Below, one piece after another: positions 1 to 48,912 of a stretch of DNA of 48,912 nt (positions within the stretch are counted from its first letter, which is position 1; every line of letters starts with the position of its first letter). The notes below the pieces were generated by a model that saw only the letters and a program-made list of their open reading frames with translations, did no database searches and was not told the DNA's origin. The stretch lies in the NCBI RefSeq assembly GCF_900188425.1, contig NZ_FZON01000040.1, positions 1-48,912 on the forward strand, read 5' to 3'. Origin of the DNA: Antarctobacter heliothermus (lineage in GTDB: Bacteria; Pseudomonadota; Alphaproteobacteria; Rhodobacterales; Rhodobacteraceae). The position numbers and the translations under genes are program-made.

Positions 1-332
1 TCGGGTCGCTTTCAGCCTGTTCCTGTCCGACGGGCGTGTGGCCATCGACAACAACCCTGCCGAACGTGCCCTGCGTCCCATCGGCATAGGGCGGAAGAAT
101 TGGTTATTTGCAGGGGCAGACACAGGTGCCGAAACCTTGGCCCGCGCTATGACCATCATCGAAACCGCCAAGCTGAACGGCCTAGACCCACAAGCCTACC
201 TCGCTGACATTCTCAACCGCATCCATGATCACATGATTAACCGGCTGGATGAATTGCTGCCTTGGAATTGGCTGCCGACTTCCGCATCGGAAAATCAGGC
301 CGCATAAGCTGCGGTATCAACGGAGCGCTTAC
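1..332 (+). mobile_element. Right end of an IS66-family insertion sequence
   Basis: The window opens inside an IS66-type element. The transposase tail ends at 307 and the element appears to end at 332, where the plus strand finishes in ...GGAGCGCTTAC. Read inward on the minus strand this is GTAAGCGCTCCGTTGATACC, the GTAAGCG-type terminus known for IS66 elements. The next base begins sequence in frame with a decapitated rsgA gene, so 332/333 is the insertion junction. IS66 elements usually duplicate 8 bp of target; here that would be GCTTGAAC at 333-340, but the left copy is outside the window. Confidence 0.85.
2..307 (+). CDS. tnpC: IS66 family transposase TnpC, C-terminal fragment (5' end outside window)
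   Basis: The reading frame is open from base 2 and ends at TAA 305-307. It carries the highly conserved IS66 C-terminal block: DGRVAIDNNPAERALRP followed by IGIGRKNWLFAGADTGAE, then a helical tail ending in LDELLPWNW. In this family the glutamate of NNPAER is taken as the last residue of the DDE catalytic triad, so this part of the active site is present. The fragment is cut only by the window edge; whether the full gene is intact cannot be seen. It belongs to the same element whose right terminus is at 332. Confidence 0.9.
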   Translation, partial: RVAFSLFLSDGRVAIDNNPAERALRPIGIGRKNWLFAGADTGAETLARAMTIIETAKLNGLDPQAYLADILNRIHDHMINRLDELLPWNWLPTSASENQAA

Positions 333-333
333 G

Positions 334-1002
334 CTTGAACGCTATGTCGCGCTGGCGTTCGAGGCGGAGGTGATGCCGGTGATCTTGCTCACCAAGGCAG
401 ACCTTTGCGACGATCCAGAATCCTACGCCCAAGCGGCAAGCACCATTTCAAACCGCGTTCTGGTCGAAGTGCTCAATGCCTTGAGTGAAGAACCAGTCGC
501 GCGGTTGGCTTCATGGTGCAAGCCCGGCCAAACGATTGCCTTTCTGGGGTCGTCCGGCGTCGGGAAATCTACGCTGGTCAATGCTCTGTTCCGAGCTGGT
601 GTGGCCGATACGGCTGCCATTCGCGAAGATGACAGCAAAGGTCGCCACACGACGACACGGCGGCAATTGCACTTCACGGCCAACGGCTGCGCCGTGCTGG
701 ACACGCCGGGCATGCGAGAGCTTCAACTGACCGATGTTGAGGCCGGCATTGCAGATGTATTTGTCGACATCGTTGCCTTGGCGGGCCAATGCCGTTTCAG
801 CGATTGCCGACATGACACAGAACCAGGTTGCGCCATTCAAGGTTCATTGGAGCGCGGCGAGATTGATCGTGACCGGCTTGCGCGATGGAAGAAGCTGGCA
901 GCGGAGGAACGCTTTAACGCGTCTTCGTTGGCCAAACGTAAAAGCGTCGAAAAATCGCTCCACAAGATGATCAATGCGGTCCAGAAGAAGAATAGGAAGT
1001 AA
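334..1002 (+). pseudogene. rsgA: rsgA (ribosome small-subunit-dependent GTPase A), N-terminally truncated by IS66
   Basis: RsgA is a circularly permuted GTPase that acts in late 30S subunit maturation. The frame holds the G4 motif (LLTKADL), the P-loop GSSGVGKST, the DTPG switch motif and the C-terminal zinc-binding motif CRFSDCRHDTEPGC, in the order expected for the permuted domain. What is missing is the whole N-terminal OB-fold RNA-binding domain and the first part of the GTPase domain: homology begins at LERYVALAFEAEV right at the end of the IS66 element, leaving about 222 residues of a normal 330-350. Upstream in-frame codons (a TTG at 262) lie inside the IS and encode unrelated residues. 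The gene is very likely non-functional here. An intact copy may exist elsewhere in the genome. Confidence 0.87.
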
Positions 1003-1006
1003 GTCG

Positions 1007-1519
1007 ATGATGCGTAAATACAAAACCGACGATATCGATGCCTTGATCACAATATGGGACACGGCAGAACCGCTTGCGCACCCCTTCTTGTCCGATGAAA
1101 TCAGAAGACAGGTGCGCAAGGATATGCGCAATATCTATCTGCCAAATGCCGATACATGGGTTCTGGAACATGATGGTGTTCCGGTTGGCTTTATCGCCAT
1201 GATTGGCACAGAAATCGGAGGTTTGTTCCTTGCCCCCACTCATCAGGGCAAGGGTATGGGACGCCACATGGTGGATCATATCGTCGCCATCAAAGGGCCG
1301 CTGACAGTCGAGGTCTTCAAAGACAACAAGATTGGTCTGCCGTTCTACGAACGCTATGGCTTTGTAAAAACCGGCGAAGGCGCATTTGACGCCAGCGGCG
1401 ACAAAACCTTCAAGATGGCGATGCTGCTTCGCAATAGTCATTCGGAGGCACTGTTGATCAGTGCCTCCGATTTAAGTCCGGTATCCCGCCCGCGAGCCCC
1501 GCAGGCCGGAGCCCGGTAG
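1007..1519 (+). CDS. GNAT family N-acetyltransferase, C-terminus probably altered
   Basis: A small GNAT acetyltransferase: MMRKYKTDDIDALITIWD at the N-terminus, the acetyl-CoA binding motif A as GLFLAPTHQGKGMGRHMVDH, and the motif-B region FYERYGFVKTGEG. These enzymes transfer an acetyl group from acetyl-CoA to amines; the substrate cannot be read from sequence. The start is set by AGGAAG at 994-999, 8 nt before ATG 1007 (a second ATG follows at once). It lies 4 bp after the rsgA remnant. The fold normally ends near FKMAML; the last roughly 28 residues (from HSEALLIS) run through a perfect 11-bp inverted repeat at 1442-1470 that looks like a terminator stem, so the original stop may have been lost by a small frameshift. 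Confidence 0.8.
   Translation: MMRKYKTDDIDALITIWDTAEPLAHPFLSDEIRRQVRKDMRNIYLPNADTWVLEHDGVPVGFIAMIGTEIGGLFLAPTHQGKGMGRHMVDHIVAIKGPLTVEVFKDNKIGLPFYERYGFVKTGEGAFDASGDKTFKMAMLLRNSHSEALLISASDLSPVSRPRAPQAGAR
1442..1473 (+). terminator. Stem-loop inside the 3' end of the GNAT gene, terminator-like
   Basis: TCGGAGGCACT (1442-1452) and AGTGCCTCCGA (1460-1470) are perfect reverse complements around a 7-nt loop, followed by TTT. It has the shape of an intrinsic terminator with a weak T tract. It overlaps the annotated coding end of the acetyltransferase, which suggests that the present reading frame overruns its original stop. Confidence 0.5.
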
Positions 1520-1767
1520 AATCGGTTGGCCGGTTAGAAAAAGGCCAAAACCTGAACAGCGCCAACTCAGGAACGAGGACTGCACGGGTCTCAGGTCACT
1601 GGGCCGGGTGCTGCTCGTCAGGCGGATTTTTTCGAATCGCGTTATCAAAACGATCGCGAAAGCAGATTGGGATTTCCGGTCTTTTAGGTTCCTTTGGCGC
1701 ATTCAAGCGCCTTGGAACATGCGACGAAAGTGGCTTGATGTTTGAGCGATGTATCTAAAGTCGACCT

Positions 1768-3411
1768 TTACACCAACCGACTGACATCTTTCGCCGCCCG
1801 CACAAAATCCCGGAACAGTGGATGGGGGTCAAAGGGTTTCGACTTCAGCTCGGGGTGGAACTGCACGCCAATGAACCACGGGTGGTCAGGCCATTCCACG
1901 ATCTCGGGCAGGCGGCCGTCGGGGGACATGCCGGAAAAGCGTAGGCCGCAAGCCTCCAGCTGGTCCTTGTAGGCGATGTCGACCTCATAGCGGTGGCGGT
2001 GGCGCTCGTCGATGGTGGTTGTGCCATAGACCTGCGCCACCTTCGATCCTTCGGTCAGCACCGCGTCATAGGCGCCCAGGCGCATGGTGCCGCCCTTTGC
2101 ATCGTCGGGGCGGCGGTTGACCTTTTCGTTGCCCTGCACCCATTCCTTGAGGTGGTAAACCACCGGCTCAAAACGCTTTTCGCCGGACTCGTGGTCAAAT
2201 TCCTCGGACCCGGCCTTTTTCACGCCAGCAACGTTGCGGGCGGCCTCGATCACCGCCATCTGCATGCCAAGGCAGATGCCCAGATAGGGCACCTTGTGTT
2301 CGCGGGCGAATTGCGCGGCCTTGATCTTACCCTCTGTGCCGCGCTCGCCAAAGCCGCCGGGGACAAGGATGGCATCGTATTTCTCAAGGTAGGGGGCGGG
2401 GTCTTCGCCCTCGAATGTTTCGGCATCGACCCATTCCACGTTGACCTTGACCCGGTTGGCCATGCCGCCGTGGGTCAGCGCCTCTGCGATGGATTTATAG
2501 GCATCCTCAAGCTGGACGTATTTGCCGACGATGGCGACGGTGACGTCGCCTTCGGGGTTGTGGATGCGGTCAGAGACGTCTTCCCACTTGGTCAGGTCGG
2601 GCTTGGGCGCGGGGCTGATCTGAAAGGCGTCGAGGACGGCCTGATCCATGCCTTCGCGGTGATAGGCCAAGGGCGCGTCGTAGATTGACGACAGGTCCTG
2701 AGCGGCGATCACGGCGTCAGGGCGCACGTTGCAGAACAGCGCCAGCTTTTCGCGTTCCTTTTGCGGGATCGGACCCTCTGACCGGCACACAAGGATATCG
2801 GGCGCCAGACCGATAGAGCGGAGTTCCTTGACCGAGTGTTGCGTCGGTTTGGTTTTAAGCTCACCACTGGCCTTGATGAAGGGCAGCAGGGTCAGGTGCA
2901 TGAAAATACACTGGCCGCGCGGCTTGTCCTGGCTGAACTGGCGGATCGCCTCGAAGAACGGCAGGCCCTCGATGTCGCCGACGGTGCCGCCGATCTCGCA
3001 CAGCATGAAGTCGACTTCGTCTTCGCCAATGGAGATGAAATTCTTGATCTCATCGGTGACGTGCGGGATCACCTGGATCGTCTTGCCGAGGTAATCGCCG
3101 CGTCGTTCTTTTTCCAACACGTTGGTGTAGACGCGGCCCGAGGAGATCGAGTCGGTCTTGCGGGCGGGCACGCCGGTGAAGCGTTCGTAATGCCCAAGGT
3201 CGAGATCGGTTTCGGCGCCGTCATCGGTGACAAAGACCTCACCATGTTCAAACGGCGACATGGTGCCGGGATCGACGTTCAGGTAGGGGTCCAGCTTGCG
3301 CAGGCGGACGGAAAAGCCGCGCGCCTGAAGCAGTGAGCCAAGGGCCGCCGAGGCCAGCCCCTTGCCAAGCGAAGACACAACGCCGCCAGTGATGAAAATG
3401 AAGCGTGCCAT
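1768..3411 (-). CDS. pyrG: CTP synthase
   Basis: Converts UTP to CTP with ATP and glutamine, the last step of pyrimidine nucleotide synthesis, in the cytoplasm. The 547-aa length is standard. The amidoligase domain opens with the nucleotide-binding motif [13 protein letters not shown] (residues 6-18); the glutamine amidotransferase domain carries the nucleophile elbow GICLGMQ with Cys380 and the catalytic pair His519/Glu521 in VQFHPE. All key residues are present. It follows secG on the same strand after a 222-bp gap that contains two perfect hairpins (3511-3527 and 3575-3601), so separate transcription is possible. No clear terminator was found in 1520-1767, a 248-bp stretch with no gene I can support. 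Confidence 0.98.
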
Positions 3412-3510
3412 GTGGGCGATCCCGTGATTTTGCCTGTCGTGTCGGCGTTTTGCGATCTGACCCCGGAGGTCCGGATCTGTGTTCCGGTCGGGGCCAATTC
3501 ATGTTCTCCC

Positions 3511-3601
3511 GCTGCCAGAATGGCAGCAGCATCACGGGATTAAACCGATAGCGGATTCGGAACGATTTGTCTAGCCAACCGCAAGATGCTGTTGCGGTTG
3601 G
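3511..3601 (-). promoter_or_regulatory. Two perfect hairpins in the secG-pyrG intergenic region
   Basis: GCTGCCA/TGGCAGC (3511-3517 and 3521-3527, 3-nt loop) and CCAACCGCAA/TTGCGGTTGG (3575-3584 and 3592-3601, 7-nt loop) lie between the secG stop and the pyrG start. The second is 33 nt beyond the secG stop and could end secG transcription, but it lacks a T tract on the minus strand. The first lies in the pyrG leader. Their function is not known. Confidence 0.4.
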
Positions 3602-3633
3602 TGAACATACTGCAAACCCTAGTGGGGCGTCTG

Positions 3634-4008
3634 TCAGTCGGCGCGCGGGACCAGCGGGGCGTCCGGGTCGGTGTCGCTGGCGGGCGGCGGGATCAACAGG
3701 CTGGGGTCCAGACCATCGAGGCCCGGGGTGGGCGCGTCGGCCCCTGCAGGCGCGGAGGTGCCCAGCCGGTCAAGGATCGAGGTGCCCGAGGCATTGCGCG
3801 CCGAGATGATGGTCAGCGTGATCGACGTCACGATAAAGGCCACGGCGAGGATCCAGGTCAGTTTGCCCAGAGCGGTCAGCGGGGCGCGCTGGCTCATGGC
3901 GCCGCCGCCCCCGATCCCCAGACCGCCGCCTTCGCTGCGCTGGAGAAGCACGACACCAATCAGGCCAAGAGCCAGAAGGAGGTGTACGATGAGGATAACG
4001 TTTTCCAT
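3634..4008 (-). CDS. secG: Preprotein translocase subunit SecG
   Basis: Accessory membrane subunit of the SecYEG channel. The 124-aa protein has two predicted membrane helices (about residues 3-21 and 50-70) flanking the hallmark loop VLLQRSEGGGLGIGGGG, followed by a Pro/Asp-rich cytoplasmic tail of about 50 residues, longer than in E. coli but usual for alphaproteobacteria. The start ENVILIVH matches the family N-terminus. It lies upstream of pyrG on the same strand. I am confident of the identity; the tail is of unknown role. Confidence 0.95.
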   Translation of the reverse strand: MENVILIVHLLLALGLIGVVLLQRSEGGGLGIGGGGAMSQRAPLTALGKLTWILAVAFIVTSITLTIISARNASGTSILDRLGTSAPAGADAPTPGLDGLDPSLLIPPPASDTDPDAPLVPRAD

Positions 4009-4150
4009 GGGGCCTGCGTCTTTTGATCGGTTTCGAGGTCATTTAGGGGAAGGTGCCGGTCGGTGCAAGGCGCGAAACTGTTTGGCGGCTGGCGGGAGGC
4101 TCTGTTTGGCCTGCGGCCAAAGGCGCCCACCCGCCGGCCCCGGACCTGTG

Positions 4151-4456
4151 TCACTGGTCTGGCGGGGTCTGTGCCGGGGATGCGTTTCGGAGCGGCGGAA
4201 CCCCGAGAGAGAGGCAGCTGGTTGGGGCCTGAGGCGTGCCAGCGTGGCAGATCACGCACCAGGCGTTGCCGGGAATGCAGCAGTTGACCACGGCGGAGGC
4301 GTCGACACCGGCGCGGGGAGTGCCCCAGTCGTCGGTGCATATGTCGCGCAATGCGGCGCCCTGTGACGGTGTGAGGTCGAACACGATGACCGCCGAGGCG
4401 GGCGTTGCGCATATGACAAGCGTCACAAGGGCTGCGGCGTGGAAGAGTCTGGACAT
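4151..4456 (-). CDS. Small secreted Cys-containing protein of unknown function
   Basis: A 101-aa protein with a clear signal peptide ([22 protein letters not shown], cleavage likely after ASA) and a mature part of about 80 residues with six cysteines, including [12 protein letters not shown]. Such cysteines in an exported protein may form disulfides or bind a metal. The start is set by AAAGGAGG 8 nt upstream of ATG 4456; longer upstream in-frame codons lack this. It stands alone, divergent from the nitrile hydratase operon across 191 bp, so the two might share a regulator. I do not recognise the family. A hairpin TTTGGCC/GGCCAAA lies just past its stop at 4105-4121. Confidence 0.65.
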
Positions 4457-4512
4457 GTCCTGGGCCTCCTTTGGCATCCTGTCCCGACAGACTGGCAAAG
4501 GACGGGGCATCT

Positions 4513-4540
4513 GTCACGGTGCGTTTGTCACGGTGCGTTT
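4513..4540. repeat. Perfect 14-bp tandem direct repeat in the nitrile hydratase upstream region
   Basis: GTCACGGTGCGTTT occurs twice back to back (4513-4526 and 4527-4540), in the 191-bp divergent region between the small secreted-protein gene and the nitrile hydratase alpha gene. Direct repeats of this size in a promoter region often bind a regulator; which one is not known. It lies about 108 bp before the nitrile hydratase start and 57 bp before the divergent start. Confidence 0.7.
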
Positions 4541-4647
4541 TGCGGGCGGGTGGGACGTGGCGGGGCGGCCCGGAGCACTCATTTCCGCGTCAGCGGTCCG
4601 CGCGCGCCCCCTTGTCCGTTCGGACCGGGCAGGGCAAGCTGTTGTCC

Positions 4648-5268
4648 ATGCCCCATGATCACGCCGACGATGCCCCGCCCCACAGCCTGTTGCCGCCTGA
4701 GCCTGCCTTGCGGGTCAAGGCGCTGGAGACCTTGTTGACCCGCAAGGGGCTGGTCGATCCGGCGGCGCTGGATGAGATCATCGAGACCTATGCCCACAGG
4801 ATCGGGCCGCGCAACGGGGCGGCGGTGGTGGCGCGCGCCTGGGTCGATCAGGGGTTTCGCGCGCGGTTGTTGAGCGATGCGACGGCGGCGGTGGCGGAGA
4901 TGGGATTCACCGGGCGGCAGGGCGAGCATATGGTGGCGGTCGAAAACACGCCGGCGCAGCACAACATGGTCGTGTGTACGCTGTGTTCCTGTTACCCGTG
5001 GCCGCTGCTGGGGATTCCGCCGGGGTGGTACAAATCCGACGCCTACCGGGCGCGGGCGGTGCGCGAGCCGCGCGCCGTTTTGGCAGAGTTTGGTGTGACC
5101 TTGCCAGAGGGGCAGCGGGTGCGGGTCTGGGATTCGACTGCCGAGGTGCGCTATCTGGTGCTGCCTATGCGCCCCGAGGGAACAAAGGCGCTGGATGAGG
5201 CGGCGCTGGCGGGCTTGATCCACCGCGACGCGATGATTGGCACTGCGCTGGTGGAACCGCCCGCATGA
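4648..5268 (+). CDS. nthA: Nitrile hydratase alpha subunit, cobalt type
   Basis: Catalytic subunit of nitrile hydratase, which hydrates nitriles to amides. The metal site C110-T-L-C113-S-C115 followed by [15 protein letters not shown] is unmistakable. In this family Thr after the first Cys marks low-spin cobalt enzymes, while Ser marks iron enzymes, so cobalt is predicted. The three Cys act as ligands, two of them normally oxidised to sulfinic and sulfenic acids. The 206-aa length is normal. ATG 4648 was chosen because the N-terminus [13 protein letters not shown] fits the family; the ribosome site (GGCAGGGCAAG) is weak. It overlaps the beta gene by ATGA at 5265-5268, so the two subunits are translationally coupled. 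Confidence 0.96.
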
Positions 5269-5939
5269 GCCGGGTGCATGACATGGGCGGGCGATTTGGC
5301 GATGGTGCGGTGATGCCCGGGTCCGAGAACGACCCGGTCTTTGCGCAGGACTGGCACGCGCGGGCCTTGGCCGTGACGCTGGCCGCCGGGGCGTTGGGGC
5401 AGTGGAATCTGGATGTGTCGCGCCATGCGCGTGAATGCCTGTCGCCCGCCGATTACATGGCGTTTTCCTACTATGAAAAATGGCTGGCGGCGCTGGCGGA
5501 TCTGCTGGTGGCGCGGGGCGTGGTGACACGCGCGGAACTGGCGGGGGCGGCACCTGATGTCTCGCCGCTGGCAGAGCGGGCAATGCGGGCCGAGGCGGTG
5601 GCCGGGGCCTTGGCACGCGGCGGTCCGGCATCCCGCGACGGGCGTGCACCGCGCTTTGCCAAGGGCGACAGTGTGCGGACACGGCGGCCTGCGCGCAATG
5701 TGCGGGTGGCGGGCGGCCACACCCGGCTGCCGGGCTATGTGGCGGGGCTGGTGGGGACAATTGAGCGGCTGCATGGCTGCCACGTCTTTCCCGATGCCAA
5801 TGCGCATGATCAGGGGGAGCAGCCAGAGCCGCTGTATACGGTGGTTTTCGATGCGGCAGAGGCCTGGGGCGCGGCAGAAGCGCCCGGTGATACGGTCAGT
5901 TGCGACCTGTGGGAAAGCTACCTGGAGCCCGTGGCATGA
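5265..5939 (+). CDS. nthB: Nitrile hydratase beta subunit
   Basis: Structural partner of the alpha subunit in the heterodimer (often heterotetramer). The N-terminus [13 protein letters not shown], the block [15 protein letters not shown], and the C-terminal [15 protein letters not shown] and DLWESYLEP motifs are the family signatures. Length is 224 aa. It begins in the ATGA overlap with the alpha gene and ends in another ATGA overlap (5936-5939) with the activator gene, making a tight three-gene operon. No amidase gene, which often accompanies the enzyme to hydrolyse the amide product, is seen in this window. Confidence 0.95.
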
Positions 5940-6250
5940 GCGCGCCCGCACCGGTATTCGCAGCCCCCTGGCACGCCGAAGCCTTTGCCATCTCCGTCTC
6001 GCTGGAGGTGGGCGGGGCGTTTACATGGTCCGAGTGGACCAAGGTGTTTGGCGCGGTTCTGGCAGAGCATGGCAAGGCCGGGGATCTGGACGGCGGCGAT
6101 GATTACTTCTACGCTTGGGTGGTGGCGCTGGAACGGATCTGCACCGCCAAAGGCATTGCCGGGGCCGGGGATCTGGAGGCGCTGCGGCGCGACTGGGAAC
6201 GCGCCTATCTATCGACGCCACATGGCGCGCCGGTACGGATCGACGGCTAA
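5936..6250 (+). CDS. Nitrile hydratase accessory (activator, P14K-like) protein
   Basis: A 104-aa protein resembling the N-terminal half of the beta subunit (FAAPWHAEAFAISVSLEVGG, then TWSEWTKVFG). In cobalt-type operons such a third gene encodes a metallochaperone that delivers cobalt to the alpha subunit by subunit swapping; its presence agrees with the cobalt-type Cys motif of the alpha gene. Start ATG 5936 lies in the beta stop codon region. The stop TAA at 6248-6250 overlaps the stop of the convergent guanine deaminase gene (6247-6249 on the other strand). Confidence 0.88.
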   Translation: MSAPAPVFAAPWHAEAFAISVSLEVGGAFTWSEWTKVFGAVLAEHGKAGDLDGGDDYFYAWVVALERICTAKGIAGAGDLEALRRDWERAYLSTPHGAPVRIDG

Positions 6251-7533
6251 CCGACGCGCTGCCCGCCCACATAGGTGGCGGCGATGGCGCGGTCATCGCC
6301 CATCATGATGGTGGGAAACAGCGATTCCCAGATGTCGTCCGCGCGTGCATTGCGTTGCGCGATGGCGGGGGTCGAGGCCAGATCCAGCGCGATGAAATCC
6401 GCCTCTGTCCCCGGTGCCAGCGTGCCGATCCGGTGATCCAGCCGCAGCGCGCGGGCGGACCCCTCTGTCGCCAGCCAGATCAGTTCCGCCGGGTGCAGGG
6501 CGCGACCGCGCAATTGCGCGATCTCATAGGCCGCCGCCATGCTGCGCAGCATGGAAAAGGACGACCCACCACCGGTGTCGGTGGCCAGCCCGATGCGGTG
6601 GTTGTCACGGGTCAGCCCGTCCATGTCGAACAGGCCCGAGCCGATAAAGGTGTTCGAGGTCGGGCAATGGATCAGCGCGGCGCCGACCTCTTGCAGGCGG
6701 TGGGCCTCACGCGGTTCAAGGTGGATGGCGTGGCCGTACAGCCCGTTTGCGCCCAGCAACCCCGCCTGTTCATAGGTGTCCAGGTAATCGCGCGCCTCGG
6801 GAAACAGCGATTTCACCCAGGCGATCTCATCCACCTGTTCGCTGAGGTGGGTCTGCATCAGGCAATCGGGGTGGTCGGCCCACAGCGCCCCCAGCGCCTG
6901 TAGCTGCGCCGGCGAAGAGGTGGGCGAAAAGCGCGGCGTGATGACATAGGACAGGCGGTTCTGCCCGTGCCAGCGGGTCAGCAGCGCCTTGCTGTCGTCA
7001 TAGGCGCGCTGTGCGGTGTCGCGCAGCCCCTCCGGCGCGTTGCGGTCCATGCAGGTCTTGCCGCCCAGCACGCGCATGCCGCGCGCGGTTGCGGCCTCGA
7101 ACAGGGCATCGACGGAGGAGGGGTGGATGGTGCAATAGCTGCACACGGTGGTGGTGCCGTTGGCCAGCAACAGGTCCAGATAGCGGCCCGCGATCTCTGC
7201 CGCATAGGCCGGATCGCCAAAGCGCATTTCCTCTGGAAAGGTATAGGTGTTCAGCCAGTCGATCAGCCGCTTGCCCCAGCTGGCGATCATGGCGGTCTGC
7301 GGATAATGCGCGTGGGCATCGACGAAACCTGGCAGCAGCAGCGCCGCGCCGTGATCCGTCACGCTGGCATACTCTCCCCCGCGCAGATCGTCGGCCTGTC
7401 CCAAGGCGGCGACCACGCCATCCTCGACCACCAGTGCGCCTTGGCGGTTGTGGCGGGCGGCGTCCAGCCCGTCGTGAAACGGGTCGCCGGAAAAGGTCAG
7501 CGCCTGACCAAGATGCAAGTGCTGTTTGCTCAT
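6247..7533 (-). CDS. guaD: Guanine deaminase
   Basis: Deaminates guanine to xanthine, in purine salvage or catabolism. It belongs to the amidohydrolase superfamily: the metal-binding motif FVDAHAHYPQT carries His74 and His76, and HYPQ is typical of guanine deaminases. Further conserved blocks are THLSEQVDEI, HCPTSNTFIGSG and GLATDTGGGSSFSML, providing the other metal ligands. Length 428 aa fits the family. ATG 7533 was chosen since upstream in-frame codons overlap a region divergent to mgtE and look non-coding. Its last codons overlap the nitrile hydratase activator gene tail to tail. Confidence 0.93.
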   Translation of the reverse strand: MSKQHLHLGQALTFSGDPFHDGLDAARHNRQGALVVEDGVVAALGQADDLRGGEYASVTDHGAALLLPGFVDAHAHYPQTAMIASWGKRLIDWLNTYTFPEEMRFGDPAYAAEIAGRYLDLLLANGTTTVCSYCTIHPSSVDALFEAATARGMRVLGGKTCMDRNAPEGLRDTAQRAYDDSKALLTRWHGQNRLSYVITPRFSPTSSPAQLQALGALWADHPDCLMQTHLSEQVDEIAWVKSLFPEARDYLDTYEQAGLLGANGLYGHAIHLEPREAHRLQEVGAALIHCPTSNTFIGSGLFDMDGLTRDNHRIGLATDTGGGSSFSMLRSMAAAYEIAQLRGRALHPAELIWLATEGSARALRLDHRIGTLAPGTEADFIALDLASTPAIAQRNARADDIWESLFPTIMMGDDRAIAATYVGGQRVG

Positions 7534-7640
7534 GCAGCAAAGCCTAGGCGCGCTTGCACAAAAGGTAAATCGCCCTTGCCCCCTGTTGCCCGGTGGCGGC
7601 ATGTCATAAAGTCGGGGCGAAGCAGGTTGAGGGCAAAAAC

Positions 7641-9035
7641 ATGGCCGAAGAGCAGGACGCAGAAACCACTGACGCGCCCGAACGCGACGACGCCTATGCG
7701 CTGGACCGCAAGGCCGTTGCGGCGATTCTCTATGCCGTGGACGTGGATGACCGCGAGCAACTGATCGAGCTGATGGAGCCGCTGCACGCAGCCGACATCG
7801 CCGACCTTCTGGAACAGATCAACGCCTTTGACCGCAAACGTCTGATCCGTCTGTACGACAAGGAAATCGACGGCGAGATCCTGTCCGAACTGGACGAGAC
7901 GCTGCGCGAAGAGGTGATCGCCGCGCTGACGCCGCAGGTGCTGGCCGAGGCTGTGCGCGAACTGGACACCGACGACGTTGTCGATCTGGTCGAGGATCTG
8001 GAAACCGCGCAGCAAGACGCCATCATCGACTCGCTGGAGGCCGGGGACGCGGCGGCGGTGCGGCAGTCACTGGCTTACCCCGAGTTTTCTGCAGGTCGCC
8101 TGATGCAGCGCGAGGTGGTCATGGCACCCGAATACTGGAGCGTGGGCGACGCCATCGACTATATGCGCAGTTCGGAACATCTGCCGGAACAGTTCTACCA
8201 TGTGATCCTTGTGGACCCCAAGCTGCGCCCGGTGGGCAACGTGACGCTGGGCAAGATCATGTCGTCGCGGCGTGACGTGCTGCTGAAACGGATTGTCGAA
8301 GAGACCTTTCACACCATTCCCGTCACCCGCGATGAGGGTGAGGTGGCCTATGCCTTCAACCAGTACCACTTGATTTCGGCCCCGGTGGTGGACGACAACG
8401 ACCGGCTGGTGGGTGTGATCACCATCGACGACGCCATGGCGGTGCTGGATGAGGAAAACGAGGAAGACATCCTGCGGCTGGCCGGTGTGGACGGCGAAAG
8501 CCGCCTGTCGGACAAGGTGATCGAAACCACCAAGCGGCGCTTTCCCTGGCTGGCGGTGAACCTGCTGACGGCGGTCATGGCCTCACTGGTGATCTCGCAG
8601 TTCGAAGAGGCGATCACCCAGGTAGTGGCGCTGGCGGTGCTGATGCCGATTGTCGCCTCGATGGGCGGCAACGCGGGCACCCAGTCGCTGACGGTGGCGG
8701 TGCGGGCGCTGGCGACCAAAGACCTCACCGGGTCGAACATCTGGCGGGTGATCCGGCGTGAGGTCGCGGTGGGGCTGATCAATGGCATCGCCTTTGCGGT
8801 GATCATGGGGATTGTCGGCATTGTCTGGTTCGGATCGCTGCAACTGGGCGGGGTGATCGCGGTCGCCATGGTGGTCAATCTCGTGGTCGCGGGGCTGGCC
8901 GGGATCGCGATTCCGGTGATCCTTGAAAAGGCCGGGGTGGACCCGGCGCTGGCCTCGGGCGCCTTTGTGACGACGGTGACCGATGTGGTCGGTTTCTTCG
9001 CCTTTCTCGGGCTGGCCGTGGTGTGGTTGCTGTGA
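7641..9035 (+). CDS. mgtE: Magnesium transporter MgtE
   Basis: Magnesium channel/transporter of the inner membrane. In order: an acidic helical N domain (to about residue 130) with LMEPLHAADIADLLE, two CBS domains (about 130-260) that sense cytoplasmic Mg, a connecting helix, and five membrane helices containing the signature VLMPIVASMGGNAGTQSLTV. Length 464 aa is normal. Start ATG 7641 is preceded by GAGGG. The stop overlaps the GTG start of the next gene (GTGA at 9032-9035). The 107-bp divergent region to guaD holds no riboswitch I can recognise. Confidence 0.96.
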   Translation: MAEEQDAETTDAPERDDAYALDRKAVAAILYAVDVDDREQLIELMEPLHAADIADLLEQINAFDRKRLIRLYDKEIDGEILSELDETLREEVIAALTPQVLAEAVRELDTDDVVDLVEDLETAQQDAIIDSLEAGDAAAVRQSLAYPEFSAGRLMQREVVMAPEYWSVGDAIDYMRSSEHLPEQFYHVILVDPKLRPVGNVTLGKIMSSRRDVLLKRIVEETFHTIPVTRDEGEVAYAFNQYHLISAPVVDDNDRLVGVITIDDAMAVLDEENEEDILRLAGVDGESRLSDKVIETTKRRFPWLAVNLLTAVMASLVISQFEEAITQVVALAVLMPIVASMGGNAGTQSLTVAVRALATKDLTGSNIWRVIRREVAVGLINGIAFAVIMGIVGIVWFGSLQLGGVIAVAMVVNLVVAGLAGIAIPVILEKAGVDPALASGAFVTTVTDVVGFFAFLGLAVVWLL

Positions 9036-9592
9036 CACTGGAGGCGCGCAAGGCGGCGGCGCGCAAGGCGGGGTTTGCCCGACGCCAGCGCGCGTTCGAC
9101 ACGCAGTTGCCCGGTGCCGCAGGCAAGCTGAGCGAGGTGCTGGCCGGCTATCGCGGCGTGCCCCTGTCGGGGTTCCTGCCGATCCGCACGGAAATCGACC
9201 CGGTCCCCGCAATGGCAGAGGCCTCGGCGCATGGGCCGGTCGGCGTGCCGGTGATTGTCGCCCGCGCGCAACCGCTGAAATTCGCCCGGTGGGAGCCGGA
9301 TTGCACGCTGGTCGAGGGCGCGTTCAAGGTCATGATCCCCGACCCGGCGGAGTTCCTTGAGCCCGAGGTGCTGATCGTGCCACTGATCGCCTTTTCACGC
9401 GACGGCGGACGGCTGGGCTATGGCGGCGGCTTCTACGACCGGACGCTACAGATGCTGCGCGCCAAGCGCCCGACTTTGGCCATCGGCTTTGCCTTTGCCG
9501 CTCAGGAAGACAGCGACCTGCCGCTGGAACCCACCGATCAGCCGCTGGACATGATCGTGACCGAATCCGAGGTCATCACACCCAACTCCTGA
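9032..9592 (+). CDS. ygfA: 5-formyltetrahydrofolate cyclo-ligase
   Basis: Converts 5-formyl-THF to 5,10-methenyl-THF with ATP, returning stored folate to one-carbon metabolism. The 186-aa protein shows the N-terminal ARKAAARKAGFARRQ and the active-site block GRLGYGGGFYDRTL that defines the family, and ends near PLDMIVTESEVI as expected. I chose the GTG at 9032, which overlaps the mgtE stop, because family members start MTL.ARKA; an in-frame GTG at 9023 would add three residues. It is translationally coupled to mgtE and ends 3 bp before the convergent DMT transporter gene. Confidence 0.93.
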   Translation: MTLEARKAAARKAGFARRQRAFDTQLPGAAGKLSEVLAGYRGVPLSGFLPIRTEIDPVPAMAEASAHGPVGVPVIVARAQPLKFARWEPDCTLVEGAFKVMIPDPAEFLEPEVLIVPLIAFSRDGGRLGYGGGFYDRTLQMLRAKRPTLAIGFAFAAQEDSDLPLEPTDQPLDMIVTESEVITPNS

Positions 9593-9594
9593 CC

Positions 9595-10518
9595 TCAGAT
9601 CGGCGGTGCGGGCGGCTTGGCCCGCAGTTCCAGCCGTCGCTCCCGCTCAAACACATACAGACCAGAGGCGACGATGATCGCGATTCCGACCCATGTCAGC
9701 GACGTCGGGAAATCGCCAAACGCCAGGTAGCCGATCACCGTGGCTCCCACGATCTCAAGGTATTGCAACGGCGCGATGGTGCCCGCAGGCGCCAGTCGCA
9801 ACGCATAGGTCAGGAACAGATGTGAGATCGTCGCCACCACGCCAACCCCAAACAGCGTCCAGATCGCCCGCCCCTCGGGCCAGACCGGATCGAAATAGAC
9901 GTTTCCAGTGCCGTTGAAGATCAACAGCGGCGGCAGGATAAGCAGTGTCGCCGCCAGCGCGGTGTGTCCCTGCAGGACAAGCGGATGCAACCGCCGCGTC
10001 ATGGCCCGCGTCATCAGCATGTAAATGGAAAACAGCGCCGCCGTGACCAGGGGCAAAAACGCCACCGGCCCCAGATCGGAAAAGCTGGGCCGGATCACCA
10101 ACAAGGCCCCGCCGAAGCCGACAGCGCAGGCCGTCAGGCGGCGCCAGCCCACGGGTTCACCCAGAAAAACCGCGCCCATGAGGATCAGCACAAACGGCTC
10201 GACAAAAAAGATCGAGATCGCATCGGCGATCGGCATGTAGCGCAGCGCGGTAAAGAAACAGCCCGTCGCCGCCAACAGCGCCGCCGCCCGCGCCAGATGG
10301 AGCCAGACATCGCGCAGGGTCATGCGCAGACTGTGTCCCAACATCGCGGCGAGCGGCATCAGGATCGCGACCTGGATGGCAAACCGATAGGCAAGGATCT
10401 GCGACACCGGCACCACCTCGGGCGTGGCCTTGGCAAACGCGTCCATCATCGGCGCAAACAGGCAAAAGGCCAGCATGAACAAAATGCCAAGAGTGGTACG
10501 CTGTGGTGGGGGGGGCAT
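9595..10518 (-). CDS. DMT superfamily (EamA) transporter
   Basis: A 307-aa integral membrane protein with about ten hydrophobic helices in two EamA repeats (about residues 10-145 and 155-290). The first repeat shows ILAYRFAIQVAIL and FFTALRYMPIADAISIFFVEP, the second HLFLTYALRLAPAGTIAPLQYLE, typical of RhaT/EamA-type carriers that move metabolites across the inner membrane. The substrate cannot be told. ATG 10518 has GCGAGG upstream; longer in-frame versions have a non-hydrophobic Arg/Pro-rich extension that runs through a repeat element. Confidence 0.88.
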   Translation of the reverse strand: MPPPPQRTTLGILFMLAFCLFAPMMDAFAKATPEVVPVSQILAYRFAIQVAILMPLAAMLGHSLRMTLRDVWLHLARAAALLAATGCFFTALRYMPIADAISIFFVEPFVLILMGAVFLGEPVGWRRLTACAVGFGGALLVIRPSFSDLGPVAFLPLVTAALFSIYMLMTRAMTRRLHPLVLQGHTALAATLLILPPLLIFNGTGNVYFDPVWPEGRAIWTLFGVGVVATISHLFLTYALRLAPAGTIAPLQYLEIVGATVIGYLAFGDFPTSLTWVGIAIIVASGLYVFERERRLELRAKPPAPPI

Positions 10519-10587
10519 GAGACCTCGCAGAATTGTCGCGCCACATGACCCGCGCCCGCGCCAAAAGTCAAAGCGGATCGTCCCGGT

Positions 10588-10635
10588 TTCTTCTGTCCTG
10601 AAATATCCCGGGGGAAAGGCCGCAGGCCGAGGGGG
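10588..10635 (-). repeat. Copy of a REP-like intergenic element
   Basis: Read on the minus strand this holds CCCCCTCGGCCTGCGGCC, then CCCCCGGGATATTT, then GGACAGAAGAAA. The same three blocks in the same order occur on the plus strand at 31080-31124. The GGCC..GGCC core can form a hairpin. Similar intergenic elements are, to my memory, frequent in Rhodobacteraceae; here it lies between the DMT and AEC transporter genes. Confidence 0.7.
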
Positions 10636-10704
10636 TCGTGCTGAAAGCATGCCTCTGGCATGACGCCCCCTTTGCCCCGCTCAGGGAAACGCTCCTGACA
10701 CAGG

Positions 10705-11640
10705 TCAGGGCAGCAGCGACAGCCAGATCCAGGCGGTGATCACCGACAGCGCCGTGGCGATCAGCACCGCCGAGGCCGCCACCCGCCGCGCCCGCCCGTA
10801 CATGTTGGCAAAGACATAGGTATTGATCCCCGGTGCCATGGCGGCGGTCAGCACGGCGGACCGGAATGCCTCGACCGACAGGCCGGTGATCGTGCCCAGC
10901 GTCCATGTGATCGCCGGATGCAGCATCAATGAGACCGCGCAGATATAGGCGATCACCCGCCCGTCGCCTTGCGGCTTGTAGCGGCACAGAACCCCGCCCA
11001 TGCCGAACAGCGACGCGGGCAGCGCGGTGCGGATCATCATGTCCAGCGCGTCGGTGGCGACAGTGGGCAGCGACAGGTTTACCAGGTTGGCAAACAACCC
11101 CAGTCCGATCCCGATCACCAGCGCGTTTCGGAACATCGCCCGCCCGACTTTGCCCGGCAACGCCCGGTTCGAGATCCCGGCAGAGCGCGCGCGCACAATC
11201 TCCATTGCGGTGATGCCGATGCCATAGCAGAACGGCGAGTGCAGCGCGACAATCACATAGTTGGCTTGCAGCGCGTCGCTGCCATAGGCGCGTTCGGTCA
11301 GCGCCAGACCGATCATCACCGAATTGGCAAACAGGCAGCAAAACCCGATGGCAACCGCATCCTCCCAGTCGCGCTTGAACAAAAAGCGCGCGCCCAGCAG
11401 TCCGGCGGCAAAGCAGGTGGCCGACCCGGTGTAGAAACTCACCAGCAGCCAAGGATTGAAATCATCGCCCAGTTCCAGCGTCCAGATGGCGCGGAACAGC
11501 AGGCAGGGGATGGCAAAATTCTGGGTAAAGCTCATCAACCCGTCGACACCGGACTCGGAAAACCAGCCTTTCCAGACCGCCGCGTAACCGGCAGCAATCA
11601 CCAGAAAAACAGGCAGGATGACGTCGAGCAGGGCCTGCAT
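10705..11640 (-). CDS. AEC family (auxin efflux carrier-like) transporter
   Basis: A 311-aa membrane protein with about ten helices. The start MQALLDVILPVFLVIAAGY, the block FTQNFAIPCLLFRAI and the late HPAITWTLGTITGL and TAAMAPGINTYVFANMYG are typical of the AEC/MdcF permease family, which includes malonate and other organic-acid carriers. The substrate is not inferable. It is on the same strand as, and downstream of, the metallohydrolase gene (24-bp gap), but no functional link is clear. Confidence 0.9.
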   Translation of the reverse strand: MQALLDVILPVFLVIAAGYAAVWKGWFSESGVDGLMSFTQNFAIPCLLFRAIWTLELGDDFNPWLLVSFYTGSATCFAAGLLGARFLFKRDWEDAVAIGFCCLFANSVMIGLALTERAYGSDALQANYVIVALHSPFCYGIGITAMEIVRARSAGISNRALPGKVGRAMFRNALVIGIGLGLFANLVNLSLPTVATDALDMMIRTALPASLFGMGGVLCRYKPQGDGRVIAYICAVSLMLHPAITWTLGTITGLSVEAFRSAVLTAAMAPGINTYVFANMYGRARRVAASAVLIATALSVITAWIWLSLLP

Positions 11641-11663
11641 CTCAGTGGCTCTTCCGAGCCGGC

Positions 11664-12464
11664 TCAGAGCGCATAGCGAATGACCATGCCGTCATGGGCC
11701 GGAGTGATATGCTCTGCCGTCTCATCCGCGACCTCGGCATGGTCAAGGTCGATATGCATGTTGGTCAGCACGGCGCGGCGGGGCTGTGCGCGTGCGATCC
11801 AGTCCAGCGACAGTGCAAGATGCGCATGGGTCGGGTGAGGTTTGCGGCGCAGCGCGTCCAGCACCCAGCAGTCCAGATTTTCCAGTTGCGGCCAGACGTC
11901 GTCGGGGATCGTCGCCACATCCGGCAGATAGGCCAGATCGCCGATGCGGAACCCCAGAGCCTCGATGCTGCCATGGTTGACCTCGAACGGGGTCAGAGTG
12001 ATCGGGCCGCCCGCGCCGTCGATGCTGAAGGGGCCCTTGATGGTGTGAAGGTTCAGGATCGGCGGATAGGGAGAGCCTTCGGGTTGCACAAAGGCATAGG
12101 CAAAGCGCGACAGCAGGTCGCTTTGGGTGTCGCCGTCCGCCCAGACGTTCAGACGCTCGCGCGTGTTGAAGACGATCTGACGCAGGTCGTCCAATCCGTG
12201 GGTGTGATCCGCATGGGCGTGGGTCCAGACCACGGCGTCCAGCTTGCCCACCCCGGCGTCCAACAGCTGTTCGCGCATGTCGGGCGAGGTGTCGATCAGC
12301 ACGGTTGTGGTGCCGTCAGCGGTCTCACGTTCCACCAGCATAGAACAGCGGCGGCGGCGGTTCTTGGGGTTTTGCGGATCGCAGGCGCCCCAGTGGCCGC
12401 CAAGGCGCGGCACGCCGCCTGACGAACCGCAGCCAAGGATGGTAAAACGCAGCTCACCGCTCAT
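11664..12464 (-). CDS. MBL-fold metallohydrolase, PhnP-like
   Basis: A 266-aa metallo-beta-lactamase-fold phosphodiesterase-type enzyme. The metal motif THAHADHTHGLDDLR gives His82, His84, Asp86 and His87; the N-terminus FTILGCGSSGGVPRLGG and late NMHIDLDHAEV also fit the PhnP/Lipoate-associated MBL group, which acts on cyclic or phosphodiester nucleotides. Here it is paired with tatD (ATGA overlap at 12461-12464), an arrangement common in alphaproteobacteria downstream of metG and holB, which are not present here. Substrate unknown. Confidence 0.88.
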   Translation of the reverse strand: MSGELRFTILGCGSSGGVPRLGGHWGACDPQNPKNRRRRCSMLVERETADGTTTVLIDTSPDMREQLLDAGVGKLDAVVWTHAHADHTHGLDDLRQIVFNTRERLNVWADGDTQSDLLSRFAYAFVQPEGSPYPPILNLHTIKGPFSIDGAGGPITLTPFEVNHGSIEALGFRIGDLAYLPDVATIPDDVWPQLENLDCWVLDALRRKPHPTHAHLALSLDWIARAQPRRAVLTNMHIDLDHAEVADETAEHITPAHDGMVIRYAL

Positions 12465-13285
12465 GCCTTGGCCTCTTTTGCAGGGATTTCCCCCGTCCAT
12501 GCGGCGGCCTTGGTAAAGAGGCGGTCAAAGTTGGCCTCTGTCCGGGCGGCGAACTCCTCGTAGCTGAGACCAAAGACCTCGGCGCCCTTGCGCGCGGTAT
12601 GGGCGACATAGGCCGGTTCATTGCGCTTGCCCCGGCGGGGCGGCGGCGCAAGGTAGGGGCTGTCGGTTTCGACCAAAATGCGGTCGATGGGGGCGTCGGC
12701 AAAGATGTCGCGCAGGTCTTGCGATTTGGGGAAGGCGGCGATGCCGGACATCGACAGGTAGAACCCCAGGTCCAGCGCTGCGCGCGCCAGCTCTGCGCTG
12801 GAGGAAAAGCAGTGCATGACGCAGGTGTAGGGTTGCGTGCGGTAGCCTTCGGTCAGGATACGCGCGATGTCGTCGTCCGCGTCGCGGGCGTGGATGATCA
12901 GCGGCAGGCCGGTGGCCTGCGCCGCCTCTATGTGGATGCGCAGGCTTTGCTTTTGGATCTCGGCGCTTTCGGCGGTGTAGTGATAGTCCAGCCCCGTCTC
13001 ACCGATGCCAATAAATTTAGGATGTTTGGCAAGAGCCACCAGTTCGTCGAGTGTCGCCAGCGGTTCCTCTGCGGCGGACATCGGGTGGGTGCCTGCGGCA
13101 TAGAAGACGGGGGCGTTCGCCTCGGCGATGGCGCGCACCTGCGGTTCATTCCGCAGGCGGGTGCAGATGGTGACCATGCGCTGCACTCCGGCCTCAAGGG
13201 CGCGGGCGATAACCTGCGGGCGTTCCTGATCAAAGTCGGGAAAATCGAGGTGGCAGTGGCTGTCGGTAATGACGGGAACGGTCAT
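12461..13285 (-). CDS. TatD family metal-dependent hydrolase/DNase
   Basis: A 274-aa TIM-barrel metal hydrolase. ITDSHCHLDFPDF carries the first two metal ligands (His10, His12), GIGETGLDYHY the glutamate, IIHARDADDD the next His, MHCFSSS and the final VETDSPYLAP the remaining sites. Family members are 3'-5' exonucleases or D-aminoacyl-tRNA-related hydrolases; the specific activity is uncertain. AAGGAG lies upstream of ATG 13285. Longer in-frame extensions are Arg/Pro-rich and not conserved. It is coupled to the downstream PhnP-like gene. Confidence 0.93.
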   Translation of the reverse strand: MTVPVITDSHCHLDFPDFDQERPQVIARALEAGVQRMVTICTRLRNEPQVRAIAEANAPVFYAAGTHPMSAAEEPLATLDELVALAKHPKFIGIGETGLDYHYTAESAEIQKQSLRIHIEAAQATGLPLIIHARDADDDIARILTEGYRTQPYTCVMHCFSSSAELARAALDLGFYLSMSGIAAFPKSQDLRDIFADAPIDRILVETDSPYLAPPPRRGKRNEPAYVAHTARKGAEVFGLSYEEFAARTEANFDRLFTKAAAWTGEIPAKEAKA

Positions 13286-13349
13286 GACGGCTCCTTGGTT
13301 GCCCGTGGTATCTAGGATGGGACGGGGAGGGTCAAGACGGCGGCCGCGA

Positions 13350-14285
13350 CTAGGGGGCGCCCAGTCCGGCGGGGCGGGCAACCGGGCGCAGGGTAAACGG
13401 ATCTGGACGGAAACCGGGGTCGCGCGCGACGGGACGCAGAGAGGATATGGGGGCCTGAGCTGTCGGCGGGCCACGCTCGGGGTCCGGGATCACGGGGTCC
13501 GGGATGGGGGCAGGATCAGGCTGTGGTGCGGGATCAGGCTGCGGCGCGGGTTCTGGTCGGACGTCAGGCGTGGCGTCAGGCAAAGGGCCGGGCAAAGGGG
13601 TGGGCAAAGGGTCGGGCGGTGAGGGGATCGGGTCAGCGACCGGCGCCACTGTCACCTCAGGCGTCACGACCTCTGGAACGACGACCTCCGGAACGACGGC
13701 CTCTGGAACGACGGCCTCTGGCAAGATGACCTCCGGCACCGAGAGCGCGGGCGGTGGCGGTGGAGCTGCGGGAGTTGTATCTACTTGCGGCATCACCCCG
13801 ATGGCGGGCGTGGCAAGGGCTGCGCCGGGGGCGCGGGATGTCTTGGGGGCGGTTCGCAGCGCGGCGCGCGCGGTCAACAGTTCGGTTGCGGCAAAGGGCG
13901 CGGGGCGCACCAGAGCGGCAGGGGCATCGCCCGCCACCACAGGGCGCGGACGCGGCGTGGCGTCGGGCACAGGCGGGGTCACAGGTGCGGCAGGCGTGAC
14001 AGGCGGCGGCGGGGCGTCGGCGCGGACCGGCGCTGCGGGCAACGCCCTTGGCGGGCTGGGCGCGTCCTCGGCCGGGGGCGCGGCAGGAGTGTCAGGCAAG
14101 TCGGTCTCTGGTGCGCGATCCCATGCAGCGATAAGGTCGCCTAGATCCGGTGTGACCGGCGACAAGGCCAGCGACGGGTCGGGCGGCTCTGTCCGGGGGC
14201 GGGAGATCACCGCAAGGATCGCCAGATGCACCGCCAGCGCCAGCAGCAGACAAATCAACGCCTCTATCAGTCGCGCGCGGGTCAC
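13350..14285 (-). CDS. TonB-like Pro-rich energy transducer without recognised C-terminal TonB domain
   Basis: A 311-aa protein with one N-terminal membrane helix (residues 8-27) containing a histidine at position 20 (LALAVHLAILAV), as in TonB where the helix His contacts ExbB/ExbD, followed by almost 280 residues of Pro/Ala-rich sequence expected to be extended in the periplasm. Residues 183-212 are six pentapeptides of the type VPE[AV]V; QPDPAPQPDPAPIPDP follows. No TonB C-terminal receptor-binding fold is visible; the end (LRPVARDPGFRPDPFTLRPVAR) is short and basic. It overlaps the second exbD by 4 bp and is last in an exbB-exbD-exbD-this operon, which supports a TonB/TolA-type role. What it contacts is unknown. 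Confidence 0.7.
   Translation of the reverse strand: MTRARLIEALICLLLALAVHLAILAVISRPRTEPPDPSLALSPVTPDLGDLIAAWDRAPETDLPDTPAAPPAEDAPSPPRALPAAPVRADAPPPPVTPAAPVTPPVPDATPRPRPVVAGDAPAALVRPAPFAATELLTARAALRTAPKTSRAPGAALATPAIGVMPQVDTTPAAPPPPPALSVPEVILPEAVVPEAVVPEVVVPEVVTPEVTVAPVADPIPSPPDPLPTPLPGPLPDATPDVRPEPAPQPDPAPQPDPAPIPDPVIPDPERGPPTAQAPISSLRPVARDPGFRPDPFTLRPVARPAGLGAP
13650..13739 (-). repeat. 15-bp in-gene tandem repeat coding for VPE[AV]V pentapeptides
   Basis: Six consecutive 15-bp units, imperfect at the ends and nearly identical in the middle (forward strand units such as CCTCTGGAACGACGG), encode VPEVI, LPEAV, VPEAV, VPEVV, VPEVV, TPEVT in the TonB-like protein. The unit is a multiple of three, so changes in copy number would keep the frame. 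Confidence 0.75.
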
Positions 14286-14686
14286 TTCGCCCCCTGTCCG
14301 GTGGTTACTAGATCAACCCGCCCTGCGCCTGCCTGCGCCAGCGCCGTCAGTAGCCGCGCCAGGGCGGTTGCGTCGGTCTGCCCGTCGGTCTGCAAACGGA
14401 CCGGGCCAGCCCCGGCGGCGGCGGTTATGGCGGCCTCTCCGCGCAAGGTGCCGAACGAGACCAGCCCCGACGGCGCAAGGATCAGAACCGAGCGCATCGG
14501 GCCGGGGGCATCCTCGACCGACAGCTTGCTGCGCCCGGCGCTGCCGGGGTCGGCGAATTGCGCGGTCATCAGGAAAAAGATCAGCAACAGGAAGACCACG
14601 TTGATCATCGGCACAACCGGTTCCGCCCGCGCCTTGGGCGGGCCGGGCCAGAACCGGCGGGGCGTGCTGAGGCGGACGCGGGCCAT
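14282..14686 (-). CDS. exbD: ExbD/TolR family biopolymer transport protein (second copy)
   Basis: A 134-aa protein with one N-terminal membrane helix. The motif VVPMINVVFLLLIFFLMTAQF fits ExbD/TolR; however the usual Asp in the helix start (MIDVVF) is Asn here (MINVVF). That Asp is the proton-carrying residue in ExbD (Asp25 in E. coli), so this copy may not conduct protons by itself. It follows the first exbD by 4 bp and overlaps the TonB-like gene. The two ExbD proteins probably form a heterodimer around an ExbB pentamer. Symbol assigned by family only. Confidence 0.85.
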   Translation of the reverse strand: MARVRLSTPRRFWPGPPKARAEPVVPMINVVFLLLIFFLMTAQFADPGSAGRSKLSVEDAPGPMRSVLILAPSGLVSFGTLRGEAAITAAAGAGPVRLQTDGQTDATALARLLTALAQAGAGRVDLVTTGQGAK

Positions 14687-14690
14687 ATCG

Positions 14691-15068
14691 TTATTCCACC
14701 ACGGCGAGGCGCGTAAAACCAGCCTCGCGCAGCGTGTTCAGCACATCGACCAGCCGCGCGACGCCGGTGCCGGGGGCAGGGCGGATGACAATGAGATCGT
14801 CCGGCCCGGCCATGAGGGGCGCAAGTGCGGTGGGTAGGTCCGTCACGGGCTGACCATTCAGGGCAAGGCCCGCAGGCATGACCGACACAAGGCGGGGTGG
14901 GCCAGTATACGGTGTCTCACCGCCGGGCGCGGCCAGCAGCAGCGAAACGCCATCGGTTCCGCCAAAGCGCGCCACCAACATGAAAAAGACCAGCAGCAGA
15001 AAGACCACGTCGATCATCGGGGTCAGGCTGGGGCGGCGGCGGCGCGGAGAGACGGGCAGGTTCAACAT
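14691..15068 (-). CDS. exbD: ExbD/TolR family biopolymer transport protein (first copy)
   Basis: A 125-aa ExbD-type protein: basic N-terminus (RRRRPSLTP), then the helix MIDVVFLLLVFFMLVARF with the proton-relay Asp present, then a periplasmic domain of about 85 residues. It sits 4 bp after exbB. Start ATG 15068 was chosen because the N-terminus MLNLPVSPRRRRPS has normal length; upstream codons belong to exbB. Together with exbB it should make the proton-driven motor that energises the TonB-like partner. Confidence 0.9.
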   Translation of the reverse strand: MLNLPVSPRRRRPSLTPMIDVVFLLLVFFMLVARFGGTDGVSLLLAAPGGETPYTGPPRLVSVMPAGLALNGQPVTDLPTALAPLMAGPDDLIVIRPAPGTGVARLVDVLNTLREAGFTRLAVVE

Positions 15069-15072
15069 GGGA

Positions 15073-15720
15073 TCAGGCCGATGGCTCCTCTTCGTCCTCG
15101 GCGTAGGCCCAGGGGGTCGTGAAGACGCGGGTGACCAGATCCTCAAGATCATGCGCCAGCCGGTCCGCCATGCCGTCAAAAATCGACAGCATGACACTGG
15201 CCGGGATCGCCACGGCCATGCCTGCGGCGGTGGTCAGCAGCGCCGCCCAGATCCCGCCCGCCAGCGCGGCGGGGTCCGCCTGCTGGCCGCTGTCCTGCAG
15301 GGCCTGAAACGCGTCGATCATACCCAGAACAGTGCCCAGCAGTCCCAGTAGCGGCGCGATGGTGACAACTAGGTCCAGCATCCGCAGGCCCAGCCGGGTC
15401 TCATTCAGCACGGCGCGGGCCTGCCGTGCGGCCTCTTCTCGGGCGTCTTCCTCAGGAATCGACAGGCGCGCCTGCATCGCCGCCTGAACGACGCGGGCGC
15501 GGGGCGCGGGGTCAAAAGAGATATGCGACATCGCCAGCGTGGTCTGCCCCTGTCCCCAGAAGCGCAGCGCCGTTTCTGCGCCTTCGCGTTTCCAGGTACC
15601 GCGCCGGAACATCTGCCAGAGCTTCCACAGCACAAGACTGAGCGTCAGGACCGACAGGACTGCGATGGCCCAGAGCGCCGGGCCGCCGCGATCGAGGAAC
15701 TGGGGAATATTGCTCAGCAT
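15073..15720 (-). CDS. exbB: ExbB/TolQ/MotA family proton channel
   Basis: A 215-aa inner-membrane protein of the MotA/TolQ/ExbB family. Helix 1 is near residues 13-34 (ALWAIAVLSVLTLSLVLWKL), a long cytoplasmic loop follows, then helices 2 and 3 with the family block TIAPLLGLLGTVLGMIDAFQAL and AAGMAVAIPASVML. It is first in the operon exbB-exbD-exbD-TonB-like. No TonB-dependent receptor is in the window to tell the cargo. Its promoter should lie in 15721-15900, which also holds the TGGGN repeat array. Confidence 0.92.
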   Translation of the reverse strand: MLSNIPQFLDRGGPALWAIAVLSVLTLSLVLWKLWQMFRRGTWKREGAETALRFWGQGQTTLAMSHISFDPAPRARVVQAAMQARLSIPEEDAREEAARQARAVLNETRLGLRMLDLVVTIAPLLGLLGTVLGMIDAFQALQDSGQQADPAALAGGIWAALLTTAAGMAVAIPASVMLSIFDGMADRLAHDLEDLVTRVFTTPWAYAEDEEEPSA

Positions 15721-15822
15721 TGGGGGGCCTTCCGGGTCGGGGGGCGGGGGCTTTGTCCAGTGATCTCACGAAATGGCGTTTGGCGCGAGTGCGGGTTTTG
15801 CGATGACAACAGGGGCCGGGGG

Positions 15823-15875
15823 TGGGTCGATTTGGGATCGGATGGGGCGAACTCTGGGATTGGATGGGAATGGGC
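15823..15875 (+). promoter_or_regulatory. Array of TGGGN direct repeats at 10-bp spacing, candidate MraZ operator
   Basis: TGGGT (15823), TGGGA (15833) and TGGGG (15843) are separated by exactly 5 bp; after 7 bp come TGGGA (15855) and TGGGA (15865) again 5 bp apart, then TGGGC (15871). The E. coli MraZ operator is known as three TGGGN repeats with 5-bp gaps, which the first three match exactly. The array is 620 bp before mraZ but only about 100 bp before the divergent exbB start, so the target promoter is not certain. The two halves TGGGATCGGATGGGG and TGGGATTGGATGGGA are a 15-bp near-duplication 22 bp apart. Confidence 0.5.
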
Positions 15876-15931
15876 CGGGGGTTTGATGGTCCACGCGTGG
15901 GAATTCCTGGTTCGACGGGCGGAACACAGCC

Positions 15932-15979
15932 GATTCACCGCGACTCGCACCGATTTTGGATGATTCGCGGGTCGGATTC
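15932..15979. promoter_or_regulatory. Cluster of four GANTC (CcrM methylation) sites upstream of mraZ
   Basis: GATTC at 15932, GACTC at 15942, GATTC at 15962 and GATTC at 15975 fall within 48 bp. GANTC is the target of the alphaproteobacterial cell-cycle methyltransferase CcrM, and hemimethylated sites in promoters are known to control division genes in Caulobacter. Random expectation at this GC content is well below one per 250 bp. Whether a promoter lies here is not shown by sequence alone. Confidence 0.55.
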
Positions 15980-16041
15980 CGGCACAACGCGGGTGTCGGA
16001 TGGCCGGGTCAGGTGCTTTGGCAGCCGGTTTTTGGATTTTG

Positions 16042-16056
16042 TGGGTCCGGATGGGA
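16042..16056 (+). promoter_or_regulatory. Second TGGGN pair upstream of mraZ
   Basis: TGGGT (16042-16046) and TGGGA (16052-16056) again show 5-bp spacing, and TTGGA at 16032 is a one-mismatch third unit in the same phase. It could be a second, weaker MraZ-type site closer to mraZ. The surrounding 15876-16242 has no gene I can support. Confidence 0.35.
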
Positions 16057-16148
16057 TTTTTTTACCGATCATGTTCGCGCCTACATGTTGTGTGTGTCCG
16101 GGTCGTGTTTCGCTAGGTTTGCGCAGGATGGGGCGTTCTGAGTGAATT

Positions 16149-16178
16149 TTGCCTTATTTCTCTGGGTCTGGCTATGGT
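16149..16178 (+). promoter_or_regulatory. Possible sigma-70-type promoter in the mraZ leader region
   Basis: TTGCCT (16149-16154), an 18-bp spacer and TATGGT (16173-16178) give a modest match to -35 and -10 elements, predicting a start near 16185. A competing -35 is TTGAAT at 16208-16213, but its -10 is poor. Neither is proven; one of them should drive the leader RNA described next. Confidence 0.25.
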
Positions 16179-16242
16179 GTCTGGCCATCATTTCCCGCAA
16201 AAAACTATTGAATACCACCCGTTCCCATGTCATTCATAGTTT

Positions 16243-16465
16243 ACACGATGAGAACGGCAGCAAGGGCATCCAAGACCCGGCACTGAACTCAAATAATAAT
16301 AAGAGCAGGTTTCATACAGGCGCACGCTCTCATCGTGACACAAGGATCCGGCGCGCGGGCGAGCAGACATCCCCCCAGGTGGCGCGCGCAGTCGGAGACA
16401 CCCGCATAGCGGGTCCAGCGGCGGGTTGATCAATGGCAGCTGATCAACCCGCCGTATTTCGTTTC
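16243..16465 (+). ncRNA. upsM: Candidate leader-derived small RNA upstream of mraZ (UpsM-like)
   Basis: The region just before mraZ looks like a structured RNA that ends in a strong terminator. A 10-bp perfect pairing joins CACGATGAGA (16244-16253) and TCTCATCGTG (16328-16337), ACCCGC/GCGGGT makes a second hairpin (16400-16414), and a 14-bp terminator stem closes it. The dcw leader of Rhodobacter sphaeroides is known to yield an abundant sRNA, UpsM, of about 200 nt by early termination before mraZ; position, length and final terminator agree with that. The 5' end given here is my estimate from the outer stem. Homology by sequence was not tested, so the symbol is by position and architecture. 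Confidence 0.6.
16419..16465 (+). terminator. Strong intrinsic terminator (attenuator) directly before mraZ
   Basis: CGGCGGGTTGATCA (16419-16432) and TGATCAACCCGCCG (16441-16454) are perfect complements around an 8-nt loop, followed by TATTTCGTTTC. It ends only 30-40 bases before the mraZ start on the same strand, so transcription into the dcw operon must pass it: a premature-termination switch or the 3' end of a leader sRNA. Confidence 0.85.
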
Positions 16466-16494
16466 AAATCGGGGGATTGAAGGGGCCGAGGGCA

Positions 16495-17007
16495 GTGAGC
16501 CGCAGGCTGAGGTTCAGAGGCGAGTTTCGACTTAAGGTCGATGGAAAAGGCCGGATGTCCATTCCGGTCGATTTTCGCCGTGTCCTCGAAGCAGGCGACC
16601 CGGACTGGGATCCGACATCCAAGGATCACACCAACCCGGGCTTTGTCATGGTCTACGGCCACCCCAGCAATGAATACCTTGAATGCATGACCATCGACGC
16701 GATGGAGCGGCTTGAAAACCGGATCGACGCGATGAAGGCCGGACCGCGCAAAAAGGCGCTGTCGCGGATCTATTCGTCGGGGTCGGTCAATGCCGTGGTC
16801 GATGAAACCGGGCGCATCGTGATCCCCGCCAAGCTGCGTGCGCGCTATGGCATTACGGGGGAGACCTTTGCCGTGGCGAACCTGAACACGTTCCAGATCT
16901 GGAGCGCGGACCGCTATGTGCCGACGGATGTCGTGGATGAAGACGATCTGATGGAAGATCTTCCTGATGACCCGATGGAATGGCTGGACGAAGCCGAGGA
17001 GGTCTGA
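16495..17007 (+). CDS. mraZ: Division/cell wall cluster transcriptional regulator MraZ
   Basis: DNA-binding regulator and first gene of the dcw cluster. The 170-aa protein has two MraZ/AbrB-like motifs: FRLKVDGKGRMSIPVDFRRV near residues 11-30 and AVVDETGRIVIPAKLRARYG near 103-122, each with the DxKGR/DETGR signature. The acidic C-terminus (DEDDLMEDLPDDPMEWLDEAEE) is usual in this clade. I prefer GTG 16495 (giving MSRRLRFRGEF) with AAGGGG 9 nt upstream; a TTG at 16477 in frame would overlap the leader. The stop abuts the GTG of rsmH. Confidence 0.93.
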   Translation: MSRRLRFRGEFRLKVDGKGRMSIPVDFRRVLEAGDPDWDPTSKDHTNPGFVMVYGHPSNEYLECMTIDAMERLENRIDAMKAGPRKKALSRIYSSGSVNAVVDETGRIVIPAKLRARYGITGETFAVANLNTFQIWSADRYVPTDVVDEDDLMEDLPDDPMEWLDEAEEV

Positions 17008-18018
17008 GTGAGCGATCCTGCGGCGCAAAAGGGCGGCGCACCCCATGTTCCGGTGCTGTTGCGCCCGCTGTTGGCAGCGGTGGCGCCGGTTACGGGCGTG
17101 TGGATCGACGGCACGCTGGGGGCGGGCGGATATGCGCGCGGATTGCTTGACGCCGGGGCCGACAAGGTGATCGGCATCGACCGGGATCCGCTGGCCCATG
17201 AGATGGCGCGGAACTGGGGTGCCGAATACGGCGACCGGCTGTCGCTGTGGCAGGGCAATTTCGCGCAGATGGACAAGGCGGCCGAGGCGGTCGAGGCGGT
17301 GGATGGCGTTGTGCTGGATCTGGGCGTGTCCTCGATGCAGCTGGACCGAGCCGAGCGCGGCTTTTCCTTCATGAAGGACGGACCGCTAGATATGCGGATG
17401 GGGCAGGAGGGGCCGACGGCGGCGGATCTTGTCAATACCGTCGAAGAGGCGGAGCTTGCCAATATCCTGTTCATCTACGGCGAAGAACGGCAATCGCGCC
17501 GGATCGCCCGCGCCATTGTGCAGGACCGACCGTTTGACCGGACCTTGCCGCTGGCCGAGCTGATCGAGCGGGTGCTTGGCCGCACCAAGCCGGGGCAGGC
17601 CCATGCCGCCACCCGCAGTTTCCAGGCGCTGCGGATTGCGGTGAACGGGGAATATGACGCGCTGTGGCAAGGGCTTATGGCGGCTGAGCGGGTGTTGAAG
17701 CCCGGCGGGCGGCTGGCGGTTGTGACCTTTCATTCGGTCGAGGACCGGATGGTGAAACGCTTTTTCCAACTGCACGGCGACAAGAAGACCCATGTGAACC
17801 GCTACGGCGACCAGACGCAGGCGGCGACAGACCCGTTCGAGGTGTTGACCCGCAAGGCCGTGGGCCCGGATGCCGAGGAACTGGCCGAAAACCCGCGTTC
17901 GCGATCTGCCAAGCTGCGGGTTGGGCGGCGGACAGAGATCCCCGCGCGCGCCGTAGAGGCGGCAGAGCTGTCGATGCCAGTGATGAAACAGACACCAAAG
18001 ACACCAAGGAGACGATGA
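17008..18018 (+). CDS. rsmH: 16S rRNA (cytosine1402-N4)-methyltransferase RsmH
   Basis: Methylates N4 of C1402 in 16S rRNA using SAM, tuning the ribosomal P site. The 336-aa protein opens with [13 protein letters not shown] and the SAM-binding [16 protein letters not shown], then [21 protein letters not shown] and the late [16 protein letters not shown], all family signatures. GTG 17008 immediately follows the mraZ stop TGA. The C-terminus carries a basic tail ending TPKTPRRR. It is followed after 1 bp by ftsL, so the genes are co-transcribed. Confidence 0.97.
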
Positions 18019-18019
18019 G

Positions 18020-18367
18020 ATGCGCAGTGTTTTTTTCCTGCTTGCGGCCATGGCCGTCATCACATCCGGCTACTGGGCCTACTACGAAAACTACCGCACC
18101 AAGGCGGAGCTGGACAACGTGGACGATCTGCGCCGCGACATCGGGGCGGCGCGGGAGCGATTGGCGATCCTGCGCGCGGAATGGGCCTATCTGAACCGGC
18201 CCGACCGGCTGCGCGATCTGGCCGAGCTGAACTTTGACCGGCTGGGGCTGTTGCCGCTGCGCCCGGACCAGTTTGGCAGCATTGATCAGGTGGCGTACCC
18301 GCAGCCGCTGTCGCTGGATCTGACGAAACCCGTCGATGTCACCTCTGCCGGAGCGACCAACCCATGA
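18020..18367 (+). CDS. ftsL: Cell division protein FtsL
   Basis: Small bitopic divisome protein that works with FtsB and FtsQ to activate FtsWI. 115 aa: membrane helix at residues 3-21 (SVFFLLAAMAVITSGYWAY), a predicted coiled coil (about 27-58, NVDDLRRDIGAARERLAILRAE) and the conserved WAYLNRPDRLRDLAELNF stretch. FtsL is poorly conserved in sequence, but size, topology and place between rsmH and ftsI are decisive. It overlaps ftsI by ATGA at 18364-18367. Confidence 0.92.
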   Translation: MRSVFFLLAAMAVITSGYWAYYENYRTKAELDNVDDLRRDIGAARERLAILRAEWAYLNRPDRLRDLAELNFDRLGLLPLRPDQFGSIDQVAYPQPLSLDLTKPVDVTSAGATNP

Positions 18368-20163
18368 CCCGCACGCCGCTGCGTCCGCTGGCCCGCATCC
18401 TTGAGGCCCGCCAGAAAGGCGAAAACCCCGACGCCATCGAACGCGAGAATCGCAGGCTGCGCCACGAAGAGATTCGAGACCGGCTGCGGCTGCGCGCTGA
18501 GGGGCGGTTGCTGGTGCTGGCGGTGATGTTTGTCTGTGCCTATGGCGTGGTCGGGGCGCGGATGGGGGTCTTGTCCGCGTCGGAGCCGAAAGAGCCGCGC
18601 GCGCAGATGACAGGCGCATCCATCGTTGCCACCAGGGCGGACATCACGGACCGGCATGGTCGTATTCTGGCCACCAACATGTCGACCCACAGCCTGTATG
18701 CGCATCCACAGCAGATGGTTGATCCGCTGCGCGCGGCGCAGGAGCTGGCGGCGATTTTCCCGGACATCGACGCCGAAAAGCTGGGCGCGCGGTTTACCAA
18801 CCCAAAGACCAAGTTCCTGTGGGTCAAGAAAAAACTGAGCCCCGAGCAGTTGCAGGCGGTGCATGACATCGGGGAACCGGGCCTGTTGTTCGGCCCGCGC
18901 GAAATGCGGCTCTATCCCAACGGCGCGCTGGCGGCCCATGTTCTGGGCGGCGCGAGTTTCGGCGATGAGGGCGTTCATGCCGCCGAGGTGATCGGTACGG
19001 CGGGCATCGAAAAGTACTTTGACGCGGAAATGCGCGATCCCGCCCGGCAGGGCGTGCCCCTGACGTTGTCGCTGGATCTGACGATTCAGGCCGCCACCGA
19101 AGAGGTACTGGACGCCGGGATGAAGCTGCTGAACGCCAAGGGTGCTGCCAGCGTGCTGATGGATATCTACACGGGTGAGGTGATTGCCATTGCCTCTTTG
19201 CCCGACTTTGACCCCAACGACCGCCCGCGCGTGCCGATCGCCGGGGAAAAGGCAAGCGACAGCCCGCTGTTCAACCGCGCGGTGCAGGGTCTGTATGAGC
19301 TTGGCTCTACATTCAAGATCTTCACCGCAGCCCAGGCGCTGCAACTGGGACTGGTCCATCCGCAAACCGTGATCGACACTTCACCGCCCTATGAGGTGCT
19401 GGGATTCAAAGTAGGTGAGTTTCAGGGCAAGAACTATGGCAAGCTGTCTGTCGAGAACGTGATTGTCCAAAGCTCGAACCGGGGCACGGCCAAATTGGTC
19501 ATGGCCATCGGGCGGGGCCGTCAAAAGGACTTTTACGAAAATCTGGGCATGTTCGCGCCCTCCTCACTGGAGATCGTCGAGGCGCGCAACGCCAAACCGC
19601 TGATCCCCGAACGGTGGACCGACCTGTCGGCGGTGACAATTTCCTATGGCCACGGCATTTCGGTCTCGCCGCTGCATCTGGCGGCCGGCTATGCGATGAT
19701 TGGCAATGGTGGCCATGTGGTGCAGCCGACCCTGTTGAAACAGGATGGCCCCCGCATGGGGGACAAGCTGTTGCGCGACGACGTGGCAGAGCAGGCGCGT
19801 ACCATGCTGCGTCATGTGGTGAGCGCCAAAAAGGGCACCGCCTCTTTTGCCGAGGTGCCGGGCTATCGCGTTGGCGGCAAGACCGGGACCGCGGAAAAGC
19901 CCAAGGAGCGCGGCGGCGGCTATCACAAGGACAAGGTGATCGCGACCTTCGCCGCGTTGTTCCCGACAGATGAACCGCGCTATGCGCTGGTGGTTATGCT
20001 GGATGAGCCGGTCGAGACCTCCGGATCGACCCCGCGCCGCACCGCTGGCTGGACGGCCGTGCCTGTTGCCGCCGAGATGATCACACGGATTGCCCCGCTT
20101 CTGGACTTGCGTCCGGATTATGATACGGGGCAGGTGAAAACGTTGACGACGGCCTCTGACTAA
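18364..20163 (+). CDS. ftsI: Septal peptidoglycan transpeptidase FtsI (PBP3)
   Basis: Class B penicillin-binding protein that crosslinks peptidoglycan at the septum. 599 aa: cytoplasmic N-terminus, membrane helix about 49-66, pedestal domain (RADITDRHGRILATN), and a transpeptidase domain with all active-site motifs: S315-T-F-K318 (the acylated Ser), S370-S-N372 and K506-T-G. The start is fixed by the 4-bp overlap with ftsL. A 67-bp gap separates it from murE. It is the target of beta-lactams and partners with FtsW, encoded further along. Confidence 0.98.
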   Translation: MTRTPLRPLARILEARQKGENPDAIERENRRLRHEEIRDRLRLRAEGRLLVLAVMFVCAYGVVGARMGVLSASEPKEPRAQMTGASIVATRADITDRHGRILATNMSTHSLYAHPQQMVDPLRAAQELAAIFPDIDAEKLGARFTNPKTKFLWVKKKLSPEQLQAVHDIGEPGLLFGPREMRLYPNGALAAHVLGGASFGDEGVHAAEVIGTAGIEKYFDAEMRDPARQGVPLTLSLDLTIQAATEEVLDAGMKLLNAKGAASVLMDIYTGEVIAIASLPDFDPNDRPRVPIAGEKASDSPLFNRAVQGLYELGSTFKIFTAAQALQLGLVHPQTVIDTSPPYEVLGFKVGEFQGKNYGKLSVENVIVQSSNRGTAKLVMAIGRGRQKDFYENLGMFAPSSLEIVEARNAKPLIPERWTDLSAVTISYGHGISVSPLHLAAGYAMIGNGGHVVQPTLLKQDGPRMGDKLLRDDVAEQARTMLRHVVSAKKGTASFAEVPGYRVGGKTGTAEKPKERGGGYHKDKVIATFAALFPTDEPRYALVVMLDEPVETSGSTPRRTAGWTAVPVAAEMITRIAPLLDLRPDYDTGQVKTLTTASD

Positions 20164-20230
20164 GGCCGCGTGGGCACAGGGCCACCTGCGGAACTGCGGG
20201 GCCAGAACCACAGCCGGGGGCGATAGAAAC

Positions 20231-21724
20231 ATGGCGTCTGAACGCAGCATTCTGACCAAGAGCCTGTCACAACTGGGTCTCACCGCCCGCGGCGGTCGAG
20301 AGGTCGCGGTGACAGGTCTGGCAGTGGACAGCCGTGACGTCCGCGAGGGCTATCTGTTCGCTGCGCTACCCGGCACACGGGTGCATGGTGGAGAGTTCAT
20401 CCAGTTCGCCCTGCGCATGGGGGCCGCAGCTGTGCTGACCGATGCGGCGGGCGCCAAGATGGCAGAGGCGGAACTGGCAGCATCAATCGCGGCACTGGTG
20501 ATCGCCGAAGACCCGCGTCAGGCGTTGGCATATACGGCGGCGCTGTGGTTCGGCTCTCAGCCGGAAACCGTGGTTGCGGTGACAGGTACAAACGGCAAGA
20601 CATCGGTCGCCAGCTTTACCCGTCAGATCTGGCAGGAACTGGGCCTGCGTGCGGTCAATGTGGGCACCACCGGCGTCGAGGGCGATTGGCAAACCCCGCT
20701 GAAACACACCACGCCAGAGCCGATCACCCTGCACCGGGTATTGTCCGGCGCGGCAGAGGCGGGGGTGACCCATGCCGCGATGGAGGCATCCAGCCACGGG
20801 TTGGCGCAGCGACGGCTGGACGGCGTGACCTTGGCGGCCGCCGGGTTCACCAACTTCACCCAGGATCATCTGGACTACCACGAAAGCTTTGACGAGTATT
20901 TCTCTGCCAAGGCGGGGCTGTTTGCCCGCGTCTTGCCCGAGGACGGGATAGCAGTGATCAACATCGACGATCCGCGCGGCGTGGACATGCTGGCCATCGC
21001 GCGGGCACGTGGCCAAGAGGTGATCACCGTGGGCCGTGAGGCGGCGGACCTGTGTCTTGAGGCGCAGCGCTTCGATGCCACGGGGCAGGAGATCCGGCTG
21101 AGCTTTGAGGGGACTGTGCGTCAGGAACGGCTGGGGCTGATCGGCGGTTTTCAGGCGGAAAACATCCTTGTCGCGGCGGGGCTGGTGATTGCCTGCGGTG
21201 GCGACCCGGAGGATGTGTTTGACGTGCTGCCCCTGTTGGGGACGGTGCGCGGACGCATGCAATTGGCGGCCAAACGGGACAACGGCGCGGCGATCTTTGT
21301 CGACTACGCCCACACCCCTGATGCGGTGGCGACGGCCTGCAAGGCATTGCGCCCGCATGTCATGGGTCGGTTGATCGCCGTGGTCGGCGCGGGCGGCGAC
21401 CGGGATCGAGGCAAACGCCCGTTGATGGGCATGGCCGCAACCGAGAACGCCGACAGCGTGATCGTGACCGATGACAACCCACGATCTGAGGATCCCGCCT
21501 TGATCCGCGCGGCGGTGATGCAGGGCGCGCCCGAGGCGCTGGAAGTGGCCGACCGGGCAGAGGCGATCCTGCGCGGTGTCGACGGGCTTGGCCCCGGCGA
21601 TGCGCTGCTGATCTGTGGCAAGGGCCATGAAACCGGGCAGACAGTCGGCGACACGGTTTACCCCTTTGACGACGTGGAACAGGCCAGCATCGCGGTGGCG
21701 GCTCTGGACGGGAAGGGGCTATGA
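20231..21724 (+). CDS. murE: UDP-MurNAc-L-Ala-D-Glu:meso-diaminopimelate ligase
   Basis: Adds the third amino acid to the peptidoglycan stem peptide. 497 aa with the Mur ligase P-loop TGTNGKTS (residues 118-125), the carbamylated Lys227 in SAKAGLF, and the substrate-selecting motif DNPR at 415-418, which indicates meso-diaminopimelate rather than lysine. The C-terminal domain ends with LICGKGHETGQ, also typical. It overlaps murF by ATGA (21721-21724). Confidence 0.98.
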   Translation: MASERSILTKSLSQLGLTARGGREVAVTGLAVDSRDVREGYLFAALPGTRVHGGEFIQFALRMGAAAVLTDAAGAKMAEAELAASIAALVIAEDPRQALAYTAALWFGSQPETVVAVTGTNGKTSVASFTRQIWQELGLRAVNVGTTGVEGDWQTPLKHTTPEPITLHRVLSGAAEAGVTHAAMEASSHGLAQRRLDGVTLAAAGFTNFTQDHLDYHESFDEYFSAKAGLFARVLPEDGIAVINIDDPRGVDMLAIARARGQEVITVGREAADLCLEAQRFDATGQEIRLSFEGTVRQERLGLIGGFQAENILVAAGLVIACGGDPEDVFDVLPLLGTVRGRMQLAAKRDNGAAIFVDYAHTPDAVATACKALRPHVMGRLIAVVGAGGDRDRGKRPLMGMAATENADSVIVTDDNPRSEDPALIRAAVMQGAPEALEVADRAEAILRGVDGLGPGDALLICGKGHETGQTVGDTVYPFDDVEQASIAVAALDGKGL

Positions 21725-23163
21725 CGGCGGCGCTGTGGACCTCGGCTGAGGCGGTCGCCGCCACCGGCGGCACCACGCCCTGCGACTGGACGGCGACGGG
21801 CGTGTCGATTGACACGCGCACGATTGTCCCCGGCGATCTGTTTGTGGCGCTCAAGGTGGCGCGCGATGGGCATGATTTTGTCAAACAGGCGCTGGACAAG
21901 GGGGCCGCGGCGGCACTGGTCAGCCATGTCCCCGAGGGGGTGGACGACTCTGCACCTTTGTTGATCGTCAAGGATGTGCAGGCCGCACTTGAAGCATTGG
22001 GGGGGGCCGCGCGCGCCCGCACCCGTGCGCAGGTCGTTGCGGTGACCGGGTCGGTCGGCAAGACCTCGACCAAGGAAATGTTGCGCACGGTTCTGGGCGC
22101 GCAGGGCCACGTCCATGCCGCCGAGAAAAGCTATAACAACCATTGGGGCGTGCCGTTGACGCTGGCGCGGATGCCGCGCGACGTGGATTTCGCCGTGATC
22201 GAGATCGGTATGAACCATCCCGGTGAGATTGAACCCCTGGCCCGTCTGGCCCGCCCGCATGTGGCGCTGATCACGATTGTTGCGCCCGCGCACCTGGCGG
22301 CCTTTGACAGCGTCGAGGGGATCGCCCGCGAAAAGGCCGCGATCTTTGACGGGTTGGAACCCTACGGCACCGCCATCTTCAACGGCGATTTGCCGGTCAG
22401 TCCCATCCTGCGGGAAAAGGCCGACGCGGGACGCCGCTTTGCCGTCAGCTTTGGCGAGAAGGCCTGCAACCAGTACCGGCTGTACCGGGCGTCCGTGCGC
22501 GATGCCTGTACCGTGGCCGTGGGCCGGGCCGGGGTCGAGACGCGGCTGTTCAAGGTTCTGGCGCCGGGACGACATTTCGCGGTAAATGCCATGGGTGCGC
22601 TGGCGGTGAGCGATGCTCTGGGTCTTGATCCGGCGCTGTCGGTCATGGCGCTGGGCCAATGGCAGCCGGGCGCGGGACGCGGCCAGCGCGAAAGCATAGC
22701 ACTAGACCCGGTGGATGCGCGCATCAGCGTCGAGCTGATCGACGATGCCTACAACGCCAACCCGGCGTCGCTTGCGGCGGCGCTGGAGGTGTTGGCGGCG
22801 GCAGAACCCCGGCATGGCGTCGGGCGCGTCGCACAGGGGCGGCGGATTGCCTACCTTGGCGACATGAAGGAACTGGGCCGCAGCGAGGTGGCCCTGCACC
22901 GGGTGATAGCCCACAACCCCGCGCTGACGCGCATTGATACCGTGCACTGTATCGGACCGCTGATGCAGCACCTGTGGCGCGACCTGCCGACCGAAAAGCG
23001 GGGCCATTGGACCGAAACCGCCGACAAGATGGCCGAACGCGTGGGGCGCGATCTGGACGCTGGCGACGTTGTACTGGCCAAGGGCTCTCTTTCGATGGGG
23101 GTGGGGCGCGTGGTTGACGCCATCCGCAAATTGCGCCAATCGACACCGGATCTGGAAGGCTAG
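21721..23163 (+). CDS. murF: UDP-MurNAc-tripeptide:D-Ala-D-Ala ligase
   Basis: Completes UDP-MurNAc-pentapeptide by adding D-Ala-D-Ala, made by the ddl product in this same cluster. 480 aa with the ATP site [14 protein letters not shown], the block [26 protein letters not shown] and [16 protein letters not shown], which are MurF signatures. The start lies in the murE stop overlap; the gene is followed by mraY after 14 bp, with AGGAAGGACG as ribosome site. Confidence 0.97.
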
Positions 23164-23177
23164 GAAGGACGAGAGCC

Positions 23178-24260
23178 ATGCTATTCTGGCTGACAGAGTT
23201 CAGTGACGGCGGCGACGCCTTCAACCTGTTTCGCTACATCACCTTTCGCGCAGGCGGGGCATTCCTGACGGCGCTGATCTTTGGCTTTCTGTTTGGTCCG
23301 CCGCTGATCAACGTGCTGCGCAAGCGGCAGGGCAAGGGCCAGCCGATCCGCGCCGACGGCCCCGAGGGGCATTTCGCCAAGGCAGGCACGCCCACGATGG
23401 GCGGGTTGCTGATCATCGGCGCGCTGGTCACCTCGACCCTGCTGTGGGCGCGGCTGGACAATCCGTTTGTCTGGATGGTGCTGTTCGTGACCATTTCCTA
23501 CGCGGCCATCGGGTTTGCCGATGACTACGCCAAGGTGAGCAAGCAGAACACCGCAGGCGTGTCCGGCAAGGTGCGGCTATTGCTGGGATTTGTCATTGCC
23601 GGGATCGCCGGGTTCTGGGCTGCGGCCTATCATCCCGAAGACCTGTCCTACCGGGTGGCTTTTCCGATCTTCAAGGACACGCTGGTCTATCTGGGGTACT
23701 TCTTTGTGCCCTTCGCCATGATCGTGATCGTGGGCGCGGCCAATGCAGTCAACCTGACGGACGGTCTGGACGGGCTGGCCATCATGCCGGTGATGATTGC
23801 CACCTCGACGCTGGGCGTGATTGCCTATGCGGTGGGCCGGGTCGATTTTACTGAATACCTCGACGTGCACTATGTGCCCGGCACTGGTGAGATCCTGATT
23901 TTTGCCGCCGGGGTTGTGGGCGGCGGGCTGGGGTTTCTGTGGTACAACGCGCCACCGGCGGCGGTGTTCATGGGCGATACCGGGTCGCTGGCGCTGGGCG
24001 GCGCATTGGGGGCCATCGCGGTGGCGACCAAGCACGAGGTGGTTCTGGCGATCGTCGGCGGGCTGTTCGTGGTCGAGGCCCTGTCGGTGATCATCCAGGT
24101 GTTGTATTTCAAACGCACCGGCAAGCGCGTCTTCCTGATGGCGCCGATCCACCACCACTATGAGAAAAAGGGCTGGGCCGAGCCGACCATCGTGATCCGG
24201 TTCTGGATCATTTCGTTGATCCTGGCGATCATCGGACTGGCCACGCTGAAAGTTCGCTGA
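23178..24260 (+). CDS. mraY: Phospho-MurNAc-pentapeptide transferase MraY
   Basis: Integral membrane enzyme that moves phospho-MurNAc-pentapeptide to undecaprenyl phosphate, making lipid I. 360 aa with about ten helices. Signature motifs: [11 protein letters not shown], the aspartate pair [35 protein letters not shown] and the cytoplasmic [11 protein letters not shown]. All catalytic Asp and His residues are present. Co-oriented with murF; a 62-bp gap precedes murD. Confidence 0.98.
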
Positions 24261-24322
24261 ACCGGAAATTTCATGTCCAACAGGCGCTTGGCGTGCCTTT
24301 GTGACCTATTCGGAGACCAGTC

Positions 24323-25726
24323 ATGATCCCTGTTCGCGGGTTTGAGGGCGCTGTGGTGGCGGTGTTGGGACTGGGGCGGTCCGGTCTGTCAGCAGCGCGG
24401 GCGCTGCGCGAGGGTGGTGCGCGGGTGGTGGTCTGGGACGACACCGACGCGGCCCGGACACGGGCCGAGGGTGACGGGTTCGAGGTCCGCAGGCTGGACC
24501 GGGCCGAGGCATTTGACGACGTGGCCTGCCTGATCACCTCGCCCGGCATTCCGCATCTGTATCCGCAGCCTAATGCGGCCATCGCGGCGGCCCTGCGTGC
24601 GGGTGTGCCGGTCGACAACGACATCGGGCTGTTCTTTCAAAGCCTTGGCGGCGATTGGGACATGTATGACCAGCCGCCCAAGGTGATTGCAGTGACCGGG
24701 TCGAACGGCAAATCCACCACGTCGGCGCTGATCCACCACATTCTGACGACGGCGGGCCGCGAGAGCCAGCTTGCCGGCAATATCGGGCGCGGCGTGCTGG
24801 ACATCGACCCTCCGGGCGATGGCGGGGTCGTGGTGCTGGAACTGTCCAGTTACCAGACCGATCTTGCGCGCAGCTTGACCCCGGATGTGGCTGTTTTCAC
24901 CAACTTTTCCGCCGATCACCTGGACCGGCACGCGGGCCTGGGCGGCTATTTCGCGGCCAAGCGACGGCTGTTCGCCGAGGGCGGGCCGGATCGGGCTGTC
25001 ATTGGCGTCGATGAGGTAGAGGGGTTGTACTTGGCCGGGCAACTGTCAGAGGGGCGCGCGGATGACCGGGTGATCCGGGTGTCCAGCGGCCAGAAGCTGG
25101 GCGGTCCGGGGTGGTATGTCTTTGCGCGCAAAGGGTTTTTGTCCGAGTGGCGCAAGGGGCGGCAGGTGGCGTCGTTTGACCTGCGCGAGATCGCCGGGTT
25201 GCCCGGCGCGCACAACCACCAGAACGCCTGTGCAGCCTATGCGGCGTGTCGCAGCCTGACCCTTGCCCCGCGTGAGATCGAGGCCGCCATGCGCAGTTTT
25301 GGCGGTCTTCCGCACCGCAGCCAGCGGGTGGCAGAGGTGAACGGCGTCACCTATGTGAATGATTCAAAGGCAACAAATGTCGACTCGGCGCTCAAGGCGC
25401 TCTTGGCGTTCCCGAAAATCCGCTGGGTCTGTGGTGGGTTGATGAAGGACGGCGGACTGGCGGCATTGCAGCCCGCGTTGGACCATGTGGCCAAGGCCTA
25501 TGTGATCGGCCGTGAGCCAGAGAGCTTTGCCTTGCAACTGCCGGGTGTTCTGGCGGAAATCTGCGGTGATATGGCGACGGCCGTCGCGCGCGCCGCTGCG
25601 GATGCCCAGCCGGGTGAGGTGGTTCTGTTGGCCCCGGCGGCGGCGAGTTTCGATCAGTACGACAATTTTGAACAACGCGGGAATGATTTCATTGCCTGCG
25701 TCAAGTCTGTAACAGGTCTGGAATAG
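24323..25726 (+). CDS. murD: UDP-MurNAc-L-alanine:D-glutamate ligase
   Basis: Adds D-glutamate to UDP-MurNAc-L-Ala. 467 aa: N-terminal UMP-binding domain with [15 protein letters not shown], central ATPase domain with [14 protein letters not shown], and the C-terminal block [17 protein letters not shown] and [19 protein letters not shown]. Complete by length and motifs. It ends 9 bp from the stop of the oppositely oriented flavoprotein, so it is the last gene of the first dcw transcription block. Confidence 0.97.
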
Positions 25727-25735
25727 GGTGCGTTT

Positions 25736-26920
25736 TCAGCCGGTTGCACGGCTCTGAATGTCGCGCGCGGCGGCCACGCCCGAGGCCCAAGCCCATTGGA
25801 AATTGTAGCCGCCCAGCCAACCCGTGACGTCAACGGCCTCCCCGATCACATACAGACCGGGCAGGTGTTTTGACATCAGCGACTTGGAGTCGAGACCTGC
25901 TGTTGAAACGCCGCCAAGGGTGACCTCTGCGGTGCGATAGCCCTCAGAGCCGGTGGGTTTGAGCCGCCAAGCGGTGAGGGCATCGGTCAACTGGTCGATG
26001 CGCGTGTCGGACAGATCAGCGATATTACCTTTCAGATCAATCTCCTGCCCAAGAAAGCTCACGAGGCGGGCGGGCAGGTGGGTGGTCAGTTCGGCGCTGA
26101 GCGCGCGCTTGCCGTCGGATTGGCGTTTGTCCCGCAGGAGGCCGGAAAGTTCCAGATCGGGCAGCAGGTTGACCACGATCTCTTGACCTTCGTGCCAATA
26201 ACTGGAGATTTGCAGGATGGCAGGTCCGGACAGGCCGCGATGGGTGAACAGCATGGCCTCGGGAAAGCTGGCCTTATCGTTGGAAATCAGCGTGTTGGTT
26301 GCAACGCCAGAGATCGCGGAAAAGCGGTCACCAAAGGTCAGCGGGACCAGCGCGGGGCGGGTCTCTGTCAGGTCATGGCCAAACTGCTGGGCGATGTCAT
26401 AGGCGATGCCGGTGGCACCCATCTTGGGGATGGATTTGCCGCCCGTGGCGAGGATCAGGTTTTGCGACGTGACCTCAACGTCACGCCCCTCTTTCTCCAG
26501 CAGGGTGACAAAGCGGCCGTCGGCGTGGCGCACCTCCTTGATCGCGGTGCGCAGCCAGAGGCGGGCGCCGGATTTCTCCATTTCCTGCAATAGCATGTCG
26601 ACGATCTGGATGGACTTTCCGTCACAGAACAACTGTCCCAGCGTCTTTTCGTGCCAGGCGATGCCGTGGCGGTCGACCATCTCGATGAAATCCCATTGCG
26701 TATAGCGGGCAAGGGCGGATTTGGCGAAATGTGGATTTTCGGACAGGAAACTATCGGGATCGCAATACATATTCGTGAAGTTGCAGCGCCCGCCGCCGGA
26801 AATACGGATCTTTTCACCGGGGGCCTTGGCGTGGTCGATGACCAGAACATCCGGTCCCGCCTGGGCGGCGGCCATCAGTCCGGCGGCCCCTGCGCCAAGG
26901 ATCAAGGTGGTGACATGCAT
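25736..26920 (-). CDS. NAD(P)/FAD-dependent oxidoreductase, HI0933/BaiN-like family
   Basis: A 394-aa flavoprotein of the HI0933 (YhiN/BaiN-like) family. The Rossmann FAD motif is LILGAGAAGLMAA at the N-terminus, then GEKIRISGGGRCNFTN, LILATGGKSIPKMGATG, and the C-terminal GEAVDVTGWLGGYNFQWAWASG, all diagnostic. Biochemical function of most members is unknown. It is inverted within the dcw cluster between murD and ftsW, convergent with murD and divergent from ftsW, so it splits the operon. ATG 26920 starts directly at the FAD motif; no clear ribosome site is seen. A role in the cell wall is not implied by its sequence. Confidence 0.9.
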   Translation of the reverse strand: MHVTTLILGAGAAGLMAAAQAGPDVLVIDHAKAPGEKIRISGGGRCNFTNMYCDPDSFLSENPHFAKSALARYTQWDFIEMVDRHGIAWHEKTLGQLFCDGKSIQIVDMLLQEMEKSGARLWLRTAIKEVRHADGRFVTLLEKEGRDVEVTSQNLILATGGKSIPKMGATGIAYDIAQQFGHDLTETRPALVPLTFGDRFSAISGVATNTLISNDKASFPEAMLFTHRGLSGPAILQISSYWHEGQEIVVNLLPDLELSGLLRDKRQSDGKRALSAELTTHLPARLVSFLGQEIDLKGNIADLSDTRIDQLTDALTAWRLKPTGSEGYRTAEVTLGGVSTAGLDSKSLMSKHLPGLYVIGEAVDVTGWLGGYNFQWAWASGVAAARDIQSRATG

Positions 26921-27032
26921 GGACCGGGAGGTAGGGGCAAATCCGGCAAAAGGCCAGAGGACGCCAAGCCGGTAAATTGAGAAATCCGGGCTTCGACGTG
27001 ACTGCTGGGTCACACCGCTTTGGCGGTCACCG

Positions 27033-27069
27033 GATTCATTTGGCGTGACCGCAATTTCTGCGCTACACT
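27033..27069 (+). promoter_or_regulatory. ftsW: Candidate ftsW promoter with a GANTC site
   Basis: Because the gene upstream is inverted, ftsW needs its own promoter. TTGGCG (27040-27045), an 18-bp spacer and TACACT (27064-27069) give four of six matches at both elements, placing a start near 27076. A GATTC (GANTC) lies at 27033-27037, next to the -35, where CcrM methylation could affect polymerase. A hairpin ACCGC/GCGGT is at 27014-27027. Confidence 0.4.
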
Positions 27070-27119
27070 GGGCGTCAGATCCGGAAAACCGGACGGTCCG
27101 AGGCAGTAGCGGTGTTCAG

Positions 27120-28286
27120 ATGACAGAGATGGTTTATGGCACGGTGCCCGTGAAGGGTGGCGAGCCGGTGTTGCCGAAATGGTGGCGGACGGTGGACAAG
27201 TGGACCTTGTCCTTTATTTTCATGCTGTTCGGCGTAGGGCTATTGCTGGGCCTCGCCGCCTCGCCGCCGCTGGCGGACCGCATCGGCCTGCCGCCTTTCT
27301 ACTATGTCCAGCGTCAGGCGTTCTTTGGCGGCCTCGCAATGGTGGCCATGGTGCTGACCTCGATGATGGGGCCGGTGATGGTGCGACGGCTGGCGGTGAT
27401 GGGTTTTTTCGTGGCCTTCGTCGCGCTGGCGCTGCTGCCGGTTCTGGGCACCGATTTCGGCAAGGGCGCGGTGCGGTGGTATTCGCTGGGCTTTGCCAGC
27501 GTGCAACCGTCGGAGTTTCTCAAGCCGCTTTTCGTGATCCTGACCGCCTGGCTGATGGCCGCAGGGCAGGAATTGAGCGGACCGCCGGGGCGGATGTACT
27601 CCTTTATCCTGATGTTCGCGATCGTGCTGATGCTGGCATTTCAGCCGGACTTTGGTCAGGCGGCGCTGATCCTGTTTGGCTGGGGCGTGATGTGGTTTGT
27701 CGGCGGCGCGCCGATGCTGTTGCTGGCGGGGCTGGCGGGGCTGGTCGTGCTGGGCGGCATGTTGGCCTACAACTCGTCAGAGCATTTCCAGCGTCGGTTT
27801 GACGGTTTCCTGAACCCCGAGGTCGATCCGACCTCACAGCTTGGCTATGCGGAAAACGCGATCCGCGAGGGCGGCTTTTTCGGCGTCGGCGTCGGAGAGG
27901 GGCAAGTGAAGTGGAGCCTGCCGGACGCGCATACGGATTTCATCATCGCCGTCGCGGCCGAGGAATACGGCCTGCTGATGGTTCTGGTGATCCTGACACT
28001 GTACGCGGCCATCGTCATGCGCAGCCTGATCCGGCTTATGCGGGAACGCGATCCGTTTATCCGGCTGGCGGGCACCGGGCTTGCCGCCATGTTCGGCGTG
28101 CAGGCGATGATCAACATGGGTGTGGCGGTGCGTCTGCTGCCGGCCAAGGGCATGACGCTGCCCTTTGTCAGCTACGGCGGGTCGTCTCTGATCGCGGGCG
28201 GTATCGCTGTGGGGATGCTGCTGGCCTTTACCCGGTCCCGGCCCCAGGGCGAAATCCGCGACATTCTGCGCGGGCGGGCGCGGTGA
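27120..28286 (+). CDS. ftsW: Septal peptidoglycan glycosyltransferase FtsW
   Basis: SEDS-family membrane enzyme that polymerises glycan strands at the septum with FtsI. 388 aa with ten helices. Family blocks: GKGAVRWYSLGFASVQPSEF, FQPDFGQAAL, and near the C-terminus LPAKGMTLPFVSYGGSS. ATG 27120 gives MTEMVYGTVPV; a second ATG at 27129 is possible. Unlike the genes before it, it is separated from the murD block by an inverted gene and likely starts a second transcription unit, ftsW-murG-murC. Confidence 0.97.
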   Translation: MTEMVYGTVPVKGGEPVLPKWWRTVDKWTLSFIFMLFGVGLLLGLAASPPLADRIGLPPFYYVQRQAFFGGLAMVAMVLTSMMGPVMVRRLAVMGFFVAFVALALLPVLGTDFGKGAVRWYSLGFASVQPSEFLKPLFVILTAWLMAAGQELSGPPGRMYSFILMFAIVLMLAFQPDFGQAALILFGWGVMWFVGGAPMLLLAGLAGLVVLGGMLAYNSSEHFQRRFDGFLNPEVDPTSQLGYAENAIREGGFFGVGVGEGQVKWSLPDAHTDFIIAVAAEEYGLLMVLVILTLYAAIVMRSLIRLMRERDPFIRLAGTGLAAMFGVQAMINMGVAVRLLPAKGMTLPFVSYGGSSLIAGGIAVGMLLAFTRSRPQGEIRDILRGRAR

Positions 28287-28386
28287 CACCGGCCTTATGG
28301 GCAGGAACCTGCCGGTCTTCCCCTTGTCATGGACGGGGACGTGGGGATGTTATATCCGCGCGTGGATCGGGTACGGAGTGGATTAA

Positions 28387-29523
28387 ATGGGCAAGCGCAA
28401 GCCTTTGCTGGTGATGGCGGCGGGCGGCACAGGTGGACACATGTTCCCTGCGCAGGCCCTTGCGGAAATCATGCTGGCGCGCGGTTGGCGGGTAAAGCTG
28501 TCGACGGACCAGCGCGGTGCGCGCTACACCGGCGCCTTTCCCGAGGGGGTCGAGATCGAAACAGTCGCCTCTGCCACCTTTGACCGCGGCGGGGTTCTGG
28601 CCAAGGCACTGGTGCCATTTCGGCTGGCCTCTGGTGTGATGTCGGCGATTTTCGGCATGCGGCGCGACCGGCCTGACGTGGTAGTGGGCTTTGGCGGCTA
28701 TCCCAGCGTGCCGGCGCTGACCGCCGCCTGGCTGATGAAGCTGCCGCGCATGATCCATGAACAGAACGGCGTCTTGGGCAAGGTGAACACCTGGTTTGCG
28801 TCCAAGGTCGACGTCATGGCCTGCGGCACATGGCCGACTGACCTGCCCGAAGGGGTTGAGGGCATCCACACCGGCAACCCGGTGCGCCTGGCGGTGCGGG
28901 AACGGGCGGGCGCGGGCTATATCGCGCCGGGTCCTTATCCGATGTCGATCCTTGTGATCGGCGGCTCTCAGGGGGCGCGGGCACTGTCGGACATTGTGCC
29001 GCCCGCCATTGCCGCCCTGCCGCTGGACATGGTCGGCAACCTGCGGGTCAGCCATCAGGCGCGGGACGAGGATGAGTTGCGCGTGGCGACCTATTACGCC
29101 GAACACGGGCTGGACGCGGATGTGCAGCCGTTCTTTCACGACGTGCCGGCGCGGATGAGCGAGGCGCAATTGGTGATCTCGCGCTCCGGGGCGTCCTCGG
29201 TGGCGGATATTGCGGTGATCGGACGACCTAGCATCCTGATCCCCTATCCGCACGCGACAGGCGATCACCAGATGGCCAATGCGCAGGCGCTGGTGGACGC
29301 GGGGGCAGCCATCCGCATCCCGGAAACCAAGCTGACAATCGAGACGCTGACAGAGACAATCCAGGCGGTTCTGAGCAACGAACAGGGCGCGATCCGGATG
29401 GTGCACGCGGCGCTGCGGGTGGGAAAACCCGAGGCGGCGGACCACTTGGCCGCGCTGGTCGAAGAACTGGCAGGCATAACAACAAACGATGAGGGCACGG
29501 CAGATGAAGGACTTGGGGATTGA
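28387..29523 (+). CDS. murG: UDP-GlcNAc:undecaprenyl-PP-MurNAc-pentapeptide GlcNAc transferase MurG
   Basis: Peripheral membrane glycosyltransferase (GT28) that turns lipid I into lipid II. 378 aa: N-terminal [18 protein letters not shown] with the glycine-rich loop, [12 protein letters not shown], then the second domain with [36 protein letters not shown] in two adjoining motifs, and HQMANAQ. Length is usual plus a short acidic tail. It follows ftsW after 100 bp and is 13 bp before the preferred murC start. Confidence 0.98.
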
Positions 29524-29536
29524 GCGGGGCGCTTGC

Positions 29537-30943
29537 ATGACCGGCGCGACAAAGCTGCCCGGCGATGTGGGCGCGATCCATTTCGTCGGGATTGGCGGGA
29601 TCGGCATGTCCGGTATCGCCGAGGTGCTGTTGAACCACGGCTATTCGGTTCAGGGCTCGGACCTGAAATCGACCAAGATCACGCAGCGGTTGGTGGATCT
29701 GGGCGCGCGGGTGTTCGAGGGGCAGGTGGCCTCGAACCTTGAGGGGGCCGAGGTTGTGGTGATCTCTTCGGCGATCAAGCCGGGCAACCCCGAACTGGAC
29801 GAGGCGCGCCGCCGCGGTCTGCCCGTCGTGCGCCGGGCGGAGATGCTGGCCGAACTCATGCGTCTGAAATCCAACGTCGCGGTGGCCGGAACGCATGGCA
29901 AGACGACAACCACGACGATGGTCGCCACGCTGCTGGACGCTGGTGAGTTTGACCCCACGGTGGTGAACGGCGGGATCATTCACGCCTATGGCTCCAACGC
30001 GCGGATGGGGCAGGGCGAGTGGATGGTCGTCGAGGCCGATGAGAGCGACGGCACCTTCAACCGCTTGCCCGCGACCATCGCCATTGTGACCAACATCGAC
30101 CCCGAGCATATGGAGCATTGGGGCACGATCGAGAACCTGCGCAACGGGTTCTATGATTTCGTGTCGAACATCCCCTTCTACGGTCTGGCAGTCTGTTGCA
30201 CTGATCACCCCGAGGTGCAGGCTTTGGTCGGTCGTGTGTCCGACCGCCGTGTGGTGACCTACGGATTCAACGCGCAGGCGGACGTGCGGGCGGTTGGGCT
30301 GACCTACAAGGGCGGCGTGGCGCATTTCGACGTGGTGTTCCAGCAGACGGGTGAGGTGATCGAGGGCATGACCCTGCCAATGCCGGGCGATCACAACGTG
30401 AGCAATGCTTTGTCGGCCATCGCGGTGGCGCGGCATCTGGGCATGTCGGGCGATGAGATCCGCAAGGCCTTGGCCGCATTTGGCGGGGTGAACCGGCGCT
30501 TCACCAAGGTGGGGGAGGTGAACGGCGTGACGATCATCGACGATTATGGCCACCACCCGGTGGAGATCGCCGCCGTTTTGAAAGCGGCGCGGCAGGCCAG
30601 CGAGGGGCGGGTGATCGCGGTGCATCAGCCGCATCGGTACAGCCGCCTGTCGCATCACTTTGAGGAATTCTGTTCCTGCTTCAACGAGGCGGATGTGGTG
30701 GCGATTGCCGAGGTGTTTGCCGCCGGTGAGGACCCCATTCCGGGGGCCACGCGCGATGACCTGGTGGCGGGGCTGGTGCGGCATGGCCATCGCCATGCGC
30801 GGGCGATCCGCGACGAGGACGATCTGGAGCGGTTGGTGCGTGAGCAGGCGCAGCCGGGGGATATGGTGGTCTGTCTGGGGGCGGGCACGATTTCGGCCTG
30901 GGCGAACGGATTGCCGGCGCGGCTGGAGGCGGTGCCGGGCTGA
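29537..30943 (+). CDS. murC: UDP-N-acetylmuramate:L-alanine ligase
   Basis: First amino-acid-adding enzyme of the stem peptide. 468 aa: [18 protein letters not shown] at the N-terminus, ATPase P-loop [25 protein letters not shown], and the C-terminal [10 protein letters not shown] and [14 protein letters not shown] chose ATG 29537, which gives the short family N-terminus [15 protein letters not shown] 29504, with GAGGG upstream and overlapping murG, is an alternative. The stop TGA lies in the loop of a perfect GCCGGGC/GCCCGGC hairpin (30934-30951). Confidence 0.97.
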
Positions 30944-30957
30944 AGCCCGGCCACCCC

Positions 30958-30975
30958 CTGTCCACGCGTGGACAG
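30958..30975. promoter_or_regulatory. Perfect 18-bp palindrome after murC
   Basis: CTGTCCACGCGTGGACAG is fully palindromic with no loop, 15 bp beyond the murC stop. Loop-less palindromes are more likely protein-binding sites than terminators. Its partner and purpose are unknown; the next gene starts about 205 bp later. Confidence 0.5.
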
Positions 30976-31033
30976 TGTTCGGGGTATGTGAAATCAATGG
31001 GTTACAGAGACGGTTTTACGTTTCTTTAAGAAA

Positions 31034-31060
31034 TGGCCCCTTCGGGGGCTGTTTTGTTTT
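31034..31060 (+). terminator. Intrinsic terminator of the ftsW-murG-murC block
   Basis: GCCCC (31036-31040) and GGGGC (31045-31049) enclose a TTCG tetraloop closed by C-G, the very stable UUCG type, with two flanking wobble pairs, followed by TGTTTTGTTTT. Correct shape and T tract for Rho-independent termination about 100 nt after murC. Confidence 0.85.
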
Positions 31061-31079
31061 GGGGGGTGTGGGGGCGCTG

Positions 31080-31124
31080 CCCCCGGCCTTCGGCCTCCCC
31101 CGGGATATTTTTGGACAGAAGAAG
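31080..31124 (+). repeat. Second copy of the REP-like intergenic element
   Basis: CCCCCGGCCTTCGGCCT, CCCCCGGGATATTT and GGACAGAAGAAG, matching the element at 10588-10635 in the opposite orientation. GGCC TTC GGCC can fold. It lies just after the murC terminator and before the Ala-rich gene. Confidence 0.7.
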
Positions 31125-31179
31125 CTGGGGGGAGGGATAAGCCGTTGCGGTTTGGCTTGGCGGGGGCGAGAGTTGCGGG

Positions 31180-32835
31180 ATGAAGGCCAAAGACATCAAA
31201 AATCGAAAGACGCTGGAGGCGTGGCTGAAGACGCGGCCGCGAGAGGATGCGGTGGTGATCGCGCATCGCGCGATGCTGCGAGCTTTGCCGTTCTGGGGGG
31301 CGGCGATGGGGGAGGATTGGGCGCGGAAAGGTGATTTGACAGCTTTGCCGGTTTTGCGTTGTGGTTTGATATCGGCAGTTGCGAGCACCTTGCCAACTGC
31401 CGATATCAGTAGCGCCACCGCCACCGCCACCGCCGCCTACGCCGCCTCCTACGCCACCGCCGCCGTCGCCGCCTCCTACGCCGACGCCACCGCCGACGCC
31501 GCCGACGCCGACGCCGCCGCCGCCGCCGCCGCCTACGCCGCCTCCTACGCCGACGCCACCGCCGACGCCGCCGACGCCGACGCCGCCGCCGCCGCCGCCG
31601 CCTCCTACGCCGACGCCACCGCCACCGCCGACGCCTCCTACGCCGACGCCACCGCCACCGCCGACGCCTCCTACGCCGCCGCCTACGCCACCGCCGCCGT
31701 CGCCGACGCCGTCGCCGACGCCGTTCTGCTGGAAGCGGAGGGTGACGTGATGGGACAAGCCCTTTGGCCCGGAGCCACGCCCGATTGGTTCGTGGAGGGC
31801 GAGGTCAAGATGTTGGCACTGTGGGATACTGATCCAGTCGAACGTTGGGAGTTCTGGCGGCGCTGGTGGGCGGGGGCAAAGGCGGGCACGCCGATTGATC
31901 CGCAGTTGCAACTGGCCATCGTCGAAAGGATTGACGAGGAAACGTGGACAGACCCGGACAAGGTTGCAGCAGCGATTGCCAAGATCGAGCGGGATTTTGT
32001 TCCGCCATTGTCCGAGGCTGCCTTCAGCGATTTCAGTTTTGAGGACGTTCACAACTGGATGGTTCTGGCGGAGTTCGATGACGATCTGGACCATCTGCGC
32101 GACCCGGACGTCATCCGAGCCTTTTACGAAGACTGTGAGGACCTGCGCGACCAATTGCAGGATTTCACCGACTTTGCAGGCGACGCCGCAGAGGGGCGGA
32201 ACCGGCCTGTGCCAATGGTGCGCTCGGCGGACAAGTTGGGTCAGGAATTGCAGCGCTGCGAGGGTGCGTCCCGATTGCGGGCGCGTCGGTTTGTGCAACT
32301 GGGCCAATATGCCGAGTTGCATGCGGCGGTCGAAGTGGACCGCGCGGTGGTGGGCGAGACCAATGCGCGGATGCTGGACGACGCGCTGGATGCCTTTCGC
32401 GCTATTTGCCGCAAACATCTGGGGCCAGTGTTGCGGCGGATGGAACCGTTGGACCGGTTCGAATTGGGTGACAGCGATCCGGCGGAACTGGTGCGCGTGC
32501 TGAGCGTGACGGTCGATGCCTTGTCACAGGCGCAGGTACAGGGGTTGAAGCCGCTTTCGCCGGACGCACAGACCGCGTTGAAGGAGTTGGTCGAGGGGCT
32601 GGAAGACCTGAAGTCGCAACTGGCCGAAGCGCAATCGGACGAACGGCGGTCCTACCTCGCGAAACGCTTTGCGCGGGCTTATGCGGGCAGCGCGGCGACG
32701 GTCAAGCGGTTGACGGAGCGTATGGCCCCGGTGGCGCAAGGGGCCAGCAAGGGAGTGGACGGTGCGATCAAGAACCATGGGCGGTGGACCAAGATTGCAG
32801 AGATCCTTGACTGGCTATCCAGTTTTGTTTCGTGA
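31180..32835 (+). CDS. Uncharacterised protein with an expanded Ala-rich repeat tract
   Basis: A 551-aa protein of no known function that I place, from memory, in a group of Rhodobacteraceae hypothetical proteins with the same layout. Residues 1-75 are a normal N-terminal domain (KNRKTLEAWLKTRPREDAVV). Residues 76-182 are almost only Ala, Asp, Thr, Ser, Tyr and Val, written nearly wholly with codons one base away from GCC. Within it, 99-121 and 122-141 repeat SYADATADAADADAAAAAAA, and 142-152 and 153-163 repeat SYADATATADA. Then comes a Trp-rich block (LWPGATPDWF, WEFWRRWWAG, 195-232) and a long, mostly helical C-terminus with a likely coiled coil near 465-500. No signal or membrane helix. 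It begins a group of three non-canonical genes between murC and murB. Confidence 0.75.
   Translation: MKAKDIKNRKTLEAWLKTRPREDAVVIAHRAMLRALPFWGAAMGEDWARKGDLTALPVLRCGLISAVASTLPTADISSATATATAAYAASYATAAVAASYADATADAADADAAAAAAAYAASYADATADAADADAAAAAAASYADATATADASYADATATADASYAAAYATAAVADAVADAVLLEAEGDVMGQALWPGATPDWFVEGEVKMLALWDTDPVERWEFWRRWWAGAKAGTPIDPQLQLAIVERIDEETWTDPDKVAAAIAKIERDFVPPLSEAAFSDFSFEDVHNWMVLAEFDDDLDHLRDPDVIRAFYEDCEDLRDQLQDFTDFAGDAAEGRNRPVPMVRSADKLGQELQRCEGASRLRARRFVQLGQYAELHAAVEVDRAVVGETNARMLDDALDAFRAICRKHLGPVLRRMEPLDRFELGDSDPAELVRVLSVTVDALSQAQVQGLKPLSPDAQTALKELVEGLEDLKSQLAEAQSDERRSYLAKRFARAYAGSAATVKRLTERMAPVAQGASKGVDGAIKNHGRWTKIAEILDWLSSFVS
31405..31725 (+). repeat. GCC-type triplet tract with nested 60-69-bp and 33-bp repeats
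   Basis: The coding tract for residues 76-182 of the protein above is a low-complexity run of GCC with scattered GAC, ACC, TCC, TAC and GTC codons. Larger units: 31474-31542 repeats at 31543-31602 (69 and 60 bp), and 31603-31635 repeats at 31636-31668 (33 bp). All changes are multiples of three, so slippage would lengthen or shorten the protein without a frameshift. Confidence 0.85.
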
Positions 32836-32989
32836 GGAATTTAGCGCCCTATGGACAAATGCCTGCCTTTCCCGTCCTAAACCGCCCGCAAGCCGCCCTT
32901 TTCTGCAATTGCATCTATCGCAGGGCTTGCCTGATCGGCGTGACTGGCGCAAGCTAACCACACCTCTGGGGGGATACGGAGGGCAGACA

Positions 32990-33235
32990 ATGACCGTTTC
33001 GTTAATACTCGCCTGTGCTTGGGCCGTGCTGGCCAATGTGCTGGCGATGCTCCCGTCGCGGGACAACCATTGGACGCGCGCCTATGTGTTGATCGCGTTG
33101 GGCATTCCGCTTGTCGGGTTTGTCACCTATCAGAACGGTCCTTGGGTCGGGCTGTTTGTCCTGTTTGCCGGAATGAGCGTGTTGCGCTGGCCGCTGCGCT
33201 ATCTGTTTCGCTGGGTGCGGCAGACCGCAAGGTAA
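32990..33235 (+). CDS. DUF2484 family small membrane protein
   Basis: An 81-aa protein with two to three hydrophobic helices (SLILACAWAVLANVLAML; AYVLIALGIPLVGFV; VGLFVLFAGMSVL) and a basic C-terminus (RYLFRWVRQTAR). The pattern fits DUF2484, a family known mainly from Rhodobacterales dcw clusters near murB. Function unknown; location suggests a division or envelope role, as inference only. ATG 32990 is preceded by GGAGGG, 6 nt upstream. Confidence 0.75.
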   Translation: MTVSLILACAWAVLANVLAMLPSRDNHWTRAYVLIALGIPLVGFVTYQNGPWVGLFVLFAGMSVLRWPLRYLFRWVRQTAR

Positions 33236-33301
33236 GGGCCTCCTGACTGGCGCGGCCTGTGTCCGCGCGGCAAGACTGTTGCCGCAAGGAGGGCTGTGCC
33301 C

Positions 33302-33586
33302 ATGATTTTCATCATTCCCGCTGTTGCGGCGCTGATCGGTCTGACCGCCGGTTGGGGTTTTTTGCGTTATGGGCTGTCCGGTCTGGCCTGGGCGCTGTCG
33401 GCTCTGTTGGCGATACTGATGGCCTGGGGTTTGTACAAGAGCCAGACGGCGCAGGGCTGGGATGCGCTGGCCTATGTGGTGCTGTGGCTGTTGGGCGCGG
33501 CCCCGGCGCTGTTGGGTCTTGGGCTGGGCGCATTGATTGGTCGGTGGCGGCGGATCAAGGCCGAGGGGATCCCGCAGGTCGAATGA
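33302..33586 (+). CDS. Small integral membrane protein of unknown function
   Basis: A 94-aa protein with three likely membrane helices (IFIIPAVAALIGLTAGWGFL; GLAWALSALLAILMAWGLY; YVVLWLLGAAPALLGLGLGAL) and a short basic tail (IGRWRRIKAEGI). ATG 33302 has AAGGAGG 9 nt upstream; a GTG at 33296 in frame is too near that site. It lies between DUF2484 and murB, 66 bp and 40 bp away. I do not recognise a family. Confidence 0.72.
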   Translation: MIFIIPAVAALIGLTAGWGFLRYGLSGLAWALSALLAILMAWGLYKSQTAQGWDALAYVVLWLLGAAPALLGLGLGALIGRWRRIKAEGIPQVE

Positions 33587-33626
33587 TCCTCTTGCAGCGG
33601 CGCGTCGTGCGTCCTAGCAACCGGGG

Positions 33627-34553
33627 ATGAGCAATTTTCCTACCCCGCGCGGACGGTTGACCCCGGACCGCCCGCTGAACGATCTGACATGGCTGCGCGT
33701 GGGCGGGCCTGCGGATTGGCTGTTTCAACCTGCCGATCTGGACGATTTGCGCGGGTTTCTGGAGGAGTTGCCCCGCGATGTGCCGGTGTTCCCGATGGGC
33801 GTCGGGTCCAACCTGATTGTGCGCGATGGCGGTATTCGGGCCTGCGTGATCCGGTTGGGGCGCGGGTTCAACGGCATCTCGGTGGATGGCGTTCGGGTGA
33901 CGGCGGGGGCGGCGGCGCTGGATGCGCATGTGGCCAAGCGTTCGGCAGAGGCGGGTGTTGATCTGACGTTTTTGCGCACCATTCCGGGCAGCATCGGCGG
34001 CGCGGTGCGGATGAACGCGGGCTGTTATGGCACCTATGTGGCGGATCATCTGGTCGAGGTGCGCGCGGTGACGCGGGGCGGCGATCTGGTGGTGATCCCG
34101 GCGGCGGAGTTGTCGTTACAGTACCGGCAAAGCGCGTTGCCAGAGGGCTGGGTGCTGGTGGAGGCGGTGTTTGAGGGTGTGCCGGGCGACCCGGAGGCGT
34201 TGGCCGCGCGGATGGATGCGCAATTGAAGAAGCGCGATGAGACGCAGCCGACCAAGGACCGCACCGCAGGCAGCACGTTCCGCAACCCTGCCGGGTTTTC
34301 CTCAACCGGGCAGGCGGATGACGTCCATGACCTGAAGGCGTGGAAGGTGATTGATGAGGCCGGGATGCGCGGCGCCGTGCAGGGCGGCGCGCAGATGTCG
34401 CCCAAGCATTCGAATTTTCTGGTGAACACCGGGGGCGCCACGGCGGCGGACCTCGAAGGGCTGGGCGAATCGGTGCGAAAAAAGGTTTTCCAACACAGCG
34501 GAATAGAGCTACACTGGGAAATCATGCGGGTCGGTGAACCGGACCGCGGCTAG
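33627..34553 (+). CDS. murB: UDP-N-acetylenolpyruvoylglucosamine reductase
   Basis: FAD enzyme that reduces UDP-GlcNAc-enolpyruvate to UDP-MurNAc with NADPH. 308 aa: [16 protein letters not shown] and the FAD-binding [20 protein letters not shown] area, [21 protein letters not shown], the catalytic-serine motif AGSTFRNP, and the late [19 protein letters not shown], of the short (type II) MurB form. Intact by length. It is followed by 258 bp without a gene, which hold a 26-bp tandem repeat before ddl. Confidence 0.97.
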
Positions 34554-34694
34554 GGCCACTGGTACGACAATAAAAACAGGGTCCGGCAACCACAGGCGGT
34601 TGTACAACAGATGGCGGCAGTGACCGCGCAAGACTTTGCGACAGGGTGTTGAGCCCCTGCGCGATCCATGGGGGTGTTTCCCCTTGGGACCGAA

Positions 34695-34787
34695 TGGGGG
34701 CACGGCCCTCTGAATAAGAATGGGGGCACGGCCCTCTGAATAAGAATGGGGGCACGGCCCTCTGAATAAGAATGGGGGCACGGCCCC
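34695..34787. repeat. 26-bp tandem repeat (3 full copies and a partial fourth) between murB and ddl
   Basis: Units begin at 34695, 34721 and 34747 and are identical; a partial fourth runs 34773-34787. Each begins TGGGGGCACGGCCCTC and ends TGAATAAGAA; GGGC ACG GCCC can form a small hairpin. The perfect copies suggest recent expansion. 26 is not a multiple of 3, so it is not a coding repeat. The rest of 34554-34811 holds a small hairpin CGCAA/TTGCG at about 34628-34641 and no gene. Confidence 0.93.
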
Positions 34788-34811
34788 CGGGCAGTTGAGG
34801 CAGATTTGGGA

Positions 34812-35726
34812 ATGTCGAGCAGGACAATCCCGAAAGTGGTGGTGTTAAAAGGTGGTCCCTCGTCCGAGCGCGAGGTCTCGCTTGTTTCCGGTCGGGAATG
34901 CGCCGCCGCTTTGAGGGGCGAAGGATACGAGGTGATCGAACTGGACGCGGGCCCCGATGTGGCCGAGCGGCTGGCAGAGATTGCCCCGGACGTGGTTTTC
35001 AACGCATTGCACGGGCGCTGGGGCGAGGACGGCTGTATCCAGGGGATGCTGGAGTGGCTGCGCATCCCGTATACGCATTCCGGGGTTCTGGCCTCGGCGC
35101 TGGCGATGGACAAGGAAAAGACCAAGGACGTGTACCGCGCCGCCGGACTGCCGGTGGCCGAGAGCCTGCTGGCGCGGGCCGATGAGGTGCGCGCGCGTCA
35201 TGTGATGGCGCCGCCCTATGTGGTGAAACCCTACAATGAGGGATCGTCGGTCGGCGTCTATCTGGTGGATGAGGCGGCCAACGGGCCGCCGCAGCTGGAT
35301 GCCGCGATGCCAGAGGTGGTCATGGTCGAGGCCTTTGTGCCGGGGCGAGAGTTGACCACAACCGTGATGGGCGACCGGGCATTGGGTGTGACGGATATCG
35401 TCACCGACGGCTGGTACGATTACGACGCGAAATACAAGACCGGCGGGTCGCGGCATGTCTGCCCCGCCGAGGTGCCGCAGAAGATCACCGACGCCTGTCT
35501 GGATTACGCCCTGCGCGCCCATAAGGCGCTGGGGTGCCGGGGCGTGTCGCGGACCGATTTCCGCTGGGATGAGGGCAGGGGCCTCGACGGGCTGATCCTG
35601 CTGGAGACAAACACCCAGCCGGGCATGACGCCGACCTCTCTGTCACCGGAACACGGTGCGTTGGTGGGGCTGAGTTTTGGCCAGTTCTGTGACTGGATGG
35701 TGAAGGATGCCTCATGCGACAGGTAG
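34812..35726 (+). CDS. ddl: D-alanine--D-alanine ligase
   Basis: ATP-grasp enzyme making D-Ala-D-Ala for MurF. 304 aa: KVVVLKGGPSSEREVSLVSG, NALHGRWGEDGCIQGMLEWL, YVVKPYNEGSSVGVYL (ATP-grasp loop), and LLETNTQPGMTPTSLSPEHG with metal-binding Glu and Asn. ATG 34812 was chosen; an in-frame TTG six bases before adds two residues. It overlaps ftsQ by 13 bp. Confidence 0.97.
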   Translation: MSSRTIPKVVVLKGGPSSEREVSLVSGRECAAALRGEGYEVIELDAGPDVAERLAEIAPDVVFNALHGRWGEDGCIQGMLEWLRIPYTHSGVLASALAMDKEKTKDVYRAAGLPVAESLLARADEVRARHVMAPPYVVKPYNEGSSVGVYLVDEAANGPPQLDAAMPEVVMVEAFVPGRELTTTVMGDRALGVTDIVTDGWYDYDAKYKTGGSRHVCPAEVPQKITDACLDYALRAHKALGCRGVSRTDFRWDEGRGLDGLILLETNTQPGMTPTSLSPEHGALVGLSFGQFCDWMVKDASCDR

Positions 35727-36628
35727 AGGCGCAGGCCGCCAATGACGATCCGCAGATGGCGCGGCTGGACCCGCGCGCATCCAAGCTGAAATACCGGCTG
35801 GAACGGCTGATGCTGACGCCGTTCTTTCGCTTTGCCCTGCGGGTGTTGCTGCCGTTTGGTCTGTGCTTTGGCGCGGGGGCGGCGTGGTTTGCAGTAGATG
35901 AAAACCGCGAGGCCTTTCACCTGATGCTGAGCGAAGTGCGCGCCACGGTGGAAAACCGGCCCGAATTTCAGGTCCGCATGATGGCGATTGACGGCGCGGC
36001 ACCGGAGGTGGCGGTTGCGATCCGGGCCAATCTGTCGATCGACTTTCCCAAAAGCTCTTTCGATCTGGACCTTGAGCAGATGCAGCGCACAGTGACGGCA
36101 CTGGACGCGGTCAAGACGGCAGAGCTGCGGGTGCGGCAGGGCGGCGTGTTGCAGGTGGACGTGGTTGAGCGCAGGCCTGTCGTGCTGTGGCGGACCGCCG
36201 AGGGGTTGCACCTGCTGGACGACGAAGGGATCTTTGTCGGTCCGGCCGCGTCACGCGGGGCCTTTGCCGCGCTGCCGGTGGTGGCGGGCGACGCGGCGGA
36301 ACTGGCGGTGGACGAGGCGCTGCGGCTGTACGCGCTGACCGGGCCGGTGCGGGCGCGGCTGCGCGGGTTTGAACGGATCGGCGCGCGGCGCTGGGACGTG
36401 GTGCTGGACCGGGGTCAACGGATCATGCTGCCCGAGGCGGGCGCGGAACGGGCGCTGGAACAGGCCATCGGCATGGCGCTGACGCCGGGGCTGGACCTGC
36501 TGGCGCGCGACCTGACGGTGGTCGACCTGCGCCTGCCGCGCAGACCAACAATACGAATGACCGAGGACGCCACGCAGCAGATGTGGCGGATCAAGGCGAT
36601 TGAGGCTGGTAGGGAAGTGGTGCGATGA
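35714..36628 (+). CDS. ftsQ: Cell division protein FtsQ
   Basis: Bitopic divisome protein that binds FtsB/FtsL. 304 aa: a cytoplasmic N-terminus, a membrane helix near 41-62 (FALRVLLPFGLCFGAGAAWF), then a POTRA domain (from about 85, FQVRMMAIDGAAPEVAVAIR) and the beta domain with VVERRPVVLWRTAEG and LLDDEGIFV. It overlaps ddl at its start and ftsA by ATGA at its end (36625-36628), so ddl-ftsQ-ftsA are tightly coupled. Confidence 0.95.
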   Translation: MRQVEAQAANDDPQMARLDPRASKLKYRLERLMLTPFFRFALRVLLPFGLCFGAGAAWFAVDENREAFHLMLSEVRATVENRPEFQVRMMAIDGAAPEVAVAIRANLSIDFPKSSFDLDLEQMQRTVTALDAVKTAELRVRQGGVLQVDVVERRPVVLWRTAEGLHLLDDEGIFVGPAASRGAFAALPVVAGDAAELAVDEALRLYALTGPVRARLRGFERIGARRWDVVLDRGQRIMLPEAGAERALEQAIGMALTPGLDLLARDLTVVDLRLPRRPTIRMTEDATQQMWRIKAIEAGREVVR

Positions 36629-37953
36629 TCGAGCTTTACGAGTCCCAAAGGGCGATGCGGAACATGCGGCGCGCAGCGATGCAGCGCGGCGTGGTGGCCA
36701 TTCTGGATGTAGGGTCGTCCAAGGTGGCCTGTCTGGTGCTGCGCTTTGACGGCACCGACCCGTCCGATGAGGGCATCGGGTCGCTGGCGGGGCAGTCGGG
36801 ATTCCGGGTGATCGGGGCCGCGACAACGCGGTCGCGCGGGGTGCGCCACGGCGAGGTCCACGACATGGGCGCCACCGAACGGTCGATCCGCACAGCGGTG
36901 CAGGCGGCGCAAAAGATGGCCGGTATCCGGGTCGATCACGTCATTGCCGCCTTTTCCGGGGCCGAGCCGCGCTCTTACGGGTTGGCGGGCAAATCCGAGG
37001 TGCTGGGCACCACGGTGGATGAGCAGGACGTGGCGCGGGTGCTGTCGGCCTGTGATGTGCCGGACTTTGGCTATGGCCGCGAGGTCCTGCACGCGCAGCC
37101 GGTGAATTTTGTGCTGGACCACCGCTCGGGCCTGATTGATCCGCGCGGGCAGATCGGCAATGAGCTGGGCTGTGACATGCACATGCTGACGGTCGAAGGG
37201 CAGGCGATCCAGAACCTGGCCCATTGCATCAAACGCTGTGATCTGGAATTGGCCGGGCTGGCCTCATCCGGCTATGTCAGCGGTGTGTCTGCGCTGGTCG
37301 AGGACGAACAGGAACTGGGGTCGGCCTGTATCGACATGGGCGGCGGTGCCACGGGCCTGTCGATCTTTATCAAGAAACACATGATCTACGCCGACAGCGT
37401 GCGCATGGGCGGCGATCACGTCACCCGCGACATCTCGAAGGGGCTGAAGGTCTCGATGGCGACGGCGGAGCGGATCAAGACATTCTACGGCGGACTGGTG
37501 GCCACCGGCATCGACGACCGCGAGATGATCGAGATCGGCGGCGATTCCGGCGACTGGGAACACGACCGCCGCACCGTCAGCCGCGCCGAACTGATCGGCA
37601 TCATGCGTCCGCGCGTCGAGGAGATCCTCGAAGAGGTGCGGATGCGGCTGGATGCGGCGGGCTTTGACCATTTGCCGTCGCAACAGATCGTATTGACCGG
37701 AGGAGCGTCGCAGATCCCCGGTCTGGATGGATTGGCGTCCAAGATCCTCGGCCAGCAGGTACGCCTTGGCCGCCCGCTGCGCGTCCACGGGTTGCCGCAG
37801 GCGGCGACGGGGCCGGGATTTGCCACCGCCGTCGGTCTGTGCCTGTTCGCGGCGCATCCGCAGGACGAATGGTGGGACTTTGAGATCCCGGTGGACCGGC
37901 TGCCGGCGCGCTCGTTGAAGCGCGCGGTGCAGTGGTTTCGCGAGAACTGGTAA
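36625..37953 (+). CDS. ftsA: Cell division protein FtsA
   Basis: Actin-like ATPase that tethers FtsZ to the membrane and recruits the divisome. 442 aa: phosphate-1 motif AILDVGSSKVACLVLRF, SHS2 insertion about residues 95-175, CIDMGGGATGLSIFI (phosphate-2), and ILTGGASQIPGLD (adenosine motif, read as VLTGGASQIPG). The C-terminal amphipathic stretch LKRAVQWFRENW fits the membrane-binding helix. It ends 385 bp before ftsZ. Confidence 0.96.
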   Translation: MIELYESQRAMRNMRRAAMQRGVVAILDVGSSKVACLVLRFDGTDPSDEGIGSLAGQSGFRVIGAATTRSRGVRHGEVHDMGATERSIRTAVQAAQKMAGIRVDHVIAAFSGAEPRSYGLAGKSEVLGTTVDEQDVARVLSACDVPDFGYGREVLHAQPVNFVLDHRSGLIDPRGQIGNELGCDMHMLTVEGQAIQNLAHCIKRCDLELAGLASSGYVSGVSALVEDEQELGSACIDMGGGATGLSIFIKKHMIYADSVRMGGDHVTRDISKGLKVSMATAERIKTFYGGLVATGIDDREMIEIGGDSGDWEHDRRTVSRAELIGIMRPRVEEILEEVRMRLDAAGFDHLPSQQIVLTGGASQIPGLDGLASKILGQQVRLGRPLRVHGLPQAATGPGFATAVGLCLFAAHPQDEWWDFEIPVDRLPARSLKRAVQWFRENW

Positions 37954-38040
37954 GGCGTGATCGGTTCCTGCCTGGCAGGCCCGAAAAATCGCTGTAGAGG
38001 ATCACTTCCGGGGCTGACGGGCTGGTAAGGCTCTGTTAGG

Positions 38041-38049
38041 TTATACACA
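38041..38049 (+). promoter_or_regulatory. Consensus DnaA box in the ftsA-ftsZ intergenic region
   Basis: TTATACACA matches the DnaA box TTWTNCACA exactly, 290 bp before ftsZ, with a weaker TCCACA-type half nearby at about 38055-38061. DnaA activation of ftsZ is established in Caulobacter. Here direct control is inference. Confidence 0.55.
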
Positions 38050-38119
38050 AATCCGTCCACAGAGGCGGGGCTACGGGACGTCGGGCAGACTCCCTCAAAT
38101 TGTCAGTCGAACCATAGCG

Positions 38120-38281
38120 CGCCACGAGTGTTCGTGGCGTGGCTTTAGTGGTCTGTTCTGGGCAATCCACCGTATCTGGGCGTGTGGGCGAAATGCGGCC
38201 AATGCATGCCGCGAATTTGCCACATTTGGTAGATTTCACGCGTTTTTCGCGTGACGGACCGGGCGTCTATCGGTAGGATTC
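38120..38281 (+). promoter_or_regulatory. ftsZ upstream region: hairpins and a GANTC site
   Basis: The 385-bp space (37954-38338) has no gene I can support. It holds CGCCACGA/TCGTGGCG (38120-38139, 4-nt loop), which may end ftsA transcription, CACGCG/CGCGTG around TTTTT (38237-38253), and GATTC (GANTC) at 38277-38281, 58 bp before the ftsZ ATG. CcrM-type methylation affects ftsZ transcription in Caulobacter. No convincing -35/-10 pair was found by eye. Confidence 0.45.
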
Positions 38282-38338
38282 AAGGGAACGGGCCGCGCAC
38301 AGGCCTGAAACCGGAATAAAAAACAGGCGGACGACAAC

Positions 38339-39964
38339 ATGGCACTGAATCTTTCGATGCCCGGACAGGACGAGCTGAGACCCCGGATCACGGTCTTTGG
38401 CGTGGGCGGCGCGGGCGGCAATGCCGTCAACAACATGATCGAGAAAAACCTTGAGGGCGTCGATTTTGTCGTCGCCAATACCGACGCTCAGGCGTTGGCC
38501 CAAAGCATGTCGCAAAGCCGCGTGCAGCTGGGTGTCAAGGTGACCGAGGGTCTGGGTGCCGGGGCGCGCGCCAGCGTGGGTGCCGCCGCCGCCGAGGAAA
38601 GCATCGAACAGATCGTCGACCATCTGGCCGGCGCACACATGTGTTTCATCACCGCAGGTATGGGGGGCGGCACCGGGACAGGGGCGGCCCCGATCATCGC
38701 GCAAGCGGCGCGTGAACTGGGTGTGCTGACCGTTGGCGTGGTGACCAAGCCCTTTCAGTTCGAGGGCGCCAAGCGGATGAAGCAGGCCGAGGCCGGTGTC
38801 GAAAGCCTGCAAAAGGTTGTCGATACGCTGATCATCATCCCGAACCAGAACCTGTTCCGCCTTGCGAACGAAAAGACCACCTTTACCGAGGCGTTCAGCC
38901 TTGCGGATGACGTGCTGTATCAGGGCGTCAAAGGGGTGACGGATCTGATGGTCCGTCCGGGTCTGATCAACCTCGACTTTGCCGACGTGCGCGCGGTGAT
39001 GGACGAGATGGGCAAGGCCATGATGGGCACAGGCGAGGGCGAGGGCGAGGATCGCGCGGTTCAGGCCGCCGAAAAGGCCATCGCCAACCCACTGCTGGAC
39101 GAAATCAGCCTCAAGGGTGCACGCGGTGTGTTGATCAACATCACCGGCGGCAACGACCTGACGCTGTTCGAACTGGACGAAGCGGCCAACCGCATCCGCG
39201 AAGAAGTGGACGCAGAGGCGAACATCATCGTCGGCAGCACGCTGGACGATAGCATGGCAGGCCGGATGCGTGTGTCCGTCGTCGCCACCGGCATCGACGC
39301 CCGCGACAACACCGGGGATGTCCCGGTGCCGCGCCGTCCGCTGTCCAAGCCGCTGGGCAACCTGGCAAACACCTCCACGCCCGCCCCGGCCCCTGCGCCG
39401 CAGCCCGCGCCGGAACCGGTAGCCGCCCGCGCCGCCGAGGCAGAGCCCGAGCCGTCGCTGTTCGGTCAGATGGACGAGGTCGCACAGGCCGATCCGGTGA
39501 TCTCGCGCGAGTATGACGAGGTGATCGAGGATGAGCGCGCCGACGACGGCCTGCCGCCGCCGGTCTACCGCGCCCATGTGGCCGAGTTCCGCCCCGCCCC
39601 GGACACGATCGAGGCGGACCCGCAGGACTTTGTCGCACCGCGCGCACCCGCTCCTGGCACGCCCAGCCCGGCCACGCTGGACCGGCTGAAGGCCGCCGCC
39701 GCGCGGACCCGCGAAGAAACGCAGGCCGCCGCTGCCGCACCGCAGGCTGCCCCCGCAGCCCCGGCAGAGGAACGCTCGCGCTTTAGCGTCAACTCGCTGA
39801 TCGGGCGGATGACCGGCCATAGCGAGCATCAGGCCGCACCGCAGGCCCGCCGCGCGCAGCCGCCGGTGCAGGCGCATCGCCCGGCCCCGATCCATGATCA
39901 GGAGCCCGAAGCCGAGGACGACCGGATCGAAATCCCGGCCTTCCTGCGCCGTCAGGCCAACTGA
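38339..39964 (+). CDS. ftsZ: Cell division GTPase FtsZ
   Basis: Tubulin homologue that forms the Z ring. 541 aa: GTPase domain with [15 protein letters not shown], the tubulin signature GGGTGTG (residues 109-115), [11 protein letters not shown] (T7 loop), then a C-terminal domain to about 325, a Pro/Ala-rich linker of about 200 residues, and the conserved terminal peptide EIPAFLRRQ that binds FtsA. The long linker is typical of alphaproteobacteria. A strong terminator follows at 40029. Confidence 0.99.
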
Positions 39965-40028
39965 GCCGGAGTTACCCACAGGCGGACGGGCCGAACCCGA
40001 GCGCCTGACCTAGTCGACCTCGTGAGAG

Positions 40029-40062
40029 CGCCCTCTGCCTTGGCAGGGGGCGTTTTCCTGTT
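40029..40062 (+). terminator. ftsZ: Intrinsic terminator of ftsZ
   Basis: CGCCCTCTGCC (40029-40039) pairs with GGCAGGGGGCG (40042-40052) with one wobble, followed by TTTTCCTGTTT. It is 65 nt past the ftsZ stop. It implies that lpxC has its own promoter in 40063-40351. Confidence 0.85.
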
Positions 40063-40194
40063 TCGGGGCGGGAAACAAAGGTGTTCACAAAACGCAACAT
40101 TGCTGCAAAAAACACCCTGTTCCGCTGGTTCGAAGGTGTCAAGTCGCGCGTGGGGTGTCCCGTGGATAATGCAGTAACCACAAGGAGTTACGGC

Positions 40195-40266
40195 ATGACC
40201 TTCGGGTGTGTGGCGGGGTTTCGCCGACCGCTTGCAGGGGATGTTTCACACCGTTGCAATCTTTGA
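40195..40266 (+). CDS. Possible 23-aa leader peptide upstream of lpxC
   Basis: ATG 40195 is preceded at ideal distance by AAGGAG (7-nt gap) and opens a 24-codon frame (MTFGCVAGFRRPLAGDVSHR and three more) ending in TGA 40264-40266, 85 bp before the lpxC start. The ribosome site is better than that of many real genes here. It could be a translated leader (uORF) or chance. No other gene is seen in the 387-bp stretch 39965-40351, whose other content is the ftsZ terminator. Confidence 0.35.
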   Translation: MTFGCVAGFRRPLAGDVSHRCNL

Positions 40267-40351
40267 TTTGAGGCGCGGGTGAGGCTTCGCTAGGTCCAAT
40301 GTCAAAGCCGCGTCCAGGTTGGGGGGACGTGTGCAACTCAGGGGCAGCCTC

Positions 40352-41281
40352 GTGCAGACCACTCTTCGTTCGCCGATCACATTCACAGGTGTTGGACTTC
40401 ATTCCGGCGCGCCAGCGCGCCTGACCATCCGTCCGGCCAGCGCCGATTATGGCATCTGGTTCAAACGCACCGACATCGCGCTTGGCGACACGATGGTTCC
40501 GGCCCGGTGGGACGCTGTCGATGCGTCGCCGCTGTGTACCCGGATCGTGAACCGCGCGGGCACCTCTGTATCCACGGTCGAACATGTCATGGCGGCGCTG
40601 TCGGGCTGCGGTGTCCACAACGCATTGATCGAGATCGACGGACCCGAGGCCCCCATCCTCGACGGGTCGTCGGTTCCGTTTGTGCGTGGCATTCTGGCCC
40701 GTGGCCTGCGCCAACTTGCAACGCCGATCCGCGCGATCGAGGTTCTCGCCCCGGTCGAGATCCGCACCGACATGGGGTGGGCGCGTCTGTCTCCGGCGGA
40801 GATGGGGCAGGGGCTGACCATGCAATTCCATATCGCTTTTGCCGATGCGGCGATTGGCGAACAGACCAAAACGCTGAACCTTGCGAATGGCGCCTTTGTG
40901 CGCGAACTGTGCGACAGCCGCACGTTCTGTCGCGCGTCGGATGTAGAGGCGATGCATGCGGCGGGCAAGGCGCTGGGCGGCACCTATGAAAACGCGGTTG
41001 TGGTTGACGGCGACAAGGTCCTGTCCCCCGGCGGGTTGCGCCATTCGGATGAGGCCGTGCGCCACAAGATGCTGGATGCGCTGGGCGATCTCGCGTTGGC
41101 CGGTGCGCCGATCATTGGCCATTATGAGGGCCACAAGGCCGGTCACGCCATGACAAATGGCCTGCTGCGGGCGCTGTTTGACAGGCCCGGTGCCTACCGT
41201 GTGGTCCAGTGTGATGTGGACCAAGCTGCGCGCCTTCCCGGCTCCGGTGTCGAACGGCATGAGATTCCGGCCGTGGCCTGA
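40352..41281 (+). CDS. lpxC: UDP-3-O-acyl-N-acetylglucosamine deacetylase LpxC
   Basis: Zinc enzyme that commits the cell to lipid A synthesis. 309 aa: start MQTTLRSPITFTGVGLHSG, zinc ligand in STVEHVMAALSG (His78), HKMLDALGDLAL with His and Asp ligands, and catalytic HKAGHAMTN. I chose GTG 40352 since it matches the conserved N-terminus and has AGGGG 7 nt upstream; an in-frame TTG at 40319 and GTG at 40331 give longer, unsupported forms. Together with ftsZ it is the usual dcw cluster end. Confidence 0.96.
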   Translation: MQTTLRSPITFTGVGLHSGAPARLTIRPASADYGIWFKRTDIALGDTMVPARWDAVDASPLCTRIVNRAGTSVSTVEHVMAALSGCGVHNALIEIDGPEAPILDGSSVPFVRGILARGLRQLATPIRAIEVLAPVEIRTDMGWARLSPAEMGQGLTMQFHIAFADAAIGEQTKTLNLANGAFVRELCDSRTFCRASDVEAMHAAGKALGGTYENAVVVDGDKVLSPGGLRHSDEAVRHKMLDALGDLALAGAPIIGHYEGHKAGHAMTNGLLRALFDRPGAYRVVQCDVDQAARLPGSGVERHEIPAVA

Positions 41282-41411
41282 GCGCCCCAGTGGGCGGCAT
41301 GGCGCGCATTATTCGGTCCACAAGACATTTTGCACCGGAATTTTCTGTGCTAGACCGCTCCCAATGGCAGCCGCTCAAGGCGGTGCCGCACGAAGTAGAG
41401 GACGATCGGGC

Positions 41412-42266
41412 ATGACTGGGGGCGGATCGCGGAAACTTGGGGTCGTGGCGGTGGCACTTGTGCTGTCGCTGGCGGGCTGTGGTGAATTGCAGCGCAAAGA
41501 AGTGGGCCCGGGTGGCGTGCCGCTGGAAAGCTTTACCGCCAAGCAGATCTTTGAACGCGGCGAATATGAACTGTCGCGCAAGGACGAGAAGGACGCAGCC
41601 TTTTACTTTGGTGAGGTTGAGCGGCTGTATCCCTATTCGGAATGGGCCAAACGTGCATTGATCATGCAGGCCTATGCCTATCACGAAGATACGGACTATG
41701 AGAACGCGCGCTCTGCGGCGCAGCGGTACATCGATTTCTATCCCGCCGAAGACGACGCCGCCTATGCGCAATATCTGCTGGCGCTGTCCTACTATGACCA
41801 GATCGAACTGGTGGGCCGCGACCAGGGGCTGACGTTCCAGGCCTTGCAGGCGCTGCGCACGGTGATCGAACGCTATCCCGACAGCGAATACGCACGGTCC
41901 TCGATCCTGAAATTCGACCTGGCCTTTGACCATCTGGCGGCCAAGGAAATGGAAGTCGGGCGCTATTATCTGAAACGGTCGCACTACGGTGCTGCGATCA
42001 GCCGATTCCGCGTGGTGGTCGAGGATTTCCAGACCACGACCCACACGCCGGAGGCGCTGTATCGTCTGATCGAGTCCTATCTCTCGCTTGGTCTTCTGAA
42101 CGAGGCGCAGACTGCCGGGGCCATCCTTGGCTACAATTACCAGTCGACCGACTGGTACGAGGACGGGTTCAAGCTGTTGACCAAGCAGGGGCTGAAGCCC
42201 ACTGTTCTTGGCGACAACTGGCTGTCGGCGATCTATCGTCAGATGATCAAGGGCGAGTGGTTGTAA
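41412..42266 (+). CDS. bamD: Outer membrane assembly lipoprotein BamD
   Basis: Lipoprotein of the BAM complex that inserts outer-membrane proteins. 284 aa with a lipoprotein signal: LALVLSLAGC-type lipobox with Cys23 as the lipidated residue, then TPR-like repeats (FERGEYELSRKDEKDAAFYFGE in two parts; YPYSEWAKRALIMQAY; YIDFYPAEDDAAYAQYLLAL; RVVVEDFQTTTHTPEALYRL). Length is normal. Upstream, TTGCAC (41330) and TAGACC (41351) could be promoter elements, but the spacing (15-16) is short. Confidence 0.94.
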   Translation: MTGGGSRKLGVVAVALVLSLAGCGELQRKEVGPGGVPLESFTAKQIFERGEYELSRKDEKDAAFYFGEVERLYPYSEWAKRALIMQAYAYHEDTDYENARSAAQRYIDFYPAEDDAAYAQYLLALSYYDQIELVGRDQGLTFQALQALRTVIERYPDSEYARSSILKFDLAFDHLAAKEMEVGRYYLKRSHYGAAISRFRVVVEDFQTTTHTPEALYRLIESYLSLGLLNEAQTAGAILGYNYQSTDWYEDGFKLLTKQGLKPTVLGDNWLSAIYRQMIKGEWL

Positions 42267-42302
42267 GGAGCGGCGGACCACAGGTCTGCCCGACGGCGAA
42301 CC

Positions 42303-43955
42303 ATGCTGCGCGCGCTTGAAATACGGGACATGTTGATCATCGAGCGGCTGGAACTGGAGTTCCAGCCGGGGCTGAACGTGTTGACCGGGGAAACCGGGGC
42401 CGGAAAGTCGATCCTGCTGGATTCGCTGGGCTTTGTGCTGGGCTGGCGCGGGCGCGCGGAACTGGTGCGTTCTGGTGCCGAGCAGGGCGAGGTTGTGGCC
42501 GAATTTGAGCTGCCCCAGGGTCATGCGGCTTTTGCGGTGCTGGAAGAGGCGGGGCTGCCCGCGTCGGATGAGCTGATCCTGCGGCGGGTGAACACCAAGG
42601 ACGGGCGCAAGACCGGTTGGGTCAATGACCGCCGCGTGTCTGGTGAGGTGCTGCGGCGCCTGTCGGAAACCTTGGTCGAGTTGCACGGCCAGCATGATGA
42701 TCGCGGCTTGCTGGACCCCAAGGGGCATCGCGCGATCCTTGATCTATATGCGGATGCGGCCCCGGCCATTGCCGGGGTGCGCACGGCGTGGCGGGCGATG
42801 GGCGCGGCGCGCAAGGCGCTGGATGCGGCACAAGCGGCGCTGGAGGCGGTGCGCGCCGAAGAAGAGTTCCTGCGTCATGCGGTGGCTGAGCTGGAAAAGC
42901 TTGGTCCGGTCGAGGGAGAAGAGGCAGAGCTGGACGCCCGCCGCCGCTCCATGCAAGCGGCTGAAAAGATCCGCGATGACATCGGGCAAGCCTCCAGTGC
43001 GCTGGGGTATGACGGGGCCGAAGGGGCCATGTCGAACGCTCTGCGCTGGCTGGACGGGGCGGCAGAAAAGGCGGGCGGACTGTTGGATGCGCCCATCGGG
43101 GCGTTGACGCGGGCGATGGCGGAACTGGATGAGGCCGCGCGCGGCGTGGCCGATTGCCTTGATGCGCTGGAGTTCAACCCGGCAGACCTGGACGATACCG
43201 AAGAACGGCTTTTTGCGATCCGGGGTTTGGCGCGCAAACATCAGGTGATGCCGGACGCCCTGCCGGGATTGGCGGCAGAGCTGTCGGACCGGCTGGCGGC
43301 ACTGGACGCGGGCGAGGCGCGGATTGGCGGGCTGCGCGCTGATCTGAAGGCGGCAGAGGCGGGCTATGATGCGGCGGCCACGGCACTCAGCGCGCGGCGG
43401 CGCGAGGCGGCGGGGCGGCTGGACGTGGCGGTGGCGGGCGAATTGGCCCCGCTCAAGATGGAACGGGCGGTGTTTCACACCGCTGTCACCGAGGCCCCGG
43501 CGGGACCGGAGGGGCGCGACACCGTCGCCTTTACCGTAGCGACCAACCCCGGCGCGCCCGCAGGGGCGCTGAACAAGATCGCCTCTGGCGGCGAGCTGTC
43601 GCGGTTCCTGCTGGCGCTCAAGGTCTGCCTGACAGAGGCGCAGGGGCGCGGGGCGACGATGATCTTTGATGAGATCGACCGGGGTGTTGGCGGGGCCACG
43701 GCGGATGCGGTGGGCCGCAGGCTCAAGGCGCTGTCCGAGGGCGGGCAGGTGCTGGTCGTGACCCATTCGCCGCAGGTGGCGGCGCTGGGCGGGCATCACT
43801 GGCGGGTGTCCAAACGGGTCGAGGGCGAGAAGACGCTGTCCGAAGTGCTGCCGCTGGCGGTGGGCGACCGCGAGGATGAGATTGCGCGGATGCTGTCCGG
43901 CGACGTGGTCACAAAAGAGGCCCGCGCGGCGGCGCGGGCGTTGTTGAAAGCGTGA
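42303..43955 (+). CDS. recN: DNA repair protein RecN
   Basis: SMC-like ATPase acting in double-strand break repair. 550 aa: Walker A GETGAGKS at 29-36, long alpha-helical middle with low hydrophobicity (coiled coil), then the ABC signature ASGGELSRFLLALK and Walker B TMIFDEIDRGVGGATADAVG. It follows bamD by 36 bp and is convergent with the DUF1772 gene. No LexA box was recognised in front of it. Confidence 0.97.
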   Translation: MLRALEIRDMLIIERLELEFQPGLNVLTGETGAGKSILLDSLGFVLGWRGRAELVRSGAEQGEVVAEFELPQGHAAFAVLEEAGLPASDELILRRVNTKDGRKTGWVNDRRVSGEVLRRLSETLVELHGQHDDRGLLDPKGHRAILDLYADAAPAIAGVRTAWRAMGAARKALDAAQAALEAVRAEEEFLRHAVAELEKLGPVEGEEAELDARRRSMQAAEKIRDDIGQASSALGYDGAEGAMSNALRWLDGAAEKAGGLLDAPIGALTRAMAELDEAARGVADCLDALEFNPADLDDTEERLFAIRGLARKHQVMPDALPGLAAELSDRLAALDAGEARIGGLRADLKAAEAGYDAAATALSARRREAAGRLDVAVAGELAPLKMERAVFHTAVTEAPAGPEGRDTVAFTVATNPGAPAGALNKIASGGELSRFLLALKVCLTEAQGRGATMIFDEIDRGVGGATADAVGRRLKALSEGGQVLVVTHSPQVAALGGHHWRVSKRVEGEKTLSEVLPLAVGDREDEIARMLSGDVVTKEARAAARALLKA

Positions 43956-43974
43956 ATCGCAAGGCTGGAGCGCG

Positions 43975-44487
43975 TCAGGTGGCGTGCTCCGCCGGGCGGG
44001 ACACGGCCAGCAGACCGATCCCACAAAGCAGCAAGGCAGTCCCGGACGCAACGGTGCGCAGCGTGTTGAACACTTGCCAGCGGGGCGAATACGCCTGCCA
44101 GAGGGCCTGCGCCTGAGCCAGATCCTGCGGCACCTCCAGCGCGCCAAGCGCGCGGTTCATCGGCACATTCACCGCCATTGTCAGCACCATGCCGCCAAGG
44201 CCATAGACCAGCGCCGCCGCCGCAAAGGCAAGGGCTGCGGGGCTGTTGCGGACCCCGAGACTGAGACAGGCGGCCAGCGCGCAGACCAGCGGCGTGCCAA
44301 AGAACGCCGGGGCAAAGACCGCGTTGCGGACGCTTTCGTTCATGGCCTGCATGGCGGCGATGGCAATGCGCGGATCAAGCGTATCCAGCCCCCATATGGT
44401 CGAACAGATCCAGGCATAGAAGAAGCCAAAGATCGCGCCTGTGAACAGCAGAGCGGCAAGGCTGGTGGGCACCAAGAACCGTTGCAT
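43975..44487 (-). CDS. DUF1772 (anthrone-oxygenase-like) membrane protein
   Basis: A 170-aa protein with four likely membrane helices. AIAAMQAMNESVRNAVFAP and the NVPMNRALGALEVP/ YSPRWQVFNTLRTVASG parts are typical of DUF1772, a family distantly linked to anthrone oxygenases; enzymatic role is not shown for bacterial members. It follows the 52-aa gene by 4 bp and the pair is divergent from tetR across twin operators, so it is most likely repressed by that TetR protein and induced by an unknown ligand. Confidence 0.85.
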   Translation of the reverse strand: MQRFLVPTSLAALLFTGAIFGFFYAWICSTIWGLDTLDPRIAIAAMQAMNESVRNAVFAPAFFGTPLVCALAACLSLGVRNSPAALAFAAAALVYGLGGMVLTMAVNVPMNRALGALEVPQDLAQAQALWQAYSPRWQVFNTLRTVASGTALLLCGIGLLAVSRPAEHAT

Positions 44488-44491
44488 CGGC

Positions 44492-44650
44492 TCACACCGG
44501 CAGTCTGCGCGCCGTGAGGCGGGCGAGGGGATAGGACAGGATTGTTTTCAAGGCCGTGATGAGCGCGTGGCGTCGGGCGCGGCGTGAGGCCTGTGTCTGC
44601 TGTCTGTGGCGGTCGTGTGTGTCGCAGTATTCGAAAAAGGCAGGGGTCAT
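44492..44650 (-). CDS. Small basic protein in operon with the DUF1772 gene
   Basis: A 52-aa ORF (MTPAFFEYCDTHDRHRQQ...) with GGAGAG 8 nt before ATG 44650, ending 4 bp before the DUF1772 start. It is rich in Arg, His and Thr, with a helical middle (RRARRHALITALKTIL) and no signal peptide. It is the first gene after the operators. Unknown function; the good ribosome site and tight spacing support that it is real. Confidence 0.55.
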   Translation of the reverse strand: MTPAFFEYCDTHDRHRQQTQASRRARRHALITALKTILSYPLARLTARRLPV

Positions 44651-44670
44651 TGGTGGCTCTCCGGTTAAAA

Positions 44671-44717
44671 GCGTACACCTATGTACGCCTTGAGCAAATG
44701 CGTACATAGGTGTACGC
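44671..44717. promoter_or_regulatory. Pair of TetR-type operators in the divergent tetR/DUF1772 region
   Basis: GCGTACACCTATGTACGC (44671-44688) and GCGTACATAGGTGTACGC (44700-44717) are exact reverse complements of each other, and each alone is a palindrome of 7-bp arms (GCGTACA/TGTACGC) around 4 bp. Centres are 29 bp apart, near three helical turns. Placed between a TetR gene and its divergent operon, they are best read as its binding sites, controlling both directions. Confidence 0.88.
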
Positions 44718-44739
44718 CTTGCGTCAAGGGAGATATGCC

Positions 44740-45318
44740 ATGCGACCAGAGAACCGGACAGAACGCGAAGCACAGATTGCCGAGGCGGCCTACGCGGTGT
44801 TGGCGGAAAAGGGCTTTGGCGGGTTGTCGATGCTGGCGGTGGCAAAGCGGGCCAAGGCCTCGAACGAGACGATGTATCGGTGGTACGGTGACAAGACCGG
44901 GCTGTTTCGGGCCTTGATCCAACGCAATGCGGCGCAGGTCACCGAACGGTTGGAGGCCTTGCCACCGGACGCAACATCATTGGACGATCTGGGCGCGCTG
45001 CTGTTGGATATGCTGCTGAGCGACCGCGCCGTGGCGTTGAACCGTGCGGCGGCGGCGGACCCCAGCAACAGCCTGGGAGCGGTGCTGGCCGAGGCCGGGC
45101 GGGGCACGGTCTTTCCCCGGCTTGTGGCGGTTTTTGAACACCTGTGCGCCGCGGGCGAGGTGACCGGGCCGCCCGAGGCCGCAGCCGCGCTATGGGTGGA
45201 TCTGTTGGTGGGCGATTGGCAGCTGCGCTGCGTGACCGGGGCGATGAGCCCGCCGGGGCCAGAGGCGCGGGGTGCGCGGGTCCGGCGCGCGTCGCGGGGT
45301 GTGTTGACCGCCCGCTAG
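44740..45318 (+). CDS. TetR/AcrR family transcriptional regulator
   Basis: A 192-aa repressor. The N-terminal helix-turn-helix is AEAAYAVLAEKGFGGLSMLA followed by VAKRAKASNETMYRWYGDKTGLF (about residues 14-56); the C-terminal half is a helical ligand domain. ATG 44740 is set by AAGGGAG 7 nt upstream; an earlier in-frame start would lie inside the operator. It most likely represses the divergent 52-aa/DUF1772 operon and itself through the twin palindromes. The ligand is unknown. Confidence 0.93.
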   Translation: MRPENRTEREAQIAEAAYAVLAEKGFGGLSMLAVAKRAKASNETMYRWYGDKTGLFRALIQRNAAQVTERLEALPPDATSLDDLGALLLDMLLSDRAVALNRAAAADPSNSLGAVLAEAGRGTVFPRLVAVFEHLCAAGEVTGPPEAAAALWVDLLVGDWQLRCVTGAMSPPGPEARGARVRRASRGVLTAR

Positions 45319-45336
45319 GCGGATGGACCTGCGGCC

Positions 45337-45353
45337 GCCCCGACTGCCGGGGC
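45337..45353. terminator. Hairpin between convergent tetR and dehydrogenase genes
   Basis: GCCCCG/CGGGGC around a 5-nt loop, 19 nt past the tetR stop and 47 nt past the stop of the convergent FAD dehydrogenase. It has no T tract in either direction, so it is only a possible bidirectional terminator. Confidence 0.35.
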
Positions 45354-45399
45354 TGCGCCCGTCAGCGGCCCGCCCTCCGGCCACATCCGGCAGAAGCGC

Positions 45400-46773
45400 C
45401 TAGTTGCCGGGCACCAGTTTGCCGGGGTTCATCAGGTTTTGCGGGTCCAGCGCGGTTTTCACGCTGCCCATGACCTGCCAGGCGTCGCCGTGTTCGGCCT
45501 GCATGAAGGGCAGCTTGCCATAGCCGACGCCGTGTTCGCCGGTGCAGGTGCCCCCCAGTTGAATGGCGCGGGTGGCCATGCGCGCGGCCAGATCCTTGGC
45601 CTTGTTCAGTTCGGCGGGCTGGTCGGGGTCGATCAGCAGGATGGCGTGAAAGTTGCCGTCGCCCACATGGCCGAGGATCGGGCCGGGCAGGCCGCTGGCA
45701 GCGATGTCGGCCTGTGTCGCCTCGACCGCCTGCGCCAGACGCGAGATCGGCACGCAGATGTCAGTCACAACCGCACGGGCGCCGGGGCGCGAGGCCAGGA
45801 TGGCGTAGTAACCGTTATGACGCATGGCCCAGAGCGCGCGGCGTTCCTCTTCGCGGGCGGACCAGCGGAAGGCGCTGCCGCCGTGGTCTGCGACGATCTC
45901 GGCAAAGCGTTCGGCGTCCTGTTCGGTGCTTTGCGGGCTGCCATGAAATTCGATCATCAGGTGCGGCGCCTCTGCCATGTCGGTGCCGGCATAGGCGTTG
46001 AAGGCGCGCGCCGTCTGGGCGCAGGCAAATTCGATCCGGGCAAGGGGGATGCCCATCTGGATCGTCTCCATCACGCAGGCGGTGGCCGCGTTCATGTCAG
46101 GAAAGGCGCAGATGCCAGCGCTGACTGCCTCTGGCTGGCCGTGCAGGCGCAGGGTCAGTTCTGTCACCAGACCCAGCGTCCCCTCAGAGCCGACCATGAG
46201 CGCGGTCAGGTCATAGCCCGCAGCACTTTTGCGGGCGCGGGTGCCTGTGCGGATCACCCGACCGTCGGCCAGCACCACCTCCAGCCCCATGACGTTGTCG
46301 CGCATCGAGCCATAGCGCACGGTTGTGGTGCCAGAGGCGCGGGTCATCGCCATGCCTCCCAGCGAGGCATTGGCGCCGGGATCGACCGGAAAGAACAGGC
46401 CGGTGGCGCGCAGCTCCTCATTCAAGGCCTCACGCGTGACGCCGGGTTGAACGGTTACATCCATGTCGGCTGGGCGGATTTCCAGCACCCTGTTCATGTG
46501 CCGGAAATCCACCGACACGCCGCCGCGCAGGGCCTGACCGTGGCCTTCGAGCGAGGTACCCGCGCCCCAACCGATCATCGGCACGTCGGCCCTGGCGCAG
46601 ATTTTTACGATGTCGCGCACCTCTGCCGTGGTACGCGGATAGACCACGGCCTGTGGCGGCGTGGTGGGAAAATAGGATTCCGATGCGCCATGCGCGTCGA
46701 GATCGCTCTTGGACAGGCTGACGCGTTCGCCTAGGAGGGTTTTGAGATCATCGATCGCCTGCGCGATGGGCAT
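45400..46773 (-). CDS. FAD-binding oxidoreductase, GlcD/D-lactate dehydrogenase family
   Basis: A 457-aa flavoenzyme of the VAO/GlcD family that oxidises D-2-hydroxy acids. FAD-binding domain: VPMIGWGAGTSLEGHGQAL, PGANASLGGMAMTRASGTT, VGSEGTLGLVTELTLRLHG in two motifs; C-terminal domain: GHVGDGNFHAILL (metal/substrate His) and GTCTGEHGVGYGK. It is closest in layout to cytochrome-linked D-lactate dehydrogenases (Dld). Electron acceptor and exact substrate are not evident. It starts 82 bp from the divergent ClC gene. Confidence 0.9.
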   Translation of the reverse strand: MPIAQAIDDLKTLLGERVSLSKSDLDAHGASESYFPTTPPQAVVYPRTTAEVRDIVKICARADVPMIGWGAGTSLEGHGQALRGGVSVDFRHMNRVLEIRPADMDVTVQPGVTREALNEELRATGLFFPVDPGANASLGGMAMTRASGTTTVRYGSMRDNVMGLEVVLADGRVIRTGTRARKSAAGYDLTALMVGSEGTLGLVTELTLRLHGQPEAVSAGICAFPDMNAATACVMETIQMGIPLARIEFACAQTARAFNAYAGTDMAEAPHLMIEFHGSPQSTEQDAERFAEIVADHGGSAFRWSAREEERRALWAMRHNGYYAILASRPGARAVVTDICVPISRLAQAVEATQADIAASGLPGPILGHVGDGNFHAILLIDPDQPAELNKAKDLAARMATRAIQLGGTCTGEHGVGYGKLPFMQAEHGDAWQVMGSVKTALDPQNLMNPGKLVPGN

Positions 46774-46855
46774 TGGGGGGACTCCGGCATTTTGCTCGGG
46801 CTACCTTAACCAGCGCGCGCGTCGCGGGAAAGCCACGGGATTTGGGGAGGCGGGA

Positions 46856-48526
46856 TTGTCCAGCCTGCTGCGAGAGCAACTGCACAGCGTCAAGGCGGCC
46901 TGCGGGCAGGGCTGGGATATGTTGCGGCATCGAGGGCCGGGGCAGATCCAGTTCTGGTTCATTGCGCTGGGGGTCGGGATTGCCTCTGGTCTTGCGGCGA
47001 TTGCCTTTCGCGGCGCGGTCGAGTGGTTGCAGACGCTGGTCTACGGCACGCCGGACGTCAACACGCTGCATTCCTTTGCCGAGCATCTGCCGTGGATCTG
47101 GGTGCTGGTGATCCCGGTGCTGGGCGGGATTGCTGTGGGGATCATCCTGCATGTGGCCACGCCGGACGGGCGTGTGCGGGCCGTGGCCGACGTGATCGAA
47201 GGCGCGGCGCTGAACGACGGGCGGGTGGAAAAGAAGGCGGGGATCGCCTCGGCTCTGTGTTCGTGGATCACCCTGTCGACCGGCGGATCGACGGGCCGGG
47301 AGGGGCCGGTGGTGCATATCGCCGCCATGGCCTCAAGCTGGGTGGCCAACGCGCTGAAGGTGGACGGGATCACCGGGCGCGATCTGCTGGGCTGTGCTGT
47401 GGCGGCGGCGGTCTCGGCCAGCTTCAACGCGCCGATTGCCGGGGCGTTGTTCGCGCTGGAGGTCATCCTGCGACATTTTGCGCTGCACGCCTTTGCGCCG
47501 ATCGTGGTGGCCAGCGCGGCGGGGACGGTGATCAACCGGCTGGTGTACGGCGATGTCACCGAATTTGTCCTGCCGGGCACAACCACGGTGGAATTTTATC
47601 TGGAGCTGCCGGCGTTCTTTATCCTCGGGCTGGTCTGCGGGCTGGTGGCGGTGATCATGATGAACGCGATCTTTTTTGCCGACGACATGGAAACCCGGCT
47701 GCAAAAGCGGCTGGGCCTGCCGTATTGGCTGCGCCCGGCGGTGGCGGGGCTGCTGCTGGGCGGGCTGGCGATCCTGTATCCGCATATCATCGGCGTCGGG
47801 TATGAGACGACCTCGCGCGCGCTGACCGGCGGGCTGTTGATGCATGAGGCGCTGGTGTTCGCGGTGATCAAGGTAGCGGCGGTGTCGATCACCATGGCCG
47901 GGCGCATGGGCGGCGGGATCTTTTCGCCTTCCTTGATGGTGGGGGCGCTGACCGGGCTGACCTTTGGCCATATCGCGACGGGTATCTTTCCCGAGGTGTC
48001 TTCGGCCTTTACGCTCTATGCGCTGGCGGGCATGGGCGCGGTGGCGGCGGCGGTGCTGGGCGCGCCGATCTCGACCACGCTGATCGTGTTCGAACTGACA
48101 GGGGACTGGCAGACCGGGCTGGCGGTGATGGTGTCGGTGTCAATGTCGACCGCGCTGGCCAGCCGCGTGGTGGACCGGTCGTTCTTTCTGACCCAGTTGA
48201 AGCGGCGCAACGTGCATCTGGCAGCGGGGCCGCAGGCCTATCTGCTGGCGATGTTCCGGGTGCAGGGGGTGATGCGCAAACCGACCGACGACAACGCCGC
48301 CGACGAGGACGCCTGCCTGCGGATGATCGAGCAGGAACTGTATGTGCTGGCCACTGCGACGCTGGAGACGGCGTTGCCGCGTTTCGACAAATCGGGCGTC
48401 GCGTTCCTGCCGGTGGTGACGATGGTCGACGATGCGCCGGTCTTGCAGGGCGCCCTGTTCCACGTCGATGCGTTGAAGGCCTATAACCGGGCGCTGGCGG
48501 CGACGGCGAAAGAAGAACACAGGTAA
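46856..48526 (+). CDS. ClC family chloride channel/transporter with CBS-like C-terminus
   Basis: A 556-aa membrane protein of the ClC family. Motifs: STGGSTGREGPVVHIAA, with the gating glutamate in GREGP, which suggests H+/Cl- exchange; NAPIAGALFALEV; and GRMGGGIFSPSLMVG. After the last helix (about residue 440) lies a soluble part with a CBS-like end (FLPVVTMVDDAPVLQGALFH). TTG 46856 is chosen for its GGAGG 6 nt upstream; ATG alternatives lie inside conserved sequence or in the divergent gene. Chloride/proton exchange is inferred from family. Confidence 0.9.
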   Translation: MSSLLREQLHSVKAACGQGWDMLRHRGPGQIQFWFIALGVGIASGLAAIAFRGAVEWLQTLVYGTPDVNTLHSFAEHLPWIWVLVIPVLGGIAVGIILHVATPDGRVRAVADVIEGAALNDGRVEKKAGIASALCSWITLSTGGSTGREGPVVHIAAMASSWVANALKVDGITGRDLLGCAVAAAVSASFNAPIAGALFALEVILRHFALHAFAPIVVASAAGTVINRLVYGDVTEFVLPGTTTVEFYLELPAFFILGLVCGLVAVIMMNAIFFADDMETRLQKRLGLPYWLRPAVAGLLLGGLAILYPHIIGVGYETTSRALTGGLLMHEALVFAVIKVAAVSITMAGRMGGGIFSPSLMVGALTGLTFGHIATGIFPEVSSAFTLYALAGMGAVAAAVLGAPISTTLIVFELTGDWQTGLAVMVSVSMSTALASRVVDRSFFLTQLKRRNVHLAAGPQAYLLAMFRVQGVMRKPTDDNAADEDACLRMIEQELYVLATATLETALPRFDKSGVAFLPVVTMVDDAPVLQGALFHVDALKAYNRALAATAKEEHR

Positions 48527-48534
48527 CCGGACCG

Positions 48535-48562
48535 AAAAAAGGCGGGCCACGCATGGCCCGCC
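48535..48562 (-). terminator. Intrinsic terminator of the SH3-domain gene (possibly bidirectional)
   Basis: GGCGGGCCA (48541-48549) and TGGCCCGCC (48554-48562) are perfect complements with a 4-nt loop. On the minus strand the stem is followed by TTTTTTC, so it ends the SH3 gene; on the plus strand it lies 15 nt after the ClC stop without a T tract. Confidence 0.85.
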
Positions 48563-48597
48563 CGATGTCCGGACGTGTGTCCGGTGGTGTATCGCGA

Positions 48598-48912
48598 TCA
48601 CTTGATCCTTGAGATGTTCTTGGCGAGGCAAGCCTGGCGGGCGACGCCGGTGGTCCCGTTACAAGCGGCAACCGCATCGTCAAAGCTGTCAAAGGTCTTG
48701 TCGTTTTTCTTGTTATCTTTCTTGACCTTTCGATCAGACAGAAAGCGGCTGCTGGCCCATCCGATCCTGCCGTCAAAGCGCAGCTTGTACCATCCGTCCT
48801 GCTTGTAGAGGACATGCGCCTTTGCGCCGTGGGGCATCTTGTCGATGACATTGTAGGACCGTCCCGGCCCGTTGCGCAGGTTCAGGTGGCCGTCACGGGG
48901 GGCGTCGATCCA
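48598..48912 (-). CDS. SH3-domain protein, C-terminal part (5' end outside window)
   Basis: The frame is open to the window edge. It shows one bacterial SH3 (SH3_3-type) domain: GHLNLRNGPGRSYNVIDKMP, then VLYKQDGWYKLRFDGRIGWA and SSRFL, a fold often used for binding peptidoglycan or peptides in exported proteins. A Lys/Asp-rich linker (KVKKDNKKNDKTFDSF) and a short tail with two Cys (AACNGTTGVARQACLAK) follow. The N-terminus, including any signal peptide, is not visible. It is convergent with the ClC gene. Confidence 0.75.
   Translation of the reverse strand, partial: WIDAPRDGHLNLRNGPGRSYNVIDKMPHGAKAHVLYKQDGWYKLRFDGRIGWASSRFLSDRKVKKDNKKNDKTFDSFDDAVAACNGTTGVARQACLAKNISRIK

What the first reader, a model, noticed from the sequence alone, without database searches (positions are those of the whole stretch)
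31180..32835. Ala-rich protein grown from a GCC triplet expansion, inside the dcw cluster
About 107 residues use almost only codons one step from GCC (Ala, Asp, Thr, Ser, Tyr, Val), with nested 69/60-bp and 33-bp duplications. The 11-residue unit SYADATATADA and the roughly doubled 20-23-residue unit suggest a long Ala helix of 11-residue period, recalling the Ala-rich helices of some ice-binding proteins or a stalk between two folded domains. The protein has a Trp-rich block and sits between murC and murB. I know of no function.
Basis: partly seen in the sequence, partly recalled or inferred. Interest (0 to 1): 0.7.

Follow-up and report, generated by a model that had tools for sequence, protein, structure and literature searches.

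The report
Hairpin-tied hypervariable alanine repeat in a gene
Inside an unnamed bacterial gene, a DNA hairpin whose two arms change letters together sits directly beside a fast-changing run of alanine codons, and in related species the hairpin and the run are usually found, or missing, together, which hints at an unknown way in which bacteria keep remaking one stretch of a protein.

Summary
The 551-aa ORF (31180-32835) carries 104 consecutive codons ending in C. It belongs to an uncatalogued family: its Trp-rich block is in 102 of 394 sampled genomes of the window's family, without a Pfam, NCBIfam, PHROG or PADLOC model. 47 of 122 copies lie in the murC-murB region, 45 beside lepA/hisD. A spacer of median 83 aa (102 members) is an Ala array in 28 copies. 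Directly 5' of the window's array lies a perfect 15-bp inverted repeat with a 12-nt loop (31367-31408). At the same place in 76 relatives, unselected, covariation is 0.393 against 0.208 shuffled; 20 have 13 of 13 pairs, with different letters. Pairing follows array purity (Spearman 0.82; 26/3/3/44, p=7e-14). All 36 strong hairpin hits in 394 genomes lie in this gene. No reverse transcriptase was found in 6 hairpin-bearing genomes and no second copy in the own genome, so it is not a DGR. Best explanation: a cis hairpin-array module in which the hairpin promotes slippage and template switching that renew a helical spacer. The coupling is shown; the mechanism is inferred.

The parts
31180..32835 (+). 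whole ORF, 551 aa, uncatalogued family (N-domain, array, W-block, variable C-terminus)
   Evidence: no Pfam/NCBIfam/PHROG/PADLOC family over a cut-off or with a credible E-value
31180..31398 (+). N-terminal conserved domain, aa 1-73 (L..WL...PRE...A.RAALR.LP...LR..LISGVA)
   Evidence: alignment A1; 102 of 122 members matched by an HMM of it
31367..31381 (+). left arm of perfect hairpin, 15 nt
31382..31393 (+). 12-nt loop
31394..31408 (+). right arm of hairpin, exact reverse complement of the left arm; Mameliella alba has only 8 of 13 pairs here
31411..31722 (+). NNC-codon alanine array, 104 consecutive codons ending in C
31714..32001 (+). Trp-rich block (W-block), used as the family profile
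32002..32832 (+). C-terminal part, conserved in Mameliella alba but variable or exchanged across the family
29489..30943 (+). murC (name from the finding and recall), upstream border of the slot
32990..33235 (+). small membrane-like ORF next to the slot (called DUF2484-like from recall only)
33627..34553 (+). murB (name from the finding and recall), downstream border of the slot

Best explanation
It is a two-part cis module inside a coding sequence: a near-perfect DNA hairpin (arms of 13-20 bp, usually a 12-nt loop) directly followed by a triplet array of mostly GCC codons. SHOWN: hairpin and array tend strongly to occur together, at a fixed place in this gene family; the arms are complementary with different letters in different genomes; array codons keep their third base far more than ordinary codons do; spacer length does not depend on having an array; the rest of the window's protein is under purifying selection. 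INFERRED: the hairpin stalls the replication fork, and the stall drives slippage and unequal exchange in the array (renewing it) and template switching between the arms (which keeps them perfect). Selection then keeps only arrays that still make an alpha-helical spacer of roughly 80-110 residues, and favours replacing Ala with polar or aromatic residues. The protein would be a cytoplasmic, mostly helical accessory protein (no N-terminal signal by eye; no predictor was run) in which the spacer holds the N-domain away from the W-block and tail. When the hairpin is lost, the array stops being renewed and decays, as I read Mameliella alba. What the variable helix contacts is not known.
For: Unselected test, all 76 members with the aligned centre, no shift: 70.2% of cells paired against 57.1% shuffled and 32-44% slid; covariation 0.393 against 0.208 (sd 0.013) shuffled and 0.115-0.167 slid; the number of pairs is two-peaked (20 members with 13 of 13, six with 12, none with 9). 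In the 25 members chosen for 12 or more pairs, 14 of 15 pairs have changes on both sides (the 98.7% paired cells there follow from the choice). Pairs against C-third fraction of the spacer: Spearman 0.82, n=76; Fisher 26/3/3/44, p=7e-14 (cut-offs set after seeing the data); each trait changes 24 times on the tree. In the 26 rows with 12 or more pairs (one a copy of another) the array starts within 23 nt of the hairpin in 24. The 27 low-pair members keep 59.8% paired cells against 35-45% slid, as if decayed from a shared hairpin. Third base: all 28 arrays, 608, 462 and 183 of 1899 codons differ from GCC at positions 1, 2, 3; in tree-like codon steps position 3 takes 56 of 226 (25%), against 57% in control stretches of the same genes. 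L190 and L189 keep T at the variable codon, so the third base looks inherited rather than chosen. Large residues lie 3-4 apart (219 gaps against 101 shuffled; aggregate period 3.6). Spacer length. Polymerases switch template at imperfect palindromes and make them more perfect (PMC7202029, passages).
Against: No rate, strain comparison or experiment; one genome per species. The window's own array has no 3.6 periodicity (p=0.83). The W-block tree is poorly resolved; on supported branches only 4 independent pairs exist (4:0, p 0.125). Six of 76 members are discordant (L133, L189, L188 hairpin without a full array; L086, L119, L127 array with 8-10 of 13 pairs). L143, outside the 76, has a 17-bp hairpin and almost no array (read). 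Array member L149 has no hairpin (5 of 13, impure array). The near-freeze of the third base is strong only in the 16 arrays picked for purity (320, 215, 7 of 971 codons); over all 28 the deficit against one third is modest (56 of 226, p=0.003). A link from hairpin to slippage in this gene is not shown. 7 of the 12 non-Watson-Crick cells in A6 are G-U, so an RNA role is not excluded. AlphaFold2 model unusable.
Confidence: 0.4

Rival explanations
1. The hairpin acts in the mRNA: a strong stem just before an Ala run pauses the ribosome or protects the message, and selection keeps it wherever a pure array must be translated.
For: RNA fold of the window hairpin -28.6 kcal/mol, z -8.5; the stem lies inside the reading frame, just before the array; 7 of 12 non-Watson-Crick cells are G-U.
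Against: Only 7 of 375 cells are G-U, few for an RNA helix under long selection (recall), though rows were chosen for Watson-Crick pairs. Translation does not explain the third-base pattern: in L190 the array's Leu, Arg and Gly codons always end in T, outside it seldom (CTT 6 of 58, CGT 3 of 31, GGT 3 of 26).
Confidence: 0.2
2. Neutral by-product: GCC slippage and quasipalindrome correction are both ordinary replication accidents at one fragile spot; neither has a function and they coincide because both follow fork stalling.
For: Template switching perfects palindromes without selection (PMC7202029, passages); GCC is the commonest Ala codon of prokaryotic low-complexity regions (PMC6821194, passages).
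Against: The hairpin recurs at one homologous position in 36 of 394 genomes, and the model search gave no strong hit elsewhere in them (15 candidates scored per genome, strict filters; five weak hits in other genomes not examined); 21 of 23 stems of 13 bp or more have a 12-nt loop; the deficit of third-base change needs selection or biased mutation.
Confidence: 0.24
3. A diversity-generating retroelement or other trans-acting system: NNY codons plus a stem-loop beside the variable region recall DGRs.
For: NNC/NNT variable codons; DGR targets carry an inverted repeat just 3' of the IMH (PMC12875486, passages).
Against: No RVT_1 match in 6 genomes that carry the hairpin (G213, G116, G072, G295, G215, G488; the array of G488 is short); of 41 own-genome matches listed only the window itself covers the hairpin; 4-8 codon types in each of the 16 pure arrays instead of random NNC; the hairpin is on the 5' side.
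Confidence: 0.06
4. Ordinary low-complexity expansion with C-ending codons favoured by translation; the hairpin is the chance result of protein conservation (ISGV ... PTPEI).
For: ISGV and PTPEI codons can be complementary (read).
Against: Complementarity holds when the residues differ (SSV/PTED, LPV/PTGS, PWV/PTHG); array Leu is CTC or CTT in 17 of 18 codons while the rest of these genes uses CTG most; random centres in the same genes gave 13 of 13 pairs in 4 of 1520 draws.
Confidence: 0.08

Closest known systems
Diversity-generating retroelements (variable repeat with IMH and stem-loop)
   Same: variable codons of NNY form; an inverted repeat beside the variable stretch of a protein gene
   Different: no reverse transcriptase found in 6 hairpin-bearing genomes, no template repeat found in the own genome, tandem duplication with a small codon vocabulary, stem-loop on the 5' side
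Quasipalindrome template-switch hotspots (E. coli thyA, lacZ reporters)
   Same: inverted repeats perfected by template switching; would give Watson-Crick arms of any letters
   Different: here the hairpin is kept at one homologous place across genera and coupled to a triplet array
Coding palindromes of Nematomorpha mitochondrial genes (PMC6649704, abstract and outline seen)
   Same: perfect inverted repeats inside genes, both arms coding for protein
   Different: those are numerous and up to 284 bp long; here one short hairpin of fixed place and loop, tied to a hypervariable array
Simple-sequence (triplet) repeats in bacterial coding regions and contingency loci (recalled class)
   Same: in-frame repeat array that can change length in threes
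   Different: array units diversify mainly at codon positions 1-2, spacer length is unrelated to having an array, and a hairpin is present

Membership tests
Diversity-generating retroelement | reverse transcriptase in the genome | tested here: not met
   no PF00078 match at E<=0.001 in 7 of 12 genomes searched, 6 of which carry the hairpin; the window's own genome does have one RT, on another contig
Diversity-generating retroelement | template repeat nearly identical to the variable region | tested here: not met
   own-genome BLAST of 31330-31745: of 41 matches listed (40 of 181 candidates scored) only the window covers the hairpin; the rest are partial array matches; the assembly has 159 contigs
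Diversity-generating retroelement | adenine-directed changes giving near-random NNY codons | tested here: not met
   each of the 16 pure arrays uses 4-8 codon types
Diversity-generating retroelement | stem-loop beside the variable region | tested here: inconclusive
   a hairpin is present but 5' of the array on the coding strand
Structured nucleic-acid element in a coding sequence | compensatory base changes beyond controls | tested here: met
   unselected 76 rows: covariation 0.393 vs 0.208 shuffled, 0.115-0.167 slid; selected 25 rows: 14 of 15 pairs
Known Rfam RNA | match above the gathering score | tested here: not met
   window 31000-32900: the one listed match is a miRNA family at 23.2 bits vs 137
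Known protein family (Pfam, NCBIfam, PHROGs, PADLOC) | profile match over the curated cut-off or with a credible E-value shared by members | tested here: not met
   weak hits in one or two of 26 members only (best 3.6e-05, one PHROG, 1 of 26)
Alanine-rich ice-binding helix | 11-residue repeat through the helix | tested here: not met
   11-residue peak only in this one of 28 arrays, and only part of it repeats exactly
Alanine-rich ice-binding helix | ice binding | not testable with these tools
   needs a bench assay

The most novel reading that the evidence does not exclude
A self-contained, reverse-transcriptase-free diversity generator: a conserved DNA hairpin in cis continually renews an adjacent codon array by replication slippage and template switching, giving each lineage its own version of one helix of an otherwise conserved protein.
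Probability: 0.32. Interest if true: 0.93.

Novelty: categorically new. Interest (0 to 1): 0.8.

Why it matters
The ways I know of making a protein stretch hypervariable in bacteria use reverse transcriptases, invertases, cassette recombination or simple repeat slippage (recall). Here a compensated hairpin inside the reading frame is tied to a codon array, in an uncatalogued family found in about a quarter of the sampled genera of the window's family (101 of 393). If the hairpin drives renewal of the array, it is a minimal cis-acting diversity generator that can be moved into a laboratory host and measured. If not, it is still a strong case of base pairing constraining two peptide segments at once.

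Tried and rejected
Protein family look-ups: weak matches only, none credible. Plasmid and phage tblastn with the part after the array: no match. IMG/VR scans with two single proteins: no relative; a scan by alignment could not be run.

Defence hypothesis: PADLOC hits among 93 neighbours (37 of the 130 listed were not passed on) were followed up for 10 neighbours. Two had hits, to ATPase-type models (my reading). The neighbours behind the other hits were not identified, so no defence association is claimed, nor is one excluded.

DGR hypothesis rejected. Codon-preference explanation weakened. AlphaFold2 on window plus Mameliella alba gave mean pLDDT 42, so no fold search was made; the second job was not used.

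Rows dropped: of the W-block places, six weak ones (G179 twice, G069, G017:C92, G327:C51, G194) were not fetched. Of 122 loci scanned, 121 gave 122 family ORFs; L110 gave none at 1e-5. Site labels need only one mur or lepA/hisD gene within the stretch; one 'mur' copy lies after murB. The hairpin count uses 76 of 122 members: 20 lack an N-domain match and 26 the aligned centre column. Among those left out, L143 (17-bp stem), L120 (20-bp stem, 4-nt loop) and L190 (9-bp stem) have hairpins. One search took the best of five codon shifts; one search repeats the test with none. A7 holds 27 of the 44 low-pair members, those aligned without shift; two of them (L149, L127) count as array members by one of the criteria. 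L147 is a copy of L145 and was left out of A6. 'Family ORFs 224' counts nested frames and is not used. One search printed the two dN/dS values used and then failed; one search ran the rest.

Papers: ten full-text searches of the PMC library gave nothing that I recognised as this gene or module from titles and abstract starts, and 0 papers for DUF2484; subscription journals are not held.

Full report
OBSERVATION. The ORF 31180-32835 (+) encodes 551 aa. Between aa 74 and 181, 106 of 108 codons end in C and all 61 alanines are GCC, while the rest of the gene prefers GCG and third-base G. The uninterrupted NNC run is 104 codons, 31411-31722. At 69-bp spacing 68 bp are identical, and at 33-bp spacing 47 bp; TRF finds periods 33, 27 and 6. 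In 647,683 bases of the same genome (window included) the next best of 3986 open frames scores 22.6 against 71.6 here.

FAMILY. One close relative sits in Mameliella alba at the same murC-murB place, frame intact: best tblastn segment 67%, 79% over the part after the array, 72% over the alignment. dN/dS against it is 0.110 for the W-block plus C-terminus (dS 1.45, near saturation) and 0.30 for the N-domain; murC 0.069, murB 0.121. The gene is therefore under selection and not decaying. A profile of the Trp-rich block (A2) finds the family in 102 of 394 sampled genomes of the window's family and in 7 of 385 of the class, 3 of which, the own genome included, are in the same family. No library model covers it. 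The plan is N-domain (~75 aa), spacer, W-block (WxFWxRWYxGxLxGxPxDWxLQ), and a variable C-terminus. 35 of 118 C-termini have a TM-like stretch by a simple hydropathy cut-off. In another species of the genus (L192) the N-domain runs straight into a different C-terminus without W-block.

PLACE. Of 122 copies, 47 lie in the mur region, 45 beside the genes I call lepA and hisD from recall, and 30 elsewhere. Around murC the gene lies after the small DUF2484-like ORF (name recalled) in some genomes and before it in others, and once after murB. Of 20 genomes without the family, 19 had murC; in 16 of these the next known gene follows within 558 nt, in 2 a permease-like ORF (my reading) fills about 1.2 kb, and 1 contig ends.

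ARRAYS. 28 distinct arrays pass the score used, all in front of the W-block; the array label needs 26 changes on a poorly resolved tree of 119 W-blocks, which cannot tell gain from loss. Vocabularies differ (SAAY, SAAR/SAD, FAADS, AAH, AAN, SYADATATADA and others), though some arrays share 6-codon words (at most 10, L074 and L176). Ala is GCC in 1063 of 1135 array codons, against GCG 590 and GCC 529 outside. Over all 28 arrays 608, 462 and 183 of 1899 codons differ from GCC at positions 1, 2, 3; counted as steps between the codons present, position 3 takes 56 of 226, against 57% in control stretches and one third if all positions changed alike (p=0.003). In the 16 arrays picked for a pure third base the numbers are 320, 215 and 7 of 971, which is partly the effect of the choice. 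In L190 and L189 the variable codon is always NNT beside GCC and TCC, so the third base looks inherited from the founding unit while positions 1-2 change. Across 102 members, Ala fraction and C-third fraction of the spacer correlate at 0.87, but length does not (medians 83 and 84, p=0.60). Large residues are 3-4 apart (219 gaps against 101 in shuffles; aggregate period 3.6), as expected on a helix, although only some arrays show it singly and the window's own does not (p=0.83).

HAIRPIN. The window has one inverted repeat of 12 bp or more in the gene: 15 bp, 100% complementary, 12-nt loop, at 31367-31408, at the start of the array. Mameliella alba has much of the left arm but not the right. 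Exact repeats of 12 bp or more turned up at the 5' edge in 19 of 28 array members and at no 3' edge; 21 of 23 stems of 13 bp or more have exactly a 12-nt loop. At the homologous centre in 76 members, 20 have 13 of 13 Watson-Crick pairs, and the number of pairs tracks the C-third fraction (Spearman 0.82, p=2.6e-19); random centres give mostly 4-6, and 13 in 4 of 1520 draws. Without any choice of rows or shifts, paired cells are 70.2% (shuffled 57.1%) and covariation 0.393 (shuffled 0.208, slid 0.115-0.167), and the distribution has two peaks with none at 9 pairs. In the 25 members chosen for 12 or more pairs (A6), 14 of 15 pairs have changes on both sides. In 27 members with 8 or fewer pairs, 59.8% of cells pair against 35-45% slid: a faded hairpin. 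Encoded residues change along with it: ISGV/PTPE, SSV/PTED, LPV/PTGS, PWV/PTHG. Folding z-scores of the window stem are -8.7 (DNA) and -8.5 (RNA); for Mameliella alba -0.66 and -1.3.

COUPLING AND UNIQUENESS. Hairpin (11 or more of 13) against array (C-third 0.65 or more, Ala 0.33 or more): 26, 3, 3, 44; p=7e-14, cut-offs set after seeing the data; each trait changes 24 times on the tree; independent pairs on supported branches 4 to 0, too few for significance. L143, outside these 76, has a hairpin with almost no array. In 24 of the 26 rows with 12 or more pairs the array starts within 23 nt of the hairpin. A covariance model of the hairpin (R2) finds only the window's own in 648 kb of this genome. 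In 394 genomes (15 candidates scored in each, strict filters), 41 have a hit at E<=0.01; 36 of these have E<=2.1e-5 and all 36 lie in this gene: 29 by an N-domain beside the hit, 2 more likewise, G095 by the W-block in the same frame and 4 by place. The 5 weak hits were not examined. Two contigs end inside the array right after the hairpin (G370:C10; G020:C25), so arrays break assemblies.

MECHANISM. DGRs share NNY codons and a stem-loop by the variable region (PMC12875486, passages), but no RVT_1 match was found in 6 hairpin-bearing genomes (in G488 the array is short), only the window covers the hairpin among own-genome matches, and codon vocabularies are small. Quasipalindromes are known template-switch hotspots that become more perfect (PMC7202029, passages), which would keep arms Watson-Crick with any letters; 7 of 375 cells in A6 are G-U and 5 unpaired. 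I therefore favour a DNA-level cis module: hairpin-induced stalling renews the array by slippage and perfects the arms, and selection for a helical spacer keeps mainly non-synonymous novelty. Every step after the coupling is inference. An mRNA role and a functionless by-product remain open.

KNOWN RELATIVES. Coding palindromes of Nematomorpha mitochondria (PMC6649704, abstract and outline) show that perfect hairpins can live in genes. Low-complexity regions rich in GCC are common in prokaryotes (PMC6821194, passages). The text of a paper on the R. sphaeroides dcw cluster has no 'murB' or 'murC' (PMC5089854, term search). I found no description of a hairpin tied to a codon array. The verdict 'categorically new' refers to this coupled module; the array alone would be a new member of a known kind.

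Noticed in passing
34692-34786: 26-bp unit (GAATGGGGGCACGGCCCTCTGAATAA) repeated 3.7 times, 100% identical, between murB and the next mur-cluster gene.
   Followed up: no
window, perfect hairpins near 4718, 16432 and 44688: Three further perfect hairpins (13, 14 and 18 bp arms; loops 16, 8 and 11); 9 of this class (arms of 13 bp or more, loop 4-20) in 648 kb of the genome, this gene's included, none other with a 12-nt loop.
   Followed up: partly
13666-13733: 15-bp unit (ACGACCTCTGGAACG) repeated about 4.5 times.
   Followed up: no
L153 (G083): One long open frame that reads as more than one N-domain/W-block unit in tandem, besides a separate copy on the same contig.
   Followed up: no
L192 (G777, same genus): N-domain fused directly to a different C-terminus, W-block and spacer missing, upstream of the DUF2484-like ORF: module exchange at a fixed place.
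   Followed up: partly
L114, L122, L156, L158, L179: These members, outside the two main slots, share a neighbouring gene cluster, perhaps a third slot; GatB-family genes are among the neighbours of the 'other' class.
   Followed up: no
L198, L210 (genomes without the family): A permease-like ORF (my reading) occupies the murC-downstream slot instead.
   Followed up: no
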